Shown in pieces: positions 1-64,000 of a stretch of DNA of 64,000 nt (position 1 is its first letter; each line of letters starts with the position of its first letter). Both the position numbers and the translations under genes were made by a program. Location of the stretch: assembly GCF_000025705.1 (NCBI RefSeq), contig NC_013959.1, forward strand, positions 2,364,001 through 2,428,000, written 5' to 3'. The notes under the pieces were generated by a model that was given only the letters and a program-made list of their open reading frames with translations, made no database searches and had not been told where the DNA came from. The stretch is from Sideroxydans lithotrophicus ES-1 (lineage in GTDB: Bacteria > Pseudomonadota > Gammaproteobacteria > Burkholderiales > Gallionellaceae).

Positions 1-293
1 TGAGTAGCGACTGGTAGATATATTAAGTTCACGGCTCTTAAAAGCTTTTCAATATCCTGTAGCAGTTCAAACTGGTCATTTGGAGGTGGGGATAACGTGG
101 AAGATATAGCTGCCCCCGCTGAAGGTGGAGGTGCTGGTGGGGTAGATATAACAGGCACCCCGAAATAGATATTCGTCGCATTTGGATCCATTGGATCAGG
201 CGGTGGAACGATTGGGATTGCTGCCGTGGGAAGTGTTCCCAAGGGATGTCCGTCTTTATCAGCCGTCCATATTATGTATGAGCCTTGTGCCAT
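1..293 (-). CDS. Partial hypothetical protein, proline-rich (3' end beyond window)
   Basis: An open frame runs without stop from an ATG at 293 to the window edge, giving at least 97 residues. It begins MAQGSYIIWTADKDGHPLG and continues with proline-rich stretches (VPPPDPMDP, TPPAPPPSAG) and a more ordinary segment near the edge (FELLQDIEKLLRAVNLIYL). I recognise no family. The proline-rich middle suggests a disordered linker joining a short N-terminal part to a domain outside the window. It lies downstream of, and on the same strand as, the histone-like gene, so the two may be co-transcribed. A weak AGGT stands 7 bases before the ATG. The coding call rests on the open frame and sensible composition only. 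Confidence 0.45.
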   Translation of the reverse strand, partial: MAQGSYIIWTADKDGHPLGTLPTAAIPIVPPPDPMDPNATNIYFGVPVISTPPAPPPSAGAAISSTLSPPPNDQFELLQDIEKLLRAVNLIYLPVAT

Positions 294-340
294 GAATGTA
301 CCTGAATGGTGGTAGTTATAGCGCGCGAGTTATTAGTAGC

Positions 341-712
341 CTACTTTGTCTTTGGTGGCCATGGACCAACGATTCCAAGTGATCCGGCAACAATTCTTCC
401 TGCGACCGCTTTTTTGGCAGCTGGCTTCTTCGCTGCGACTTTCTTAGCAGCTGGCTTCTTCGCTGCGACTTTCTTAGCAGCTGGCTTCTTCGCTGCGACT
501 TTCTTAGCAGCTGGCTTCTTCGCTGCGACTTTCTTAGCAGCTGGCTTCTTCGCTGCGGCTTTCTTAGCAGCTGGCTTCTTCGCTGCGGTTTTTTTGGCAG
601 CTGGCTTCTTCGCTGCGGTTTTTTTGGCAGCTGGCTTCTTCGCTGCGGTTTTTTTGGCAGCTGGTTTTTTCGTTGCAGCTTTCTTTGTCGTCGATTTATT
701 AGATGTGGACAT
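341..712 (-). CDS. Lysine/alanine-repeat histone H1-like DNA-binding protein (AlgP/Hc1-like)
   Basis: The 123-residue product is almost wholly Lys, Ala and Pro. After a short Ser/Thr start ([11 protein letters not shown]) it repeats a ten-residue unit of the type KKPAAKK(T/V/A)AA about nine times and ends in a non-repetitive tail ([20 protein letters not shown]). Such KPAA-rich proteins resemble eukaryotic H1 tails and the bacterial AlgP and Hc1 families, which bind DNA non-specifically and help organise the nucleoid. The ATG at 712 is preferred because AAGGAGGG lies 5 bases before it; the ATG at 730 would overlap that ribosome site. The neighbouring IS element sits about 120 bases upstream of the start. 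Repeat number probably varies between strains (inference). Confidence 0.8.
421..690 (-). repeat. 30-bp tandem repeats inside the histone-like gene
   Basis: Eight near-identical 30-bp units run head to tail from 421 to 660, followed by a diverged ninth unit to 690. Each encodes ten residues of the KPAAKK type, so gain or loss of units keeps the frame. Units vary mostly at one or two positions (gcgact, gcggct, gcggtt). There are no spacers, so this is not a CRISPR array. Confidence 0.95.
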
Positions 713-833
713 ATGACCCTCCTTGGTCAAATAGGCACGGTAGACGGTTCAAATATTTCAACAGCACAGACACTACGTGACTTTGAAGTGCAGGACAACA
801 TTCCATTTAGCGATAGAACGATAGGGGTCAGCA

Positions 834-859
834 TGAACTGACCCGGGCCTTTCGGACAC
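834..859 (+). repeat. Left terminal inverted repeat of the IS3 element
   Basis: Its reverse complement matches 2085-2110 at 25 of 26 positions; the single mismatch is in the outer six bases. The 3-bp GCA duplication lies immediately outside at 831-833. Confidence 0.93.
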
Positions 860-895
860 ATTTAAGTGGAGTCACAATACACTTGGAGGTGTCAG

Positions 896-1222
896 ATGGG
901 CAAGGAACGAAGAGCAGTCAATCCTGAGCGAGTGCGTCAGCGTTTCAACCGGGAATTCAAACTGGAAGCGGTACGGTTGCTGGAACTGGGCGAGAAGCCG
1001 GCAACGCAACTGGCGATGGAACTGGGCATTCCCCGCAACCGGCTCTACAAATGGCAGAAGGAACTGAGCACCAAAGGGCCGGAAGCGTTTCAGGGAACAG
1101 GACGCAAACCCTTGGAACAGCAAAGCGAAGTGGCCCGGCTCAAAGCGGAACTGAAGCGTGTCACGGAAGAGCGGGACATCCTAAAAAAGGCCGCAGCGTA
1201 CTTTGCCAAGGAACTCGGGTGA
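896..1222 (+). CDS. IS3-family transposase OrfA (helix-turn-helix protein)
   Basis: This 108-residue protein is the DNA-binding half of the transposase. An N-terminal helix-turn-helix of the HTH_Tnp_1 type is visible (FNREFKLEAVRLLELGEKPA, then LAMELGIPRNRLYKWQKE). A C-terminal leucine-zipper-like segment follows (EVARLKAELKRVTEERDILK). ATG 896 is chosen over the in-frame GTG at 866 because GGAGG stands 6 bases before it. The slippery run at 1183-1189 lets ribosomes shift back one base into orfB near the end of this gene, making the OrfAB fusion transposase. OrfA alone usually acts as a repressor in this family. Confidence 0.92.
   Translation: MGKERRAVNPERVRQRFNREFKLEAVRLLELGEKPATQLAMELGIPRNRLYKWQKELSTKGPEAFQGTGRKPLEQQSEVARLKAELKRVTEERDILKKAAAYFAKELG
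1183..1189 (+). other. Programmed -1 frameshift site (A AAA AAG)
   Basis: The heptamer A AAA AAG is in the right phase: the orfA frame reads CTA AAA AAG. A shift back by one base continues as GGR... into the orfB frame, which is open upstream of the orfB GTG. This would join the OrfA zipper directly to OrfB. The signal is the standard one for IS3-family transposases. Confidence 0.85.
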
Positions 1223-2079
1223 AGTACGCCTTCATACAGAAATACGAGAACGAGTACCGGGTCAGCAGCCTGTGCCGCGTGATGCAGGTATCGCGCAGCG
1301 GCTACTACACATGGCGTGATCGACCTGCAAAGAGCGATGCGCCGCAGAATGAGTTGCTGTCGCAGATACGCCGTGTGCATATGCAATCGCGGCAAGCCTA
1401 CGGGGCGAAGAAGACCTGGCTTGCGCTGAAGTCGCGAGGCGTTACCTGCGGCAAACATAGTGTGGCGCGGTTGCGCAAACAGGCGGGGATAGAAGCAAGG
1501 CGCAAACGCCGCTTCCGGATAACGGTTGAGAACCATGCCACCGCTCCGGCAGCACCCAACCTGGTGCAACAGCAGTTCCGGGTGGATCACCCGAATCGCA
1601 TCTGGGTGGGCGACATGACCTACATTCGCACTCGTCAGGGATGGTTGTACCTGGCCATATTGCTGGATCTGTACTCGCGGAGGGTGGTCGGCTGGTCAAT
1701 GAGCGACCGACCTGACTTGGCCTTGATCTTGAACGCGCTCGACATGGCGCTGGAGCAACGCCAACCGCGTGCGGGATTGATCCACCACACCGATCAGGGG
1801 CCGATCTATGCGGCACGGAAATATCGTGAGAGGATGGCGGCGCACGGCATCCAGCCCAGCATGAGCGCCAAGGGCAATGCGTACGATAACGCGGTGGCGG
1901 AAAGCTTCTTCGGCAACCTGAAGAACGAAGTGATCCACCATATCGACTTCGAGAGCCGTGATACAGCCAGGGCGGCTGTATTTGATTACATCGAGCTGTT
2001 CTATAACCGTAGCCGGATGCACCAGTCGCTAGGTTATGTCAGTCCGGTAGAGTTCGAGCGAAGCATGTGTGTCGCTTGA
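1219..2079 (+). CDS. IS3-family transposase OrfB (DDE integrase core)
   Basis: OrfB carries the catalytic rve-type core. The DDE acids are visible: Asp in WVGDMTYIRT, Asp in HHTDQGPIYA, and Glu in NAVAESFFGNLKNEV. The upstream HTH_21-like part (SRSGYYTWRDRPAK...) is also present, and the C-terminal YNRSRMHQSLGYVSPVEFE is the usual ending. The frame is open well upstream, consistent with expression by -1 frameshift from orfA. Independent start is possible at GTG 1219, which overlaps the orfA stop as GTGA. No stop or frameshift interrupts the core, so the enzyme is probably functional. Confidence 0.93.
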   Translation: MKYAFIQKYENEYRVSSLCRVMQVSRSGYYTWRDRPAKSDAPQNELLSQIRRVHMQSRQAYGAKKTWLALKSRGVTCGKHSVARLRKQAGIEARRKRRFRITVENHATAPAAPNLVQQQFRVDHPNRIWVGDMTYIRTRQGWLYLAILLDLYSRRVVGWSMSDRPDLALILNALDMALEQRQPRAGLIHHTDQGPIYAARKYRERMAAHGIQPSMSAKGNAYDNAVAESFFGNLKNEVIHHIDFESRDTARAAVFDYIELFYNRSRMHQSLGYVSPVEFERSMCVA

Positions 2080-2084
2080 TTGGA

Positions 2085-2110
2085 GTGTCCGAAAGGCCCG
2101 GGTCAATTCA
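2085..2110 (-). repeat. Right terminal inverted repeat of the IS3 element
   Basis: Partner of the left end at 834-859 with one mismatch. It begins 5 bases after the orfB stop codon, and the second GCA target copy follows at 2111-2113. Confidence 0.93.
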
Positions 2111-2337
2111 GCATCGCAATAGTTTTGAGCAACGACCGGTTTGAGTCAAAAGCGGAAGTAACATCACTTGGTTTAAAGTGGCTGTTATGGCCGAAAAGCA
2201 GAAACTCCCCAAAGCGGTTTCAACTTACAAAGAATATGAAATCCGGCCCGGCACATGAATGCTGCCACTACGCTGCCAGCAAATTGCGGTAGAGTTCGTC
2301 ATACCACGCCGGTCCGGACCGGCGTACAAGGGCCGAC

Positions 2338-2937
2338 ATGAAACAAGCAAAAGAACTTTGCCGTTGCCATTGGGTCGATCTGGACAAGCCCGATTACGTC
2401 GATTATCACGACAAGGAATGGGGCGTGCCCGTGCACGACGACCAGCTCCTGTTCGAATTCCTTACGCTGGAAGCCGCCCAGGCCGGGCTGAGCTGGTACA
2501 CCGTGCTGCGCAAGCGGGAGAACTACCGCGCCTTGTTCGACGGTTTCGATCCGCACAGGGTCGCAAGATACGGCGACCAGAAAGTCGAAAGACTTTTGGG
2601 CGATGCCGGAATCATCCGCAACCGCGCCAAGATCCTCGCAGCGATCAATAACGCGCAGCGGTTCCTGGAAGTGCAAAAAGAATTCGGCAGCTTCGATGCC
2701 TACATCTGGCGGTTCGTCGGCGGCAAGCCCATCGTGAACAAGATACGCACGCCAGCGGACTACAGGGCGACCAGCCCGGAATCCGATGCCATGAGCAAAG
2801 ACCTTGTCCGGCGCGGTTTCAAGTTCGTGGGCTCAACCATTTGCTACGCGCACATGCAGGCCACGGGCATGGTGAACGACCATGCGATGGACTGCTTTCG
2901 CAGGAAAGAGATAATCGCAATTTCAAAACCATCATAG
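2338..2937 (+). CDS. tag: DNA-3-methyladenine glycosylase I
   Basis: Tag removes 3-methyladenine from alkylated DNA and starts base-excision repair in the cytoplasm. The 199-residue product matches the family along its length: the start CHWVDLDKPDYVDYHDKEWG, the catalytic region EAAQAGLSWYTVLRKRENYR, and the end FKFVGSTICYAHMQATGMVN then DHAMDC. The zinc ligands expected for Tag are seen as Cys10, the His of YHDKEWG, and the His and Cys of NDHAMDC. AAGGG precedes the ATG. The gene stands alone; its former upstream region was interrupted by the IS element. Confidence 0.96.
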   Translation: MKQAKELCRCHWVDLDKPDYVDYHDKEWGVPVHDDQLLFEFLTLEAAQAGLSWYTVLRKRENYRALFDGFDPHRVARYGDQKVERLLGDAGIIRNRAKILAAINNAQRFLEVQKEFGSFDAYIWRFVGGKPIVNKIRTPADYRATSPESDAMSKDLVRRGFKFVGSTICYAHMQATGMVNDHAMDCFRRKEIIAISKPS

Positions 2938-3275
2938 GTGACTCATCCTAAAGCCCCCGTGATAACTGCCGATATCTGGATCAATATGCGATCGGCCATC
3001 GCCGATAACCACTGCAAAGTTCATCTATGAGCGAAGCAGATACCTCGATCCTCAAACAGTTGAAGCTCTCTTTCCTGGGTAATGAAATTCACACCAACGA
3101 TGTCGTCACGCGCACCGCATCGTGCGTGACCGAAGCCGAACGCATGGTCGAAGCCGCACGCGACCTGAACGCGACCACGACAAAATTCGCGGTCTGAACC
3201 GGCTACATCGCGAACGCACCAGGCAACTGCTGGCGCCGGCTGATGTGATATGGAAGGCCCGCAGAGGAGCGCAGG
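2938..3275. other. Gene-poor interval between tag and the HDOD gene
   Basis: This 338-bp stretch separates two converging genes. I see no convincing hairpin terminator or promoter. The only candidate is the short plus-strand frame at 3027-3197, listed separately with low confidence. Confidence 0.5.
3027..3197 (+). CDS. Possible small protein, 56 residues
   Basis: An ATG frame encodes a soluble, acidic 56-residue peptide starting MSEADTSILKQLKLSFLGNE and ending NATTTKFAV. Composition is protein-like, with one Cys. No ribosome site is obvious before the ATG and I recognise no family. It could be the degraded start of a longer gene, or chance. Confidence 0.25.
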   Translation: MSEADTSILKQLKLSFLGNEIHTNDVVTRTASCVTEAERMVEAARDLNATTTKFAV

Positions 3276-4109
3276 CTAATCGCCCGAAAGCAGTTCGCGC
3301 GTAGTCCGCACCTGGTTGCCGAAGCGTTCGTGAAATTGCGCGCATTCTTCGGGGCTCATAGCCAGGCGTTGCAGTGCAAAGACGCTGTCCCAGGCAACAG
3401 TCCCGGAGGATGGCTGGCTCAACAGATTGGCTACCGTGACAACATCCGCGTAATCTGCCTGCTTCGCCCCGGTTTCGCGTTGCAGGTTCTCCAGCGCAAC
3501 AGGCACTGCAACCAGCTCGTCCGGGAACGACCATGCCTTCAGCAACATCTCGCCTATCTTGCCGCGGAACCTGTTCACGATCAGGTCGCAACCCCGCTCA
3601 TCCGCCCTGGAGATATTCTTGTCCATGTACATGCAGATGGGCAGGATGCCGATGTTGTGCACCATCCCTGCGAGCATCGCCTGGTCCGGGTTGAGGTATT
3701 TGCGTTGCCAAGCGAGCACGTAACTGATGGCGGCGACATTGCGGCTGTTCTCCGTGAACTCGGCCAGGCGCTTGCGCAAGACCGGATGGTTGGCATTTGC
3801 AAGTCGCGTCATCGTGATCTTCATGACCAGCGTGCGTAGCAGCTTGTGACCCAACCGGCTGAGTGCGCCATTGACCGTATCGACCTTGGGCTTGTCGGCG
3901 TAGACCGCGCTGTTTGCCATCCGGATCAGCTGCGCCGCGAACGCGGGATCGCCGGAGATGACATTCACGATCTGGCTGGAAGAAGCATCGGCATCGTCAA
4001 GCAGTTTCTGTATCTTGACCGCCCATTCCGGCATGGAGGGCAGCACGAGTTCGTTGTTTTCGATGGCTTTGACGAGCTGGTCAAATTCAGGTGGAGTGTC
4101 GTTGTGCAT
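3276..4109 (-). CDS. HDOD-domain signalling protein
   Basis: HDOD domains are degenerate HD phosphohydrolase folds used as adaptor or output modules in bacterial signalling. The 277-residue protein shows the family pattern: an N-terminal ELVLPSMPEWAVKIQKLLDD, then ISGDPAFAAQLIRMANSAVY with the typical small-residue helix, NGALSRLGHKLLRTLVMKIT, and the degenerate motif LAGMVHNIGILPI where active enzymes have HD. The HN in place of HD argues against catalysis. Start ATG 4109 is chosen because the family homology begins just after it; the open frame extends upstream to 4319 with unlikely residues. The gene stands next to a diguanylate cyclase, fitting a c-di-GMP signalling context (inference). 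Confidence 0.88.
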   Translation of the reverse strand: MHNDTPPEFDQLVKAIENNELVLPSMPEWAVKIQKLLDDADASSSQIVNVISGDPAFAAQLIRMANSAVYADKPKVDTVNGALSRLGHKLLRTLVMKITMTRLANANHPVLRKRLAEFTENSRNVAAISYVLAWQRKYLNPDQAMLAGMVHNIGILPICMYMDKNISRADERGCDLIVNRFRGKIGEMLLKAWSFPDELVAVPVALENLQRETGAKQADYADVVTVANLLSQPSSGTVAWDSVFALQRLAMSPEECAQFHERFGNQVRTTRELLSGD

Positions 4110-4254
4110 GTTGTGCTTTCGATTTCCGGAAGGCATCCATCGATGCGGGTGCAACTGTAGTGTTCCACGTAATGTGGCACGCCGCAACATCTTCCTTGTA
4201 CCGGTGACACCGATCACCCGCAAACACCAGCGCAAAAGAAAATAAGGCGGGCTC

Positions 4255-5754
4255 TCACCTGATGAAATGGAAACGCGACTTCCCTTCCCTTTTTGCGGCC
4301 AGCATCGCCTCATCGGCATGCTTCAGCAATACTTCCGGTTCACTATGATCGCGCGGATAGAACGTCACCCCGATGCTGGCGGTCACTTGTGCCCGGCTCC
4401 CGTGTATCGACATCGGTTGCGCGATGTCCTGCAGCAGCCTGGTCAGCAGCTGCACGACATTCTCTTCGCCATCGAGATCGCCCAGCAGCAAGACGAATTC
4501 ATCCCCGCCCAGGCGCACCACGGTGTCCTCGCCGCGCAAGACTTTGACCAGTCTTCCGGCAATGAGTCGCAGCACGTCGTCCCCGGCATCATGCCCGAGC
4601 GTATCGTTGACCTGCTTGAACCCATCCAGGTCGAGGTAGCACACTGCCAGCATGCGGCCACCCCGTTTGCTGCGTGTAAGTGCCTGTTCGAGCCTGTCCT
4701 GCAACAGCCGGCGATTGGGCAAGCCGGTCAGCGCATCGTGATTGGCCTCCACTTCCAGAACGTGCTGGCGTTCCACCAGATGGGTGATGGACGATACCAC
4801 CCCGACGTAATGAGTGATGGCACCCTGGCTATCCTTGACCGCTGAGAGTGCCAGCCATGCGCCTTCGATGTTTCCATCGGCATCCCGCCCCACCGTCTCT
4901 CCTGCCCAGTGGCCGTTCTCGGTCGCCGTTCTCCATATCTCATCGGACTTGCTCGGGCTGAACAATCCCGGCTTCAATTGCCGGACATCTTTACCGATGA
5001 TCCGATCGTGCCCCATCTTCACTGCCTGGCAGAACGAAGGATTGGTATCGATGACCTTCCCGCGCTCATCGGTGATGAATATCGCCTCCAGCGTGCTATC
5101 GATGACCATTTTCGATAATCTCAATCTGTCTTCGGCCCGCTGGCGCTCGGCGATTTCGCGCATGAGTTGCAACGTCCGCGATGACAAGGTGTCGTACATG
5201 CCGAGGATCGTTTCGATCAGCACCCGCAATGCGCCGCTCATTTCCACACGGGCTTTATCTTTGGCCTCTTCCAGGGACAGGCCAAGCTGGACGGAAAGCA
5301 CGATCTTCGCCATATGCTTGTCTGTCTCGAGGATATGGAAAGCCAGCCAGTGCGTAAGGAAGATCACGATCTCCTCGATCACCTGCTCGGACGCCAGCAA
5401 ATCCTGTTTGCCCCTGAGCTTGAGTACTTCCGCAATGAATTCCTGATGTGTCTTGACATGTTCGTTCAATAGATCGTCTGCCCGAAGATATTTGTTCCAG
5501 ATGCTCTCCTCGGTCTTGAAGTGATATTGCGCATAGTCGGCCAACTCATCGAATACCTTGTTCAATTGAGGCTTGTCGACGCCGTAAGCCAGATGGCCGG
5601 CAAGTTTGTTCAACAGCTCGACAAGCTTGCGGTGCTGCTCGTCAATGACGGGGATGCCCGTCCGAAAATTGTCATTCCAGGGGAAGATTTCGGAAGGAGT
5701 GATATTTATGTCCATTTGCGCAACATACATCATTAGCTGCGCATTGAGAATCAT
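4255..5754 (-). CDS. Hemerythrin-PAS-GGDEF protein (putative diguanylate cyclase)
   Basis: The 499-residue protein has an N-terminal hemerythrin domain (FRTGIPVIDEQHRKLVELLN; HFKTEESIW; NEHVKTHQEF; HILETDKHM) carrying the His/Glu/Asp ligands of a di-iron oxygen-binding site. A PAS domain follows (about residues 215-335), then a GGDEF domain with RLGGDEFVLLL at about 416-420. An RGED motif five residues before GGDEF matches the inhibitory RxxD site for c-di-GMP. It probably makes c-di-GMP in response to oxygen or another diatomic ligand. No transmembrane segment is seen, so it is likely cytoplasmic. The start is uncertain: ATGs at 5754, 5730 and 5715 all lack a clear ribosome site, and hemerythrin homology begins after the last. 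Confidence 0.9.
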   Translation of the reverse strand: MILNAQLMMYVAQMDINITPSEIFPWNDNFRTGIPVIDEQHRKLVELLNKLAGHLAYGVDKPQLNKVFDELADYAQYHFKTEESIWNKYLRADDLLNEHVKTHQEFIAEVLKLRGKQDLLASEQVIEEIVIFLTHWLAFHILETDKHMAKIVLSVQLGLSLEEAKDKARVEMSGALRVLIETILGMYDTLSSRTLQLMREIAERQRAEDRLRLSKMVIDSTLEAIFITDERGKVIDTNPSFCQAVKMGHDRIIGKDVRQLKPGLFSPSKSDEIWRTATENGHWAGETVGRDADGNIEGAWLALSAVKDSQGAITHYVGVVSSITHLVERQHVLEVEANHDALTGLPNRRLLQDRLEQALTRSKRGGRMLAVCYLDLDGFKQVNDTLGHDAGDDVLRLIAGRLVKVLRGEDTVVRLGGDEFVLLLGDLDGEENVVQLLTRLLQDIAQPMSIHGSRAQVTASIGVTFYPRDHSEPEVLLKHADEAMLAAKREGKSRFHFIR

Positions 5755-5883
5755 GATTCGGCGCCAGAACTATTTTGGCCGAACCGATATCTATATGCTG
5801 CATACTATGTTCCTCAGTTCGACCAATATAGTTTGCATACAAATTGTTGCTCGTATTTATGTATCCAGAACCGGAGAATGAAC

Positions 5884-6690
5884 ATGAATAAGAAATTGTT
5901 GTTTGCGATCGCCACACTGATCTTGCTGGGAGGCATTTATGCTGCTTACCAGTATTGGCAAAACAGCCATCCCGCGCCCGAGACGAAACAAGCACAGCTT
6001 CCTCCTCCGCCTCCGGCAGCGCCGCCGGAACCGCCTGCACGCCAGGTGATCGAAACGCCGCCTGCCGCCCCGCCTTTGCCCAAACTGGAGCAAAGCGACA
6101 GTTTCGCGCTCGATGCGATCTCAGGCCTGGTGGCCAATGGATCGTTGATGAAACTGATCCATGCGCAGCGACTGATAAACAATATCGTTGCCACCATCGA
6201 TAATCTTCCCCAGCAGCGAGTGCCCGCAAATATCATGCCGTTCGATCCCCCTTCAGGGCACTTTGTCGTAACCAGCAGCGGGGCCGACCTGACCATCAAT
6301 TCAAGGAACGCGAATCGCTATGCATCCTATGTGAGCCTCGCCGGGGCAGTGGATGCAAAACAACTGGTTGAACTGTATGTCCGCCTGTATCCGCTGTTTC
6401 AGCAGTCGTACGAAGAGCTTGGTTACCCGAAGAGATATTTCAATGACCGGTTGATCGAGGCGATAGACGACCTGCTGGATACGCCGGACGTCAAGGAGCC
6501 GATCCAGCTGGTACAGCCAAAGTATTTCTATCTTTATGCCGATCCCGACTTGGAGGCGAGCTCTATCGGCCAGAAGATCATGATCCGGTTGGGCAGCAAG
6601 AACCGGAAGATAGTGAAGAACAAGTTGCTTGAGATCAAACAGGAGCTCAGCCAGCACATGCAAGACATCAAGGCCGGCAAGGCAGACTGA
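5884..6690 (+). CDS. DUF3014-family membrane-anchored protein
   Basis: The 268-residue product starts with one transmembrane segment (LLFAIATLILLGGIYAAYQYW), then a proline-rich linker (QLPPPPPAAPPEPPA) and a globular domain. The globular part contains the DUF3014 signature seen as LIHAQRLINNIVATIDNLPQ followed by conserved proline and glycine residues, and later PLFQQSYEELGYP. The topology suggests a periplasmic domain held to the inner membrane. Function is unknown. ATG 5884 is preferred to ATG 5878 because GGAG at 5873-5876 is correctly spaced only for the former. It is divergent from the hemerythrin-GGDEF gene, and the shared 129-bp gap should hold both promoters. Confidence 0.8.
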   Translation: MNKKLLFAIATLILLGGIYAAYQYWQNSHPAPETKQAQLPPPPPAAPPEPPARQVIETPPAAPPLPKLEQSDSFALDAISGLVANGSLMKLIHAQRLINNIVATIDNLPQQRVPANIMPFDPPSGHFVVTSSGADLTINSRNANRYASYVSLAGAVDAKQLVELYVRLYPLFQQSYEELGYPKRYFNDRLIEAIDDLLDTPDVKEPIQLVQPKYFYLYADPDLEASSIGQKIMIRLGSKNRKIVKNKLLEIKQELSQHMQDIKAGKAD

Positions 6691-6714
6691 ATGCGAACGG
6701 ATCAGCCCGGAGAC

Positions 6715-8685
6715 TCAGCGGGTAAGTGCCGCATAGAGCAGCAGCATCTTCTCCGGCAAGCTGCGGACATGGTCGACCACCATGTAGTTCCTGGCGCCGA
6801 AAATGCGGGACACGTATTCATCGGCGCGAGGGTCGAGGCTCATGCAAAAGGTGTTGATGCCATTGCGGCCTGCACCCTCGACCGCCTTTTTCGTGTCGCT
6901 GAGCAGGTATTCCGTTCCGCGCACATCGATATCGTCCGGCGCCCCGTCGGTGATCAGTATCAATAGTTTCTTGCGCGACTGCTGTCTGTTCAGATGATGG
7001 GTGGCATGGCGTATCGCCGCCCCCATGCGGGTGGCACGCTGGCCGGTCATGCCGGCGAGCCTGGCCTTGGGCAGATCGTCGTAAGGCTGATCGAAATCCT
7101 TCAGCCGGTAATACTCGACATTGTGCCGGCTTTCGGAACAGAAACCGTGGATGGCGAATGGATCGCCGACCGTTTTGATGGCATCCGCAAACAGCACGCA
7201 AACCTGCCGGGTAAGTTCGAGCACCGTATGTTCCTGCCCCTGAACCTTCTCGTTCGTCGATTTTGACAGATCCAGCAGCAGCAATACCGAGATGTCGCGT
7301 GTCTTCCGCATTGAGCGCATCATGATCCGCGCGTCCGGCTGCAAACCGGACCGGATGTCGATCTGGGCGCGGATGGCGGCGTTGATATCGATGTCGTCGC
7401 CCTCCTCCAGCTTCCTGATGCGATGCACCCCGCCATACCGGATGGCATTGAGCAGGGTCTTCATGCGCGACAACAGGTCGTTGTTCTGCTCGATGATGTG
7501 ATCGACCACTTGCAGATCCCCTGTCTGCGGCTTCATTTCACGCACGGTCACCCAGGATTCGGTCTCGATCTGGCTGCGGAAATTCCATTCCGGATACGAG
7601 TAGGTTTCCGTAGCGGCATGCCTGATTTGCGGTTTGTCGGATACCAGCTTCGAGATCTTCCTGGCAGCTTCGTCGGATTCGGGATCTGCGGCGATCTCGT
7701 CATGCTCTTCGATTCCCGGCCTGCTTTCCTCAGCGAAGAGGAATTTGGAATCATAAAAAGTGATGGGCGATTTCTTTTTTCCGCCGGAACCGAACCTGGC
7801 GAATTCCCATATGGAGAAATATTTCGATTCGAAAAATGTGGAAGGGGCCAACGGCTCCTTGCCGGCATCTGGTTGCGGCAACTCCCACAGAAAGCGGTTA
7901 TCGTCACGGTAGGCTGCGCTGTGTGTGCTCGTGAGGATATTGAGCCTGATCTTCTTTTTCTGCAGCTCCTGCGCCAGAGCCAGGCCGATGTCACGGGCAA
8001 TCTCCTCGTCCTGCAGATCGCCCACCGTCGCGAACAGTTCGCGTCCCTGCCCGATCCAGGGATCCTCGTCCACATAGTCCTCGTCCAGCAAGGCACGCGC
8101 AAGGCGCGCCAGGTAATCGCCACTCGTCCGGCTTTGTCCGGGCGAGGCCGAGTGCTGTGTGCTCCACAGTTTCTTCAAGCCGGGGAATCTGCGTATCGCC
8201 AGCGCTTCCACGCGCGCATCCTCGATCGTGCCAATCAGCGCCTCTTGCAATTCATCGAAGTTCTTTGCAGGGAGGCGTTGCTTCGAATAAACGATGTGCG
8301 CCGATGCATGGGCTGCCGCAGCACGGTAGATATCCAGACCGGGGACAGTATCTCCTCCGTCCAACGGGATATCCCGATAGACATTGGGCAAATGGATGCA
8401 ACCATCCTTGATGAAAGGCGTTTGTCCCGTTCGGTCATCGACATCGCCGGCGCGCGGCTGGATGGCAAAATCGAAATCCCACAAGGCGCGCAGATAGATG
8501 CCGATGCGGCGTTGAACATCGACGAGCTTTGTTCTCTGAAGATTCTGCTGCAAGGCAGAGGGAGACTTCCCGGCAGACGATGTCAGGTAGTTGTGCAGCT
8601 TTTGCGCAAAGTGGCTGAAAGCGGAGTTCATGCTTGAATCAAATTCGGGCCAGAGCGGATATCCGGTGCAAAGGGCATCGCGCAT
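6715..8685 (-). CDS. VWA-domain protein of the CbbO/NorD type
   Basis: The 656-residue protein ends in a von Willebrand A domain with a metal-ion-adhesion site seen as LLLLDLSKSTNEK (DxSxS) and a later LILITDGAPDDID. The long N-terminal part (SKQRLPAKNFDELQEALIGT, IEDARVEALAIRRFPGLKKL) is typical of proteins encoded next to CbbQ/NorQ ATPases. Those pairs act as remodelling chaperones: CbbQO reactivates RuBisCO, and NorQD/NirQ-type pairs are needed for nitric oxide reductase maturation. No RuBisCO or NO reductase gene is in the window, so the client is unknown. The length is nearer NorD than long CbbO. The start may instead be ATG 8631 (MNSAFSHFAQ); neither has a well-spaced ribosome site. The ATPase lies 47 bases upstream. 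Confidence 0.85.
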   Translation of the reverse strand: MRDALCTGYPLWPEFDSSMNSAFSHFAQKLHNYLTSSAGKSPSALQQNLQRTKLVDVQRRIGIYLRALWDFDFAIQPRAGDVDDRTGQTPFIKDGCIHLPNVYRDIPLDGGDTVPGLDIYRAAAAHASAHIVYSKQRLPAKNFDELQEALIGTIEDARVEALAIRRFPGLKKLWSTQHSASPGQSRTSGDYLARLARALLDEDYVDEDPWIGQGRELFATVGDLQDEEIARDIGLALAQELQKKKIRLNILTSTHSAAYRDDNRFLWELPQPDAGKEPLAPSTFFESKYFSIWEFARFGSGGKKKSPITFYDSKFLFAEESRPGIEEHDEIAADPESDEAARKISKLVSDKPQIRHAATETYSYPEWNFRSQIETESWVTVREMKPQTGDLQVVDHIIEQNNDLLSRMKTLLNAIRYGGVHRIRKLEEGDDIDINAAIRAQIDIRSGLQPDARIMMRSMRKTRDISVLLLLDLSKSTNEKVQGQEHTVLELTRQVCVLFADAIKTVGDPFAIHGFCSESRHNVEYYRLKDFDQPYDDLPKARLAGMTGQRATRMGAAIRHATHHLNRQQSRKKLLILITDGAPDDIDVRGTEYLLSDTKKAVEGAGRNGINTFCMSLDPRADEYVSRIFGARNYMVVDHVRSLPEKMLLLYAALTR

Positions 8686-8732
8686 ACCTCATCGTTGTTC
8701 GTCGCCCGCATCGTGATCGCCTTGATCGACGT

Positions 8733-9539
8733 CTATCCGAAGAAGGTCGTCACCGCCGCATCGAGCGCATCGCGCATGTCCGGGTCGTCCGTGATCGGTG
8801 CCGCAAGGGCGACGCGGCAGGCCCGTTTTGCCTCGACATTGTTGGCAATGAGGTTGCCTGCGTAGATCAACATCCGGGTTGAGATGCCTTCATCCAGGCC
8901 GTGGCCTTTCAGGTTGCGCGCCATTTTTGCGATCGAGACCAGCTTGCCCGCGATCTCGCGCGGCACGCCCGTCTCATGGGACACGATCTCTTCCTCGATC
9001 GCGGGTTCGGGATATTTGAAGTCGAGCGCACCGAAACGCTGCTTGGTGGACTGCTTCAGGTCCTTCATTACACTCTGGTAGCCGGGGTTGTAGGAGATCA
9101 CCAGCTGGAAATCGGGATGCGCGCTCACCAGTTCGCCGGTCTTTTCCAAAGGCAGGACCCTGCGGTTATCGGTGAGTGGATGGATCACCACGGTGGTGTC
9201 CTGGCGCGCCTCGACGACCTCATCGAGATAGCAGATGGCACCGAAACGTGCCGCGATGGTGAGCGGTCCGTCCTGCCAGCGTGTGCCGTTGGCGTCGAGC
9301 AGGAATCTTCCCACCAGGTCGGATGCGGTCATATCCTCATTGCATGCGACGGTGATCAGTGGCTTCTGCAGCTTCCAGGCCATATATTCGATGAACCTGG
9401 TCTTGCCGCAACCGGTCGGACCTTTCAGCATCATCGGCATGCGCACGGAATAGGCCGCATCGTAAACGGCGATCTCGTCCGAGACGGCCCGGTAGTAAGG
9501 TTCCTTGTCGATGCGATATTGGCTGATGACGTCTTTCAT
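8733..9539 (-). CDS. MoxR-class AAA ATPase of the CbbQ/NorQ type
   Basis: The 268-residue ATPase has a Walker A motif (MLKGPTGCGKTRFIEYMAWK), a Walker B (AICYLDEVVEAR), sensor-like ISYNPGY, and the CbbQ/NirQ/NorQ/GpvN-family segment NEDMTASDLVGRFLLDANG. It should form a ring that works with the VWA protein encoded next to it to remodel a metalloenzyme or RuBisCO. ATG 9539 is used because AAGGAAAG lies 6 bases upstream; the ATG at 9560 lies before that site. The VWA gene follows 47 bases downstream on the same strand, so the two form an operon. A Fur-like dyad lies about 50 bases upstream. Confidence 0.9.
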   Translation of the reverse strand: MKDVISQYRIDKEPYYRAVSDEIAVYDAAYSVRMPMMLKGPTGCGKTRFIEYMAWKLQKPLITVACNEDMTASDLVGRFLLDANGTRWQDGPLTIAARFGAICYLDEVVEARQDTTVVIHPLTDNRRVLPLEKTGELVSAHPDFQLVISYNPGYQSVMKDLKQSTKQRFGALDFKYPEPAIEEEIVSHETGVPREIAGKLVSIAKMARNLKGHGLDEGISTRMLIYAGNLIANNVEAKRACRVALAAPITDDPDMRDALDAAVTTFFG

Positions 9540-9590
9540 TGTCTTTCCTTTAACAATCAACTGTATTGCTCATTTGCAGCGTTCCTGCGG

Positions 9591-9605
9591 CGAGAATCAT
9601 TTTCT
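9591..9605. promoter_or_regulatory. Possible Fur-like dyad upstream of the CbbQ/NorQ-type gene
   Basis: The 15 bases CGAGAATCATTTTCT match the 7-1-7 Fur pattern TGATAATNATTATCA at 10 of 14 scored positions and contain the inner dyad GAGAA/TTCTC. It lies 52 bases before the ATPase start. Short AT-rich dyads arise by chance, so this is suggestive only. Confidence 0.3.
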
Positions 9606-9662
9606 CAAAATCGACATAAAGAAAACGTGAAACTCACTGGCATGCTGCCGCCACATCTTTCG

Positions 9663-10052
9663 TTAGCCGACATCCCCATCCAGATAGAACCACTGCCCTG
9701 TCTCCCGCACGAAACGGCTGACTTCGTGCAGCCGGTATGCACGACCTCCCACCTTGTAGCGCGCGACGAATTCGACAATGGCATGGTCGGCATCCTGCTG
9801 TTCGCAGCGTTTGACTTCCAGACCCAACCACTTGGTCGGCACATCCTCCGCCAGGCCCAGTGATGCAGGCCGCGCGGATGCATGCCAGGTCGCCAGCAGG
9901 TAGTCCTCGCGCAACATGGCATAGGCGGTGTAGCGCGAACGCATCAGGGCTTCGGCAGTAGCGGCAATTTGGCTGCCATCCAGATAAGCGGCGCAGCAAG
10001 CGGAAAATGATTTTTTGCTGCCGCAGGGACAAAGGGTAACTTGGTTCTTCAT
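9663..10052 (-). CDS. YchJ-like SEC-C motif protein (UPF0225)
   Basis: The 129-residue protein opens with a SEC-C zinc-binding motif (CPCGSKKSFSACCAAYLDG), as in the end of SecA and in YchJ. The rest matches the NTF2-like YchJ domain: AEALMRSRYTAYAMLREDYL, LLATWH, KWLGLEVKRCEQQ, AIVEFVARYKVGG and a final tryptophan segment (GQWFYLDGDVG). The molecular function of the family is not established. It is upstream of the CbbQ/NorQ-type gene on the same strand with a 123-bp gap. Confidence 0.85.
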   Translation of the reverse strand: MKNQVTLCPCGSKKSFSACCAAYLDGSQIAATAEALMRSRYTAYAMLREDYLLATWHASARPASLGLAEDVPTKWLGLEVKRCEQQDADHAIVEFVARYKVGGRAYRLHEVSRFVRETGQWFYLDGDVG

Positions 10053-10097
10053 TTCAACGGATGTGTTCCTGGATGTGCCGGTCTGCAGCTCCGCTCC

Positions 10098-10475
10098 TCA
10101 ATATGCCTGCCTGGATGGAATCACTCCGCGCACGCCGCCGCGGGGATTGTCCATATCGCCCCGATAGCGCGGAATGAGGTGCAGATGGACATGCATGATC
10201 GTCTGCCCCGCCACCTCGCCCACGTTGATGCCGACGTTGTAACCCGCGGGGGCATACTGACCATCAAGGTGATGTTTCGCCTTGTCGAGCAGCGACAACA
10301 GCGCATTCTTCTCCGCCTCGGTAGTGAGGAAGAAGTCAGCGATATGACGCCTGGGAATGATGAGCAAGTGGCCGGGGTTGACCGGAAACTTGTCCGGTTT
10401 GGCATATGCCAGCTCATTCTCGAACAGGATGCCATCGGGCTTGCAGAATGGACAATTGTCAGCGTGGTCGCTCAT
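10098..10475 (-). CDS. HIT-family nucleotide hydrolase/transferase
   Basis: The 125-residue protein has the HIT signature HVHLHLIPRYRGD near its end and an N-terminal NCPFCKPDG that resembles zinc-binding HIT members. The middle KFPVNPGHLLIIPRRHIADF is also typical. HIT proteins hydrolyse or transfer nucleotides from AMP-linked substrates; the substrate here cannot be told from sequence. ATG 10475 is chosen because GGAG lies 6 bases before it; the upstream ATG at 10487 overlaps that site. It follows srkA by 21 bases, so the pair is probably co-transcribed. Confidence 0.9.
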   Translation of the reverse strand: MSDHADNCPFCKPDGILFENELAYAKPDKFPVNPGHLLIIPRRHIADFFLTTEAEKNALLSLLDKAKHHLDGQYAPAGYNVGINVGEVAGQTIMHVHLHLIPRYRGDMDNPRGGVRGVIPSRQAY

Positions 10476-10496
10476 TGCGGTCTCCATTCTGCCGAG

Positions 10497-11486
10497 TCAG
10501 TTTTGCCACAGCGGAGGCTCTTCCATCAACGCGATCTGCTCGCGCAATTCCAGGATGCGGTCCTGCCAGTAACGCTGCGTGTTGAACCACGGGAAGGCAT
10601 GCTTGAATGCCGCATCGTCCCAACGCTTGGCCAGCCACGCGGAATAATGGATCAGCCGCAGCGTCCGCAATGCTTCGATGAGATGCAATTCGCGCGCATC
10701 GAATTCACAGAAATCCTCGTAACCGGCCAGCACATCGCCCATCTGCCGTATCCGATCTTCGCGTTCGCCGGAAAGCAGCATCCACAGATCCTGTACCGCC
10801 GGCCCCATGCGGCTGTCGTCGAAATCGACGAAGTGGGGGCCATCATCCGTCCACAACACGTTGCCCGCATGGCAATCGCCGTGCAGGCGCAAGTGCTTTA
10901 CATCACCCGCCCGGTCGAAGCAATGGCGCACGCCATCGAGCGCCTGCTGCGCCACGCTGCGATAGGCTGCGTCGATATCCGCCGGAATGAAACCATTTGC
11001 CAGCAGGAAATCGCGCGGCTCGATGCCGAACGTCTCGATATTCAAGTCGGGGCGATGCTGGTAGTCCCTGACCGCACCGACGGCATGGATGCGCCCGAGG
11101 AAGCGGCCCAGCCATTCCAACGTGTCGCGGTCTTCGAGTTCGGGAGCGCGTCCGCCGTGTTTCGGGAAGACAGAGAAACGGAAGCCGTCGAACAGATGCA
11201 ACGTCTTGCCATCGATCACCGAGGCAGGCACGACGGGGATCTCGCGCTCGGCCAGCTCTTGCACGAAGGCATGTTCTTCGAGTATGGCCTCATCCGTCCA
11301 GCGTGCCGGACGATAAAATTTTGCCACCAGGGGGGCGCCGTCTTCGATACCTGCCTGGTACACGCGGTTCTCGTAGCTATTGAGCGCCAGCAACCGGCCG
11401 TCGCAGCGCAGTCCCACGCTCTCCAGCGCATTCAGCACGCAATCCGGAGTGAGCATGGAAAACGAATGATCGGTTCTGGCATTCAT
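10497..11486 (-). CDS. srkA: Stress-response Ser/Thr protein kinase SrkA (YihE)
   Basis: The product is about 329 residues and belongs to the choline/aminoglycoside-kinase-like fold. Kinase features are present: LNSYENRVYQAGIEDG and the lysine of LVAKFYRPARW, catalytic loop LRLHGDCHAGNVLW, and the metal-binding HFVDFDDSRMGPAVQDLWML. SrkA in E. coli counters stress-induced cell death, possibly by opposing MazEF. ATG 11486 (MNARTDHSF) is taken over the upstream GTG at 11510; neither shows a good ribosome site. Confidence 0.93.
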   Translation of the reverse strand: MNARTDHSFSMLTPDCVLNALESVGLRCDGRLLALNSYENRVYQAGIEDGAPLVAKFYRPARWTDEAILEEHAFVQELAEREIPVVPASVIDGKTLHLFDGFRFSVFPKHGGRAPELEDRDTLEWLGRFLGRIHAVGAVRDYQHRPDLNIETFGIEPRDFLLANGFIPADIDAAYRSVAQQALDGVRHCFDRAGDVKHLRLHGDCHAGNVLWTDDGPHFVDFDDSRMGPAVQDLWMLLSGEREDRIRQMGDVLAGYEDFCEFDARELHLIEALRTLRLIHYSAWLAKRWDDAAFKHAFPWFNTQRYWQDRILELREQIALMEEPPLWQN

Positions 11487-11573
11487 GGAGATAACTATAA
11501 CTTCATTCACACATCGAGTGTGCTGTTGGCAGCCGCAATGTGCTCCTGGGGGGGGCTTGCTGGAAATTAAGGG

Positions 11574-12143
11574 TTACTTATCCTTCTGCACTTCGGCCAG
11601 CCCCAAGGCGTTCCATCCTTCATGCCCGAGCTTCTGCATGGTCTCGATGTTCTTCTCGAAGATCATCTCGGCTTCCGGGAAGGCGGCCACGGCCTCGTCG
11701 ATGCTGGCTTCGCGGATCAGGTGCAGCGTCGGATAAGGCGAACGGTTGGTGTAGTTGGTGATGTCGTCCGGCTCGGTGTCCGCAAACTGGTATTGCGGGT
11801 GCATGCTGGCGACTTGCAGTTCGCCCGCCAGATCGACTTCCTCCAGCGCTTCGTCCACCACTTCGAGGAAGTCGTTGTAGTCGAGGAAGTCGTTCAGCAC
11901 GTGCGGATGGATGAGCAGCGTGGTATCGATCTTGTCGCGGCTGGTCTCGGCCAGCAACTCAAGCTCTTGCAATACATCGGCCAACAGATCTTCCGGCGTT
12001 TCCGCCGCGCTCACGAAATAGCGGATCTGGTTCTTGATGTGCACGCCCTTGGCGAACGGACACAGGTTGAGGCCGATCACTGCACGTTCAAGCCAGAGCC
12101 GGGTGGCGGCGATGGCTTGTTCCTCACTGACGGTGGCGCTCAT
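11574..12143 (-). CDS. DUF1415-family protein
   Basis: The 189-residue product shows the family start EEQAIAATRLWLERAVIGLN followed by LCPFA. Later come LLIHPHVLNDFLDYNDFL, SMHPQYQFADTEPDDITNYT and NRSPYPTLHLIRE, all conserved in the family; function is unknown. It is acidic, soluble and lacks a signal peptide. Its ATG overlaps the rhlE stop as TGATG, so translation is coupled to rhlE. Confidence 0.85.
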   Translation of the reverse strand: MSATVSEEQAIAATRLWLERAVIGLNLCPFAKGVHIKNQIRYFVSAAETPEDLLADVLQELELLAETSRDKIDTTLLIHPHVLNDFLDYNDFLEVVDEALEEVDLAGELQVASMHPQYQFADTEPDDITNYTNRSPYPTLHLIREASIDEAVAAFPEAEMIFEKNIETMQKLGHEGWNALGLAEVQKDK

Positions 12144-13543
12144 CAACGACCGCGACCGCCGGAACGATGCTGCGCCGATGATGGCACAGCTCCACGCCCA
12201 GCACCGCCAGCCGGTTTCCCGCCTGTGCGCGGCACTCCACCGGGACGGCCTTGCCCGCCACCAGCACGCGGTTGACCGCGGCCTTGTCCGCGACCGCCCT
12301 GGCCGCGATTCTGGCCGTTCAGGATCGGTTCCGCCTTGATGCGCGGATCGGGTTCGAAACCGGGCACCTGGACTACAGGTATCTCGCGTTTGATCAGGCG
12401 TTCGATGTCATGCAGCAGTTTCTTCTCGTCGATGCACACCAGCGAACTCGCTTCGCCTTCGCTGCCTGCACGTCCGGTGCGGCCGATGCGGTGCACATAG
12501 TCTTCCGGTACATTGGGCAGCTCGTAGTTCACCACATGCGGCAATTCGCTGATGTCGATGCCGCGTGCGGCGATGTCGGTCGCCACCAGCACTTGCAGCT
12601 TGGCGGTCTTGAACTCGGCCAGCGCGCGGGTACGCGCTGCTTGGCTCTTGTTGCCGTGGATCGCCATCGCGGGGATGCCTTCCTTGTTCAGATGGTCCGC
12701 GAGGTTGTTCGCGCCATGCTTGGTACGGGTGAACACCAGCACCTGGAACCAGTTGTGATCCTTGATCAGGTGCGTGAGCAAATTGCGCTTGCGCTCGCGG
12801 TCCACCGGATACACGCGTTGCTCGATCAGTTCGTTCGCCTGATTGCGGCGCGCCACTTCGATCAGTGCCGGGTTGTTGAGCAGGCCATCGGCCAGCAACT
12901 TGATCTCGTCGGAGAAAGTGGCGGAGAACAGCAGGTTCTGGCGTTGTTTCGGCAGCACCGCAAGCACACGTTTGATGTCGCGGATGAAGCCCATGTCCAG
13001 CATGCGGTCAGCCTCGTCCAGCACCAGTATCTCGACATGCGACAGGTCCACGGTCTTTTGCTGCAGGTGATCGAGCAAACGCCCCGGTGTCGCCACCAGG
13101 ATGTCCACGCGGCCATGCAGCTGCTTGATCTGCGGATTGATGTTGACGCCGCCGAACATCATCATGGATTTGAGCGGCAGGTATTTGCCATAGAGGCGCA
13201 CGCTTTCCTCCACCTGGGCGGCAAGTTCGCGTGTGGGCGTGAGTACCAGTGCGCGGATGGGTGCACGGATTGAAGAGTGCTTTTCTCGTTCGCCTCCTCT
13301 CCCGCTAGCGGGAGAGGATTGAGGAGAGGGCTGCCCGCTAATGGGCTTCTCCATCAGTCGCTGCAACAGCGGCAAGGTGAAGCCAGCGGTCTTGCCGGTG
13401 CCGGTCTGGGCGCCGCCCATCAGATCGCCGCCTTTCAGGATGACGGGAATGGCCTGTGCCTGGATGGGAGTGGGTTCGGTGTAACCGCGCTCGGAAACGG
13501 CACGGGCGATTTCTTCGGACAGGCCGAGAGATTTGAATGACAT
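12143..13543 (-). CDS. rhlE: ATP-dependent DEAD-box RNA helicase, RhlE type
   Basis: All helicase motifs are readable: Q motif ([14 protein letters not shown]), motif I (GAQTGTGKT), Ia ([10 protein letters not shown]), II ([13 protein letters not shown]), III (LFSATF), IV ([13 protein letters not shown]), V ([10 protein letters not shown]) and VI ([10 protein letters not shown]). The C-terminus is a Gly/Arg-rich RNA-binding tail ([20 protein letters not shown]). It should unwind structured RNA in ribosome assembly or RNA decay. A stretch [20 protein letters not shown] between motif I and Ia is unlike the family and comes from an in-frame palindromic insertion at 13295-13318 and flanks. It is the first gene of a pair with DUF1415. 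Confidence 0.95.
13295..13318. repeat. In-frame 24-bp perfect palindrome inside rhlE
   Basis: The two 12-base arms TCCTCTCCCGCT and AGCGGGAGAGGA are perfect complements around CT/AG. They are flanked by a further GAGGAGAGG at 13321-13329. Read through, they encode the Ser/Pro/Gly-rich segment [11 protein letters not shown] that interrupts the first RecA domain of the helicase between motif I and Ia. This looks like a mobile REP-like palindromic element that inserted without breaking the frame. Confidence 0.7.
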
Positions 13544-13658
13544 ATTGTTCTTTCCTGGTACAAACGGCCTGTCGCCCTTGAAGAGCGCCAGTCTGAGGCT
13601 GAATGAAGTGGGTGTTACGAACCGGAATCGGCAGCGACAACTAGACTGAAACGATATC

Positions 13659-13687
13659 GCGGCGCGCAGTGTAACAGAACGCGCCGC
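13659..13687 (-). terminator. GC-rich hairpin after ychF
   Basis: GCGGCGCG at 13659-13666 pairs perfectly with CGCGCCGC at 13680-13687 across a 13-base loop. It lies 17 bases beyond the ychF stop and before rhlE. There is no T tract on the minus strand, so it may be a Rho-assisted terminator or an mRNA end stabiliser. Confidence 0.35.
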
Positions 13688-13703
13688 TTTCCTGAGCTAA
13701 TCG

Positions 13704-14795
13704 TTATACATTGAACAGGAAGTTCATCACGTCGCCGTCCTGCACGACGTAATCCTTGCCTTCCACACGCATCTTGCCCTTCTCCTTGGCGCCCGCCTCG
13801 CCGCCGCAGGCGATGAAATCGACGTAGGAGATGGTCTGCGCACGGATGAAGCCCTTCTCGAAGTCGGTGTGGATCACGCCTGCAGCCTGCGGTGCCGTGT
13901 CGCCCTTGTGGATGGTCCAGGCGCGCACTTCTTTCACGCCTGCGGTGAAATAGGTCTGCAGGCCAAGCAGGTCGTAGCCGGTGCGGATCAGGCGGTTCAG
14001 GCCCGGTTCGTCCAGCCCCAGGTCGGCGAGAAATTCTTTCTTGTCGGCATCATCGAGGTCGGCCAGTTCGGCTTCGATCTTGGCGCACAGCGCAACGACC
14101 GGCGCCCCCTCTTTTGCAGCGTGCTCGCGCAACTTGTCCAGATGCGGGTTGTTCTCGAAACCGTCTTCCAGCACGTTGCCGACATACATCGCCGGCTTGA
14201 CGGTGAGCAGGCACAGCGGCTTGATCAGCAACTTCTCCTCGTCGGTCAAACCGAACGTGCGCGCGGGCTTGCCTTCGTTCAGGTGCGGCAGCAATCGTTC
14301 CAGCACGGCCACCAGCTTCTGTGCATCCTTGTCGCCGGACTTGGCCTTCTTGCCGTCGCGCTGAATGGTGCGCTCCACCACCGCGAGGTCGGCCAATGCC
14401 AGCTCAGTGAGGATGACCTCGATGTCGGAGATCGGGTCGACCTTGCCGGCCACATGCACCACGTTGGGGTCGTCGAAGCAGCGCACCACGTTGACGATGG
14501 CGTCGGTCTCGCGAATATTGGCGAGGAACTGGTTGCCCAAACCTTCGCCTTTGGATGCACCCGCCACCAGACCAGCGATGTCAACGAACTCGACGATGGC
14601 CGGCTGCATACGTTGCGGTTTGACGATCTTGGCCAGCTCGTCCATGCGCGGATCGGGTACTTCGACGATGCCGACGTTGGGTTCGATGGTACAGAACGGG
14701 TAGTTCTCCGCAGCGATGCCCGCCTTGGTCAGCGCATTGAACAGGGTGGACTTGCCCACGTTGGGGAGACCGACGATACCGCATTTGAGACTCAT
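13704..14795 (-). CDS. ychF: Ribosome-binding ATPase YchF (OLA1-like)
   Basis: The 363-residue Obg-family protein has the P-loop [14 protein letters not shown], switch region [40 protein letters not shown] and a C-terminal TGS domain ([40 protein letters not shown]). YchF prefers ATP to GTP and associates with ribosomes. ATG 14795 is used because GAGGAAAAATC precedes it; the open frame extends to 14831 through a repeat element. It is the last gene of the prs-rplY-pth-ychF series. Confidence 0.96.
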
Positions 14796-14812
14796 GATTT
14801 TTCCTCTTGAAG

Positions 14813-14873
14813 AGGATTTAGGATTTAGCAAAACCCCTGCCCCAAATCCTAAATCCCAGTTCCTAAATCCTAG
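14813..14873 (-). repeat. Dispersed GGATTT-type inverted repeat between pth and ychF
   Basis: Read on the minus strand it begins CTAGGATTTAGGAACTGGG and ends TAAATCCTAAATCCTC, so both ends are built from the same GGATTTAG words in opposite orientation. The first CTAG supplies the TAG stop codon of pth. A related element at 61800-61892 does the same for ilvC. Confidence 0.7.
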
Positions 14874-15448
14874 TTTGTGTGCAGCTTCAGCATCGCTGCT
14901 TCCATTTTTCCTTCGATAATAAGCGATGCGACGTCTTGCGCACGTTGCATCGCTTCATCGATCAGCACCTGCTCTTCCTTGCGCGGTGCTTTCAATACGT
15001 AATTCACTACTTCTGCGCGCTCGCCGGGATGGCCGATACCGATACGCAGGCGCCAGAACTCCTTGGTGCCGAGATGCGCGATGATGTCTTTCAGCCCGTT
15101 GTGCCCGCCGTGTCCGCCGCCCAGCTTGAGTTTGGCACCGCCGGGAGGCAGGTCGAGTTCGTCATGCACTACCAGTATCTGGTTGGGCAATATCTTGTAG
15201 AACAGCGCCAGTGCAACTACCGCCCGGCCGCTCACGTTCATGAAGGTCTGCGGCTTGAGCAGGTGGACCTCGTGTCCATGCATGGTAGTGCGCGCAACCA
15301 GACCGTGGAATTTGTTGTCGGTCCTGAAGTTTGCATTGTGTTCGCGTGCAAGCTCATCCAGCCACCAGAATCCGGCATTGTGGCGCGTCGCTTCATATTC
15401 ACTGCCGGGATTGCCCAGTCCGACGATGAGTTTGATTGGTTCGCTCAT
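14870..15448 (-). CDS. pth: Peptidyl-tRNA hydrolase
   Basis: Pth releases peptides from tRNAs that drop off the ribosome. The 192-residue enzyme shows [19 protein letters not shown] with the catalytic His, [20 protein letters not shown] with the catalytic Asp, [15 protein letters not shown] and [15 protein letters not shown] 15448 is selected because family homology begins at once ([15 protein letters not shown]). An upstream GTG at 15466 falls within a terminator hairpin. The start follows the U tract of the rplY terminator by only a few bases, so pth is read either by read-through or from a promoter inside rplY. Its stop codon lies in a dispersed repeat. Confidence 0.96.
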
Positions 15449-15452
15449 AATG

Positions 15453-15491
15453 AAAAAACCCGCCACGCATCATTTGATGACATGGCGGGTT
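15453..15491 (-). terminator. Rho-independent terminator between rplY and pth
   Basis: On the minus strand AACCCGCCA pairs with TGGCGGGTT (9 bp), and a run of six T follows directly. It lies 14 bases after the rplY stop. The T tract ends only 5 bases before the pth ATG, so it also forms the pth leader and may set how much read-through reaches pth and ychF. Confidence 0.85.
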
Positions 15492-15505
15492 GTTCCTGAT
15501 GCTGA

Positions 15506-16168
15506 TTACTTCTTGGCAGCGGGTGCAGCAGCGGGTGCGGCAGCCGCGGCAGATGCGGCAGCAGCATCTGCGGCAGCGGCGGCTTCTGCTGCTGCCTCAA
15601 CGTGACCGCGTGGCACTTGCACGGTCGCCACGGCATCGCTTGCATGATGGTGGCCGGCCAATTCCACACCCTTCGGCAATTTGACGTCGGACACGTGGAC
15701 GGAGTGGCCCAGTTCCAGTCCGGACAGGTCCACTTCGATCGCTGCGGGCAGGTCTGCTGGCAAGCAGACGATTTCCAGCTCGTTCAGCACGTGGCTGATG
15801 ATGCCACCGCCGACCTTCACCCCAGGAGCGACATCGGCGTTCAGGAAGTGCAACGGCACCTTCATGTGGACCTTCTTCTTGGCATCGACGCGCTGGAAGT
15901 CGATGTGCTGCACTTGCTGGCGGAACGGGTGCATCTGGAAGTCGCGCAGCAGTACGGATTGCTTCTTGCCGTCCAGTTCCAGCGACAGGATCGATGCATG
16001 GAACGCTTCGTTGCGCAGTGCGTAATACAGTGTGTTGTGATCGAGTTCGATCATGGTTGCTTCGCCTGCACCGTAAACGATGCCGGGGACGCGATTCGTT
16101 TTGCGCAGACGGCGGCTCGCACCCGTTCCTTGCGCTTTACGTGTTGTTGCGCTGATTTCGATTGCCAT
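15506..16168 (-). CDS. rplY: Ribosomal protein bL25, long (Ctc) form
   Basis: The 220-residue protein binds 5S rRNA through its N-terminal domain ([47 protein letters not shown]). It carries the longer C-terminal CTC domain ([34 protein letters not shown] type). The tail is a low-complexity Ala run ending PAAAPAAKK, common in betaproteobacterial L25. GGAGAAG stands 7 bases before the ATG. It follows prs by 85 bases, the standard arrangement, and a strong terminator lies just after it. Confidence 0.97.
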
Positions 16169-16253
16169 TTTACTTCTCCACTTCTAGTGAAGCACTCCGC
16201 GACCAGAGTGCTTCGGGTTGCGCGACTACCGACATGGTAATCGCAAAAAATCC

Positions 16254-17201
16254 TTAATCCATGAACAGCGAACTGACCGACTCTTCTGCATTGATGCGGC
16301 GCATGGTCTCGGCCATCAGTTCCGCCACGCTCAACTGGCGGATGCGCTTGCAGTTGCGGGCTTCTTCGCGCAACGGGATGGTGTCGGTCACCACCAGCTC
16401 GTCGATCGCCGATTTTTCCAGACGCTCGATCGCGGGACCGGACAATACCGGATGAGTACAGTATGCGATCACGCGCTCGGCGCCCTTCTCCTTCAGGGCA
16501 TTGGCCGCCTCGCACAGCGTATTCGCAGTATCCACCATGTCGTCCATGATGATGCAGGTGCGTCCGGCGACATCGCCGATGATGTTCATCACCTTGGCGA
16601 CATTGGGCTTGGGGCGGCGTTTGTCGATGATCGCCAGGTCGGATTCCAGGCGCTTGGCCAGCGCACGCGCACGCACCACACCGCCCACGTCCGGCGAGAC
16701 CACCACCAGATTGTTGTAATTCTGTTTCCACACGTCCGACAACAGGATCGGCGCAGCGTAGATATTGTCCACCGGGATATCGAAGAATCCCTGTATCTGA
16801 TCGGAGTGCAGATCCATGGTCAACAGGCGGTCGACGCCGACGCCGACCAGCATGTCCGCCACGACCTTGGCGGTGATCGCCACGCGCGCGGAACGCGGAC
16901 GGCGATCCTGGCGGGCATAGCCGAAATAGGGCAATGCGGCCGTGATGCGTGCCGCAGAGGCGCGTTTCAGCGCATCCACCATCACCATCACTTCCATCAG
17001 GCTGTCATTGGTCGGCACGCAAGTCGATTGCAGCACGAACACATCCTTGCCACGCACATGTTCAAGAATCTCCACCATCACTTCGCCGTCCGAGAAACGA
17101 CCAACTGTGGCACGACCGAGATGGATGTGGAGATGCTTCGCTACGTCCTGAGCGAGCTTGGGGTTGGCATTACCGGTGAAGACCATCATGTCGCCGGACA
17201 T
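16254..17201 (-). CDS. prs: Ribose-phosphate pyrophosphokinase (PRPP synthase)
   Basis: Prs makes PRPP from ribose 5-phosphate and ATP for nucleotide, His and Trp synthesis. The 315-residue enzyme shows [40 protein letters not shown], the divalent-metal loop [17 protein letters not shown], the flexible loop DKRRPKPN, and the PRPP-binding loop [17 protein letters not shown] 17201 follows GAGG by 5 bases; the GTG at 17207 is less likely. It is downstream of tRNA-Gln and upstream of rplY on the same strand. Confidence 0.97.
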
Positions 17202-17212
17202 GGGCACCTCGC

Positions 17213-17239
17213 AAAATTAAAATGGGCGCGCACGCCCAT
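17213..17239 (-). terminator. Probable terminator after tRNA-Gln
   Basis: ATGGGCG and CGCCCAT (17222-17239) form a 7-bp stem with a 4-base loop, followed on the minus strand by TTTAATTTT. It lies 21 bases beyond the tRNA and directly before prs, so it could end the lolB-ispE-tRNA transcript. Confidence 0.6.
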
Positions 17240-17259
17240 CAAGACCTGATTGAAAAATC

Positions 17260-17334
17260 TGGCTGGGGAGGTAGGGATCGAACCTACGAATGTCGGAATC
17301 AAAATCCGATGCCTTACCACTTGGCGACTCCCCA
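17260..17334 (-). tRNA. tRNA-Gln (anticodon TTG)
   Basis: A 75-base cloverleaf reads on the minus strand. Acceptor TGGGGAG pairs with CTCCCCA, followed by discriminator G and an encoded CCA. The anticodon stem TCGGA/TCCGA encloses loop TTTTGAT, giving anticodon TTG for Gln. The T arm has TAGG/CCTA around GTTCGATC-like sequence. It sits between ispE and prs, where many betaproteobacteria carry this tRNA. Confidence 0.97.
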
Positions 17335-17375
17335 AAAACTCTCAGAAGCCGTTTAAAACCAATGCGCTCATCGTT

Positions 17376-18257
17376 CTAAACTGCCTCAGATACTGCAAAA
17401 TCTTTCAGCGGATGCTGTTGCAAACCTTGCGCGACGAATCCGCGCATATTCGGCGGCAACTGCTGCAATACCGCTTGTGCTTCTTTTTCCGTGGCGAACT
17501 CGGCAAACACGCAAGCGCCGGAGCCCGTCATCAGTGCAGGGGCGAACTTTGCCAGCCATGCCAGATGTTCGGCCACCTCGGGGTACAACTTGCACGCCAC
17601 CGCCTGCAGATCGTTACCGAGAACCAAACCATCCGAACGACCCACCCGAAAATCCGGCCCCTTCGGAAGGGCGCGCATTGTCATCGAAATCGTATTTCGT
17701 GTCAATTCCGGATGCGTGAATATCTGCACCGTAGGCACATGCACCGGAGGACACAGCACCACATACCAGGCCTCAGGCAAAGGATAAGGCTGCAAACGTT
17801 CGCCCACGCCCTCGGCAAAGGCATTCTCGCCGAATACGAACACCGGCACGTCCGCCCCCAGCCTCAACCCCAATTGCATCAGGCGTTCGCGCGACAGATC
17901 CAGTCCCCACAAACGGTTCAGCGCCAGCAGGGTGGTCGCCGCGTCCGAACTGCCGCCGCCCAGGCCGCCCCCCATCGGGATGCGCTTCTCCAGCCCGATG
18001 TCCACACCCTGCTTGCAGCCGGTTTCCTGTTGCAACAGGCGCGCAGCGCGCACGCACAGATCCTGTTCCGGCGGCACGCCGTCAAGCGCATCCACACGGC
18101 GCACGTCGCCATCGGCGCGCAGGGTGTAACGCAGGGTGTCGTTCAGGTCGATGAAACGAAACAAGGTCTGCAACAGGTGGTAACCATCGGCACGGCGGCC
18201 GACCACATGCAGGAACAGGTTGAGCTTGGCCGGCGCGGCACACGTCAGCGTATTCAC
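17376..18257 (-). CDS. ispE: 4-diphosphocytidyl-2-C-methyl-D-erythritol kinase
   Basis: IspE is the GHMP kinase of the MEP isoprenoid pathway. The 293-residue protein has APAKLNLFLHVVGRRADGYH at its start, the ATP-binding glycine loop PMGGGLGGGSSDAATTLLAL, LGADVPVFVFG and C-terminal MTGSGACVFAEF. The start is taken as GTG 18257, overlapping the lolB stop as GTGA, since the protein then begins MNTLTCAAPAKLN. The upstream TTG at 18269 is a poorer choice. The gene is coupled to lolB and followed by tRNA-Gln. Confidence 0.95.
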   Translation of the reverse strand: MNTLTCAAPAKLNLFLHVVGRRADGYHLLQTLFRFIDLNDTLRYTLRADGDVRRVDALDGVPPEQDLCVRAARLLQQETGCKQGVDIGLEKRIPMGGGLGGGSSDAATTLLALNRLWGLDLSRERLMQLGLRLGADVPVFVFGENAFAEGVGERLQPYPLPEAWYVVLCPPVHVPTVQIFTHPELTRNTISMTMRALPKGPDFRVGRSDGLVLGNDLQAVACKLYPEVAEHLAWLAKFAPALMTGSGACVFAEFATEKEAQAVLQQLPPNMRGFVAQGLQQHPLKDFAVSEAV

Positions 18258-18805
18258 TGCGCTTCCCAATCGTCGATCAGCAGCAGCACCTCCATGTCAT
18301 CGCGCGTCAGCCTGAGGCGCAGCGGCAGCGCATCCGGCGCGACTGCAGCATAGCGCGTGTAATGTATTTCCCAGCCCTGCTGGCGCAGCACGCTCATCTG
18401 GCCGTTCGCATCGCGCTCGATGCTGGATTGTCCATCCGGCGCCGGCAAGCCGGTGACCCAGTAACGCAAGCCCGAGAGTGGCAGCTGCCAACCCAGTTCC
18501 TGCTGCATCAAGGTCTCCATATCCTGTGCGGCATGATGTTGGCCGGAGGCGTCCAGCGTCACTGCGTTCGCATCGCGATGGATGCGCGCGACCGTCTGCC
18601 CCAATGGCGCAAGAAACAATATCTCGTCTTCTGCCGGACTGTGCACCCAGCGTACGCCTGCGCTTTCGCGCTGTTCGCCATGTTTGAAGGCTACGCGGCC
18701 GTTGAAGGTGAATGGCGCATCGGGTTGCGCCGGGCGCTGCACTTCCACGGGCGTGGTCGCGCAGCCTGCCAGCAACAAGATCGGCAACCAAAGGAAACGA
18801 CGCAT
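18254..18805 (-). CDS. lolB: Outer-membrane lipoprotein LolB
   Basis: LolB receives lipoproteins from LolA and inserts them in the outer membrane. The 183-residue precursor has a lipoprotein signal (RRFLWLPILLLAGC, lipobox LAGC at Cys15). Ala after the Cys is consistent with outer-membrane sorting. The mature part shows FNGRVAFKHGEQRESAGVRW, QQELGWQLPLSGLRYWVTGL and GWEIHYTRYA, all LolB-like. The ATG overlaps the TPR gene stop as TGATG, and the stop overlaps ispE, so three genes are translationally coupled. Confidence 0.93.
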   Translation of the reverse strand: MRRFLWLPILLLAGCATTPVEVQRPAQPDAPFTFNGRVAFKHGEQRESAGVRWVHSPAEDEILFLAPLGQTVARIHRDANAVTLDASGQHHAAQDMETLMQQELGWQLPLSGLRYWVTGLPAPDGQSSIERDANGQMSVLRQQGWEIHYTRYAAVAPDALPLRLRLTRDDMEVLLLIDDWEAQ

Positions 18806-20553
18806 CAGGGAATGAACCGCTTCATCACCGCCTTGAGCGCTTCGCTGTCGGGATTGGCTTTCGCGCTGTCCGTCCATATCTTGCGTGCGCCGGCTTTATC
18901 GCCATGCATCCACATCACCTCACCCAGGTGGGCCGCGATCTCCGGGTCGGGATTCGCCGCAAACGCCCGGTTCAGGAATTTCAGGCTTTCGTCCAGGTTG
19001 CCCATCAGGTAATAGCCCCAGCCCATGCTGTCGGTGATCGCCGCGTCGTCCGGCTCGAGCTGGTAGGCCTTCTCCACCAGTTTCATCGCTTCCTTGATGC
19101 GAACTTTGCGATCAAGCAGGCTGTAGCCCAGCGCGTTGTAGGCATGCGCATTGTCCGGAGATATCTTCATCAACTTGCGGATCAGCTTTTCGAACAGCTC
19201 CACCTTGTCCAGCTTGTCGGCCGCCATCGCTGTCTGATACAGCAAATCAGGATTCTCCGGGAATTTCTTCAGTCCCTCCGCCAGCACCTGATAGCTTGTT
19301 TCGTATTTCTTGTTCTCGCGCAGCAACTGCGCATCGATCATGATCAACTGCACGCGTTGTTCATCGTTCTTGGCCACCGCACGGTGCAATGCATCCAGCG
19401 CCTCGTCCAGCTTGCCTGCCTTGTCCAATAACGCGACCTCGCGCAGGCGGGCGGCATAGCCATATTCGCCCTCCTTCACCAGACGGTAATGCTCCAGAGC
19501 AGCCGCATCGTCTTTTCTTGCCTCGTTCAGCTGGGCGAGATAGTAATGCACCGTGCTCTCATCCCTGCCGCCCTTGTTGAGTGCCTGCTGCAGCTCCTTC
19601 TCGGCGCGGTCGTATTCGCCCATCTGCATGGAGATCAGCGCCACGGCAAAAGCCAGGTCGGGACTGTCGGGTCGATCGTCGAGCAGGCGCTGGAACTCGT
19701 CGCGTGCAGCGGCGAATTGTTTCTGGTTGAGCAGCGCACGAGCGTAGTACAGGCGCAGCTCCCTGTTTTCCGGATGTGCATCCAGAAACTTCTTCAGCAG
19801 ATCCAGCCCTTTTTGCGGCTCGCTGTTCAGATACAACTGAGCTTCGAACACCGCCGCCACATCCCAGTCCGGGCGCAAGGTCACAGCCCTGTGTATTTCC
19901 GCCAGCGCCAGGTCCTGCTTCCCTGCCGCCGCTGCAGCTTGCGCCACTGCCCAATGCCCTTCCGCCACATCGGGGTACGGATGGGTCACTGCTATCGTCC
20001 AGGCCAGGATGGCGGATTTGTCCTGCGTGCCATGGGCGGCCATCGGATAGGTACTCGTGAATGTGCGCCCTGCGCTTGCCGGGTCGGCCCGCAGCACCTC
20101 ATCCAGAAGCGGGCGAGCCTCCTGCAGCTTGCCGCCGCTCAGCAACAGGGAAAGGTACAGCTGTTTCGCCAGCGGCGAGGCGGGTTCCAGCTCTTCCCAC
20201 AACTTGAAGGATTCCACCGCAGTGTCGTAGTCGCGTGACTCGTATGCCAGTTGCGCGGCACGCCTGGCCACACGCGGATCGCGCGTTGTCTTGGCCAGAT
20301 CGAGATAGGCTTGTGCCGCCAGTTTCGGCTGGTTGCGTTGTGCTGCGATATCGCCCAGCAGGAATTCGTACAGCATGTTGTCGGTCATCGCTACCTTGGG
20401 CAAGGCAAGCTTGGGCGTTTCGACGATCTGGTCCAGACTCGCCCGGCTGGCTGGAGTCGGCGTAGTGGCGGCAACCTGTTGCGGCGCGTGTGCACATGCG
20501 GCCAGCAATGGGATAAGTGCGAGGGCAAAATTGCGTCTGGGAAATTTCATCAT
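18805..20553 (-). CDS. TPR-repeat lipoprotein
   Basis: The product is about 582 residues, with a lipoprotein signal (FALALIPLLAACAH, lipobox LAAC) and many tetratricopeptide repeats, such as LLGDIAAQRNQPKLAAQAYL, PENRELRLYYARALLNQKQF and DNAHAYNALGYSLLDRKVRI. The repeat pattern fills most of the chain. It should be anchored in the envelope and act as a protein-binding scaffold. A TPR lipoprotein upstream of lolB is a common betaproteobacterial arrangement, but its function is not established. The start may be ATG 20553 or 20550; a further ATG at 20580 adds nine residues before the signal. Confidence 0.88.
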   Translation of the reverse strand: MMKFPRRNFALALIPLLAACAHAPQQVAATTPTPASRASLDQIVETPKLALPKVAMTDNMLYEFLLGDIAAQRNQPKLAAQAYLDLAKTTRDPRVARRAAQLAYESRDYDTAVESFKLWEELEPASPLAKQLYLSLLLSGGKLQEARPLLDEVLRADPASAGRTFTSTYPMAAHGTQDKSAILAWTIAVTHPYPDVAEGHWAVAQAAAAAGKQDLALAEIHRAVTLRPDWDVAAVFEAQLYLNSEPQKGLDLLKKFLDAHPENRELRLYYARALLNQKQFAAARDEFQRLLDDRPDSPDLAFAVALISMQMGEYDRAEKELQQALNKGGRDESTVHYYLAQLNEARKDDAAALEHYRLVKEGEYGYAARLREVALLDKAGKLDEALDALHRAVAKNDEQRVQLIMIDAQLLRENKKYETSYQVLAEGLKKFPENPDLLYQTAMAADKLDKVELFEKLIRKLMKISPDNAHAYNALGYSLLDRKVRIKEAMKLVEKAYQLEPDDAAITDSMGWGYYLMGNLDESLKFLNRAFAANPDPEIAAHLGEVMWMHGDKAGARKIWTDSAKANPDSEALKAVMKRFIP

Positions 20554-20721
20554 ATCGACTTGTCTGTGGCAGGGTGACATATTAGCCGAACTCTACCCGT
20601 ATCGGGCAACGCCTTACTCGGCAGTAAGCGGCTGCTCGCCCTTGATGCGCCGTTCTTCGGAGAATGCAGGCGAAGCCGTAACAAGCTAAAGCTAAATCAA
20701 CTTCGACAATCAGGATTGAAA

Positions 20722-22278
20722 TTATTTCTTCAAGGTTATCCGGTTCTTAACTTTGGCCGGTTTGTCGTAGCCCCACCAGCCGCCGCCCAGCGCTTGAAAC
20801 AATGCAACCGCGTCGCCAAAGCGGTTGGTTTGGGCCTGCACCAGATTGATGATGGCAAGTTGTTCGTTCTGTTGCGCAACCAGCAAACCCTGGAAATCCA
20901 CCGAACCTGCTTCATATTGATTGCGCGTCTGTTCGCCCATTTTGCTCGCAACCTGTGCAGCCTTTGAAGCCGCCTTTAAGGCTCGATCGTCGGATTGGAT
21001 GACGTAAAGGATATCCGCGACGTTCTGCAACGCAGCCATCACCACACTGCGGTATTGCGCGCCCGCCAGAATCAAATCCTGTCTGGCTACCCGCGTTTTG
21101 GTGCGCAACGCCGCATTGTCAAAGATGTGATTCGAGCCTTTGGCGGCCAGATCGAAAAAACTGCCTCCGTTCTTGACCATCCATTTCGGTGAAGATGCCA
21201 TCCCGCCAATCGCGCCAGAAACGGTGAACTGCGGCATCATCCTGGTAATGTTCACGCCGTACCGCGCACTAACTTCATGCAGTTGCATCTCTGCCATACG
21301 CACATCGGGACGTTGCTCGACCAGTCTGGACGGCAGACTCAACGGCAATTCTTGCTCCAGATGCAGCCCATCCAGGATGATCGCCTCATCGATATCCTGA
21401 TCGAGATCGTGATCCATATCCTGGGCAGAAGTGTTGCCTGCCAGCGCATGCATCAGATCGCGCGTCTGCTCCAATTCCTCCTGCAGCGGCGCCAATTCCC
21501 GTTGGGCCAGCGCAGAAGTCATCTCCTGCTGCCTCACATCCAGTTCTTTGACATAACCGAGTTTGAGCTGATTGCGCACGATCTCCAGCGCTTGCTGATC
21601 GAGACTTACGATCCTGAGTTGAGCCTCGATCTGCGCACGCAACGAAGCTTCCTGTATGGCAGCGGCAACCACGTGGGAGGCAAGCGTGATATAGGTTCCG
21701 TCGGTCCGAGCTTGTGCGGATTCCACCTGCCCGTGATTCGCCTCGAACATGTCGGGCATATAGCCCACTGTCAGTTGTACGGCTTGGAAGCTGTAATAAG
21801 CCGGGCCTTCGCGTTTTACCCCCCCATTGGAATCGGCCTGAATGACCGGCCCATTATTTTCCTGCCCGGTCGAGCCACTACCAAAGCTGCGGGCCATTTT
21901 ATTGCGTGAAGGGGGATAACTGGCGCTGACCTTGGGATAGAAAAAACCCTGTTGCGCTGCCGCGTATTCCTTGGCCCGCTGCAACGCAGCCTGCGCAGCT
22001 TCGAAATCCGGGTTCGTCTTGAAAGAACGCTTGATCAAGGTATCGAGTTGTGGCGACTGAAACAGCTTCCACCACTCAGCGGAGATATCTTCGGCCGAAA
22101 CGAATCTCTGCGGCACCCCAAGCTGCACTTTTGCCGATGCGCTCTCCTGCATCGATGATGGCGCCGCATGAGGAGCAGATGAGAGTACTTCAGTCCGCTT
22201 GGTAACCAGTCCGGATGTGCAGCCACACAAGGTAGCCAACAGACAAAGCGGTATCAAATTTTTTTGCAGTTTTTTCAA
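20722..22278 (-). CDS. Outer-membrane efflux lipoprotein (TolC/NodT-OprM family)
   Basis: The 518-residue precursor has a lipoprotein signal (NLIPLCLLATLCGC, Cys20) and two outer-membrane-factor repeats. Visible signatures are WWKLFQSPQLDTLIKRSFKT then NPDFEAAQAALQRA, VEQRPDVRMAEMQLHEVSAR, and QYEAGSVDFQGLLVAQQNEQ. Such proteins form trimeric exit ducts for RND or ABC pumps. No membrane-fusion protein or inner-membrane pump lies next to it, so it is an orphan here. The divergent ABC cluster 343 bp away is not known to use such ducts. The region around residues 130-165 (SGSTGQENNG) is longer and more polar than usual. Confidence 0.9.
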   Translation of the reverse strand: MKKLQKNLIPLCLLATLCGCTSGLVTKRTEVLSSAPHAAPSSMQESASAKVQLGVPQRFVSAEDISAEWWKLFQSPQLDTLIKRSFKTNPDFEAAQAALQRAKEYAAAQQGFFYPKVSASYPPSRNKMARSFGSGSTGQENNGPVIQADSNGGVKREGPAYYSFQAVQLTVGYMPDMFEANHGQVESAQARTDGTYITLASHVVAAAIQEASLRAQIEAQLRIVSLDQQALEIVRNQLKLGYVKELDVRQQEMTSALAQRELAPLQEELEQTRDLMHALAGNTSAQDMDHDLDQDIDEAIILDGLHLEQELPLSLPSRLVEQRPDVRMAEMQLHEVSARYGVNITRMMPQFTVSGAIGGMASSPKWMVKNGGSFFDLAAKGSNHIFDNAALRTKTRVARQDLILAGAQYRSVVMAALQNVADILYVIQSDDRALKAASKAAQVASKMGEQTRNQYEAGSVDFQGLLVAQQNEQLAIINLVQAQTNRFGDAVALFQALGGGWWGYDKPAKVKNRITLKK

Positions 22279-22621
22279 AAACTCACCCTGAAAACCAGTC
22301 GAAACATTACCGGGAACAGATGAAACCTGAATAGTGTGGCTTGGGATTCTATCCGAGTTTTGATAAATATCTTGGATATTCTCTCGAACCCAGCAATCAC
22401 AAGTTCTTCACTCAGCAATAATTTTCATTGGATACACGTATTCCCAAACATCCCCATCTACTGATCCATCCATATGCCATCGATATCGTAACTTACCCAG
22501 CAAAGAGATGCGCACCTGTCCAACCACACTGATATGGGAATAACCATCGCAGCTTTGGTGCGGCGCCGGTTATTGGGTTATATTCCGTTCAACCCACACA
22601 TTTTGAACGCCGCTTTCTGCG
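22279..22621. other. AT-rich divergent intergenic region
   Basis: This 343-bp gap between the efflux gene (minus) and the ABC ATPase gene (plus) is clearly richer in A+T than its flanks and should contain both promoters. I cannot name specific -35/-10 pairs or operators with confidence, and see no gene. Confidence 0.6.
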
Positions 22622-23359
22622 ATGAATGCTCCCATCACCCTTTCCGCCCATGATCTGACGCGCCGCCACGACAACCGGCTGGTGGTGGACAACGTGTCGC
22701 TGGAGTTGCGCCGCGGGGAAGTACTGGGTCTGCTGGGACACAACGGCGCCGGCAAGAGCACCACGCTGCAGATGCTCACCGGCGCATTGCCGCCGCATAG
22801 CGGACAGATCACGGTGTGCGATTTCGACTTGCGGGACCAGCCGATGCAGGCCAAGGCCTGCATCGGCTTCCTGCCGGAGCACCCGCCCTTGTACCGTGAC
22901 ATGCGTGTCGACGACTACCTGCTGTTCGCCGCCCGCCTGCACCGCATACCCCCAGCCAAACTCGCCGATGCGCTGGCACTGGCCAAACAGCGCTGCGGTT
23001 TGCAGACCAGCGGCAGGAAGATCATCGGCACGTTGTCCAAAGGCTACCAGCAGCGGGTCGGCATCGCGCAGGCCATCATCCACGATCCAGCCGTGGTGGT
23101 GCTGGACGAACCCACGGTCGGCCTCGATCCGGCACAGATACGCGACGTCCGCGCGCTGATCCGCGAACTCGGCGACAGCAATAGCGTGATCCTTTCCACC
23201 CACCTGCTCAACGAAGTGGAGAGCCTGTGCGACCGTGTGGTCATCCTGCAGAAGGGCCGCCTGATCTACAGCGGCAGCAGTGCCGAGATGCTGTCGAATG
23301 GCAATATGGAAGAAGCCTTCCTGCTCATCACCGAAAACGAGGATGCCACCGCATCATGA
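22622..23359 (+). CDS. ABC transporter ATP-binding protein (GldA/CcmA-like)
   Basis: The 245-residue ATPase has Walker A (GLLGHNGAGKSTTLQML), Q-loop region (IGFLPEHPPLYRDM), signature LSKGYQQRVGIAQAI, Walker B (VVVLDEPTVGLDP) and H-loop (ILSTHLLNEVE). It belongs to the drug-export/gliding-type ABC group that pairs with ABC-2 permeases. The stop overlaps the permease ATG as ATGA. With the two genes that follow it forms a three-gene unit of the gldA-gldF-gldG type found in many non-gliding bacteria. The substrate is unknown. Confidence 0.92.
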   Translation: MNAPITLSAHDLTRRHDNRLVVDNVSLELRRGEVLGLLGHNGAGKSTTLQMLTGALPPHSGQITVCDFDLRDQPMQAKACIGFLPEHPPLYRDMRVDDYLLFAARLHRIPPAKLADALALAKQRCGLQTSGRKIIGTLSKGYQQRVGIAQAIIHDPAVVVLDEPTVGLDPAQIRDVRALIRELGDSNSVILSTHLLNEVESLCDRVVILQKGRLIYSGSSAEMLSNGNMEEAFLLITENEDATAS

Positions 23360-24102
23360 TCCTCACCATCGCGAAAAAAGAATTCCGCAGCCTGTTCGCC
23401 GCACCATCCACCTGGTGGATGCTTGCGCTGATGCAGTTCCTGTTCGCCTGGTTCTACCTCGGGCGCATCGACGATTACCTGCGAGTGCAGACGCAAATGG
23501 CGCAGCTCGACAATGCGCCGGGTGCGACGATCTCGGTTGCCGCCCCATTGTGCAGCGTGCTTGCATTGATGCTGATGATGCTGGTCCCGCTCTTCACCAT
23601 GCGCCTCATCGCCGAGGAACGCCGCAACCAGACCTGGGTGCTGCTGCTCACCTCGCCCGTCTCGGCGACGCACATCGTGTTGGGAAAATTCCTCGGCCTG
23701 CTGCTGCTGCTCGTGCTCATCGTTGCGGGCAGTGCCGCCATGCTCGCGACCTTGCTGCTCGGCACGCATGCCGACATCGGCCTCATGCTCGCCAACATCC
23801 TGGGCGTGCTTCTGCTCGCCGCCAGCTACGCCGCACTGGGCTTGTATTTCTCTGCGCTGAACAAACAGCCCATCATCTCCGCGACCAGCACGCTGGGAGT
23901 CTCGTTCGGTCTGTGGCTGATCGAGATGAGCGCCAGCGATAACAGCAGTTTCCTGCGCGCTGTCTCGCCGAATTCGCATTTCCAGAACCTGAACACGGGA
24001 TTGATCAACAGCGCCGACCTGATCTATTTCACGCTGTTCATCGCCACCCTGCTGTGGCTGACAATACGTCACCTGAACGACGAACGGCGCAACGCATCAT
24101 GA
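23356..24102 (+). CDS. ABC-2-type permease (GldF-like)
   Basis: The 248-residue membrane protein begins MILTIAKKEFRSLFAAPSTW, the typical cytoplasmic start of ABC-2 permeases. It then has about six hydrophobic segments, including LCSVLALMLMMLVPLFTM, FLGLLLLLVLIVAGSAAMLA and IYFTLFIATLLWLTIRHL. The RLIAEERRNQTWVLLLTSPV segment is conserved in GldF/NosY-type permeases. Overlapping ATGA junctions on both sides couple it to the ATPase and to the following gene. Confidence 0.88.
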   Translation: MILTIAKKEFRSLFAAPSTWWMLALMQFLFAWFYLGRIDDYLRVQTQMAQLDNAPGATISVAAPLCSVLALMLMMLVPLFTMRLIAEERRNQTWVLLLTSPVSATHIVLGKFLGLLLLLVLIVAGSAAMLATLLLGTHADIGLMLANILGVLLLAASYAALGLYFSALNKQPIISATSTLGVSFGLWLIEMSASDNSSFLRAVSPNSHFQNLNTGLINSADLIYFTLFIATLLWLTIRHLNDERRNAS

Positions 24103-25427
24103 AACGGTTTTTACCCCTGCTCAAACGGATCGTTACGCTGCTGCTGGTACTGGCGACCGCAGGTGCATTGTTCCAGCTGGCCGCACGCTACCCGGCGCAA
24201 TGGGACGTCACGCAGAACGCGCTGAACAGCCTGGAACCCGGCAGTGTGGATGCCTTGGCGCTGCTGAAAGGCCCGGTGAAGATCACGGTATATGCCACCG
24301 AACGGGATGCGCAAGTCGGCGATATGCGCAAACTGATCCGCGACTTCGTCTCGTTGTACCAGCGCTACAAACCGGACATCTCGCTGAGCTTCGTCGACCC
24401 GGTGAAAGACCCGGAAGCGATGCGCAAGGCCTCGATCCAGGGCAACGGTGAAATGGTGGTGGAATATGCCGGGCGCAGCGAGCACATCACCACGCTCAAC
24501 GAGCAGACGCTCTCCAGCGCCCTGCTGCATCTGGCGCACACCAAGGATCAGCTATTGATGTATCTGAGCGGTCATGGCGAACGCAAGCTGGACGGCATCG
24601 CCAACCAGGATCTGGGCGAGCTCGGCAAACGTCTGCAGCAACTCGGTTATCGCACCTCCAGCCTCAATCTGGCGCTGGCGCAGGATGTGCCGTCGAACGT
24701 CAGCCTGCTGGTGGTCACCCAGCCGCAAACCAGACTGATGCCGGGCGAAGTGAAAAAACTGCTGCGCTACATCGACAATGGCGGCAACTTGTTGTGGCTG
24801 GTGGATGCCGAATCGTTGCGCGGACTGGAGCCGCTGGCCGAGAAACTTTCCCTGACCATCATGCCCGGCATCGTGATCGACCCTGCCGCGCAGGAGATGA
24901 ATGCGCCGCTCAACTGGGTGCTGGGCGCAGGCTACCCGCCGCATGCCGTGACCCGCAACTTCGACCTTATTACGGTCTATCCCGATGCTCGCGCATTGAG
25001 TGTCGAACAGAACGATAGCTGGCAGGCGCACACACTGGTTGAGGGCGCGTCGCGCGGCTGGGTCAGCGATCACGGGATCGGCAAGAGCTTCGACAAGAAC
25101 CGCGACATCCCGGGACCGGTCAATCTGGCTGTCGCTCTGCATCGCAACATCAACGATCGCGAACAGCGCATCATCGTGGTGGGCAACGGCGCATTCCTGT
25201 CCAACGTCTATTCCGGCAACGGCGGCAACCTCGACCTCGGCATCAACATGGTGAACTGGCTGGCAAATGAAGAGCGCCTCATCACCGTACAGCCGCACGC
25301 GGCGAAAGACGGCAAGATCGTCCTGAGCAAACGGCAGCTCACCGCGATCAGCGTGACTTTGATCGTCGCATTCCCGCTGCTGCTTGTCGGTGCAGGCGTG
25401 TTCCAATGGCGGCGCAGGAAGCGCTAG
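24099..25427 (+). CDS. GldG-like ABC-associated membrane protein
   Basis: The 442-residue protein has an N-terminal transmembrane helix (IVTLLLVLATAGALFQLAAR) and a C-terminal one (LIVAFPLLLVGAGVFQW) followed by basic RRRKR. Between them lies a large domain, probably periplasmic, of the ABC-type uncharacterised transport family. Visible pieces are PVKITVYATERDAQVGDMRK, LSGHGERKLDGIANQDLGEL and LRYIDNGGNLLWLVDAESLR. GldG/IFT52-like domains resemble glutamine-amidotransferase folds without catalysis. It should be the accessory subunit of the exporter encoded just before. ATG 24099 overlaps the permease stop. Confidence 0.85.
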   Translation: MKRFLPLLKRIVTLLLVLATAGALFQLAARYPAQWDVTQNALNSLEPGSVDALALLKGPVKITVYATERDAQVGDMRKLIRDFVSLYQRYKPDISLSFVDPVKDPEAMRKASIQGNGEMVVEYAGRSEHITTLNEQTLSSALLHLAHTKDQLLMYLSGHGERKLDGIANQDLGELGKRLQQLGYRTSSLNLALAQDVPSNVSLLVVTQPQTRLMPGEVKKLLRYIDNGGNLLWLVDAESLRGLEPLAEKLSLTIMPGIVIDPAAQEMNAPLNWVLGAGYPPHAVTRNFDLITVYPDARALSVEQNDSWQAHTLVEGASRGWVSDHGIGKSFDKNRDIPGPVNLAVALHRNINDREQRIIVVGNGAFLSNVYSGNGGNLDLGINMVNWLANEERLITVQPHAAKDGKIVLSKRQLTAISVTLIVAFPLLLVGAGVFQWRRRKR

Positions 25428-25430
25428 GCG

Positions 25431-26246
25431 ATGCCCGAATTACCGGAGGTCGAAACCACCCTGCGCGGCATCGCGCCGCATCTCAAGCAACGGCGCATCG
25501 TTGATGTCGTCATCCGCAATCCCGACCTGCGCTGGCCCATCCCCGGAAATCTGCCCGAGCTATTGCGCGGCCACATCGTGCAGGATCTGCAGCGTCGCGC
25601 AAAGTATCTGCTCATCTCATTCGGTCACGGCACTCTCATCCTGCACCTTGGCATGAGCGGCAGCTTGCGTATCCAGCCACTCGACACCTCCGCAGAGAAA
25701 CACGACCACTTCGATCTGGTCATGGATAACGGCCAATTGCTGCGTTTGCGCGATCCTCGCCGTTTCGGTGCAGTGTTGTGGCACCAGGGCGATGTCGCGC
25801 AACACCCGCTGCTGGCATCGCTCGGTCCCGAACCGCTGCTGGCAGGGTTCGATGCCGACACGCTTTATGCAGCCACAAGGAAGCGCAAAGCGGCGATCAA
25901 GCTGGTCATCATGGACAATCATGTGGTGGTCGGCGTGGGCAACATCTACGCCAACGAAGCGCTGTTCCGCGCCGGGATCAGGCCGCAACTGGCCGCAGGC
26001 AAGATCAGCAAGGAACGCTGTGCGCGTTTGACCGTGACCATCAAGGAGGTGCTGCGAGCGGCGATCAGGAAGGGCGGCAGCAGCTTGCGCGACTACGTGG
26101 ATAGCAACGGCAAGCAAGGCTACTTCCAGCAGCATTATTTCGCTTATGGACGGACAGGAGAACCCTGCCGCGTATGCGCAACACCCATCAGGCAGATACG
26201 CCAGGGACAGCGCTCGACTTTCTATTGCCCCCGCTGCCAGAAGTGA
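25431..26246 (+). CDS. mutM: Formamidopyrimidine-DNA glycosylase
   Basis: MutM (Fpg) removes 8-oxoguanine and formamidopyrimidines and nicks the abasic site. The 271-residue enzyme begins PELPEVETT after the initiator Met, giving the catalytic Pro and Glu. It has [10 protein letters not shown] with the family's glycine loop, [20 protein letters not shown] with the helix-two-turn-helix, and a C-terminal zinc finger ([24 protein letters not shown]). It starts 3 bases after the GldG-like gene and ends 1 base before the converging GGDEF gene. Confidence 0.97.
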
Positions 26247-26247
26247 G

Positions 26248-28602
26248 TCATTTCAGGCCTTGATGTTGCAAATAGGCAGCCAGCTTCTTGTCGGAAAAAG
26301 CGATATGGCTGAGCAGCCAGTCCTTGACTGACTGCAGCACCAGCAGTTCGCGTCCCTCGCTGATCTGCTCCTTGAACCGCTGAGCCTCATTCAGCAGTTG
26401 CGCATGCTCCAGTTCATGATCTCTTTGTTCCGGGTAATTGTAGGTGAGCATGTAGCGGTTCTCGGTATCGAAATGGTGCCTGGTCGCCACCAGCAACTCA
26501 TCCAGCATCTGCTGGATGGACTCCATCGATTCGTCGCGTTTCAATGCTTCGTTCAGGCGATTGACCAGATAGGCCAGGTTGCGATGCTGTTCGTCGATCT
26601 CGCCCACACCCACCAGCATGCTTTCATCGAAGAGGAACCACTGGGATTCACTGCCAAGTGAAGACTTGCCTCTGTAAAACGTATAGGTGTTCTTGCCGTG
26701 GCGCTTGCTCTCGTACATCGCCTGATCGGCCGCAGTCATCAGATTGTCCATCGCGCTGCCATGGTCGGGATAGATGCTGATGCCCACGCTTGCACCCACG
26801 GTGCACTCGCGCCCGTCTGAAAGCGTGATGCTCTGGGCGAACGCCTGCACGATCTTCTCCGCCACGCCTTTTGCCTGTAGCGGATCATCCAGGTTCCCCA
26901 GGATGATGGCGAATTCGTCCCCGCCAAAGCGCGCCACCGTGTCCACTGCGCGCACACAGGCCAGGAAACGCTGGGCCGCCATCTTCAGCACATTGTCCCC
27001 CGCCTCGTGTCCATACAGGTCATTGACTGCCTTGAACCCATCCAGATCGGCGAACAGCAACGCCACATATTTGGCATCGCGCTTGGCCTGCGACATGGCT
27101 TGCGCCAGGCGGTCGAACAACAGGGCACGATTGGGCAGGCCGGTCAGCTTGTCGTGATAGGCCATGAAGTTGATGGTCTTTTCCGTCAGCTTGCGCTCGG
27201 TGATGTCCTGGATGGCGCTGATGACAAACTCTGGCACTCCCTGTTCATCACGCACCAGTTTCACCTGCACGCTTCCCCACAGCACCTTGCCATCCTTCTG
27301 AAGGTAGCGTTTCTCGATCTTGAAATCGGAAATCTCGCCGGCGAGCATCTGTTTCACCAGCGTAGCACCGGGTTCCATATCGTCGGGATACGTGACCTGC
27401 TGCCAGTCAAGGTGTTTGGAAGAGACTTCGTCCCTGCTGTAGCCGAACATGTTGCACCATGCATCGTTGACTTCGATGAACTCACCCGTGAGCGAGTTGC
27501 GCACCATCGGCAACGCAGTATGCTCGAAGGCAGTGCGGAAACGCTTTTCGCCTTCCATCTTCAATGCATCTGCCCGAACCCGTTCTTTCAGAATGGCCGC
27601 TTCTGCTTCCGCCAGATCGCGCCGGCGCCATTGCCGGAACCAGGCGGCAATCAGTCCCGACGTGAACAGGAACAGCAATCCTGCCAGCCATCGGACCTGA
27701 TCGACCATCCGGTAGGCCTCTGCTTCGTCTATCTTGGAGACCAGCACCCATGGCGTTCCTGCGATTTCACCGGCGTAAGAAAATACCGGCCGCCCCCGAT
27801 GGTCGTTCGCCCCCTCGATCAGTCCCTGCTTGCCGCGCAGCGCGATGGCAACCGCCAGTCCTGGCGTACTCAAAGGCAACCGGTAACCCAATGGCGGATC
27901 GTCACGATCGCGCAGCTGGTTCAGATACAGAACGTCATTGCCTTCTGCGCGCACCAGTTGTGTATCTGCCGTCTCGCTCCCACCGGGCCTGCTATCCACC
28001 AGAGGCAACAGATAACTCGCAGGATCCTCGACCAGATAGACCGCTCCTGCGTAGCTCAAACCTTCATGCAACGGGCTGATGAACCCCATTTCGACGGCAT
28101 TGGATGGGGGCCGATCACGATGCAGATCGACGAATCTGAATTGGCCGGACTCGACGGCACGCCGTGCTTCAATTCCGATCTCTTTATCGTCAGCAAACAG
28201 ATCCCCGACGTTCAACAGCACGCGGCCGGTTGAGTCGTATAGCACGATGGCACGGAAATGATGGGCATTCAGAAATGACTGCAGGCGATCGACGATGAGC
28301 CTGCGCCTGACCGGATCTTTGGCCCCACCGCGGATCCAGCGTATCGCCTCGCGGGAAAAGAATGAATTGTCGGAAAGTGTTTTTACATCGGATTCGTGCT
28401 CGTGCAGCCAATCGCCGATCTGGCTGGCCTTGATGGAACCGATCGCCACAACGTTCTGCTGAGCAACATTCTTTAGTCCGGCACGCAAGTTACTGAACAG
28501 ATGATCACCCATCAGCAAAGCAACGATCACCAAAATCACAAAGGCCGATATTGGATAGATGGCAAAATGATCTGAGCTTGACCTGCCGCTTTGAGAGTCC
28601 AT
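26248..28602 (-). CDS. Membrane sensor: periplasmic domain-PAS-GGDEF-hemerythrin
   Basis: The 784-residue protein has a transmembrane helix at about 17-32, a periplasmic sensor region to about 300, and a second helix (WLAGLLFLFTSGLIAAWF). Then follow a PAS domain (about 355-480), a GGDEF domain with RFGGDEFAIIL and an RAVD inhibitory-site motif five residues before it, and a C-terminal hemerythrin domain. The hemerythrin ligands are seen in IDEQHRNLAYLVN, RHHFDTENRYM, HELEHAQLL and LSHIAFSDKKL. It should make c-di-GMP under control of an extracellular signal plus oxygen or another di-iron ligand. The order is opposite to that of the 4255-5754 protein, where hemerythrin comes first. Confidence 0.9.
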   Translation of the reverse strand: MDSQSGRSSSDHFAIYPISAFVILVIVALLMGDHLFSNLRAGLKNVAQQNVVAIGSIKASQIGDWLHEHESDVKTLSDNSFFSREAIRWIRGGAKDPVRRRLIVDRLQSFLNAHHFRAIVLYDSTGRVLLNVGDLFADDKEIGIEARRAVESGQFRFVDLHRDRPPSNAVEMGFISPLHEGLSYAGAVYLVEDPASYLLPLVDSRPGGSETADTQLVRAEGNDVLYLNQLRDRDDPPLGYRLPLSTPGLAVAIALRGKQGLIEGANDHRGRPVFSYAGEIAGTPWVLVSKIDEAEAYRMVDQVRWLAGLLFLFTSGLIAAWFRQWRRRDLAEAEAAILKERVRADALKMEGEKRFRTAFEHTALPMVRNSLTGEFIEVNDAWCNMFGYSRDEVSSKHLDWQQVTYPDDMEPGATLVKQMLAGEISDFKIEKRYLQKDGKVLWGSVQVKLVRDEQGVPEFVISAIQDITERKLTEKTINFMAYHDKLTGLPNRALLFDRLAQAMSQAKRDAKYVALLFADLDGFKAVNDLYGHEAGDNVLKMAAQRFLACVRAVDTVARFGGDEFAIILGNLDDPLQAKGVAEKIVQAFAQSITLSDGRECTVGASVGISIYPDHGSAMDNLMTAADQAMYESKRHGKNTYTFYRGKSSLGSESQWFLFDESMLVGVGEIDEQHRNLAYLVNRLNEALKRDESMESIQQMLDELLVATRHHFDTENRYMLTYNYPEQRDHELEHAQLLNEAQRFKEQISEGRELLVLQSVKDWLLSHIAFSDKKLAAYLQHQGLK

Positions 28603-28690
28603 GTAGACTTTTATCGTTGTTATGAGGTACCAGATCCTCCGGGGTCAACATTACACTGGTCCAGCATGGATTTGAAGCATCGCAAAGACA

Positions 28691-28715
28691 AAAGCCCGCA
28701 GCTAATGCGGGCTTT
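28691..28715 (-). terminator. Rho-independent terminator after the ferredoxin gene
   Basis: AAAGCCCGCA and TGCGGGCTTT form a perfect 10-bp stem with a 5-base loop. On the minus strand TT follows the stem's own T run, about 30 bases beyond the ferredoxin stop. The stem is nearly symmetric, so it could also stop transcription in the other direction. Confidence 0.8.
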
Positions 28716-28745
28716 AAGTGTGTCGGCAAACGTGATTCTTTCGCT

Positions 28746-29484
<739 letters not shown>

Positions 29485-29488
<4 letters not shown>

Positions 29489-30024
29489 GCTTGCACACGC
29501 TCCAATAGTTGATAATGCACAACGCCAGCTCTGGCGCGCTTGACCACTCGCCAGGCATCGCCCGGATCGAGGACCATCCCGCTTTCCATATATATCTTTC
29601 CGTCTTGCGCCAGACTGTTTTCCAACAGCGGAAGTAGTTGGGACAGGAAATCGCTCTTAAAAGGGGGATCGAGAAAGATCACATCGAACAAGCCGTTATC
29701 TTGCCGGGCGAATTTTAGCCCATCCTCACAACGCAAGGCTACATTGCCGAGCCCTAATTTTTTGGCATTTGCCTGCAATGACTGGAATACGGGACGGCTG
29801 GCCTCGACCAGCAGCACCTGTTCTGCGCCGCGGGAAGCCGCTTCGAAACCCAGTGCACCGCTGCCGGCGAACAGGTCCAGACAGCGTTTGCCATAGAGTG
29901 TCTGCCCTAACCAATTGAACAAGGTTTCGCGCACCCTGTCTGGAGTCGGACGCAGTCCCTCGGCATCGGGAAATTCGATCAGGCGGCTGCGGTGCGTGCC
30001 GCCAATGATGCGAACCTTGTTTAT
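29485..30024 (-). CDS. rsmD: 16S rRNA (guanine966-N2)-methyltransferase, apparent ATA start
   Basis: RsmD methylates G966 of 16S rRNA. The SAM site [18 protein letters not shown] and catalytic DPPF ([10 protein letters not shown]) are present. An ATG/GTG/TTG-based call would start at GTG 29934 and lose the conserved N-terminus. In the same frame upstream I read [17 protein letters not shown], then [17 protein letters not shown], which is the family's start. No ATG, GTG or TTG exists in this frame between a stop codon inside the M16 gene and that motif. The best start is ATA at 30024 with GGAG upstream, giving (M)NKVRIIGG and 179 residues. It overlaps the M16 stop by 4 bases. The start assignment is inference. 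Confidence 0.85.
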
Positions 30025-31391
30025 TTCGCCGCTCCCGCTTTTTCCTCGGACGGTGCCATCTCCGCGCGACCGGTGGTTGGTTGCGGATTTGCTTCAACAG
30101 GAGCACCCACGATCACTGTCGCCAATGCATCAGGGTCGATACGGCGCTTGAAGGCATCGTGTATCTGTTTTGTCGTCACCTTGTTCACTTTGTCAGTGAA
30201 ATCGTCCAGGTAGGTCAGCGGCAGTTCGTAGAAACCGATCACGCTCAAGTAGTCGAGTATTTTCCTGTTGCTGTCGATGCGCAGCGGAAAGCCACCAGTG
30301 ATGTTCTGTTTGGCAGCACGCAGTTCTTTCTCGGTCACACCCTTATCGATGAAAGTGCGCAGCGTCTCGCGCACCAGGCGCAGCGATTCGTCGGCCTGTT
30401 CTTTCTTGGTTTGCAAGCCGATCTGGAATGCGCCCGGTTGCTGCATCGGCATGAAATAGCTGTATACACTATAGGCCATCCCGCGTTTTTCACGCACTTC
30501 GTTCATCAGCCGCGAGACAAAACCGCCGCCGCCCAGTATGTAGTTGCCGACATACAGCGGGAAATAATCCTCGTCGTTTCTCGCGATGCCTGGCGTGCCA
30601 ATCAGGATATGGCTCTGGGTAGCCGGATGGGGAATGCGCTGTTCACTGGGTTTGATACGGATCAACACCGGCGCTATCTGCGCGCTTGCACCTCCCGCAG
30701 GCAGATTGGCCGTCAATTGTTGCGCGATGGCTTCGGCCTGCGCGCGCGTCACGTCGCCCATCAAGGCGACCACTGCGTGCCTGGCGCTGTAGTGGTCGTG
30801 ATAAAAACTTTCCAGTTCGTCGCGCTGTATCTTTTCCACATCGGCGACTTCCATATGCCAGCCATAGGGATGGGCTCCGAACACTGCTTTGCCGAATGCC
30901 TTGTCCGCGATGCTCTCGGGGCGCGTCTCTTCCTCTTTCAAGGAAGCGATCAGACGGGCCTTCTCCCGCGTCAGGATAGTCTCGGGAAACAGTGGTTGTT
31001 GCAGGCAACTCCCCATGATGTCCAGCGCTGCGTTGCGTTCTGCCGCACTGCTCAACGTGCGCATGGTCAGTCCGGCACGATCCGGATCGAATTGCCCGCC
31101 CATCTGTGCGCCGATGTCAGCCAATTTGCGCGAGATATCATCTTCGCTCAAGCCCTGAGCCCCCAGGTCGAGCATGCCAAAGGTGAGGCTGGACACCCCG
31201 ACCTTGCCCGCGACATCGAAGCCGCTGCCCGCCGGGAATGACACCGCCACATCCAGCATCGGCAGGCCGTGGTCCTCGACGAAGTACACGCGGGCGCCGC
31301 TGGGGGCATGCCAGTGCTGGATCTGCGGCGTGGCGAACGCGCCAGTCGCCACGCACAACAGAACTGCCGTAGTAAGGAATCTAGTGAACAT
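30021..31391 (-). CDS. M16-family peptidase-like protein lacking the zinc motif
   Basis: The 456-residue precursor has a signal peptide (FTRFLTTAVLLCVATGAFA) and two M16 domains. In place of the HxxEH zinc site it has SLTFGMLDLGAQGLSEDDIS, so it is probably non-catalytic. The C-terminal domain keeps the R/Y-type motif (LMNEVREKRGMAYSVYSYF) that helps bind peptide in the partner subunit. Such subunits pair with an active M16 peptidase. ATG 31391 follows AGGAG by 6 bases and overlaps the end of the active peptidase gene by 11 bases. Confidence 0.92.
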   Translation of the reverse strand: MFTRFLTTAVLLCVATGAFATPQIQHWHAPSGARVYFVEDHGLPMLDVAVSFPAGSGFDVAGKVGVSSLTFGMLDLGAQGLSEDDISRKLADIGAQMGGQFDPDRAGLTMRTLSSAAERNAALDIMGSCLQQPLFPETILTREKARLIASLKEEETRPESIADKAFGKAVFGAHPYGWHMEVADVEKIQRDELESFYHDHYSARHAVVALMGDVTRAQAEAIAQQLTANLPAGGASAQIAPVLIRIKPSEQRIPHPATQSHILIGTPGIARNDEDYFPLYVGNYILGGGGFVSRLMNEVREKRGMAYSVYSYFMPMQQPGAFQIGLQTKKEQADESLRLVRETLRTFIDKGVTEKELRAAKQNITGGFPLRIDSNRKILDYLSVIGFYELPLTYLDDFTDKVNKVTTKQIHDAFKRRIDPDALATVIVGAPVEANPQPTTGRAEMAPSEEKAGAAK

Positions 31392-32745
31392 GCGCTGCTC
31401 CTGCTGGAATATGTTGGGGTCTGCCGGAGAGCGGTTGCGGGTCGAGCGTCGCAACCGTCAACTGGTCATCGTTGAATATCTCACGCGCCACATCCTGCAC
31501 CTGCTGCGCGGTGACTGCCTGCAACTTTTGCAGCATCACAGGGATATCCTTGTACGAGAGGCCGTCGCTCTCCATCTGGCCGATCTGCATCGCCTGGTAG
31601 AACACCGAATCACGCTTGTAGACTTCAGCCGCCATCACCTGCGCCTTGACGCGCTTCAGCTCATCGGCATTCACCCCATCGCGCACCAGCAACGCCATCT
31701 GTTCGCGCAAGGCTCGCTCCACATCTCCCACCGTCTTGCCTTCACTGGGCGTGCCTTCGAGCACGAACAGGCCGGGGCCACGCGCCACACTGTCGTAACC
31801 CGCATCCACATCGATCGCCACTTGCTGGTCGCGCACCAGCGCTTTGTTCAGCCGCGCAGAACTGTTGCCGTCCAGCACGCCAGCCAGCATTTCCAGGGCA
31901 TATGGTTTCCAGTCTTTCCCGGCATCGCGCAAGGTCGGCGCGTGATAGGCCATGATCAGATAGGGCAGCTCTGCCGGCGCCTTGACCACGATACGCTGGA
32001 TGCCGAGCTGTTTCGACTCACCCACCGCTTTGCGAAACGGCAATTTCACGGCAGGTATTCCGCCGTAATAACGCTGTGCAAGCGCAAACACGTCGTCAGC
32101 CTTGACGTCGCCAGCGATGACCAGTGTCGCATCATTGGGGGCATACCATGTCTTGTACCAGTTCAATGCATCGGCTGCCGTCATGTTCTGGATATCAACC
32201 ATCCAGCCGATCACCGGATTATGGTAGGGATGTTCCGGGAACGCCGTCGCCATCAGCTTCTCGTTCATCAGCGCATGCGGGTCATCGTCGGTACGCCAGC
32301 GGCGCTCTTCCATCACCACCTTGATCTCTTTGTCGAATTCTTTTTTCGCCATCTGCAGGTTATGCATACGGTCGGATTCCAGGCGCATCGCCAGCGGCAG
32401 CCTGGATTTGTGCAACTGCTGGAAATACGCGGTGTAATCGTAGCTGGTAAAGGCGTTCTCCCGTCCTCCTGCCGCCGCGATGATCTTGGAGAACTGCCCG
32501 ACCGGGACGTCTTTGGTGCCTTTGAACATCATGTGTTCAAGCACATGGGCCACGCCAGTGGTGCCGGTACGCTCGTCCATGCTGCCTACGTGGTACCAGA
32601 CCTGCTGCACCACCACCGGCGCCCGATGGTCTTCCTTGACGATGACCTTGAGTCCGTTGCCCAACGTCTTTTCATATATGGCATCCGCGTGCGCAACGGA
32701 CGAAATTTGAAGCAATAGTGCGATGACAATTAATTGGATTCTCAT
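31381..32745 (-). CDS. M16-family zinc peptidase, catalytic subunit
   Basis: The 454-residue precursor has a signal peptide (MRIQLIVIALLLQISSVAHA) and the inverted zinc motif HVLEHMMFKGTKD. The downstream Glu needed as third ligand is available in KEIKVVMEERRWRTDDDP. Processing-peptidase-type M16 enzymes of this kind degrade or trim peptides in the periplasm. It is the first gene of the pair with the zinc-less partner, whose start overlaps its end. It diverges from ftsY with an 81-bp gap, an arrangement frequent in betaproteobacteria. Confidence 0.94.
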   Translation of the reverse strand: MRIQLIVIALLLQISSVAHADAIYEKTLGNGLKVIVKEDHRAPVVVQQVWYHVGSMDERTGTTGVAHVLEHMMFKGTKDVPVGQFSKIIAAAGGRENAFTSYDYTAYFQQLHKSRLPLAMRLESDRMHNLQMAKKEFDKEIKVVMEERRWRTDDDPHALMNEKLMATAFPEHPYHNPVIGWMVDIQNMTAADALNWYKTWYAPNDATLVIAGDVKADDVFALAQRYYGGIPAVKLPFRKAVGESKQLGIQRIVVKAPAELPYLIMAYHAPTLRDAGKDWKPYALEMLAGVLDGNSSARLNKALVRDQQVAIDVDAGYDSVARGPGLFVLEGTPSEGKTVGDVERALREQMALLVRDGVNADELKRVKAQVMAAEVYKRDSVFYQAMQIGQMESDGLSYKDIPVMLQKLQAVTAQQVQDVAREIFNDDQLTVATLDPQPLSGRPQHIPAGAAHVH

Positions 32746-32826
32746 TACCTTATCCCATGGATGCGCAATTCGGCATAAAATGAACGCGCATTATGCGACA
32801 TTTCATCCACACCAGAATACCCTTGC

Positions 32827-33774
32827 ATGTTTAGTTTCCTGAAAAATACTCCAGCCTCCGCCGAATCGAAAAGCTGGCTGTCCCGGCTGACAGGCAGCCT
32901 GGCGAGGACAGGTGGACAGCTCTCGTCTTTGCTGGTTCCCGGCGGCAAGATAGACGATGAGCTTTATGAAGAGCTCGAAACCATTCTCATTACTGCAGAC
33001 GTGGGCATGGATGCCACGCGCTCGCTGCTGGCAGATGTGCGCCGTCATGTGAAGGAACAGCGCCTGACCGAGGCCGGCCAATTGAAAGAAGCGCTGGCGC
33101 ATGCCTTGCTCAAGCTTCTGCAGCCGTTGGCAAAACCGCTCGATGTCGGCGCATCCCGGCCTTTCGTCATCATGCTATGCGGCGTCAACGGTGCCGGTAA
33201 AACCACTTCCATCGGCAAACTGGCCAAGCATTTCCAGAATCAGGGCAAGTCGGTGCTGCTGGCGGCAGGCGACACTTTCCGTGCCGCAGCACGCGAACAA
33301 CTCATGGAATGGGGAAGGCGCAACGATGTCACCGTCATCGCCCAGCAGAGCGGCGATGCTGCCGCAGTGATCTACGACGCCGTGCAGGCAGCGCAAGCAC
33401 GCGGCATCGATGTGGTATTGGCCGACACCGCCGGGCGCCTGACCACCCAGGCGCACCTGATGGAAGAGATCAAGAAGGTGAAGCGTGTCATCGCCAAGGC
33501 GCTGCCCGGTGCGCCGCATGAAGTGCTGCTGGTGCTGGATGCCAACACCGGGCAGAACGCGCTGTCGCAGGTCAAATCCTTCGATGATGCGTTGCAGGTG
33601 ACCGGCCTGGTGCTGACCAAGCTTGACGGCACCGCCAAGGGGGGCGTCATTGCAGCCATCGCCAAGGCACATCCCATCCCCGTGCGATTCATCGGCGTTG
33701 GTGAAGCGCTGGACGATCTGCGGCCTTTCGTGGCCGAGGATTTCGTTGCCGCATTGCTGGGCATGCAGGTATGA
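32827..33774 (+). CDS. ftsY: Signal recognition particle receptor FtsY
   Basis: FtsY is the SRP receptor GTPase at the inner membrane. The 315-residue protein has the N domain (DDELYEELETILITADVGMD), G1 loop GVNGAGKTTSIGKLAKHF, the insertion-box DTFRAAAREQL, G3 VLADTAGRLTTQAHLMEEIK, G4 LTKLDGTAKGG and the closing GVGEALDDLRPF. The acidic A domain is very short, as in other betaproteobacteria. It leads ftsE-ftsX on the plus strand. Confidence 0.97.
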   Translation: MFSFLKNTPASAESKSWLSRLTGSLARTGGQLSSLLVPGGKIDDELYEELETILITADVGMDATRSLLADVRRHVKEQRLTEAGQLKEALAHALLKLLQPLAKPLDVGASRPFVIMLCGVNGAGKTTSIGKLAKHFQNQGKSVLLAAGDTFRAAAREQLMEWGRRNDVTVIAQQSGDAAAVIYDAVQAAQARGIDVVLADTAGRLTTQAHLMEEIKKVKRVIAKALPGAPHEVLLVLDANTGQNALSQVKSFDDALQVTGLVLTKLDGTAKGGVIAAIAKAHPIPVRFIGVGEALDDLRPFVAEDFVAALLGMQV

Positions 33775-33811
33775 CACAACATAACACCGGCCATTTTCGC
33801 GGGGGCAGTGA

Positions 33812-34489
33812 ATGATCAAATTCAATCAGGTATACAAGCGATACCCTGGCGGGCATGAGGCGCTGAAGAATCTTTCCTTCGAAGTCGCCGAGGGCGAGAT
33901 GGTATACCTCACCGGCCATTCCGGCGCTGGCAAGAGCACGCTGCTCAAACTCGTCGCCGCCATCGAAAGACCTAGCAGCGGAGGGGTGCTGGTCAAGGGA
34001 CAGAACATCCGCTCCATCAAGTCTGCCGCCATCCCGCATCTGCGGCGCAATATCGGATTGATCTTTCAGGACCACAAGCTTCTGTTCGACCGTAGCGCCT
34101 TCGACAACGTGATGCTGCCATTGCAGATATGCGGCTTTGACCATCGCGAAAGCGCCAAGCGCGTACGTGCGGCACTGGACAAGGTCGGCCTGCTCGACCG
34201 CGAAAAAACCAACCCCATTGCGCTCTCCGGCGGCGAACAACAGCGCCTGTGCATCGCCCGCGCCATCGTGAACCGTCCCACCATCCTGCTGGCGGACGAA
34301 CCCACCGGCAATCTCGATACCGAGTATTCGAATGAGATCATGAACATCTTTAAATCATTCCACCAGGTCGGCGTCACGCTGCTCATTTCCACCCATGATG
34401 AGGGCATCCTGCGCCAGTTCCCGGCACGCGCATTGCATCTCAAAAAAGGTGAACTGCAGGCCGCTGTTGCCGGCTCGGGACAAGCATGA
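33812..34489 (+). CDS. ftsE: Cell-division ABC ATPase FtsE
   Basis: FtsE powers the FtsEX complex, which controls septal murein hydrolases through a periplasmic activator. The 225-residue ATPase shows [20 protein letters not shown], Walker [14 protein letters not shown], signature [16 protein letters not shown], Walker [13 protein letters not shown] and H-loop LISTHDEGI. The stop overlaps the ftsX ATG as ATGA. Confidence 0.97.
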
Positions 34490-35391
34490 AAACACTCATC
34501 GAACACCTGCGTGTGCTGCACCATACCCTGCGCCGGCTGTTGCTTACCCCGAACGCCACACTGCTCAACATCCTCATCATCGGCATCGCCCTGAGCCTGC
34601 CGGTAGGCGGTTATGTGCTGCTGAAGAGCGCGCAAAAACTTGGCTCTCAAATAGCGGGCACGCCGCAGATCAGCGTGTTCCTCGCCAGTGGAACCAGTGC
34701 CAGCGACATAGGGCACATCGGCGAAAAACTCAAACAACACGCCGGAATCAAGCGCATCGAATTCGTTTCGCGCGATATGGCACTGAAGAAACTGCAGCAA
34801 ACCACCGGCTTGGCGGACGTGATCAATAGCCTGTCGCAGAATCCGCTGCCGGATGCTTTCGTGATCTACCCCACTGACGGCGATCTGGCGTCACTGGAGT
34901 CCTTGCGCAACGAATTGAAGACCTGGCAGCATTTTGATTATGTGCAGCTCGACTCCGCCTGGATACATAAACTTGAAGCGTTGCTGGACTTCGGTCGTAT
35001 GGCGGTCGCTATCCTTGCCGCACTGTTGAGTTTTGCCCTCATCGCAATCACATTCAACACCATCCGCTTGCAGATACTCACACGCCGCGAGGAGATCGAA
35101 GTGGCAAAGCTCATCGGAGCAACCGACACGTTCATCCGCCGCCCCTTTCTTTACTTTGGTCTCACACAAGGACTGCTGGGAGGAATAGCGGCATGGCTGC
35201 TGGTCGCCGGCAGCCTGCAACTGCTCAACCACCAGATCGGTACGCTCGCCCAACTTTATGCCAGCGATTTCAGCCTGCAACACCTCTCTATTGGCGACAG
35301 TCTGGCACTGTTGGGATTCTCGGCCTACTTGGGCTGGCTGGGGGCATGGTTCTCGGTATCGCAACACCTGTGGCAGATTGAGCCACGCTGA
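34486..35391 (+). CDS. ftsX: Cell-division ABC permease FtsX
   Basis: The 301-residue permease has four transmembrane segments: one near the start ([20 protein letters not shown]), a periplasmic loop (about 60-160) that includes [20 protein letters not shown] and [18 protein letters not shown], and three more toward the end ([56 protein letters not shown]). The conserved [20 protein letters not shown] precedes the third. This is the usual FtsX plan. Confidence 0.96.
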
Positions 35392-35534
35392 ACAAACAGC
35401 TTGCCGCGCCTAACCCTCCGGGCCGCAATTTGTCGCGCGAACACACATTGGATTACTGGCACAAAATCAGGTATCTTTCTTAAATCAGGCGTTGCACTCA
35501 AAACAATAACCAGCAGGCTTGCAAGGGGAGAACC

Positions 35535-35990
35535 ATGGCATACATGGAATGGACGCGGGACCTGGAATCTGGCATTCCGGTCATTGATGCACAACACAAG
35601 CGCATCATTGAATTCATCAACGAACTGGATGATGCATGCCAAACCGGCAACACCGAAGAGACCAGCCACGTGATGGAAGGGTTGCTCAATTACACGGTGA
35701 CCCACTTCGAGTTTGAAGAAGATCTGCAGGAAAAAGCGGGATATCCCTTCCTCAAGGCGCACCAGCGAATACACGAAATTTTCATGAAAAAGGTCTCCGA
35801 CATCAGAGGGCGAGCCGCCAAGGGAGAGGATGTCGCGCCTGAGCTGTTGCGATTATTGAAGGGGTGGCTGGCAAGCCACATAAAAGGGGAAGACCGGGAC
35901 TATGTCGAGTCAGTCAAGAAAGTTCTTGATAGTGACGATCAGGAGGTTGCTGGCTGGCTGAACACATTACTCAAGAAATTTGCCAACTGA
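35535..35990 (+). CDS. Bacteriohemerythrin
   Basis: The 151-residue single-domain hemerythrin has all ligands of the di-iron site: VIDAQHKRIIEFINELD, YTVTHFEFEEDL, LKAHQRIHEIF and LASHIKGEDRDY. It should bind oxygen reversibly; roles proposed in the family are oxygen storage, delivery or sensing. GGGGAG lies 4 bases before the ATG. It lies between ftsX and nsrR and is transcribed toward nsrR. Confidence 0.95.
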   Translation: MAYMEWTRDLESGIPVIDAQHKRIIEFINELDDACQTGNTEETSHVMEGLLNYTVTHFEFEEDLQEKAGYPFLKAHQRIHEIFMKKVSDIRGRAAKGEDVAPELLRLLKGWLASHIKGEDRDYVESVKKVLDSDDQEVAGWLNTLLKKFAN

Positions 35991-35993
35991 AAA

Positions 35994-36011
35994 TTGCCAC
36001 GTTTGTGGCAA
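35994..36011 (+). terminator. Hairpin between bacteriohemerythrin and nsrR
   Basis: TTGCCAC pairs with GTGGCAA around a GTTT loop, 3 bases after the hemerythrin stop. No long T run follows in either direction, so termination strength is uncertain. Confidence 0.4.
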
Positions 36012-36060
36012 ACTGCCAATTTCTGCAACAGCCTGCTGGGCGGTGAATTCGCTGCGGAAC

Positions 36061-36519
36061 CTAGCGCCGCAGATTCGAGACATCCACAACCACGGTCTTG
36101 CCTGATCTTGCTTGAGCTAGCGGTCTTGCTGCATCCGCAAGCGTGTTTTTCTCCAATACAGCCATGAAGGCCGACCGCCCTTCATACAGCATCGACTTCA
36201 GTCGGCAAGCCGAGCTGATCACGCAGTTGTCTGTACTTTCATTGAAGCATTCCAGCAGATCCATATCGGGCTCAGTTTTCCTGACCACATCGCTCAATAA
36301 TATTGCTTCGGCCGCACGAGCGAGCTTTATCCCACCATTCTTGCCGCGGCTGGTGATGATGAACTCATTCAGCCCGAGGTTATGCACCACCTTTACCAGA
36401 TGATTGCGCGAAATGTTGTAGAAGTCGGAGATCTCGGTGATCGTGGCCGTTTCCCCCGGCTTGGAAGCCAGGTACAAAAGCACTCGTAGCGAATAGTCTG
36501 TGTAAATAGTGAGTCTCAC
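36061..36519 (-). CDS. nsrR: Rrf2-family NO-sensing repressor NsrR
   Basis: The 152-residue protein starts MRLTIYTDYSLRVLLYLASK, the hallmark of NsrR. It has the winged helix EISDFYNISRNHLVKVVHNL and three Cys (ECFNESTDNCVISSACRL) spaced C-x7-C-x5-C as NsrR ligands for a [Fe-S] cluster. Nitric oxide damages the cluster and releases DNA. The start codon is GTG with no clear ribosome site. It diverges from the truncated-hemoglobin gene, and a near-perfect NsrR-like operator lies in the gap, so it very probably represses that operon. Confidence 0.93.
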   Translation of the reverse strand: MRLTIYTDYSLRVLLYLASKPGETATITEISDFYNISRNHLVKVVHNLGLNEFIITSRGKNGGIKLARAAEAILLSDVVRKTEPDMDLLECFNESTDNCVISSACRLKSMLYEGRSAFMAVLEKNTLADAARPLAQARSGKTVVVDVSNLRR

Positions 36520-36552
36520 AATATTTAATTTCCGCAGTTTATTAATTCACGC

Positions 36553-36582
36553 TTGACAAAGAATAATGCCCGAACATAAGAT
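36553..36582 (+). promoter_or_regulatory. Sigma70-like promoter for the hemoglobin/reductase operon
   Basis: TTGACA at 36553-36558 is a consensus -35 box. TAAGAT at 36577-36582 matches 4 of 6 -10 bases with an 18-base spacer. It points to the truncated-hemoglobin gene about 150 bases downstream and overlaps the NsrR-like operator. Confidence 0.65.
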
Positions 36583-36600
36583 GTATTTGGAATACATATT
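36578..36600. promoter_or_regulatory. NsrR-type operator
   Basis: A 23-base dyad has left arm AAGATGTATTT and right arm GAATACATATT around a central G. Nine of eleven base pairs are complementary, and the arms match the known NsrR pattern of AAGATGyATTT facing its complement. It covers the -10 box, so bound repressor would block transcription of the hemoglobin operon, with NO as inducer (inference). Confidence 0.75.
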
Positions 36601-36735
36601 ATGCGCTTTTGAGCTTAACTACACATCAAATGTTAAGAAAGCGTTAAGAATGTATACCATTTTCGTTCTTTAAGTAAAGACCGTTTTGTTTATAAACGGA
36701 CATTGTAGGCTATCAAAATTTGGAGGGAGTGAGAA

Positions 36736-37101
36736 ATGAGCAGTTTGTACGAACAAATTGGTGGTGAAGGCGCAGTCAACGCTGCTGTGGACATTTTCTA
36801 TCGCAAAGTGTTGCAAGATGCCCGTATCAAACGTTTTTTTGATGGTGTCGACATGGAGAAGCAAGCCGCCAAGCAAAAAGCGTTTTTGACGATGGCATTC
36901 GGCGGACCGCACAATTACACCGGCGAAGACATGAGAAAGGGCCATGCACACTTGGTCAAGCAAGGTCTGAATGATTCGCATTTTGACGCAGTAATGGAAA
37001 ACCTGGGCGCAACACTGACAGAACTCAATGTTCCCGGCAATCTCATTGCTCAAGCCGCAGCAATCGCCGAAAGCACCCGCAACGATGTTCTAGGCAAATA
37101 A
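36736..37101 (+). CDS. Truncated hemoglobin, group 1 (GlbN type)
   Basis: The 121-residue globin starts MSSLYEQIGGEGAVNAAVDI and has FYRKVLQDARIKRFFDGVDM and FLTMAFGGPHNYTGEDMRKG followed by HAHLV; the His of that segment is the expected proximal heme ligand. The double-glycine motifs of the 2/2 globin fold are present. Group 1 proteins often act on NO, turning it into nitrate with oxygen. GGAGGG precedes the ATG. The reductase gene follows 14 bases later, giving the same two functions found fused in flavohemoglobin. An NsrR-like operator controls the promoter. Confidence 0.94.
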   Translation: MSSLYEQIGGEGAVNAAVDIFYRKVLQDARIKRFFDGVDMEKQAAKQKAFLTMAFGGPHNYTGEDMRKGHAHLVKQGLNDSHFDAVMENLGATLTELNVPGNLIAQAAAIAESTRNDVLGK

Positions 37102-37115
37102 GCAGGAATCACATC

Positions 37116-38117
37116 ATGTCCAGTATCACTTATGGCGGGCAGTCATTTCAGTGCAAAGCGCAAGAATCCGTGCTCGACTGCATGACTGCCCATGGTGTGA
37201 TTATTCCCTCATCATGCCATGCGGGTCTTTGCCAGACCTGCCTGATGCAGGCCGTCAAGGGAAAAGTGCCAGCATCCGCACAAGCCGGGTTAAAAAGCAC
37301 GCTTGTTGCCCAGAATTTTTTTCTCGCCTGCGCCTGCCACCCCGAGGAGGATATCGAGATAGCCCTCCCCAAAGCTGGCACGGGTAAATTTTCAGCCACT
37401 GTCACGGCAATAAAACCGCTGAATACAGAAATCGCCTGCCTGCAGCTGCGTCCAGACATAAAACTGGACTACAAAGCCGGCCAGTTCATCAACTTGTATA
37501 AAGACACTTCGACGGCGCGCTCGTATTCCCTGGCGAGCGTGCCGGAAATTGACGAGCACTTGCAATTCCATATCAGGAAAGTACCCAACGGCCTAGTCAG
37601 CCAATGGATTCATCAAGGATTGAATGTCGGGGACAACATAGATATTTCGGATGCCTCCGGGGATTGCTTTTACACGCAAGGCCGTCCCGACCAGAATATA
37701 TTGCTGATCGGGACCGGCTCGGGTTTGGCCCCGCTGTATGGAATCATCCGGGATGCGCTTTTACAAGGGCATCAAGGCTCGATCAAGCTTTATCACGGCA
37801 GTGAGACCGTCGCATCGCTCTACCTGTCCAAAGAATTGAGATCTTTGGAGTCGAGCCACCCCAATTTTGTCTATACGCCTTGCATTTCCGGCAATGATGT
37901 TCCGCAAGGCTATGCCTCGGGAATGGTGCTTGATGTGGCGCTGAAAGACAATCCGGGACTCACCGGTTGGCGGGTTTTTCTGTGCGGCCATCCCGAGATG
38001 GTCAAGGCCGGGAAAAAGCAGGTGTTTTTTGCCGGAGCATCCATGCGCGATATTTATGCAGATCCATTCTTGTCCGCGCCGGTAAATTTGCCGCTTGTGG
38101 CTGAACTGCAAACTTGA
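37116..38117 (+). CDS. Ferredoxin-linked flavin reductase ([2Fe-2S]-FAD-NAD domains)
   Basis: The 333-residue protein joins a plant-type [2Fe-2S] domain (SCHAGLCQTCLMQAVKGK and later FFLACACHPEED), an FAD domain (ARSYSLASVPE) and an NAD(P)-binding domain (ILLIGTGSGLAPLYGII and FLCGHPEMVKAG). This plan is that of the reductase parts of bacterial oxygenases. Here it is placed 14 bases after a truncated hemoglobin, so it may re-reduce the globin heme, making a two-piece equivalent of flavohemoglobin (inference). No oxygenase subunits lie nearby. Confidence 0.9.
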   Translation: MSSITYGGQSFQCKAQESVLDCMTAHGVIIPSSCHAGLCQTCLMQAVKGKVPASAQAGLKSTLVAQNFFLACACHPEEDIEIALPKAGTGKFSATVTAIKPLNTEIACLQLRPDIKLDYKAGQFINLYKDTSTARSYSLASVPEIDEHLQFHIRKVPNGLVSQWIHQGLNVGDNIDISDASGDCFYTQGRPDQNILLIGTGSGLAPLYGIIRDALLQGHQGSIKLYHGSETVASLYLSKELRSLESSHPNFVYTPCISGNDVPQGYASGMVLDVALKDNPGLTGWRVFLCGHPEMVKAGKKQVFFAGASMRDIYADPFLSAPVNLPLVAELQT

Positions 38118-38280
38118 AACTTGATTCCATCTGGAGTACTTCGGCCGATTTGGCGGCTATTGCAAAATGGCAAGGCGAACTGAAAGTTGGACTTCCTCTT
38201 TTGGCCAACTTTGGTTACTCTTCTTGTCAGGCCTCGGCTGATAACCGAATTAACTGAATTTTAACAAGAAAGGTTTATAA

Positions 38281-38466
38281 ATGGATTCCAAGACGCGCAC
38301 TCTCGTACTCTCGATCATCGCAGCAGTTGCCCTGTGGCTGGTCGGTGGCTTTGTGTTCAACATGTATATTGGGATGATTTGCGTGATGGCTGGCATCGCC
38401 CTCGTCGGATTGGCTGCCGGCAACATCATGAATTCGCCGGAACCTGAACATACCAAGGCCCCATAG
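38281..38466 (+). CDS. Small two-helix membrane protein
   Basis: The 61-residue product has two hydrophobic stretches (LVLSIIAAVALWLVGGFVF and IGMICVMAGIALVGLAAG) between a short charged start and a polar tail (NSPEPEHTKAP). GAAAGG lies 7 bases before the ATG. I recognise no family. It follows the reductase on the same strand after a 163-bp gap, so it may have its own promoter; whether it belongs to the NsrR regulon is unknown. Confidence 0.6.
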   Translation: MDSKTRTLVLSIIAAVALWLVGGFVFNMYIGMICVMAGIALVGLAAGNIMNSPEPEHTKAP

Positions 38467-38523
38467 TATTTTGGTATCAACAATAGATGCCTGATCGACT
38501 GCGGACAACTCTACAGCAGATGC

Positions 38524-38553
38524 ACGCAGAAGCCATGTTCATGGCTTCTGCGT
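38524..38553. terminator. Perfect 13-bp hairpin between converging genes
   Basis: ACGCAGAAGCCAT pairs exactly with ATGGCTTCTGCGT around a GTTC loop. It lies between the small membrane protein (plus) and the CZB gene (minus), the place for a shared terminator, but no T tract flanks it on either strand. Confidence 0.5.
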
Positions 38554-38633
38554 AATATCGAAGCCGACACAAGGAATGGGATTCCGGCTGCTTACTCCTC
38601 TTGCAGCATCATGGGCATACCCACAATCCCCAC

Positions 38634-39080
38634 TTACATATCAGACTGTTGCAGATGTTTGTTCAGCTCAGTCAGGTCCTGGATGACATCGCGGGAGGCA
38701 CGCGCATACTCGCTCTTCAGTAGCGCATCCGAACCTGCCAAATCTTTTTCCTGCACCTTTTTCACTATCGAGCCCGCCACAAAATGGAAGTTCGCGTGAT
38801 CGGAACGTAATTTATGGAAACCTTCATCGTTATGGAAGTAATTGAGCGCCGCGCCATGGATCCATTTTCCCAGCACACATTGATCATCGCGGCAAATCAC
38901 CATGGGATCCAGCTGCTCTTTTGACGTTCCCTCCAGATAACTCTGCAGGCGCCCCTTCCATTTCATATGCGCATCAATGCATTCGGCTATATTGATCTCG
39001 GAACGAATGCTCTTGCGAATGTTCTCCCTGTGTTCTTCATCGTGCTCATCGTGTCCAAACAGTCTCGAAAAAAAACCCAT
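38634..39080 (-). CDS. Stand-alone CZB (chemoreceptor zinc-binding) domain protein
   Basis: The 148-residue protein has a CZB domain with its 3-His/1-Cys zinc site: His in CIDAHMKWKGRLQSYLEG, Cys in DDQCVLGKWIHG, and the His residues of LRSDHANFHFV. CZB domains sense zinc or hypochlorous acid and regulate chemoreceptors or diguanylate cyclases. A short basic/aromatic N-terminus (MGFFSRLFGHDEHDEEH) precedes it. ATG 39080 follows GGAGGAAAAAGC; the longer frame to 39110 is unlikely. A 7-bp dyad lies 37 bases upstream. Confidence 0.88.
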   Translation of the reverse strand: MGFFSRLFGHDEHDEEHRENIRKSIRSEINIAECIDAHMKWKGRLQSYLEGTSKEQLDPMVICRDDQCVLGKWIHGAALNYFHNDEGFHKLRSDHANFHFVAGSIVKKVQEKDLAGSDALLKSEYARASRDVIQDLTELNKHLQQSDM

Positions 39081-39116
39081 GCTTTTTCCTCCAGTTCCGG
39101 TTAACACCAAACACTG

Positions 39117-39135
39117 ACCATACGATTGGTATGGT
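39117..39135. promoter_or_regulatory. Short dyad upstream of the CZB gene
   Basis: ACCATAC and GTATGGT form a 7-bp dyad with a 5-base centre, 37 bases before the CZB start. It could be an operator, but I know no matching regulator. Confidence 0.3.
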
Positions 39136-39216
39136 TATATAACCAAGCCTGATTGGATGAGTCAACGTATTTAAACTGGCTGTCTCACTTCGAGCACAAT
39201 TTGTTGTTCAACGCCG

Positions 39217-40563
39217 CTATCTCCCCGCCACCGTCATATTCTCGATCAGTACCGAACCACATTGGCGCGCCCCTTGTACCAGCACATCGTTGCCAACTGC
39301 AACGATGTGCTGGTACATCTCCTTGAGGTTGCCGGCGATGGTGATCTCTTCCACCGGATATTGAATCTCGCCATGTTCGACCCAGAAACCTGCGGCGCCG
39401 CGAGAATAATCACCGGTGACCTGGTTGACCCCATGGCCTAGCAGCTCGGTGACGAGCAGACCGCGTTGCATCTGGCGCAACAACCCATTGAAGTCCAGCG
39501 GGCCAGGTCGCACGACGAGATTGTGGGTGCCACCGGCATTGCCAGTGGTTCGCATACCAAGCTTGCGTGCGGAATAGCTGCCCAGAAAGTAGCCTCGCAG
39601 TACGCCGCCTTCCACGATGGTGCGACGTCGGGTTCGCACTCCCTCATCATCGAAGGGGCTGCTCGCCAGTCCACGCTTGATGTCCGGCACATCATCAATG
39701 TGGACATGCCCGGAAAAGACGGGTTCATCAAGTTGGTCAAGCAGAAAGGAAGCTTTGCGATACAGACTGCCTCCGCTCACGGCACCGACGAAATGGCCGA
39801 ACAGGCCGCCCGCAACCGGAGCTTCAAACAGAACTGGGCACTGCATGGTGTCGAGCTTGCGGGCATTCAGGCGACGAACGGTACGCTCGGCGGCGATACG
39901 ACCGATCTCTTCCACTTTCAGAATCTCACGCGCATTACGCGCCGAACCGTACCAGTAATCGCGTTGCATGGAATCACCCTTGCCCGCGATAACCGAACAG
40001 CTGACGCTATGGCGCGAACTGGGGTAACCGCCGATGAACCCCAGACTGTTCGCCTGCACAAATCGCCCCTCGTTGAGGTTGACAGTGACACCTTCGGAGT
40101 TGCTGATGCGCCTGTCGGTGCGGAACGCGGCCTGTTCGCATTCGCTTGCCAGCTGAATCGCCTGCTCCACATTGAGTTCCCAGGGATGGTACAAATCGAG
40201 ATCGGGAAATTCTGTGGCAAGCTGGTCGGCATCGGGCAATCCTGCACAGTCATCCTCTGCGGTATAGCGCGCGATATTGAGAGCCGCATCAATGGTATCG
40301 CGCACAGCCTGCCTGGAAAAATCCGAGGAACTGGCATTGCCACGGCGTTGGCCGATATAGACGCTGACATTTATGCCTTTATCCCGGTTGTATTCGATGG
40401 TTTCGACCTTCCCTTGGCGTACGGTAACGGCCTGTCCAAAACCTTCGGATACCTCTGTGGCACAGGCGGAAGCACCCTGTTGACGGGCATAGCTGACGAT
40501 ATCTGAAGCGATTTGCTGCAGGATATCTGCTGTATGTGAGACTTTTGAAGCGTTGGCATTCAT
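39217..40563 (-). CDS. pmbA: Metalloprotease-related protein PmbA (TldE)
   Basis: PmbA (TldE) is the non-catalytic partner of the protease TldD; together they process microcin and antitoxin peptides. The 448-residue product shows VSEGFGQAVTVRQGKVETIE, ISNSEGVTVNLNEGRFVQAN, MQCPVLFEAPVAGGLFGHFV and VTGDYSRGAAGFWVEHGEIQ, then YPVEEITIAGNL, the characteristic end. The open frame extends to 41001 antisense over darP, but homology starts at ATG 40563. No tldD is in the window. It diverges from darP with a 67-bp gap, as in many proteobacteria. Confidence 0.96.
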   Translation of the reverse strand: MNANASKVSHTADILQQIASDIVSYARQQGASACATEVSEGFGQAVTVRQGKVETIEYNRDKGINVSVYIGQRRGNASSSDFSRQAVRDTIDAALNIARYTAEDDCAGLPDADQLATEFPDLDLYHPWELNVEQAIQLASECEQAAFRTDRRISNSEGVTVNLNEGRFVQANSLGFIGGYPSSRHSVSCSVIAGKGDSMQRDYWYGSARNAREILKVEEIGRIAAERTVRRLNARKLDTMQCPVLFEAPVAGGLFGHFVGAVSGGSLYRKASFLLDQLDEPVFSGHVHIDDVPDIKRGLASSPFDDEGVRTRRRTIVEGGVLRGYFLGSYSARKLGMRTTGNAGGTHNLVVRPGPLDFNGLLRQMQRGLLVTELLGHGVNQVTGDYSRGAAGFWVEHGEIQYPVEEITIAGNLKEMYQHIVAVGNDVLVQGARQCGSVLIENMTVAGR

Positions 40564-40630
40564 AAAATTCGGCAGGCTGGTTCGTCGGGAGGCGCTATCA
40601 TAGCAACATCTGTTGAACCTTACCGACACC

Positions 40631-41152
40631 ATGAACACGCGCCAACGCCATAACGACGAATTGGAAGAGGAACTTCCTCCCAGCAAGACCAAGATCAAGA
40701 AGCAGATGCTCGAATTGCAGGATCTCGGCAAGACGCTCACTGCTTTGTCGAATGAGAAACTGCGCGAACTTGATCTGGATGAGAACCTGCTGGAGGCCAT
40801 TCTGGAGTACAAGCGCATCACCAAATTCGGCGCGCTCAGTCGCCAGCTGCAATATATTGGCCGCTTGATGCGCGACGTGGAACCTGCCCCCATCATTGCC
40901 AAGCTGGACGCATGGAACGGCGTATCCCGGCAACACACCGCATGGCTGCACCAGGTCGAACATTGGCGCGACCGCCTGCTGGAGCAGCCGGATGCCCTCA
41001 CTCAATTACTTGCGGCGCACCCCGAGGCCGATGCCCAGCGTTTGCGAACCCTGATCCGCAACGCACAAAAGGAAAAGGAGGCTGCCAAGCCTCCTAAAAG
41101 TTACCGCGAACTGTTCCAGGTACTCCGCGAAATCATTCCCGAACCAAATTGA
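40631..41152 (+). CDS. darP: Ribosome biogenesis protein DarP (YjgA)
   Basis: DarP is a late 50S ribosome assembly factor. The 173-residue protein is highly charged and helical, with ELPPSKTKIKKQMLELQDLG, LDENLLEAILEYKRITKFGA, LSRQLQYIGRLMRD, LLAAHPEADAQRLRTLIRNA and PPKSYRELFQVLREI, all typical of the family. ATG 40631 is chosen; the frame can be read from TTG 40613. The last 15 codons are copied, with two changes, at 41332-41378. Confidence 0.93.
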   Translation: MNTRQRHNDELEEELPPSKTKIKKQMLELQDLGKTLTALSNEKLRELDLDENLLEAILEYKRITKFGALSRQLQYIGRLMRDVEPAPIIAKLDAWNGVSRQHTAWLHQVEHWRDRLLEQPDALTQLLAAHPEADAQRLRTLIRNAQKEKEAAKPPKSYRELFQVLREIIPEPN

Positions 41153-41180
41153 TGCAGACCGCATAAGCCGGAGGCTCGCT

Positions 41181-41222
41181 GGCCCTTCCCGCACCGCGGG
41201 CTCCGCCCCACCGTGTCAGGGC
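41181..41222. repeat. 42-bp direct repeat, copy 1
   Basis: The 42 bases from GGCCCTTCCCGCACC to GTGTCAGGGC recur exactly at 41278-41319, 97 bases further on. Between the copies lie further dyads: CGTGTC/GACACG (41212-41217 and 41231-41236) and CGCACCTCC/GGAGGTGCG (41222-41230 and 41265-41273). The unit is GC-rich and looks like a REP/BIME-type palindromic element. Confidence 0.9.
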
Positions 41223-41277
41223 GCACCTCCGACACGTTACTGGCGCAGCCAGCCGTTTGCGGGAGGAGGTGCGTGGC

Positions 41278-41319
41278 GGCCCTTCCCGCACCGCGGGCTC
41301 CGCCCCACCGTGTCAGGGC
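41278..41319. repeat. 42-bp direct repeat, copy 2
   Basis: Exact second copy of 41181-41222. It is followed within 13 bases by a copy of the darP gene end, suggesting that the two duplications arose together. Confidence 0.9.
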
Positions 41320-41331
41320 CGCCCACCCAAG

Positions 41332-41378
41332 AGTCACCGCGAACTGTTCCAGGTACTCCGCTAAATCATTCCCGAACC
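41332..41378 (+). pseudogene. Duplicated 3' end of darP
   Basis: These 47 bases match 41099-41145 (last codons of darP) at 45 positions. One of the two changes turns a Glu codon into TAA. There is no start, so it is a non-coding remnant of a local duplication. Confidence 0.85.
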
Positions 41379-41409
41379 GTAGTATAAACCCCCATCAAGG
41401 ATCGAACGC

Positions 41410-41802
41410 TTATGCAACCTTGACCATGTGCGGATGTTTCTCTTCGACGATTTTGTCGAGTATCTGCATCACGCTCATGCTGGCTTCTTCGGCGGCATTC
41501 ATGGCCTCAATGATCTTGTCCTGCACTCCCGTATCGCGTTCCCATTTCTGATCCAGCAGGCCGACCGCCATTTTCACGGAATCGTGCACCTTGCCGTGCG
41601 GGACAAGCAGTTGCTTGAACGACGGCATCTCACCGAACACCGTCCTGCCTTCGCCCTCGTACCACTTGCCGAGGCGGCAGTCATGGTGATCGACCTCAAC
41701 GGCCTTCCTGAACTCATCATTGTCCTTTTGGCCGACCAGCACATAGGAACGTTGCTTGTAAATAATGTGATCGACTTTGACCAGCGAGGCAAAACTCAGA
41801 TC
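41410..41802 (-). pseudogene. CZB domain cut from the chemoreceptor by an in-frame TAG
   Basis: Directly after the TAG that ends the chemoreceptor the same frame continues DLSFASLVKVDHIIYKQRSY and VEVDHHDCRLGKWYEGEG, then LVPHGKVHDSV. This is a complete CZB domain with its 3-His/1-Cys zinc site, normally the C-terminus of this receptor type. It has no ribosome site or good start of its own (first possible GTG at 41742 would remove the first His). It is therefore either lost by a nonsense mutation or made only by stop-codon read-through. The coding pattern after the stop is undamaged. Confidence 0.8.
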
Positions 41803-42879
41803 CTAGGCATAACGCGCTCCGTTCAAAGTAGTGACTGCAGACTCGTAGAAATGTCCGAACTTCTTTTCCAACTGCCCGATCACCCCTTGAGACGAGTTGG
41901 CGATCTCGCGCATTTCTTCCGATTCCACCAGCATCCTGGATGCCTCGCCCTGCAGCATCTTCATGATGCGCCCGATGGATTCGGAGGCATTCTTGGTGTT
42001 CTCTGCAAGTTTGCGCACCTCGTCAGCCACCACCGCAAAACCCCGCCCGGCCTCGCCAGCTCTGGCCGCCTCGATCGCCGCGTTCAAAGCCAGCAGATTG
42101 GTCTGGTCTGCGATCGAATTGATCAGACCGACTGCCTTGTTGATTTCGGAACTGCGGGCGTTCAGTTCAGTGATCGACTCATTGGCATGGTTCACCCGCT
42201 CGACGATGCCGGACAAGCGCTTGACCACATCGCTCACGGAAGTGCGGCTTTCATCAGCGTCTTCACGGGTGCGCCTGGACAGGGATGCCAATTGCGCCAT
42301 GTTGTCAGTGATCACGCGCAGATCCTGCTGGCTCGAAACCAGATTCTTCAGCAGATTGTTGGTGTTGAGTTCATGCGCCCGGGACAGCAGGTGCGAACGC
42401 ATTGCGCCCAGTTTCTGCTCCGCCATTCCTTCCAGCAGGACATTCTGGTTCTCCAGTCCTTTCTTGAAACCGCCATGCATACCTGTTGGCAGGGCTTCGC
42501 GATAAAACTTTCCATCCAGATTGGCACGGAAGCTGGTCCCCTGTTCACGGAAGAAGGTGTTCAATTGATCCAGCATGTCGTTCACGCTCCAGCACAACAT
42601 GCTGATTTCGTCATGAGTTCTGGATATCCCGGTCACCCGTCCATTGAACTTGCCTTGGGCTACTTCGTCCACCACCGCCTTCAATTGCGCCACCGGCCTC
42701 ATCCACTGGCGCACCAGTCTTTGTCCCCAGGCCGACATCCCGATGCTGATCACGAGAAAAGTCACCATGAATATATCCACCCCGTTCAATGCGAAACTGG
42801 TCAGGATGATCACCAGCGTGATGGCCGAGAACGACCATAACAGCACGGAGAACTTAAATTGCAAGGACGAGTTCGTCAT
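41803..42879 (-). CDS. Methyl-accepting chemotaxis protein (CZB domain detached)
   Basis: The 358-residue receptor has two closely spaced membrane helices ([38 protein letters not shown]) with almost no periplasmic loop, a HAMP-like linker, and the conserved signalling hairpin [20 protein letters not shown] then [20 protein letters not shown]. The lack of a periplasmic domain suggests it senses inside the cell. The Aer-like PAS gene overlaps its start by 26 bases, so the two probably make a two-piece aerotaxis receptor. An amber TAG at 41803-41805 ends it just before a complete CZB domain in the same frame. Confidence 0.9.
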
Positions 42880-43372
42880 AGCTGAGTCCTTTCTCGTTCA
42901 ATATATCGACCAACACCTTGGTTGCCGCGGCGATGGCATTTGCAGCGCCTGCCTTCTTCTCCGCTTCCAGCATGGCGGCATATACCGCGCTTGCCGTCTG
43001 CACACCGCTCTGTTTGGGTTTGCGGCGAACCGAGAAATATCCCGAGATGTTGCCTGCAGGATCGAAGACCGGGGTGACGTTGGTGAAAACCCAATAGAAG
43101 CCGCCATCCTTTGACATGTTCTTGACGTAAGCGAAGCACTCCTCGCGGTTCTGTATTTTGTCCCACAGCAGTTTGAACACGGCACGGGGCATATCCGGAT
43201 GACGGATGATATTGTGTTGCGAGCCCAGCAGCTCAGTTTCGCTATAACCTGAAAACTCGATGAAGATGCGGTTACAGTAAGTGATGATTCCTTTCGGGTC
43301 GGTCATGGAAACGATAAAATCATCGTCACGCATGACTCGTTCGACGGATGTCGGTGTGATGTGTCTTTTCAT
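42854..43372 (-). CDS. Aer-like PAS-domain protein
   Basis: The 172-residue protein is a single PAS domain of the aerotaxis-receptor type: [59 protein letters not shown], and [20 protein letters not shown] then GYFSVRRKP. In Aer this domain holds FAD and reads the redox state. Its short C-terminal helix ([13 protein letters not shown]) may contact the receptor encoded next. ATG 43372 has GGGGGAG just before it. The end overlaps the chemoreceptor start by 26 bases, so translation is coupled. Confidence 0.9.
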
Positions 43373-43485
43373 TGCTCCCCCAAACTCTTTTGTTTTTATA
43401 AGCACATAGATATATTAGCGGCATATCTTCTGATTAACTTAGCATAAATCCTAATTCCCAACCCCTTTAATCTAAAACTGGATCA

Positions 43486-44184
43486 ATGACGGAAATGCCC
43501 CCTATTCTCCCCAATATCACCCTTGAAACAGGCAAAGAACCGAAACACAGTATCATCTGGTTGCATGGGCTGGGGGCGGATGGCGAAGACTTTGTGCCCA
43601 TCGCAGAAGAACTGGAACTCCCTGTCGCTGTACGCTATATATTTCCGCACGCCCCTATGCGCCCCGTAACCATCAACGGCGGCTATGTGATGCGCGCCTG
43701 GTACGACATCCTGACCGGCGCAGCTTCAGCGGAAATATCTGCCAATATCGGCAGGCGGGAAGACTCCGAAGGTATTCGTGCATCGCAAATCCAGATCGAA
43801 GAATTGATCGCTCAGGAGAGGCAGCGAGGAGTGGCAGCAAAGAATATCTTCCTGGCCGGATTCTCGCAGGGTGGAGCTGTCGTACTGCATACCGGATTGC
43901 GCCACCCCGAGCAACTGGGTGGGATATTGGCGCTCTCCACATATCTGCCGCTTCCGCAGACACTGCAAGCTGAAGCAGATGCCTGCGCCAAAGTCACGCC
44001 CATATTCATGGCGCACGGGCATGGCGATCCGGTCATTCCCTATGCTTTCGGCAAAGCTTCTGCCGATATGTTATCGCGGCAGCACTATGAACTGGAGTGG
44101 CATGGCTACGACATGCCGCATGCAGTGTGCCCCGAAGAGATCCGCGACATCGAACTATGGCTGGCGCGCAGGCTGTCCGGCTGA
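43486..44184 (+). CDS. Carboxylesterase/phospholipase (alpha/beta hydrolase)
   Basis: The 232-residue enzyme matches the small carboxylesterase/acyl-protein-thioesterase-like family. It has SIIWLHGLGADGEDFVPIAE, the nucleophile elbow LAGFSQGGAVVLHTGLRH, the acid in AHGHGDPVIPY, and the His of YDMPHAVCPEEI. The three form the Ser-Asp-His triad. It should hydrolyse short-chain or acyl esters in the cytoplasm; the natural substrate is unknown. The start could be ATG 43486 or 43495. Confidence 0.93.
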   Translation: MTEMPPILPNITLETGKEPKHSIIWLHGLGADGEDFVPIAEELELPVAVRYIFPHAPMRPVTINGGYVMRAWYDILTGAASAEISANIGRREDSEGIRASQIQIEELIAQERQRGVAAKNIFLAGFSQGGAVVLHTGLRHPEQLGGILALSTYLPLPQTLQAEADACAKVTPIFMAHGHGDPVIPYAFGKASADMLSRQHYELEWHGYDMPHAVCPEEIRDIELWLARRLSG

Positions 44185-44188
44185 CAGC

Positions 44189-45721
44189 CTATTCTGCCGT
44201 GACATCCTGTTCCATCAGGCGAAAACGCGCGAGATCATAGTCCTCGCCGTTTTCGACCAGCGATAGCGGCAGCAACAGATATCCCTTGCCGCTCAATTCC
44301 ATGTTCAGACTACGGCTCAGCGAAAAAGCGTCCGGCTTCATCAGCAGCCAGGCTTCCCCGCTGGTGTCGCCGGGCCTGCTCAGATACAACGCGAGCTGGC
44401 CTCCCTCATCGACGACATCGCCCCTGTCCGCCAGTGCGACACCGACGATCTGCGGGCTCAATACCTCCACGCCGATGTGCAGGTTGTTGTCCCCATCCCG
44501 GCTCAGCCGACGCACGATACCTGCCCCCCAGTGCCTGATGTTCTCCGGCTTGCTGCCGATCAAGGAGCCGACCTTGACACCTTCTGCCCGGGCGATTGGA
44601 ACAACGCTGCGAAAACCAGTGGCGCTGATATCCTCCACCTCCCAAGTTTCCCCTGAATCCGGATTGAAGAAATTCAGGCCCGCATCCGCATGCTCCAGCA
44701 TTTGATAGAAACCGTTAGCCACTTTCAGGCTCACGCTGATCTTGCGGCGTGGATTGCGCCGCGTCGGAGGGGGCTGAGTCAGGCTTCCGATGAGTCGGCG
44801 CAGAATATCGCGCACCATTTCGGCTTCGTAAGTCGTCCCGACCAGATTGACATCGTCCGGAACGATGCCCTTTTCCAGCGTTTTGAGCACGCCGTTCAAC
44901 TTCGGCAGCGCATCGGTCGCCACAAAGAAGCGCAACGACGAGTGCAGGGTGGTATCGCTGGCCAGCCGCATCGGCGGCGTTGGCTGGGAAAGGTCGAAAA
45001 CGAACAAGCCATTGGCGTTGTATTGGTCAAACACCGTCAGTTTCTCGCCCGCATAAGCGATCAGGCGCTCGGTGACATGTTCCTGCAAAGGGCTCAGTAC
45101 GCCTGCGCTTACTCCGTACCACGTCAGCAAAGTTGCGAATTCCTGGGTCACCGAGGTATTGCCCGGCACCCCGGCATATAAAGGCACGGCATGGTGCTGA
45201 TATCGGTGCCTTTCAGCATGTGCATAGAAATCGGAAAGATGTTGCCACAGATCGGATTCGACCAATGAGTAACGCGCCACGGCCAGCTTGAGCCTTCCGC
45301 CCAGGGCGGCAATACCTCGCGAACTCAATAATGCCATGTCCATCTTGATGGCTGAAGCACCGCGCGCACCGTTGCTCAATCGCATCAGCACGTCATGATG
45401 AGCGAGTTCGCTCTGTGTGTAGAAATCCGTCAGCGTCGTCCAGAGACGGTTTTCCTGGAATTTGGACAACGCTTGCACGGTGAAGTAATCACGCAACAGT
45501 TTGCGCACATACGGCTGCGCAGCCTCATCCAGCATGCGCAGTACGGCGAACTCGTGATCCAGACGGAAGCCATCGGCCAATTCGATGATCGATTCGATCC
45601 AGCCAGTCAATTCCTGCACCGCTTTGAGCGCATCGTTCTTCGGTATCTCCTCCAGCACTTGTTGCGCCGTTTTGATTTCCGCCAGCGGGTGATCCGATTT
45701 CTTGCCAAAAATTCCCAACAT
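44189..45721 (-). CDS. Conserved protein with possible PilZ-like C-terminal domain
   Basis: The 510-residue soluble protein starts MLGIFGKKSDHPLAEIKTAQ. Its N-terminal two thirds is helical with no motif I can name. The last third has RRNPRRKISVSLKVANGFYQ and WEVEDISATGFRSVVPIARA, then VKVGSLIGSKPENIRHWGAG. This arrangement (Arg-rich start, then a D/NxSxxG-like turn) resembles PilZ c-di-GMP receptors, but the match is partial. ATG 45721 is used because GGGAG lies 5 bases upstream. It converges on the esterase gene. Function unknown; the PilZ suggestion is tentative. Confidence 0.65.
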   Translation of the reverse strand: MLGIFGKKSDHPLAEIKTAQQVLEEIPKNDALKAVQELTGWIESIIELADGFRLDHEFAVLRMLDEAAQPYVRKLLRDYFTVQALSKFQENRLWTTLTDFYTQSELAHHDVLMRLSNGARGASAIKMDMALLSSRGIAALGGRLKLAVARYSLVESDLWQHLSDFYAHAERHRYQHHAVPLYAGVPGNTSVTQEFATLLTWYGVSAGVLSPLQEHVTERLIAYAGEKLTVFDQYNANGLFVFDLSQPTPPMRLASDTTLHSSLRFFVATDALPKLNGVLKTLEKGIVPDDVNLVGTTYEAEMVRDILRRLIGSLTQPPPTRRNPRRKISVSLKVANGFYQMLEHADAGLNFFNPDSGETWEVEDISATGFRSVVPIARAEGVKVGSLIGSKPENIRHWGAGIVRRLSRDGDNNLHIGVEVLSPQIVGVALADRGDVVDEGGQLALYLSRPGDTSGEAWLLMKPDAFSLSRSLNMELSGKGYLLLPLSLVENGEDYDLARFRLMEQDVTAE

Positions 45722-45821
45722 CGCGACTCCCGCGTTTGTATCCTGTGTATGGGCCATAATATAAGCATAAATCAACCGCATTGACCATATGTCAATCGGC
45801 CTATATCACTGTTAATACACT

Positions 45822-46517
45822 ATGATTCCGCTATTACGGCAAGACGTTTCATTCCCTCAGGTTGATCAGGCATTGCTCTCGCCAAACGGATTGCTTGCAG
45901 CCGGTGGCGACCTTTCATCCACGCGACTGCTTGAAGCTTATCGCCACGGTATATTCCCCTGGTTCAGTGAGGGTGAACCCATCCTGTGGTGGAGCCCGGA
46001 TCCGCGCATGGTATTGTTTCCAAAAGAGTTCAACATCTCCCACTCATTGCGCAAGATCCTGCGCAATGGCCGTCACGTAGTCCGCTTCGACAGCGCCTTC
46101 GAGCAAGTGATGCGCGCCTGCGCTGCACCGCGCGAAGGCCAGTCGGGCACCTGGATACATGAGGAGATGATCGCCGCCTATTGCGAGTTGCACCGCATGG
46201 GTTATGCACATTCGGTGGAAACCTGGCTGGACGGCAAGCTTGTTGGCGGCTTGTACGGGATGGCGCTGGGCAGGATGTTCTATGGCGAATCCATGTTCAG
46301 TCGCCGGACGGACGCTTCCAAGATCGCGCTCGCCCATCTGGCTGCGCAGCTCACAAGGTGGAATTTCGGCATGATAGATTGTCAAATGAACACGCCGCAT
46401 CTGGCATCGCTCGGCGCGCGCGAGATACCGCGCAAGGAATTCATCGCCCGCCTGCAAGACTTGATAAACTATACGCCGGTAACCGACTGGCGTTTCGACG
46501 ACGATCTTTACACATGA
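45822..46517 (+). CDS. aat: Leucyl/phenylalanyl-tRNA-protein transferase
   Basis: Aat adds Leu or Phe to N-terminal Arg or Lys of proteins, marking them for ClpAP. The 231-residue enzyme shows [78 protein letters not shown] and [20 protein letters not shown]. The stop overlaps bpt as ATGA, so both N-end-rule transferases are made together. Confidence 0.97.
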
Positions 46518-47251
46518 GCCTGCTCAACGACATCCCGCTTTCAGCTTTGCATCTCTATCTGACTGCGCCTTATCCATGCAGCTATCTGGATGGACTGGAA
46601 GCGCGTTCGCAAGTGGCCACCCCCAGCTTCCTCATCTCCACGCCCGTATATTCCGAACTGGTGCGTCATGGCTTTCGCCGCAGCGGCACGTTCACCTACC
46701 GTCCGCGTTGCGATACCTGCCGTCAGTGCGTACCGGTACGCGTGGTGGTCGCCGACTTTACGACCACCCGCTCGCAACGCCGCAGCTGCAAACACCATTA
46801 CGACCTGAAAGCGACGATACATGCGCTGCAGGACAAGCCGGAATATTTCGAGCTGTACCGCCGTTATCAGGATGCTCGCCACCGCGACGGCGGCATGGAC
46901 GACGACAGCCCCGAGCAATACCGCAACTTCCTGCTGCAAAGCCATGTGGACACGATGCTGGTTGAGTTCCGCGACAACGGCGCGTTGCGCATGGTCAGCG
47001 TGATCGACGTACTGCAGGATGGATTGTCTGCGGTGTATACCTTCTACGACCCCGATGTCCCGCATGCCAGCTTCGGCACGTATAACGTATTGTGGCAAAT
47101 CGAGTTGTGCCGCAAGTTGCAGCTGCCCTTCCTTTATCTCGGCTACTGGATAGCAGGAAGCCGCAAGATGGCGTACAAGGCCAACTTCCAGCCGCTGCAA
47201 GGCTTGCAGGACGGCGCATGGCAGACGATCTTGCAGAACGATCGTCCATGA
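46514..47251 (+). CDS. bpt: Bacterial arginyl/leucyl-tRNA-protein transferase (Bpt)
   Basis: The 245-residue protein belongs to the ATE1-related family; bacterial members (Bpt) add Leu to N-terminal Asp or Glu. It has [40 protein letters not shown] with the conserved Cys pair, [16 protein letters not shown], and [20 protein letters not shown]. It overlaps aat upstream and the membrane-protein gene downstream, each as ATGA. Confidence 0.95.
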
Positions 47252-48129
47252 AGACCCGCCTGGCCGCGCTGATCCTCGCCCTGCTGTCTTTGCCCCCCCT
47301 GGCGCTGTCGCTCTCGGGTCGGGAATGGGATGTGCCGGTCGCCATCGCCGGTCCGTTCTTGCTGCCAGCGATATTCAGCACACTCGCCCTGCTCGCCTTT
47401 GCCACCCTGCTCGACACACTCACCTTTCATCGCACCGGCCACAGCCTGCTGCATTCGCAGCGCAGCTATCTGCTGTGGAATTGCGTCGCGGGCGCAGTAG
47501 CGGGAACCCTGCTCGCATATCTGAACCTGTTCGCTGGCACATGGTTCACCCCCGCAGGCTCCGTCACCCAGGCGTTATTGTTCGCAGCCCTGTGCGGCAC
47601 CGTCCTGTTGCCAGCCATCCTGATCACACGCCTGTGGCTGGCCGGGCTGCCCGGAGTCGTCAGATTGAGCACACGCAGATTCGCCCTGCCTGCCATTCCG
47701 CCCGAAATGACCGCAAAGCTTCTATTGCTGGCAGCGCTGACCGGATTGATTGCCGGAACGATCTGGATCGACCGCCTGAGCTGGCTGTTCTGGCTTGCTC
47801 CGCTATTGCTGCTCGCCGCACTGCAATTGCTGTGGCATGAGAGCACCGTCTTCTCCGGACTGGCGCAGGGAGACTGGAGCCGTGTATTGCTGGGAACCAT
47901 CTCCGGAATCGTGGCTGGCAGTATCGCCCTGGCAGCTTATCGTTTGAGCGGAGGCGCGATCTATCTCGCCGCGAGCACATGGCAACTGGTCGCAGGCTTG
48001 TCCGTCTTCGGCCTGTTGTGCCTGCAGATCGGCGATGCCCTCGCCGAGGGCTGGCGCGGCAAGAATCGCTCCGATATATTCAAAAAGAAACCGTTCCCCA
48101 TACCTGTCGTTTCCAAGAAAGACCAGTAA
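47248..48129 (+). CDS. Multi-pass membrane protein of unknown function
   Basis: The 293-residue protein has seven to eight hydrophobic segments, such as [56 protein letters not shown] and [17 protein letters not shown], and a basic tail ([20 protein letters not shown]). I recognise no family. It overlaps bpt at its start (ATGA) and pyrD at its end (TAATG), so it is translated with both. Context does not reveal a function. Confidence 0.75.
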
Positions 48130-49163
48130 TGTCCATGTTCCAGTTGTTCCGCCCCGCCCTGTTCGCGCTTGATGCCGAGAGCGCGCACCACGCCACCATC
48201 GCAGCGCTCAGGAAGACCTCTTGCCTCGGCGTCACTTCGCTGCTGTTCAGCCGTCCGGCGAACGACCCGCGCACGGTGATGGGCCTGACCTTCCCCAACC
48301 CGGTGGGATTGGCGGCCGGCCTCGACAAGAACGGTGAAGTCATCGACGCGCTCGCCGCCTTCGGTTTCGGCTTCATCGAGATTGGTACTGTCACGCCGCG
48401 CGCACAGCCCGGCAACCCGAAGCCGCGCATGTTCCGCCTGCCGCAGGCGCAGGGCATCATCAACCGCATGGGCTTCAACAACGAAGGCGTGGATGCGCTG
48501 ATCGAGAACGTGAAGCGCGCGAGATACAAAGGCATCCTCGGCATCAACATCGGCAAGAACGCCGACACGCCGATCGAGAAGGCGGCAGACGATTACCTCA
48601 TCGGCCTGCGCAAGGTGTACGCCCATGCCAGCTATGTCGCGGTCAACATCTCCTCGCCCAACACCAAGAACCTGCGCCAATTGCAGGGCGGCGACGAACT
48701 CGACGCACTGCTCGCACAACTCAAGGCGGAACAGGAAAAGCTCGCGCAGCAGCACGGCAAATACGTGCCACTGGCCGTGAAGATCGCCCCCGACCTCGAC
48801 AGCGAGCAGGTCAAGCAGATCGCCGCACTGCTCATCAAACACCGCATCGACGGCGTCATCGCCACCAACACCACCCTCTCGCGCGAAGGCGTGGAAGGCC
48901 TGCCGCACGGCAACGAAACCGGCGGTTTGAGCGGCGCGCCGGTGCGCGAGAAGTCCACCGCCGTCATCCGCCAGCTCGCCGCCGAATTGAACGACACGTT
49001 GCCCATCATCGGCGTGGGCGGCATCCTCAAGGGTTCGGATGCTGTCGAGAAGATGCAAGCGGGTGCGGCACTGGTGCAGGTGTACAGCGGACTGGTGTAT
49101 CGCGGGCAGGAACTGGTGACGGAGTGTGCGGCGACGATTCGTCTATCCAAGCAGGGAAAATGA
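48129..49163 (+). CDS. pyrD: Dihydroorotate dehydrogenase (quinone), class 2
   Basis: PyrD oxidises dihydroorotate to orotate in pyrimidine synthesis and passes electrons to quinone at the inner membrane. The 344-residue enzyme has the N-terminal membrane-binding helices of class 2 ([18 protein letters not shown]), FMN-site [40 protein letters not shown], the catalytic Ser in ADDYLIGL...[28 protein letters not shown], and [19 protein letters not shown]. The ATG overlaps the upstream stop as TAATG. Confidence 0.97.
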
Positions 49164-49310
49164 TTTGGGCTTGAGCCAGGGCCCTTCTGACTTTCCGGTG
49201 AAAAAATGCGGGTAGCCTCGCCCCCGATTCTCTGTACCCACACGGTTTTACCCTGCCAGCGCTCTCGTTTTTACACCTTTTTTACCCCCGCGCTGGAATA
49301 ATCCAGCCGC

Positions 49311-50822
49311 ATGAAATACTTCTCTGTTCTCGCCGCAACTCCGCGCAGCCTGTTTGGACGCATGCTGTGGGCCGTTGCCGCCTGCGGCATCGCCACATTG
49401 TTGGCATGGCCCTGGCGCGGCCTGCTCGATCCGGCGAATACGGCGATGCTGTATGTGCTGGCGGTGGCCTTGGTGGCGGCGCGCGCGGGCAAGGGGGCAG
49501 CGATCGCAGCAGCGCTGCTCGGCTCGGCGCTGCTCGATTTCTTTTTCATCTATCCGCACTTCACCTTCACCATCGGCGATGCGCAGCACATCGTGACGGT
49601 GGCTGTGATGCTGGCGGTGGCACTCATCATCGGCAACCTGACGTTGGGCCTGCAACGCGAAAAGGAGGCTGCGCTGGAACGCGAACGGCAGTCGCGCGCG
49701 CTGTACCAGCTCGCCAGCCAGTTGGCGGGTGCATTGACGCTGGAACAGGTGGATGAACTGACCCGCCGTTTTTTGCGGGAGACGCAAGCCTGCCACGGCC
49801 TGCTGCTGATGCGCCACGGTGAGGATGCGCTGCCCGTGGCGCAGGAACAACAGCCGCTGAGCGGCAAACCCTATTACGCGGCACAGAGTGCGCTGCACCA
49901 GGGCGCAATGCAGGCCACGCTGGACGAACCTGGGCAGTGGCTGTTCCTGCCGCTGCACGGCTCGACCTACATTCGCGGCGTACTGGCACTCTCCGCTTCC
50001 GGCACCGAGTTGCTGAGCAATGAACGACGCCCGCTATTCGAGGCCATCGCCGCCCTGCTCGCCGCGTCGGTAGAGCGCCTGCATTTCGTCGAGGTGGCGC
50101 AGCGCGCACAGTTGCAGATGACCGACGAACGCCTGCGCAGCAGCATCCTCTCCGCGCTGTCGCACGACATCCGCACGCCGCTCACCGTGCTGTACGGCAT
50201 GGCCGATACGCTGGCGCAATCGGCATTGCCGGATGCGCTGCACGAGATGGCGGATGCGATGCGCCAGCAGACCCTGCGCCTGAACAGCATGGTGTCCAAC
50301 CTGCTGGACATGGCCAAGCTGCGCGCGGGCGATATCAAGCTCAATATGGAGTGGCAACCGGTGGAGGAAGTGATCGGTGCGAGCATCAAGCTGCTCGGCC
50401 CGGCGCTGGCGCGCCATCCGGTGAATGTGATACTGCCGCCCGACATGCCGCTGCTGCGCTTCGATGCGGTGTTGATGGAGCGTGTGCTGTGCAACCTGCT
50501 GGAGAACGCCGCCAAGTATGCTCTGCCCGGCTCGCCCATCCGCATCGCGGCAAAGGTCGACAAAAAGCTGGCCTGCATCTCGGTATGCAACGACGGTTCG
50601 CAATTCCCGCCCGACCGGCTGGAGGACCTGTTCGAGCTGTTCGAGCGCGGCGATGCCGAATCGAACGTGCCCGGTGTGGGACTGGGTCTCGCCATCTGTC
50701 GCAGCATCGTGACCGCACACGGCGGCTGCATCCATGCCGACAACGACAACGGCGCCTGCGTGACCTTCACCTTGCCGCTGGGCGAGCCGCCCGTGATCGA
50801 GCTGGAGTTTGAACATGAGTGA
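49311..50822 (+). CDS. Short KdpD-like sensor histidine kinase
   Basis: The 503-residue kinase has four membrane helices of the KdpD DUF4118 type (TAMLYVLAVALVAARAG; IAAALLGSALLDFFFIYPHF), a GAF-like region (about 140-265), and kinase boxes: H (SALSHDIRTPLTVLYGMA), N (RVLCNLLENAAKYALPG), G (VPGVGLGLAICRSIVTAHGG). It lacks the large N-terminal KdpD and Usp domains of E. coli KdpD (about 900 residues). No kdpFABC genes are present; the potassium uptake gene kup follows instead. Its end overlaps the regulator gene by 8 bases. Confidence 0.9.
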   Translation: MKYFSVLAATPRSLFGRMLWAVAACGIATLLAWPWRGLLDPANTAMLYVLAVALVAARAGKGAAIAAALLGSALLDFFFIYPHFTFTIGDAQHIVTVAVMLAVALIIGNLTLGLQREKEAALERERQSRALYQLASQLAGALTLEQVDELTRRFLRETQACHGLLLMRHGEDALPVAQEQQPLSGKPYYAAQSALHQGAMQATLDEPGQWLFLPLHGSTYIRGVLALSASGTELLSNERRPLFEAIAALLAASVERLHFVEVAQRAQLQMTDERLRSSILSALSHDIRTPLTVLYGMADTLAQSALPDALHEMADAMRQQTLRLNSMVSNLLDMAKLRAGDIKLNMEWQPVEEVIGASIKLLGPALARHPVNVILPPDMPLLRFDAVLMERVLCNLLENAAKYALPGSPIRIAAKVDKKLACISVCNDGSQFPPDRLEDLFELFERGDAESNVPGVGLGLAICRSIVTAHGGCIHADNDNGACVTFTLPLGEPPVIELEFEHE

Positions 50823-51501
50823 ACCCGCCATCCTGCTGATCGAGGACGAGGCGCAGATACGCCGTCTGGTGCGTGCCGCGCTGGAGGAAGAAGGCTACCG
50901 CGTGCTGGAGTGCGGCACACTGAAGGAGGGGTTGTCGCAACTGCACGCCGACAACATTCAACTGCTCATCCTCGACCTCGGCCTGCCCGACGGCGACGGC
51001 ATCGCCTTCATCCGCGAGCTGCGCACGCAGTTCGCGCTGCCGGTGCTGGTACTCTCGGCACGCTCGGCGGAAGGCGAGAAGATACGCGCGCTGGATGCTG
51101 GTGCCGACGATTACCTGACCAAACCCTATTCCACCGGCGAGCTGCTGGCGCGGGTGCGCGCTCAGCTGCGTCGCGCACCACAGGAAGGCGCGACTGTCGA
51201 GACCCAATTCCGCTTCGGCGACATAGAGGTCGATCTCGCGCAGCGCAACGTCACGCGCAAAGGCGCAGCCGTGCGTCTCACCCCCATCGAATACACCCTG
51301 CTGTGCGCCATGCTGGCGGCTCCCGGCAAGGTGTTGACCTACCGCCACCTGCTGCGCACGGTGTGGGGCAACGCCTTTGTCGAGAGCAACCATTACCTGC
51401 GCATCTATGTGAGCCACCTGAGGCAGAAGCTGGAAGACGATCCGGCGCAGCCTGAACATTTTTTGACTGAAACCGGGATCGGTTACCGATTCCAGCCTTG
51501 A
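50815..51501 (+). CDS. KdpE-like response regulator (OmpR family)
   Basis: The 228-residue protein has a receiver domain with the acidic pocket in ILLIEDEAQIRRLVRAAL, phosphorylation Asp in LLILDLGLPDGDG, and the conserved Lys in DDYLTKPYSTGELLARV. A winged helix follows (VRLTPIEYTLLCAMLAAPGK; YLRIYVSHLRQKLEDDP). It is the KdpE type. It should be phosphorylated by the kinase encoded just before and may control kup, 13 bases downstream. Confidence 0.93.
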   Translation: MSEPAILLIEDEAQIRRLVRAALEEEGYRVLECGTLKEGLSQLHADNIQLLILDLGLPDGDGIAFIRELRTQFALPVLVLSARSAEGEKIRALDAGADDYLTKPYSTGELLARVRAQLRRAPQEGATVETQFRFGDIEVDLAQRNVTRKGAAVRLTPIEYTLLCAMLAAPGKVLTYRHLLRTVWGNAFVESNHYLRIYVSHLRQKLEDDPAQPEHFLTETGIGYRFQP

Positions 51502-51514
51502 AGGAGAGCGCATC

Positions 51515-53383
51515 ATGAGTCAGCAACACAAAGCCGGCACCGGCGCACTGGCACTGGCCGCGCTCGGCGTGGTGTATGGAGACATCGGCACCAGCCCTTT
51601 ATACGCATTCAAAGAGGCATTCTCCGGCACGCATGCGCTTGCGGTCACCGAATTTAACGTGCTGGCGACGTTATCCTCGATGTTCTGGGCGATGATGCTG
51701 ATCATCTCCTGCAAATACGTGTGGATCATGCTCAAGTTCGACAACGACGGCGAAGGCGGCGTACTGGCCTTGACCGCACTGGCGAACCGCTCGGCCAAGG
51801 GCGAAGGCCGCCTGAAGCTGATGATCGTCACAGCCGGCATCTTCGCCGCAGCCCTGTTCTACGGCGATGCACTCATCACGCCGGCGATCTCCGTCCTTTC
51901 CGCCGTCGAAGGTCTCAGCGTTGCCACCCCGGCCTTCGAGAAGTTCATCATCCCGATCACCGTAGGCATCCTCGCCGGTCTGTTCTTCATCCAGCGACAT
52001 GGCACCGGCAGCATGGGCAAACTGTTCGGCCCGATCACGCTGCTCTGGTTCACTGCCCTGGCCGTGCTGGGTGCGCTCAGCATCGCGCAAACGCCCTCCG
52101 TATTGAATGCCATCAATCCCGTGTATGCCATCGACTTCGCACTGACGCATCCCGCAGCCATGTTTTTGCTGCTGTCTGCGGTGTTCCTGGCACTCACCGG
52201 CGGTGAAGCGCTTTACGCCGACATGGGGCATTTCGGGGCCAGGCCGGTGCGGCTGGCCTGGTACGGGCTGGTCTGTCCGGCGCTGCTGATCAACTATTTC
52301 GGGCAAGGAGCGCTGGTATTGCGCTCGGCAGAGGCGATCCAGAATCCGTTCTACCTGCTGTCTCCCGACTGGTTCCTGCTGCCGCTGGTCGCGCTGGCCA
52401 CCGCGGCCACGGTGATCGCATCGCAAGCCACCATTTCCGGCGCCTATTCGATGACGCTGCAGGCCATGCGCATGGGCTATCTGCCGCGCCTGTTCATACA
52501 GCATACCTCCGACTCGCAGCGTGGCCAGATATACATCCCCGCGGTGAACTGGATGATGATGGTCGGCGTCATCGTGCTGGTGTTTCAGTTCGGTTCCTCC
52601 AGTGCCCTGGCATCCGCGTATGGCATCGCGGTCTCCGGCACCATGATCATCACTACCCTGCTGACCATCTCCATCGCATTGATGATGCCGGGACGTGCAC
52701 GCATACTGATGTTGCCGGCATTGCTGATATTCGTGCTGCTGGAACTGATGTTCTTCAGTTCCAATCTGACCAAGGTCGCCAGCGGGGGCTGGATGCCGCT
52801 GGTGCTCGGCCTGTTCCTATTCCTGCTGCTGTCGACCTGGAAACGCGGCAGCACGCTGATCGCGGAACAACGGCGCAAGCTCGACATCCCGATGTCGATG
52901 TTCATCACCGGGACGCAACCAGAAGTTCCGCGCGTGCCGGGCACGGCGATCTACCTGACGGCCGATCCGACCTTCGTGCCCAGCGCGCTGTTCCATAACC
53001 TCAAGCACTTCAAGGTGCTGCATGAGCAGACGCTGTTCCTGCATGTGGTGACCGAAGACGTGCCATACATTGAACTGAAACATCGGTTGAAAGTGACCCA
53101 GCTCGCAGCCGGCATGTACGATATCGCAGTCCACTTCGGTTTCCGCCAGGAAGCCGATATCCCCTCTGCGCTGGAAGGGCTGCCTGCACACGGCATAGAA
53201 CTCGAGCCGATGAACACGACCTTTTTCATCGCCCGCTCCAACGTCGTGGACGGCCCCGGCGGCATGTCGGCCTGGCGCTGCGCGCTGTTCTCATGGATGA
53301 CGCGCCAATCGGAGGGCGCCGCCAGCTTCTTCAACCTGCCGGCCAACCAGGTGGTTGAACTCGGCACCAAGGTCATGCTGTAA
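51515..53383 (+). CDS. kup: Low-affinity potassium transporter Kup
   Basis: Kup imports potassium with protons at the inner membrane. The 622-residue protein starts with [20 protein letters not shown], the family hallmark, and has about twelve helices, including [20 protein letters not shown] and [21 protein letters not shown] soluble C-terminal part begins at about 460 ([20 protein letters not shown]). GGAG precedes the ATG. Placement directly after a KdpDE-like pair suggests potassium- or turgor-controlled expression (inference). Confidence 0.96.
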
Positions 53384-53483
53384 CGGTGCTGAGAAGAAGC
53401 AGTTATATCGATATAGCCCGACGACGGTTGAAGCAGTACCTGATTCGGCGGATAATCGCATTCCCTCTAGGAGTGCAGGTTGT

Positions 53484-54059
53484 ATGACCGACTATTTACT
53501 CATCCTCGTCAGTACGGTGCTGGTGAACAACATCGTGATGGTGAAGATCCTCGGATTGTGCCCGTTCATGGGTGTGTCCAAGAAACTGGAAGCCGCCATC
53601 GGCATGGGTGCGGCCACGACCTTCGTGCTGACGCTGGGTTCCGGTGCCAGCTATCTGATCCAGCATTACCTGCTCGGCCCCGATCTCGCTTACCTCACCA
53701 CGCTGTCGTTCATCGTGGTCATCGCCGGCATCGTGCAATTCACCGAGATGGCGATCAAGAAGACCAGCCCCGAGCTGTATCAGATCCTCGGTATCTACCT
53801 GCCGTTGATCACCACCAACTGCGCGGTGCTTGGCATCCCCCTGCTCAACGTGCAGGCCAAGCATGATTTCATGCAGTCGTTGCTGTTCGGCTTCGGCGGT
53901 GCGGTCGGTTTCACGCTGGTGATGATCCTGTTCGCCGGCATCCGCGAACGCCTGGAAGGCGCCGACGTGCCCGGGATATTCAAGGGCTCGGCCATCGCCA
54001 TGGTCACTGCCGGATTAATGAGCTTGTCATTCATGGGGTTCTCGGGCCTGGTGAAATGA
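53484..54059 (+). CDS. rnfA: Rnf electron-transport complex subunit A
   Basis: RnfA is an integral membrane subunit of the Rnf/Rsx ferredoxin-NAD or SoxR-reducing complex. The 191-residue protein has six helices and the sequence [20 protein letters not shown] followed by [11 protein letters not shown]; later [20 protein letters not shown] 53484 is chosen by homology and length; AGGAG lies 11 bases upstream. It begins a six-gene operon. Confidence 0.96.
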
Positions 54060-54610
54060 TCTCTGCACTCTGGGTGATGGTCGGCATCTCATTGCTGCTT
54101 GGCGCGGTATTGGGCTATTCCGCGATCAAGTTCAAGGTCGAGGGAAATCCGTTGGTGGAAAAGATCGACGCCGTGCTGCCGCAGACGCAATGCGGCCAAT
54201 GCGGCTACCCCGGCTGCAAGCCGTATGCCGAAGCGATCGCCAAAGGCGAAGCCGGCATCAACAAATGCCCGCCGGGCGGGGAGGAAGGCATACGCAAACT
54301 GGCCGACCTGCTCGGTGTGGAATACGTGCCGTTCGGCGAAGGAGTCGCTCCCAAGGGCAAAGCCGTCGCGTTCATCGACGAACAGACTTGCATCGGCTGC
54401 ACCTTGTGCCTGCAAGCCTGCCCGGTGGATGCGATCGTCGGCGCGGCGAAACAGATGCACACCATCATCGCCTCCGAATGCACCGGCTGCGAGTTGTGCA
54501 TCGCGCCCTGCCCGGTGGATTGCATCAGCATGCTGCCCATCGGCGAAGACATCTCCAACTGGAAGTGGCAATACCCGACCATTCCCATCGTAGAGGTCGC
54601 CGCACGATGA
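54056..54610 (+). CDS. rnfB: Rnf complex subunit B (ferredoxin domain)
   Basis: The 184-residue protein has an N-terminal membrane helix, an Fe-S domain ([29 protein letters not shown]), and two [4Fe-4S] motifs ([38 protein letters not shown]). It takes electrons from soluble donors and passes them to the membrane subunits. ATGA overlaps join it to rnfA and rnfC. Confidence 0.96.
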
Positions 54611-56310
54611 GACCGTTGTTCAAATTCCATGGCGGCATACACCCGCCCACGCATAAGGCAGAATCGACCGGCAGCCCCATCGCGCAGGCCGCCCTCCCGT
54701 CCAAACTGGTCATCTCCCTGCACCAGCATGTAGGCAACCGCGCAGTACCGGTGGTTCAGGTCGGCGAGCGCGTGCTCAAGGGGCAGATCATAGGGCGCCC
54801 GGAAGGACGCCTTTCCAGTGCGGTACATGCCTCGACATCGGGGACGGTGAGCGCCATCGACATGCAACTGGTCGCCCACCAGTCCGGCCTGCCCGACCTG
54901 TGCGTCACTCTCGTCCCGGACGGCAAGGAAGAATGGATACCGCACAGCGGAGTGGACTACAAGCAGGTCGCACACACCGACCTGCGCCATATGCTGCGCC
55001 AGGCCGGCGTCGTCGGCTTGGGTGGGGCGGTGTTCCCCAGCGACATGAAATCGTATTCGCACAAGCACAAGATCAGGACGCTGGTACTCAACGGCGCCGA
55101 GTGCGAGCCTTACATCACCTGCGACGACATGCTGATGCGCGAACGTGCCGGCGACATCCTGCGCGGCGCGGAGGTGTTGCGCGAACTGCTCTATGCGGAA
55201 GAGGTGCTGATCGGCATCGAGGACAACAAGCCGGAAGCCATCGCCGCGATGCAACAGGCCGTGCTCGGCGACAAGCATGCACACATGGAGGTGATCGCCG
55301 TCCCCACGCTGTATCCGGGCGGCGGCGCCAAGCAGCTGATCCGCGTGCTGACCGGCATCGAAGTCGCCGCTGGCGTGCGTTCCACCGAAATGGGGGTGCA
55401 GTGCTTCAACGTCGCCACGGCCTACTGTGTCTGGCGTGCGATCACGTACGGTGAACCGCTGCTGTCGCGCATCGTCACCGTGACCGGCAACGTGGAACAT
55501 GCGCAGAATTTCGAGGTGCTGCTCGGCACACCAGTGGACGAACTGGTCGCACAGGCCGGCAGCAAGCCTGATACCGAACGTCACATCATGGGAGGCCCGA
55601 TGATGGGTGTGGACCTGCCCTCGGGTTCTGTCGGCGTGACCAAGGCGACCAACTGCATCATCGAGGCCTCGTCCAGGCTGTTCCCGCCGCCTCCACCCGC
55701 GCTGCCCTGCATCCGCTGCACGCGTTGCGCCGATGTCTGCCCGGCCGAGCTGCAACCGCAGGACCTGTACTGGTTCGCCAAGGCCAAGGACTTCGGCAAG
55801 GCGCAGGAATACCATCTGTTCGACTGCATCGAATGCGGCGCCTGCGCCTATGTCTGCCCCAGCCAGATCCCGCTGGTCCAGTATTACCGCTTCGCCAAGA
55901 GCGAGATCTGGCAGCGCGAACGCGAGGCCCAGGCTGCCGAACTGGCACGCGAGCGCCACGAATTCAGGCTGACGCGCATCGAGCGCGAGAAACAGGAAAA
56001 AGCGGAGCGCCTGGCGCAAAAAGAAAAGGCAGCACTCGCGGCAAAGACTGCAGCCCCTGCGCCGACACCGGAACCGGCGGCGGTCGCCAAGGCGGCCACC
56101 GACCCCGACGATACCTTGCAGATGCGCATCGATGCTGCCGTTGCCCGCGCCAAGGAGCAGGCCGCCGTCGCACAGCCGAAGAACACCGATACGCTGACTC
56201 CCGAACAGCAAGCCGAGATCGCCGCGATCGAAGCGCGCCGGGCCAACATACGCGAGATGGCAGCCCATGCCGGAGCGGACGATGAACCGCCTAAATCCAA
56301 TCAAGGATAG
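54607..56310 (+). CDS. rnfC: Rnf complex subunit C
   Basis: The 567-residue peripheral subunit has the N-terminal [20 protein letters not shown], the NADH/FMN-binding region ([40 protein letters not shown]), and two ferredoxin motifs ([40 protein letters not shown]). The last 110 residues form a charged, Ala-rich tail ([20 protein letters not shown]...) predicted as coiled coil. Similar tails occur in other proteobacterial RnfC. It overlaps rnfB by 4 bases; rnfD starts 9 bases after its stop. Confidence 0.96.
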
Positions 56311-56319
56311 ATAACGACC

Positions 56320-57348
56320 ATGTGGAGCTCACCTTTCATCACCCAGCCCAGCAGCGTCAGCCAGATCATGCTGCGCGTACTGCTCGCACTGATCCCTGGC
56401 ATCGCGCTGTATGTCTGGTATTTCGGCCCGGCAATCCTGGTCTCGATCGTACTGGCTTCGGCCACGGCGCTGGCGACCGAGGCGGCGATGCTCAAGCTGC
56501 GCCAGCGCCCGCTCAAGCCTTTCCTGACCGACAACAGCGCCTTGCTCACCGCCTGGTTGCTGGCGCTTTCCATTCCCCCGCTTGCGCCCTGGTGGCTGGT
56601 GGTGGTCGGCACCGCCTTCGCCATCGCCGTATCCAAGCACCTGTACGGCGGCCTGGGCAACAACCCGTTCAACCCGGCGATGATCGGCTATGCCGTGCTC
56701 ATCATCTCCTTCCCGGCACATATGACGCATTGGCTCACGCCGCACGCCCTGGCAGGCACCGAACTGACCTTCGGCGAACAATTGGACTACATCTTCAACA
56801 GCGTGTTGCCAAAAGGACTGTCGCTGGACGCCGTGACCATGGCGACGCCGCTGGATACGCTGAAGACGCAGCTGCATCTCGGACTGTCGGTAGATAACAT
56901 ACGCGACATGCCGATCTATGGGCGCCTTGCCGGTAAAGGCAGCGAGATGGTGTCTATCGGATTCGCCATCGGCGGCATCTATCTGCTGCTCACCCGCATC
57001 ATCTCCTGGCACCTGCCAGTGGCGTTCCTGGCCACCCTGTTCGCCACCGCAGGCATTTTCCACCTGCTCGATCCGGCGCATTACGTCACGCCGCTGTTCC
57101 ACTGGTTCTCGGGTGCCGCGATGCTGGGAGCGTTCTTCATTCTTACCGACCCAGTCACTTCGCCGACCACCACCAAGGGCAAGCTGTACTTCGCTTTTGG
57201 CGCCGGCTTGCTGACCTATCTGATCCGGGCTTTTGGCGGCTTCCCCGACGGCATAGCCTTCGCCACCTTGCTGATGAACATCTGCGTGCCGCTGATCGAC
57301 GCATGGACGCAGCCCAAGGTGTTCGGCAAGAAAGGTGGCGGCAAATGA
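56320..57348 (+). CDS. rnfD: Rnf complex subunit D
   Basis: The 342-residue membrane subunit (about nine helices) has the covalent-FMN segment LSLDAVTMATPLDTLKT, with the Thr expected to carry FMN. It also has HLYGGLGNNPFNPAMIGYAV, SEMVSIGFAIGGIYLLLTRI and ILTDPVTSPTTTKGKLYFAF. It passes electrons across the membrane with RnfG. Its stop overlaps the rnfG start as ATGA. Confidence 0.96.
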   Translation: MWSSPFITQPSSVSQIMLRVLLALIPGIALYVWYFGPAILVSIVLASATALATEAAMLKLRQRPLKPFLTDNSALLTAWLLALSIPPLAPWWLVVVGTAFAIAVSKHLYGGLGNNPFNPAMIGYAVLIISFPAHMTHWLTPHALAGTELTFGEQLDYIFNSVLPKGLSLDAVTMATPLDTLKTQLHLGLSVDNIRDMPIYGRLAGKGSEMVSIGFAIGGIYLLLTRIISWHLPVAFLATLFATAGIFHLLDPAHYVTPLFHWFSGAAMLGAFFILTDPVTSPTTTKGKLYFAFGAGLLTYLIRAFGGFPDGIAFATLLMNICVPLIDAWTQPKVFGKKGGGK

Positions 57349-57992
57349 AACGCATCGCACGCTCCACCCTGCAGACCGCCATCAACCTGGTGTTCTTCGC
57401 CGTTATCGGCACCGCAATACTGGCCTCGGTCTTTTTCATGACGCATGACAAGATCGTGAAAAGCGAAGAAGCCGAGAAACTGAAGCTCATCATGCAGATC
57501 GTACCTCCGGCGTTGTTCGACAATGACATCATCCAGGACACCTTGAGCATCCCTGCCAGCGATCTGCTGGGTACCGATGAAGTCACTACCGCTTACCGCG
57601 CCCGTCTCAAGGGTGAGCCATCTGCCGTGGTGCTGAGCGCGATCGCGCCGGACGGCTATGGCGGCAAGATATCGCTGATCCTCGCCGTGAAAGCCAGTGG
57701 CGAACTGGCCGGCGTGCGCGTGGTCGCACACAAGGAGACACCGGGACTGGGCGACTATATCGAGCTGCCGAAGAGCCCGTGGATCAAGGGGTTCGACGGA
57801 AAATCGCGCGAGGTGTATAAAGACGCTGACTGGAAAGTGAAGAAAGACGGCGGCAAATTCGATTACATGGCGGGGGCGACCATCACCCCGCGCGCGGTAG
57901 TCAAAGCCGTGCACAAGGCACTGGTCTATTTCGGCGAGAATCGCGACCAGCTATTTGCGCCGGATGAAGCAAGGAAGGAGAAATCGAAATGA
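57345..57992 (+). CDS. rnfG: Rnf complex subunit G
   Basis: The 215-residue protein has one N-terminal helix ([20 protein letters not shown]) and a periplasmic FMN-binding domain. The flavinylation motif is seen as [20 protein letters not shown]: the usual Ser of SGAT is Ala, but the FMN-carrying Thr is kept. [20 protein letters not shown] is also conserved. Overlaps of 4 bases join it to rnfD and rnfE. Confidence 0.95.
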
Positions 57993-58696
57993 ACCTTCAG
58001 GAATACAAAGACATTGTACATAACGGCCTGTGGAAGCAGAATCCCGGCGTGGTGCAATTGCTCGGCCTGTGCCCGCTGCTGGCAGTCAGCAGCACCGTGG
58101 TGAACGGGGTGAGTCTCGGCCTTGCAACATCGCTGGTGATGGCGCTGAGCGGTGCTTCCATTGCGCCGATTCGCAGCTATGTGCCGAACGAGATCCGCAT
58201 CCCGGTGTTCATTCTCATCATCGCAGTGCTGGTCACCGTGGTGCAATACCTGATGAATGCCTACATGTATGGCCTTTATGTCGTCCTCGGGATATTCATC
58301 CCCCTCATCGTCACCAACTGCATCGTGCTGGCACGGGTGGAGGCGTTTGCATCGAAAAATAATGCGCTTTCTTCCGCATTGGACGGTTTTGCCATGGGAC
58401 TGGGCCTGACCGCCGTGCTGGGTGTGCTGGGCGCCATGCGCGAACTACTGGGCAAAGGTACGTTGTTCTCCGGCATCGATCTGGCGCTGGGCGATGTAGC
58501 CAAGGACTGGGTGCTGCACATCATCCCGAATTACAAAGGCTTCCTTATCGCCATCCTGCCGCCAGGCGCTTTCATCGGCCTCGGCCTGCTGATCGCCGGG
58601 CGCAACTGGCTGAACTTGCGTGCGGCGCAAAAACGTCAGGGCCCGACCGCTGTGCCCGCACCGGTTGACGGCGGCTGCTCGCCAGCGATGCATTGA
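57989..58696 (+). CDS. rnfE: Rnf complex subunit E
   Basis: The 235-residue membrane subunit is a relative of RnfA with inverted topology. It has [40 protein letters not shown], and [20 protein letters not shown] with the conserved Cys, plus [12 protein letters not shown]. It ends the rnf operon proper; nth begins 7 bases later as in E. coli. Confidence 0.95.
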
Positions 58697-58703
58697 ACGG
58701 ACG

Positions 58704-59336
58704 ATGAATCCCGCAAAACGCCGCGAGATATTCCTGCGCCTTCAAGCCGCGAACCCCCACCCCACCACCGAACTGGAACACGCCTCGCCGTTCGAGTTGC
58801 TGGTGGCAGTGATCCTGTCGGCGCAAGCCACCGACAAGAGCGTCAATATCGCCACGCGCGAACTCTTTCCCGTCGCCAACACCCCGCAAAAGTTCCTCGA
58901 TCTGGGCGAGGTCGAGCTGCGCGAATATGTGCAGCGCATCGGCCTCTACCAGACCAAGAGCAAGCACATCATCCAGATGTGCCGCATCCTGCTGGAACAG
59001 CACGATGGTCAGGTGCCGCAAACGCGGGCAGCACTGGAAGCCCTGCCCGGCGTGGGCCGCAAGACCGCCAACGTGATCCTCAACACCGCCTTCGGCCAGC
59101 CGACCATCGCTGTGGATACTCACATCTTCCGCGTCAGCAACCGCACCGGCCTGGCGCCCGGCAAGGACGTGACCGAGGTCGAAAAGAAACTGTTGAAGTT
59201 CGTGCCGGATGAATTCAAACTCGACGCCCACCATTGGCTGATCCTGCACGGCCGCTATGTATGCCAGGCGCGCAAACCGAAATGCGGCGCATGCATCATC
59301 GAAAGTTTGTGCGAATATAAAGAGAAGGTGTTCTGA
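58704..59336 (+). CDS. nth: Endonuclease III
   Basis: Nth is a bifunctional glycosylase/AP lyase that removes oxidised pyrimidines. The 210-residue enzyme has the helix-hairpin-helix LPGVGRKTANVILNTAFG with catalytic Lys, the Asp in VDTHIFRVSNRTGLAPG, and the C-terminal [4Fe-4S] ligands CQARKPKCGACIIESLC (C-x6-C-x2-C-x5-C). It belongs to the same operon as rnf, and its stop overlaps the next gene as TGATG. Confidence 0.97.
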   Translation: MNPAKRREIFLRLQAANPHPTTELEHASPFELLVAVILSAQATDKSVNIATRELFPVANTPQKFLDLGEVELREYVQRIGLYQTKSKHIIQMCRILLEQHDGQVPQTRAALEALPGVGRKTANVILNTAFGQPTIAVDTHIFRVSNRTGLAPGKDVTEVEKKLLKFVPDEFKLDAHHWLILHGRYVCQARKPKCGACIIESLCEYKEKVF

Positions 59337-59758
59337 TGTTCAACCCGAGCCGCGACGAGGCGAGACTCTTTCTGTTCGAATCCTGGCGCAAACGCCGCAC
59401 AGGGGAACTGCTCACTCCGCTGGAAGACCTCACTGCCCAGCTGATCGACAAGCATCCCGAATATCACACCTTGTTCGACGATCCGGAACGCAATCAGGAC
59501 AAGGATTACGCCCCGGATGGCAACGTGGTGAATCCCTTCCTGCACCTGATGATGCACCTGACCATCGAGGAGCAGATATCCATCGGCCAGCCGCAGGGCA
59601 TCCGCGAGCAGTTCGTGCGCCTGACCCGGAAATACGAATCTGAACATGAAGCGCAGCATGCGATCATGGATTGCCTGGGCGAGATGATCTGGCAGGCGCA
59701 GCGCAACAAGACGGCCCCGGATGCAGCGGTCTATATCTCATGTCTGGAGAAGCAATAA
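59336..59758 (+). CDS. DUF1841-family protein
   Basis: The 140-residue soluble protein shows the family segments SRDEARLFLFESWRKRRTGE, LIDKHPEYHTLFDDPER, and NPFLHLMMHLTIEEQISIGQ then PQGIREQF. Function is not known. It overlaps nth at its start (TGATG) and the adenosyltransferase at its end (TAATG), so translation is coupled through three genes. Confidence 0.85.
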   Translation: MFNPSRDEARLFLFESWRKRRTGELLTPLEDLTAQLIDKHPEYHTLFDDPERNQDKDYAPDGNVVNPFLHLMMHLTIEEQISIGQPQGIREQFVRLTRKYESEHEAQHAIMDCLGEMIWQAQRNKTAPDAAVYISCLEKQ

Positions 59759-60288
59759 TGCGCTTGAGCAAGATCGTGACCAGAACCGGCGACGATGGCA
59801 GCACCGGGTTGGCAGATGGTACGCGCGTCGCCAAGGACTGCCCCCGTATCGCCGTCATCGGCAGCGTGGATGAACTCAACAGCCATCTCGGCGTGCTGCT
59901 CGCCGAAACGCTGCCGGAAGCTGTGCGTGATGAGTTATTGCGCATCCAGAACGACCTGTTCGACTTGGGTGGCGCCCTTGCCTCGCCCGGCGCACCGTTC
60001 GATGTTGCCAAGCTCGCCCGGCTGGATGCCGCCATTGCCCACTACAACGCCGATCTGCCGCCGCTCAAGGAATTCATCCTGCCGGGCGGTACGCGCGCTG
60101 CAGCACTATGCCATGTCGCCCGCACGGTGGCACGGCGCGCCGAACGCGACATGTTCCATCAGCTACAGAGCGAGACAGCCCCGCAAGAGGGACTGAAGTA
60201 TCTGAACCGGCTTTCGGATCTGCTGTTCGTGCTGTGCCGCGTCCTGAATCGCTCAGCCGGACAAGCCGAGACGCTGTGGCAGCGCTAA
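59758..60288 (+). CDS. Cob(I)alamin adenosyltransferase, PduO type
   Basis: The enzyme makes adenosylcobalamin from cob(I)alamin and ATP. The 176-residue protein has the ATP motif VTRTGDDGSTGLADGTRVAK, the substrate-site SVDELNSHLGVL, RIQNDLFDLGGALASPG, and FILPGGTRAAALCHVARTVA then RRAERD, with YLNRLSDLLFVLCRVLNR near the end. This is the PduO-like (ATR) family and not CobA/BtuR. No cobalamin riboswitch or B12 genes lie nearby. Its stop codon lies in the first copy of a 56-bp tandem repeat. Confidence 0.93.
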   Translation: MRLSKIVTRTGDDGSTGLADGTRVAKDCPRIAVIGSVDELNSHLGVLLAETLPEAVRDELLRIQNDLFDLGGALASPGAPFDVAKLARLDAAIAHYNADLPPLKEFILPGGTRAAALCHVARTVARRAERDMFHQLQSETAPQEGLKYLNRLSDLLFVLCRVLNRSAGQAETLWQR

Positions 60289-60395
60289 CCATCGACTTGG
60301 CTGGTGTATTTTGACAGCCTAGTCGAATGGCTATGCAAAGCTAACCATCGACTTGGCTGGCGTATTTTAACGGCCTGGCCGAAAGGCCATGCAAA
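60284..60395. repeat. 56-bp tandem repeat pair with conserved hairpin
   Basis: Two copies (60284-60339 and 60340-60395) begin GCTAACCATCGACTTGGCTGG and differ at seven positions. Each holds a 5-bp stem with a 4-base loop: TAGTC-GAAT-GGCTA in copy 1 and TGGCC-GAAA-GGCCA in copy 2. Two of the changes are compensatory or pair-improving (A-T to G-C, T-G to C-G). The pair fills the gap between the converging adenosyltransferase and pssA genes and includes the former's stop codon. Confidence 0.85.
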
Positions 60396-60396
60396 G

Positions 60397-61158
60397 TCAG
60401 GGCTGGGGTGAAGGCGGGGGAGTCTTCGGTTTGCGCAAACCAAGCAGCCACATGACGTAGCCGGACAGGCAGTAGCCGAAGAACAGCAGGAACAGGTTCA
60501 AAGGCGGATTCTGCGCCACGAAGATGAAGAACAGCGCGAACAGGAAAATGACGATGAACGGCACGCTCTTGCGCATGTTGAACGATTTGAAGCTGTAGTA
60601 TTTGAGGTTACTCACCATGCTCAAGCCTGCGAAAACGGTCAGCAATGCGGCATACCAGCGCAGCTCGAATCCGGTGAAGCTGTTGTCCAGCATCACCCAG
60701 ACAAAGCCCGCCACCAGCGCTGCCGCTGCTGGACTGGGCAGTCCCTGGAAGTAACGCTTGTCGACCACGTCGATATTGGTATTAAAGCGGGCCAGGCGCA
60801 ACGCCGCCCCGGCGCAATAAATGAAGGCAGCGAACCATCCCCACTTGCCCAAGTCACGGAACGCCCATTCGTACATCAGGATGGATGGTGCCACGCCAAA
60901 CGAGACCATGTCGGACAGGCTGTCATATTCGGCACCGAATTCGCTTTGCGTGTGCGTCAGGCGCGCCACACGACCGTCCAGGCCATCCAGCACCATGGCG
61001 ATGAAGATGGCTACGGCAGCGAATTCGAATTTGCCGTTCATCGCCTGCACGATGGCATAGAACCCGGCGAACAGCGCAGCAGTGGTGAACAGGTTGGGCA
61101 GCAGATAAATGCTGCGCCGACGTAAGTCCATGTGCTTGCGCTGGTTCAGTTCGGTCAT
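60397..61158 (-). CDS. pssA: CDP-diacylglycerol-serine O-phosphatidyltransferase
   Basis: PssA makes phosphatidylserine at the inner membrane. The 253-residue protein has several membrane helices and the CDP-alcohol phosphotransferase motif DGLDGRVARLTHTQSEFGAE then YDSLSD, with the Asp ligands in place. It follows psd by 2 bases on the same strand, so the two steps to phosphatidylethanolamine are encoded together. The Pro-rich end (KPKTPPPSPQP) is probably disordered. Confidence 0.96.
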   Translation of the reverse strand: MTELNQRKHMDLRRRSIYLLPNLFTTAALFAGFYAIVQAMNGKFEFAAVAIFIAMVLDGLDGRVARLTHTQSEFGAEYDSLSDMVSFGVAPSILMYEWAFRDLGKWGWFAAFIYCAGAALRLARFNTNIDVVDKRYFQGLPSPAAAALVAGFVWVMLDNSFTGFELRWYAALLTVFAGLSMVSNLKYYSFKSFNMRKSVPFIVIFLFALFFIFVAQNPPLNLFLLFFGYCLSGYVMWLLGLRKPKTPPPSPQP

Positions 61159-61160
61159 GT

Positions 61161-61799
61161 TCAGAGTTTTGCCAGGATAGTGGTGGTGGCGGACACTTTA
61201 TCACCGATAGCCACCTTGACGGTAGCCGTCAGCGGCAAGTAGACATCGACGCGCGAACCGAAGCGGATGAAACCGTAACGCTGGCCGCGCGACAGCACGT
61301 CGCCCGCCTTGATGTAGCACAGGATACGGCGCGCGATCAGGCCCGCCACCTGCACGAAAGTCACGGTCTGGCCATCGGTCGTCGTCAGCACCACCGCATT
61401 ACGCTCGTTCTCGGTGGAAGCCTTGTCCAGGTCGGCATTCACGAACTTGCCGGGGAAATATTCGATCTTTTCCACTTTGCCATCGACCGGACTGCGATTG
61501 GAGTGGACGTTGAACACATTCATGAACACGCTGACCAGAATGGCATCGCGCTTGGCATATGGATCTTGCGTCCGCTCCACCTTGATGACACGCCCGTCGG
61601 CCGGGGACAGCACGATCCCGGTTTCCTGCGGTATCTCGCGTGCCGGGTCGCGGAAGAACTGCAGCACGAACACAAAGATGATCCACAAAGGTATCGACCA
61701 AGTCGCGCACCAGACGGTGGCAGCAACGGCCAGCACCAGGGAAATGGCCAGGAACGGCCAGCCCTCGCGGGCGATGATAGGGTGTGGATAGTTGTTCAT
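61161..61799 (-). CDS. psd: Phosphatidylserine decarboxylase (short form)
   Basis: Psd converts phosphatidylserine to phosphatidylethanolamine. The 212-residue proenzyme has an N-terminal membrane segment ([19 protein letters not shown]), [41 protein letters not shown], and the self-cleavage site [11 protein letters not shown], where Gly-Ser gives the pyruvoyl group. This is the short PSD-A type. No ribosome site precedes the ATG, because a dispersed repeat runs right up to it. Confidence 0.95.
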
Positions 61800-62953
<1,154 letters not shown>

Positions 62954-63445
62954 TCAAAGTTTCAGAATGCGGTCGCCGCGACCGATGCCGGATGCACCGG
63001 TACGCACCGTTTCCAGGATCAAGCCCTGATCGATCGCCTGCAGGAATCGATCCAGCTTGTGCCCAGTACCGGTCAGCTCGATGGTATAGGTCTTGTCGGT
63101 GACGTCTATGACGCGGCCACGGAAGATGTCGGTCATGCGTTTCAGTTCTTCGCGATCGTCGCCTGCCGCACGCACCTTGACCAGCATCAGCTCGCGCTCG
63201 ATATGGTCGCCGTCGGTCAGATCCATCACCGTCACCACATCCACCAGCTTGTTGAGCTGTTTGGTGATCTGCTCGATCACTTCGTCGGAACCGCTGGTGA
63301 CGATGGTCATGCGCGACATGGTCGGATCCTCGGTCGGTGCCACGGTGAGCGATTCGATGTTATATCCACGCGCCGAGAACAATCCCGACACACGTGACAG
63401 TGCGCCCGCTTCGTTCTCCATCAGCAATGAGATGATATGCCGCAT
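62954..63445 (-). CDS. ilvN: Acetolactate synthase small (regulatory) subunit
   Basis: The 163-residue subunit carries the ACT domain (ISLLMENEAGALSRVSGLFS, ARGYNIESLTVAPTEDPTMS) that binds valine for feedback control, and the C-terminal part with AIDQGLILETVRTGASGIGR. It is of the IlvH/IlvN long type. Its ATG follows the ilvB stop by one base, so the two subunits are made together. Confidence 0.96.
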   Translation of the reverse strand: MRHIISLLMENEAGALSRVSGLFSARGYNIESLTVAPTEDPTMSRMTIVTSGSDEVIEQITKQLNKLVDVVTVMDLTDGDHIERELMLVKVRAAGDDREELKRMTDIFRGRVIDVTDKTYTIELTGTGHKLDRFLQAIDQGLILETVRTGASGIGRGDRILKL

Positions 63446-63446
63446 C

Positions 63447-64000
63447 TTACAAATCCTCCGCCAGGATCACTTCGGACAAGCCCTTGCCGCCGGGGACCAT
63501 CGGATAAACGTTCTCGGTTGAATCAGTGCGAAAATCCAAGAAGACCAGTCTGTCCTTGAGTGCGAAGGCTTCCTTCAGCGCGCCCTCGACATCGGACGGC
63601 TTCTCGACCAGGATACCGACATGCCCGTAGGCCTCTGCGACCTTCACGAAGTCCGGCAACGCATCCATATAGGAATGCGAGTAGCGGTTGCCATGGAAGA
63701 ATTCCTGCCACTGGCGCACCATGCCCAGGTAACGATTGTTGAGTGCGATCACCTTGACCGGCAGGTTATATTGCTTGCAGGTGGACAGTTCCTGGATGTT
63801 CATCTGGATGCTGCCTTCGCCCGTCACGCAGGCCACGGTCGCGCCCGGGTGCGCCAGTTGCACGCCCATCGCCGCAGGCAGGCCGAAACCCATCGTGCCC
63901 AGGCCGCCGGAATTGATCCAGCGGCGCGGCTGATCGAACTTGTAATATTGCGCCGCCCACATCTGGTGCTGGCCCACATCGGAAGTCACAAAGGCATCGC
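63447..64000 (-). CDS. ilvB: Acetolactate synthase large subunit (C-terminal part; 5' end beyond window)
   Basis: At least 184 residues of the thiamine-diphosphate domain are present: [37 protein letters not shown], the ThDP/Mg motif [40 protein letters not shown] and the end of the chain ([17 protein letters not shown]). The frame is open to the window edge (DAFV precedes the first Met). It starts the ilvB-ilvN-ilvC series. Confidence 0.96.

Follow-up and report, generated by a model that had tools for sequence, protein, structure and literature searches.

A truncated haemoglobin and a three-domain reductase beneath an NsrR-type operator in Sideroxydans lithotrophicus ES-1: a probable two-chain counterpart of flavohaemoglobin

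We analysed a window of 64,000 nucleotides from Sideroxydans lithotrophicus ES-1 (positions 2,364,001 to 2,428,000 of NC_013959.1). The initial annotation had described a truncated haemoglobin (trHb) gene and a [2Fe-2S]/FAD/NAD reductase gene 14 bases apart, divergent from nsrR, and this arrangement holds: the stop-to-start distance is 14 bases, both genes are on the plus strand and nsrR is on the minus strand. The features are listed below in window coordinates, except for the last, which lies elsewhere in the genome.

36061-36519, minus strand: nsrR, Rrf2-family NO-sensing repressor, 152 aa, GTG start
36553-36582, plus strand: sigma-70-like promoter TTGACA-18-TAAGAT (-35 at 36553-36558, -10 at 36577-36582)
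36578-36600, plus strand: predicted NsrR-type operator dyad, overlapping five of the six bases of the -10 hexamer
36631-36665, plus strand: second conserved leader element, TGTTAAGAAAGCGTTAAGAATGTATACC...
36736-37101, plus strand: trHbN, group 1 truncated haemoglobin, 121 aa
37116-38117, plus strand: [2Fe-2S] ferredoxin, FAD and NAD(P) reductase, 333 aa, likely electron donor of the globin
38281-38466, plus strand: small ORF, 61 aa, two-TM-like by reading
G000:C1:1208634-1208993, minus strand: anchored trHbN paralog, 85% identical to the window trHbN

The globin was assigned from the ORF list, Pfam and aligned residues. It matches Bac_globin (PF01152, E 5.2e-18) and its closest solved structures are cyanoglobins (1s69, E 5.8e-36), both as in the group 1 fold. 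Alignment places Y22, Q43, Q47 and H70 at positions that we take, by the helix lettering of trHbN structures, to be TyrB10, GlnE7, GlnE11 and HisF8; the protein also has a lysine presumably at E10, the position that we assume for the lysine of Chlamydomonas THB1. The whole ES-1 genome holds exactly four Bac_globin matches, in agreement with the three trHbN and one trHbO reported for this organism (PMC3770913), and we thus take the window globin as one of the trHbN genes named there.

The reductase comprises Fer2, FAD_binding_6 and NAD_binding_1 domains (Pfam). Its top solved-structure match is 5ogx (E 1e-44), which we take to be GcoB and which has the same Fer2-FAD-NAD order in one chain; it differs in that the matched chain is labelled 'Cytochrome P450 reductase', suggesting that a reductase of this kind can serve a haem protein. 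Against the PRK05713 ferredoxin reductase model (NF004317) the window protein scores 187 bits, under the curated cut-off of 338.

The divergent regulator belongs to the Rrf2 family (Pfam, E 3.6e-32), and NsrR is its best-scoring specific NCBIfam model. Because that score (132 bits) lies below the curated cut-off of 182, we call the protein NsrR-like, the name resting on residues, synteny and operator. Asp8, Arg12, Cys91, Cys99 and Cys105 are all present; these positions are cluster ligands and a salt-bridge partner in S. coelicolor NsrR (PMC5411485).

The two hexamers of the sigma-70-like promoter proposed for the pair are present and the -35 one is invariant in six same-genus relatives, but a scan of 36000-38300 finds 3 promoter-like sites versus 2.5 in shuffles, so the promoter is insignificant by the scan alone. 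The 23-base dyad AAGATGTATTTGGAATACATATT that covers most of the -10 box fares better, and its earlier reading as an NsrR-pattern site is borne out: it has one mismatch to an NsrR consensus pattern, 100 shuffles of the window contain no match to that pattern, and 21 of the 23 dyad positions are invariant in the alignment with the six relatives, as are all six bases of TTGACA. A pattern built from the two globin promoters of ES-1 (window and anchored paralog) matches the whole genome, at three mismatches or fewer, at those two loci only (reversed control, 0). The 17-base core dyad, at one mismatch or fewer, gives two perfect loci, both of them globin promoters, and two loci with one mismatch (control, 1). 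We treated the latter (G000:C1:1581647 and 2258527) as chance, since the reversed control also gives one match; their neighbours, by eye, encode a porin-like protein and a sensor/diguanylate-cyclase-like protein.

The second leader element, recognized from the alignment with same-genus relatives and from reading of the letters, consists of two GTTAA motifs 11 bases apart followed by AATGTATACC and contains ATGTATmCC. By eye, part of this block is common to the promoter of the anchored paralog. It is perhaps a second NsrR half-site, a second promoter or a response-regulator site.

Within the genus, the pair behaves as part of a larger unit. In the window and four relatives that carry it (5/5), the gene order is ftsX-haemerythrin-[nsrR-globin-reductase-small ORF]-CZB-pmbA-yjgA (ftsX, pmbA and yjgA named by reading), whereas in four of ten globin-free relatives haemerythrin and CZB are immediate neighbours (ftsX-haemerythrin-CZB-pmbA-yjgA); of the other six, five show ftsX either alone or together with haemerythrin, and one lacks CZB. 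The occupied and empty sites together indicate that nsrR, globin, reductase and small ORF come or go together. The small ORF is found in all seven module-bearing genus genomes (69-73% identical) and in L027, and in none of the other fetched loci at E ≤ 0.001. Both the haemerythrin gene (35535-35990) and the downstream gene for a chemoreceptor zinc-binding (CZB) domain protein (38637-39110) were considered as module members and rejected, as they stay in four same-genus genomes without the module. A further CZB domain protein is encoded at 41410-41742, and both CZB genes lie near a chemotaxis receptor gene (41803-42879).

The segment is also more A+T-rich than its flanks, as had been remarked: G+C is 31.9% in the intergenic region, 49.3% in the globin gene and 52.8% in the reductase gene, the pair being lowest among 29 long ORFs picked mechanically from the window (mean 58.9, sd 2.9). 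The low G+C fits transfer, of which it is no proof. The four-gene presence/absence unit, which may reflect either gain or loss, lends partial support to the suggestion of transfer. A mobilizable plasmid of Methylocystis rosea (L025) carries the pair (globin 65% identical), which indicates that it can travel. On this plasmid a sigma-factor gene and a small gene lie upstream of the pair and no nsrR is annotated within 4 kb in a gene table that is incomplete; the plasmid pair is perhaps under another mode of control.

Adjacency of globin and reductase with nsrR, which the initial annotation had put forward as a check on its reading, recurs across genomes. Among 61 related genomes (globin cut-off E ≤ 1e-15), nine have such a globin, seven of them among the 34 of the genus, ES-1 included. 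The 14 globin matches fall into nine soluble-type loci and five anchored or tandem loci. In genus and family together, the reductase follows the globin directly, and nsrR diverges, at all nine soluble-type loci; none of the five anchored or tandem loci has the reductase, with L021 offering only 74 bases of downstream sequence.

Beyond the family, a set of named genomes was examined through the best 80 of 93 loci, and 64 of these 80 have the reductase downstream; three of the 16 others (L032, L077 and L104) run into contig ends. The figure carries a bias from the query alignment, in which five of seven globins were known to be reductase-linked (all except L002 and L026). Among these best 80 loci, an nsrR-like gene (Rrf2 relative at E ≤ 1e-5, 35-81% identity) accompanies 28 of the 64 linked ones, two or three of the 28 being only 35-39% identical and possibly other Rrf2 members. 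In eight loci (L061, L071, L072, L083-L085, L088 and L097) nsrR lies 3' of the reductase and is read in the same direction. Methanotrophs account for many of the named loci; others belong to records titled Acidobacteria, Corallococcus, Pyxidicoccus, Nannocystis, Bacteriovorax and Hydrogenedentota, several of which are metagenome bins.

We also drew 370 genomes evenly from the class (at least 90% complete; globin cut-off E ≤ 1e-12) and detected a trHbN match in 69. The 85 loci taken from these genomes gave 95 globin matches by tblastn, 85 of them at 55% identity or more. The reductase lies directly downstream of 51 of these 85 close copies, in constant order and strand, with a gap of 4-168 nt (stop codon included). 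Twenty of the remaining copies are in ten loci with long ORFs and 14 are single and unlinked. An NsrR-like dyad (four mismatches or fewer, within 300 nt upstream) precedes 26/51 linked copies (coding control 0, shuffle mean 0.10), 6/9 first tandem domains and 3/14 unlinked copies (coding controls 0, shuffle means 0.00 and 0.00), and an nsrR-like gene stands beside 18/51 linked copies (flanks of about 1.5 kb). Given that 25/51 linked copies lack the dyad, and that an nsrR-like gene is beside so few of the linked copies in the class and named sets, NsrR control is not universal. Over the 370 genomes, 52 have both globin and reductase, 17 the globin only and four the reductase only (p 2e-43, uncorrected for kinship).

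Two or three trHbN domains per ORF occur in nine of the ten long-ORF loci (L107, L109, L110, L113, L116, L118, L127, L135 and L154), and L023, L029, L055 and L105 also have multi-trHbN open frames. Lys E10 was tried as a marker of reductase-linked globins and rejected: it occurs in 51/51 and 68/68 linked copies, but also in 10/14 (class sample) and 16/21 (named set, whose retrieval pattern favours K/H at this position) unlinked ones. It is retained only as a trait of the clade.

Apart from the window site, the one perfect core dyad in the ES-1 genome lies upstream of the anchored trHbN paralog. About 17 hydrophobic residues at the start of this protein resemble a membrane anchor, and no reductase is found beside its gene within 1.5 kb. 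In 27 of 28 anchored globins counted (leaving out L053, a soluble globin whose apparent anchor is a start-codon artefact), the Lys and Arg residues close to the anchor are confined to its globin side, which by the positive-inside rule places the globin in the cytoplasm. A search of 397 genomes across the phylum (E ≤ 1e-70) yielded 27 genomes, three of them ES-1 itself, fused or already sampled, and thus 24 loci were counted. In 19 of these the order is soluble trHbN, anchored trHbN, reductase; four have one soluble globin and one has none within the flank. A divergent nsrR is seen by eye in 19/24. We call these genomes Zetaproteobacteria-like because the Mariprofundus/Mariprofundales loci L066 and L078 have the same array and the anchors of L224 and L066 agree letter for letter; L077, of the same group, is cut by a contig end. 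The array is also found in L089. In a tree of 212 globins the anchored ones do not form one group (seven changes, at least three of them forced by starred branches), suggesting that anchoring may have arisen more than once; the tree (120 columns, 96 of 209 inner branches open) is weak and was used only for this grouping.

Flavohaemoglobin (Hmp) is a single chain with globin, FAD and NAD domains, is under NsrR control and carries out NO dioxygenation. The window pair likewise combines a globin with an FAD/NAD reductase, but in two ORFs; its globin is of the 2-over-2 type, and a [2Fe-2S] domain is present in addition. No match to Hmp was found in the ES-1 genome at E ≤ 1e-60. In the class sample, with up to four candidates scored per genome, full-length Hmp was detected in 30 of 370 genomes (28 above the cut-off, two slightly below); nine further matches, one of them in a trHbN genome (G272), reach the reductase part only and were not counted. 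None of the 69 globin genomes is among these 30, versus 5.6 expected (p 0.0025), and none of the 56 reductase genomes (p 0.013), both values being uncorrected for kinship.

Twelve reductase places in the class sample lie apart from a trHbN match. In four genomes (L206-L209) a single chain consists of the reductase, a Bac_globin domain (E 3e-9 to 5e-8) and a tail with four conserved cysteines, while in L211 a Bac_globin gene of its own lies immediately upstream of the reductase. At the other seven (L210, L212-L215, L275 and L276) no globin was found in the stretch read, L215 and L276 being cut by contig ends. Resemblance of the fused globins to trHbN is remote (in L207 and L208, where a match was obtained, 25-33% identity), so that the link is one between this reductase family and truncated globins generally. 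The phylum sample of 397 genomes (E ≤ 1e-70) gave one fusion only, already known. The cysteines of the fusion tails are arranged as CxxC...CxxC, and upstream of L206 and L207 lie, by eye, genes for small Roadblock-like and Cys-rich YkgJ-like proteins.

The idea that such a pair acts on NO is not new. Rodionov et al. (2005, PMC1274295) predicted the glbN-lpg2536 operon of Legionella pneumophila as the sole NsrR target there and suggested NO oxidation like that of Hmp, a proposal repeated by Gardner (2012, PMC3820574). As in the window, a trHb gene is followed by a ferredoxin-reductase gene on the same strand under an NsrR-type site in a genome without hmp. The window differs in its divergent nsrR, a second, anchored trHbN with a like dyad and a four-gene block; the accessible part of the Legionella account states no nsrR adjacency. 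The pair thus belongs to a predicted kind, on which the literature covered holds no experiment. Our addition lies in how widely the pair occurs, its mutual exclusion with Hmp, the anchored partner and the fused chains; the literature titles searched, with most subscription papers outside the search, include none on the anchored/soluble array, Hmp exclusion or fusion.

Other systems resemble the pair in part. In Bradyrhizobium a single-domain globin, Bjgb, and a separate flavoprotein, Flp, are together NO-protective (PMC4724949), but Bjgb is homologous to the Hmp globin domain, control is by nitrate through NasS-NasT, and a further role proposed for Flp is to feed nitrate reductase. Chlamydomonas THB1 is a group 1 trHb with a lysine, proposed as its sixth haem ligand (PMC4439042), and in the raphidophyte trHb-nitrate reductase the donor is an FNR-kind flavin reductase (PMC4439042, PMC3820574); both systems, unlike the window pair, are eukaryotic and have a nitrate reductase chain as donor. 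In a Methyloprofundus, transcript levels put a group I trHb gene in the top ten, which was interpreted as a possible response to NO (PMC8788690), and the joint occurrence of glbN and nsrR has been pointed out for Hydrogenedentota and Sumerlaeota bins (PMC10866078).

The pair is probably an NO-inducible, NADH-driven NO dioxygenase split over two polypeptides. This agrees with the initial annotation, which had read it as a two-piece flavohaemoglobin, a reading that the conservation of pair and operator, the mutual exclusion with Hmp and the reductase-globin fusions support at the level of sequence. NsrR, made divergently, would bind the dyad over the -10 box and block the promoter, and NO, by damaging the iron-sulfur cluster of NsrR as we infer from the family, would release expression of the operon. 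Ferrous oxy-trHbN would convert NO and O2 to nitrate, leaving the haem ferric, and the reductase would restore ferrous haem by relaying electrons to the globin from NAD(P)H, by way of FAD and its own [2Fe-2S] cluster. The pair would in this way do the work of flavohaemoglobin in a genome where no Hmp was found.

A different role was proposed by Emerson et al. (2013, PMC3770913), who hold the ES-1 trHbN to be more likely part of a terminal oxidase than of NO detoxification, their argument being that NO reductases lower the likelihood of an NO role. The trHbN would then deliver or store O2 for the oxidase under microaerobic conditions, the reductase only keeping the globin ferrous, as might suit a microaerophilic organism rich in haemerythrins. 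The NsrR-type operator speaks against this, being present at the window promoter and that of the anchored paralog with no other perfect core match in the genome, as does the mutual exclusion with Hmp. NO reductase and Hmp, moreover, occur together in other bacteria. We regard O2 supply as unlikely, and likewise the published view that this trHbN is not for NO detoxification.

It is improbable, too, that the reductase works with a different acceptor, for example a further globin or in Fe-S repair, and is only co-regulated with the globin. NsrR regulons do contain unrelated NO-response genes (PMC1274295), four of the 56 reductase genomes lack trHbN by our search, and both the seven of 12 reductase places with no globin nearby and the 14 single globin copies without reductase favour such a role. 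Yet of those four genomes two carry the fusion with a truncated globin (L206 and L207) and a third the upstream Bac_globin gene (L211), with none in L210, and wherever the pair occurs its order, strand and 4-168 nt spacing are kept. Globin haems reduce NO slowly and many named loci come from aerobic methanotrophs, making it very improbable that the pair acts mainly without O2, as an NO or nitrite/hydroxylamine reductase. The nitrite-reductase activity of Chlamydomonas group 1 trHbs in vitro (PMC4439042) and the low O2 at which ES-1 lives are the points in favour of such activity.

The NO dioxygenase reading bears on the published terminal-oxidase statement for the ES-1 trHbN (PMC3770913), and with the conserved, directly adjoining reductase the matter can be put to the test using two small soluble proteins of a harmless environmental bacterium. 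Taken further, and more tentatively, bacteria may have a widespread second 'flavohaemoglobin' lineage that takes the place of Hmp and consists of 2-over-2 globins together with a three-domain [2Fe-2S]/FAD/NAD reductase. A single reductase might serve two NsrR-controlled globins, cytoplasmic and inner-membrane-tethered, so that NO would be destroyed in the cytosol as well as at the membrane, close to the respiratory oxidases, and the one-chain fusion of a few lineages would be an independent invention with the opposite domain order. An anchored/soluble globin pair with one common reductase would, if true, be a new way of placing NO removal at the membrane.
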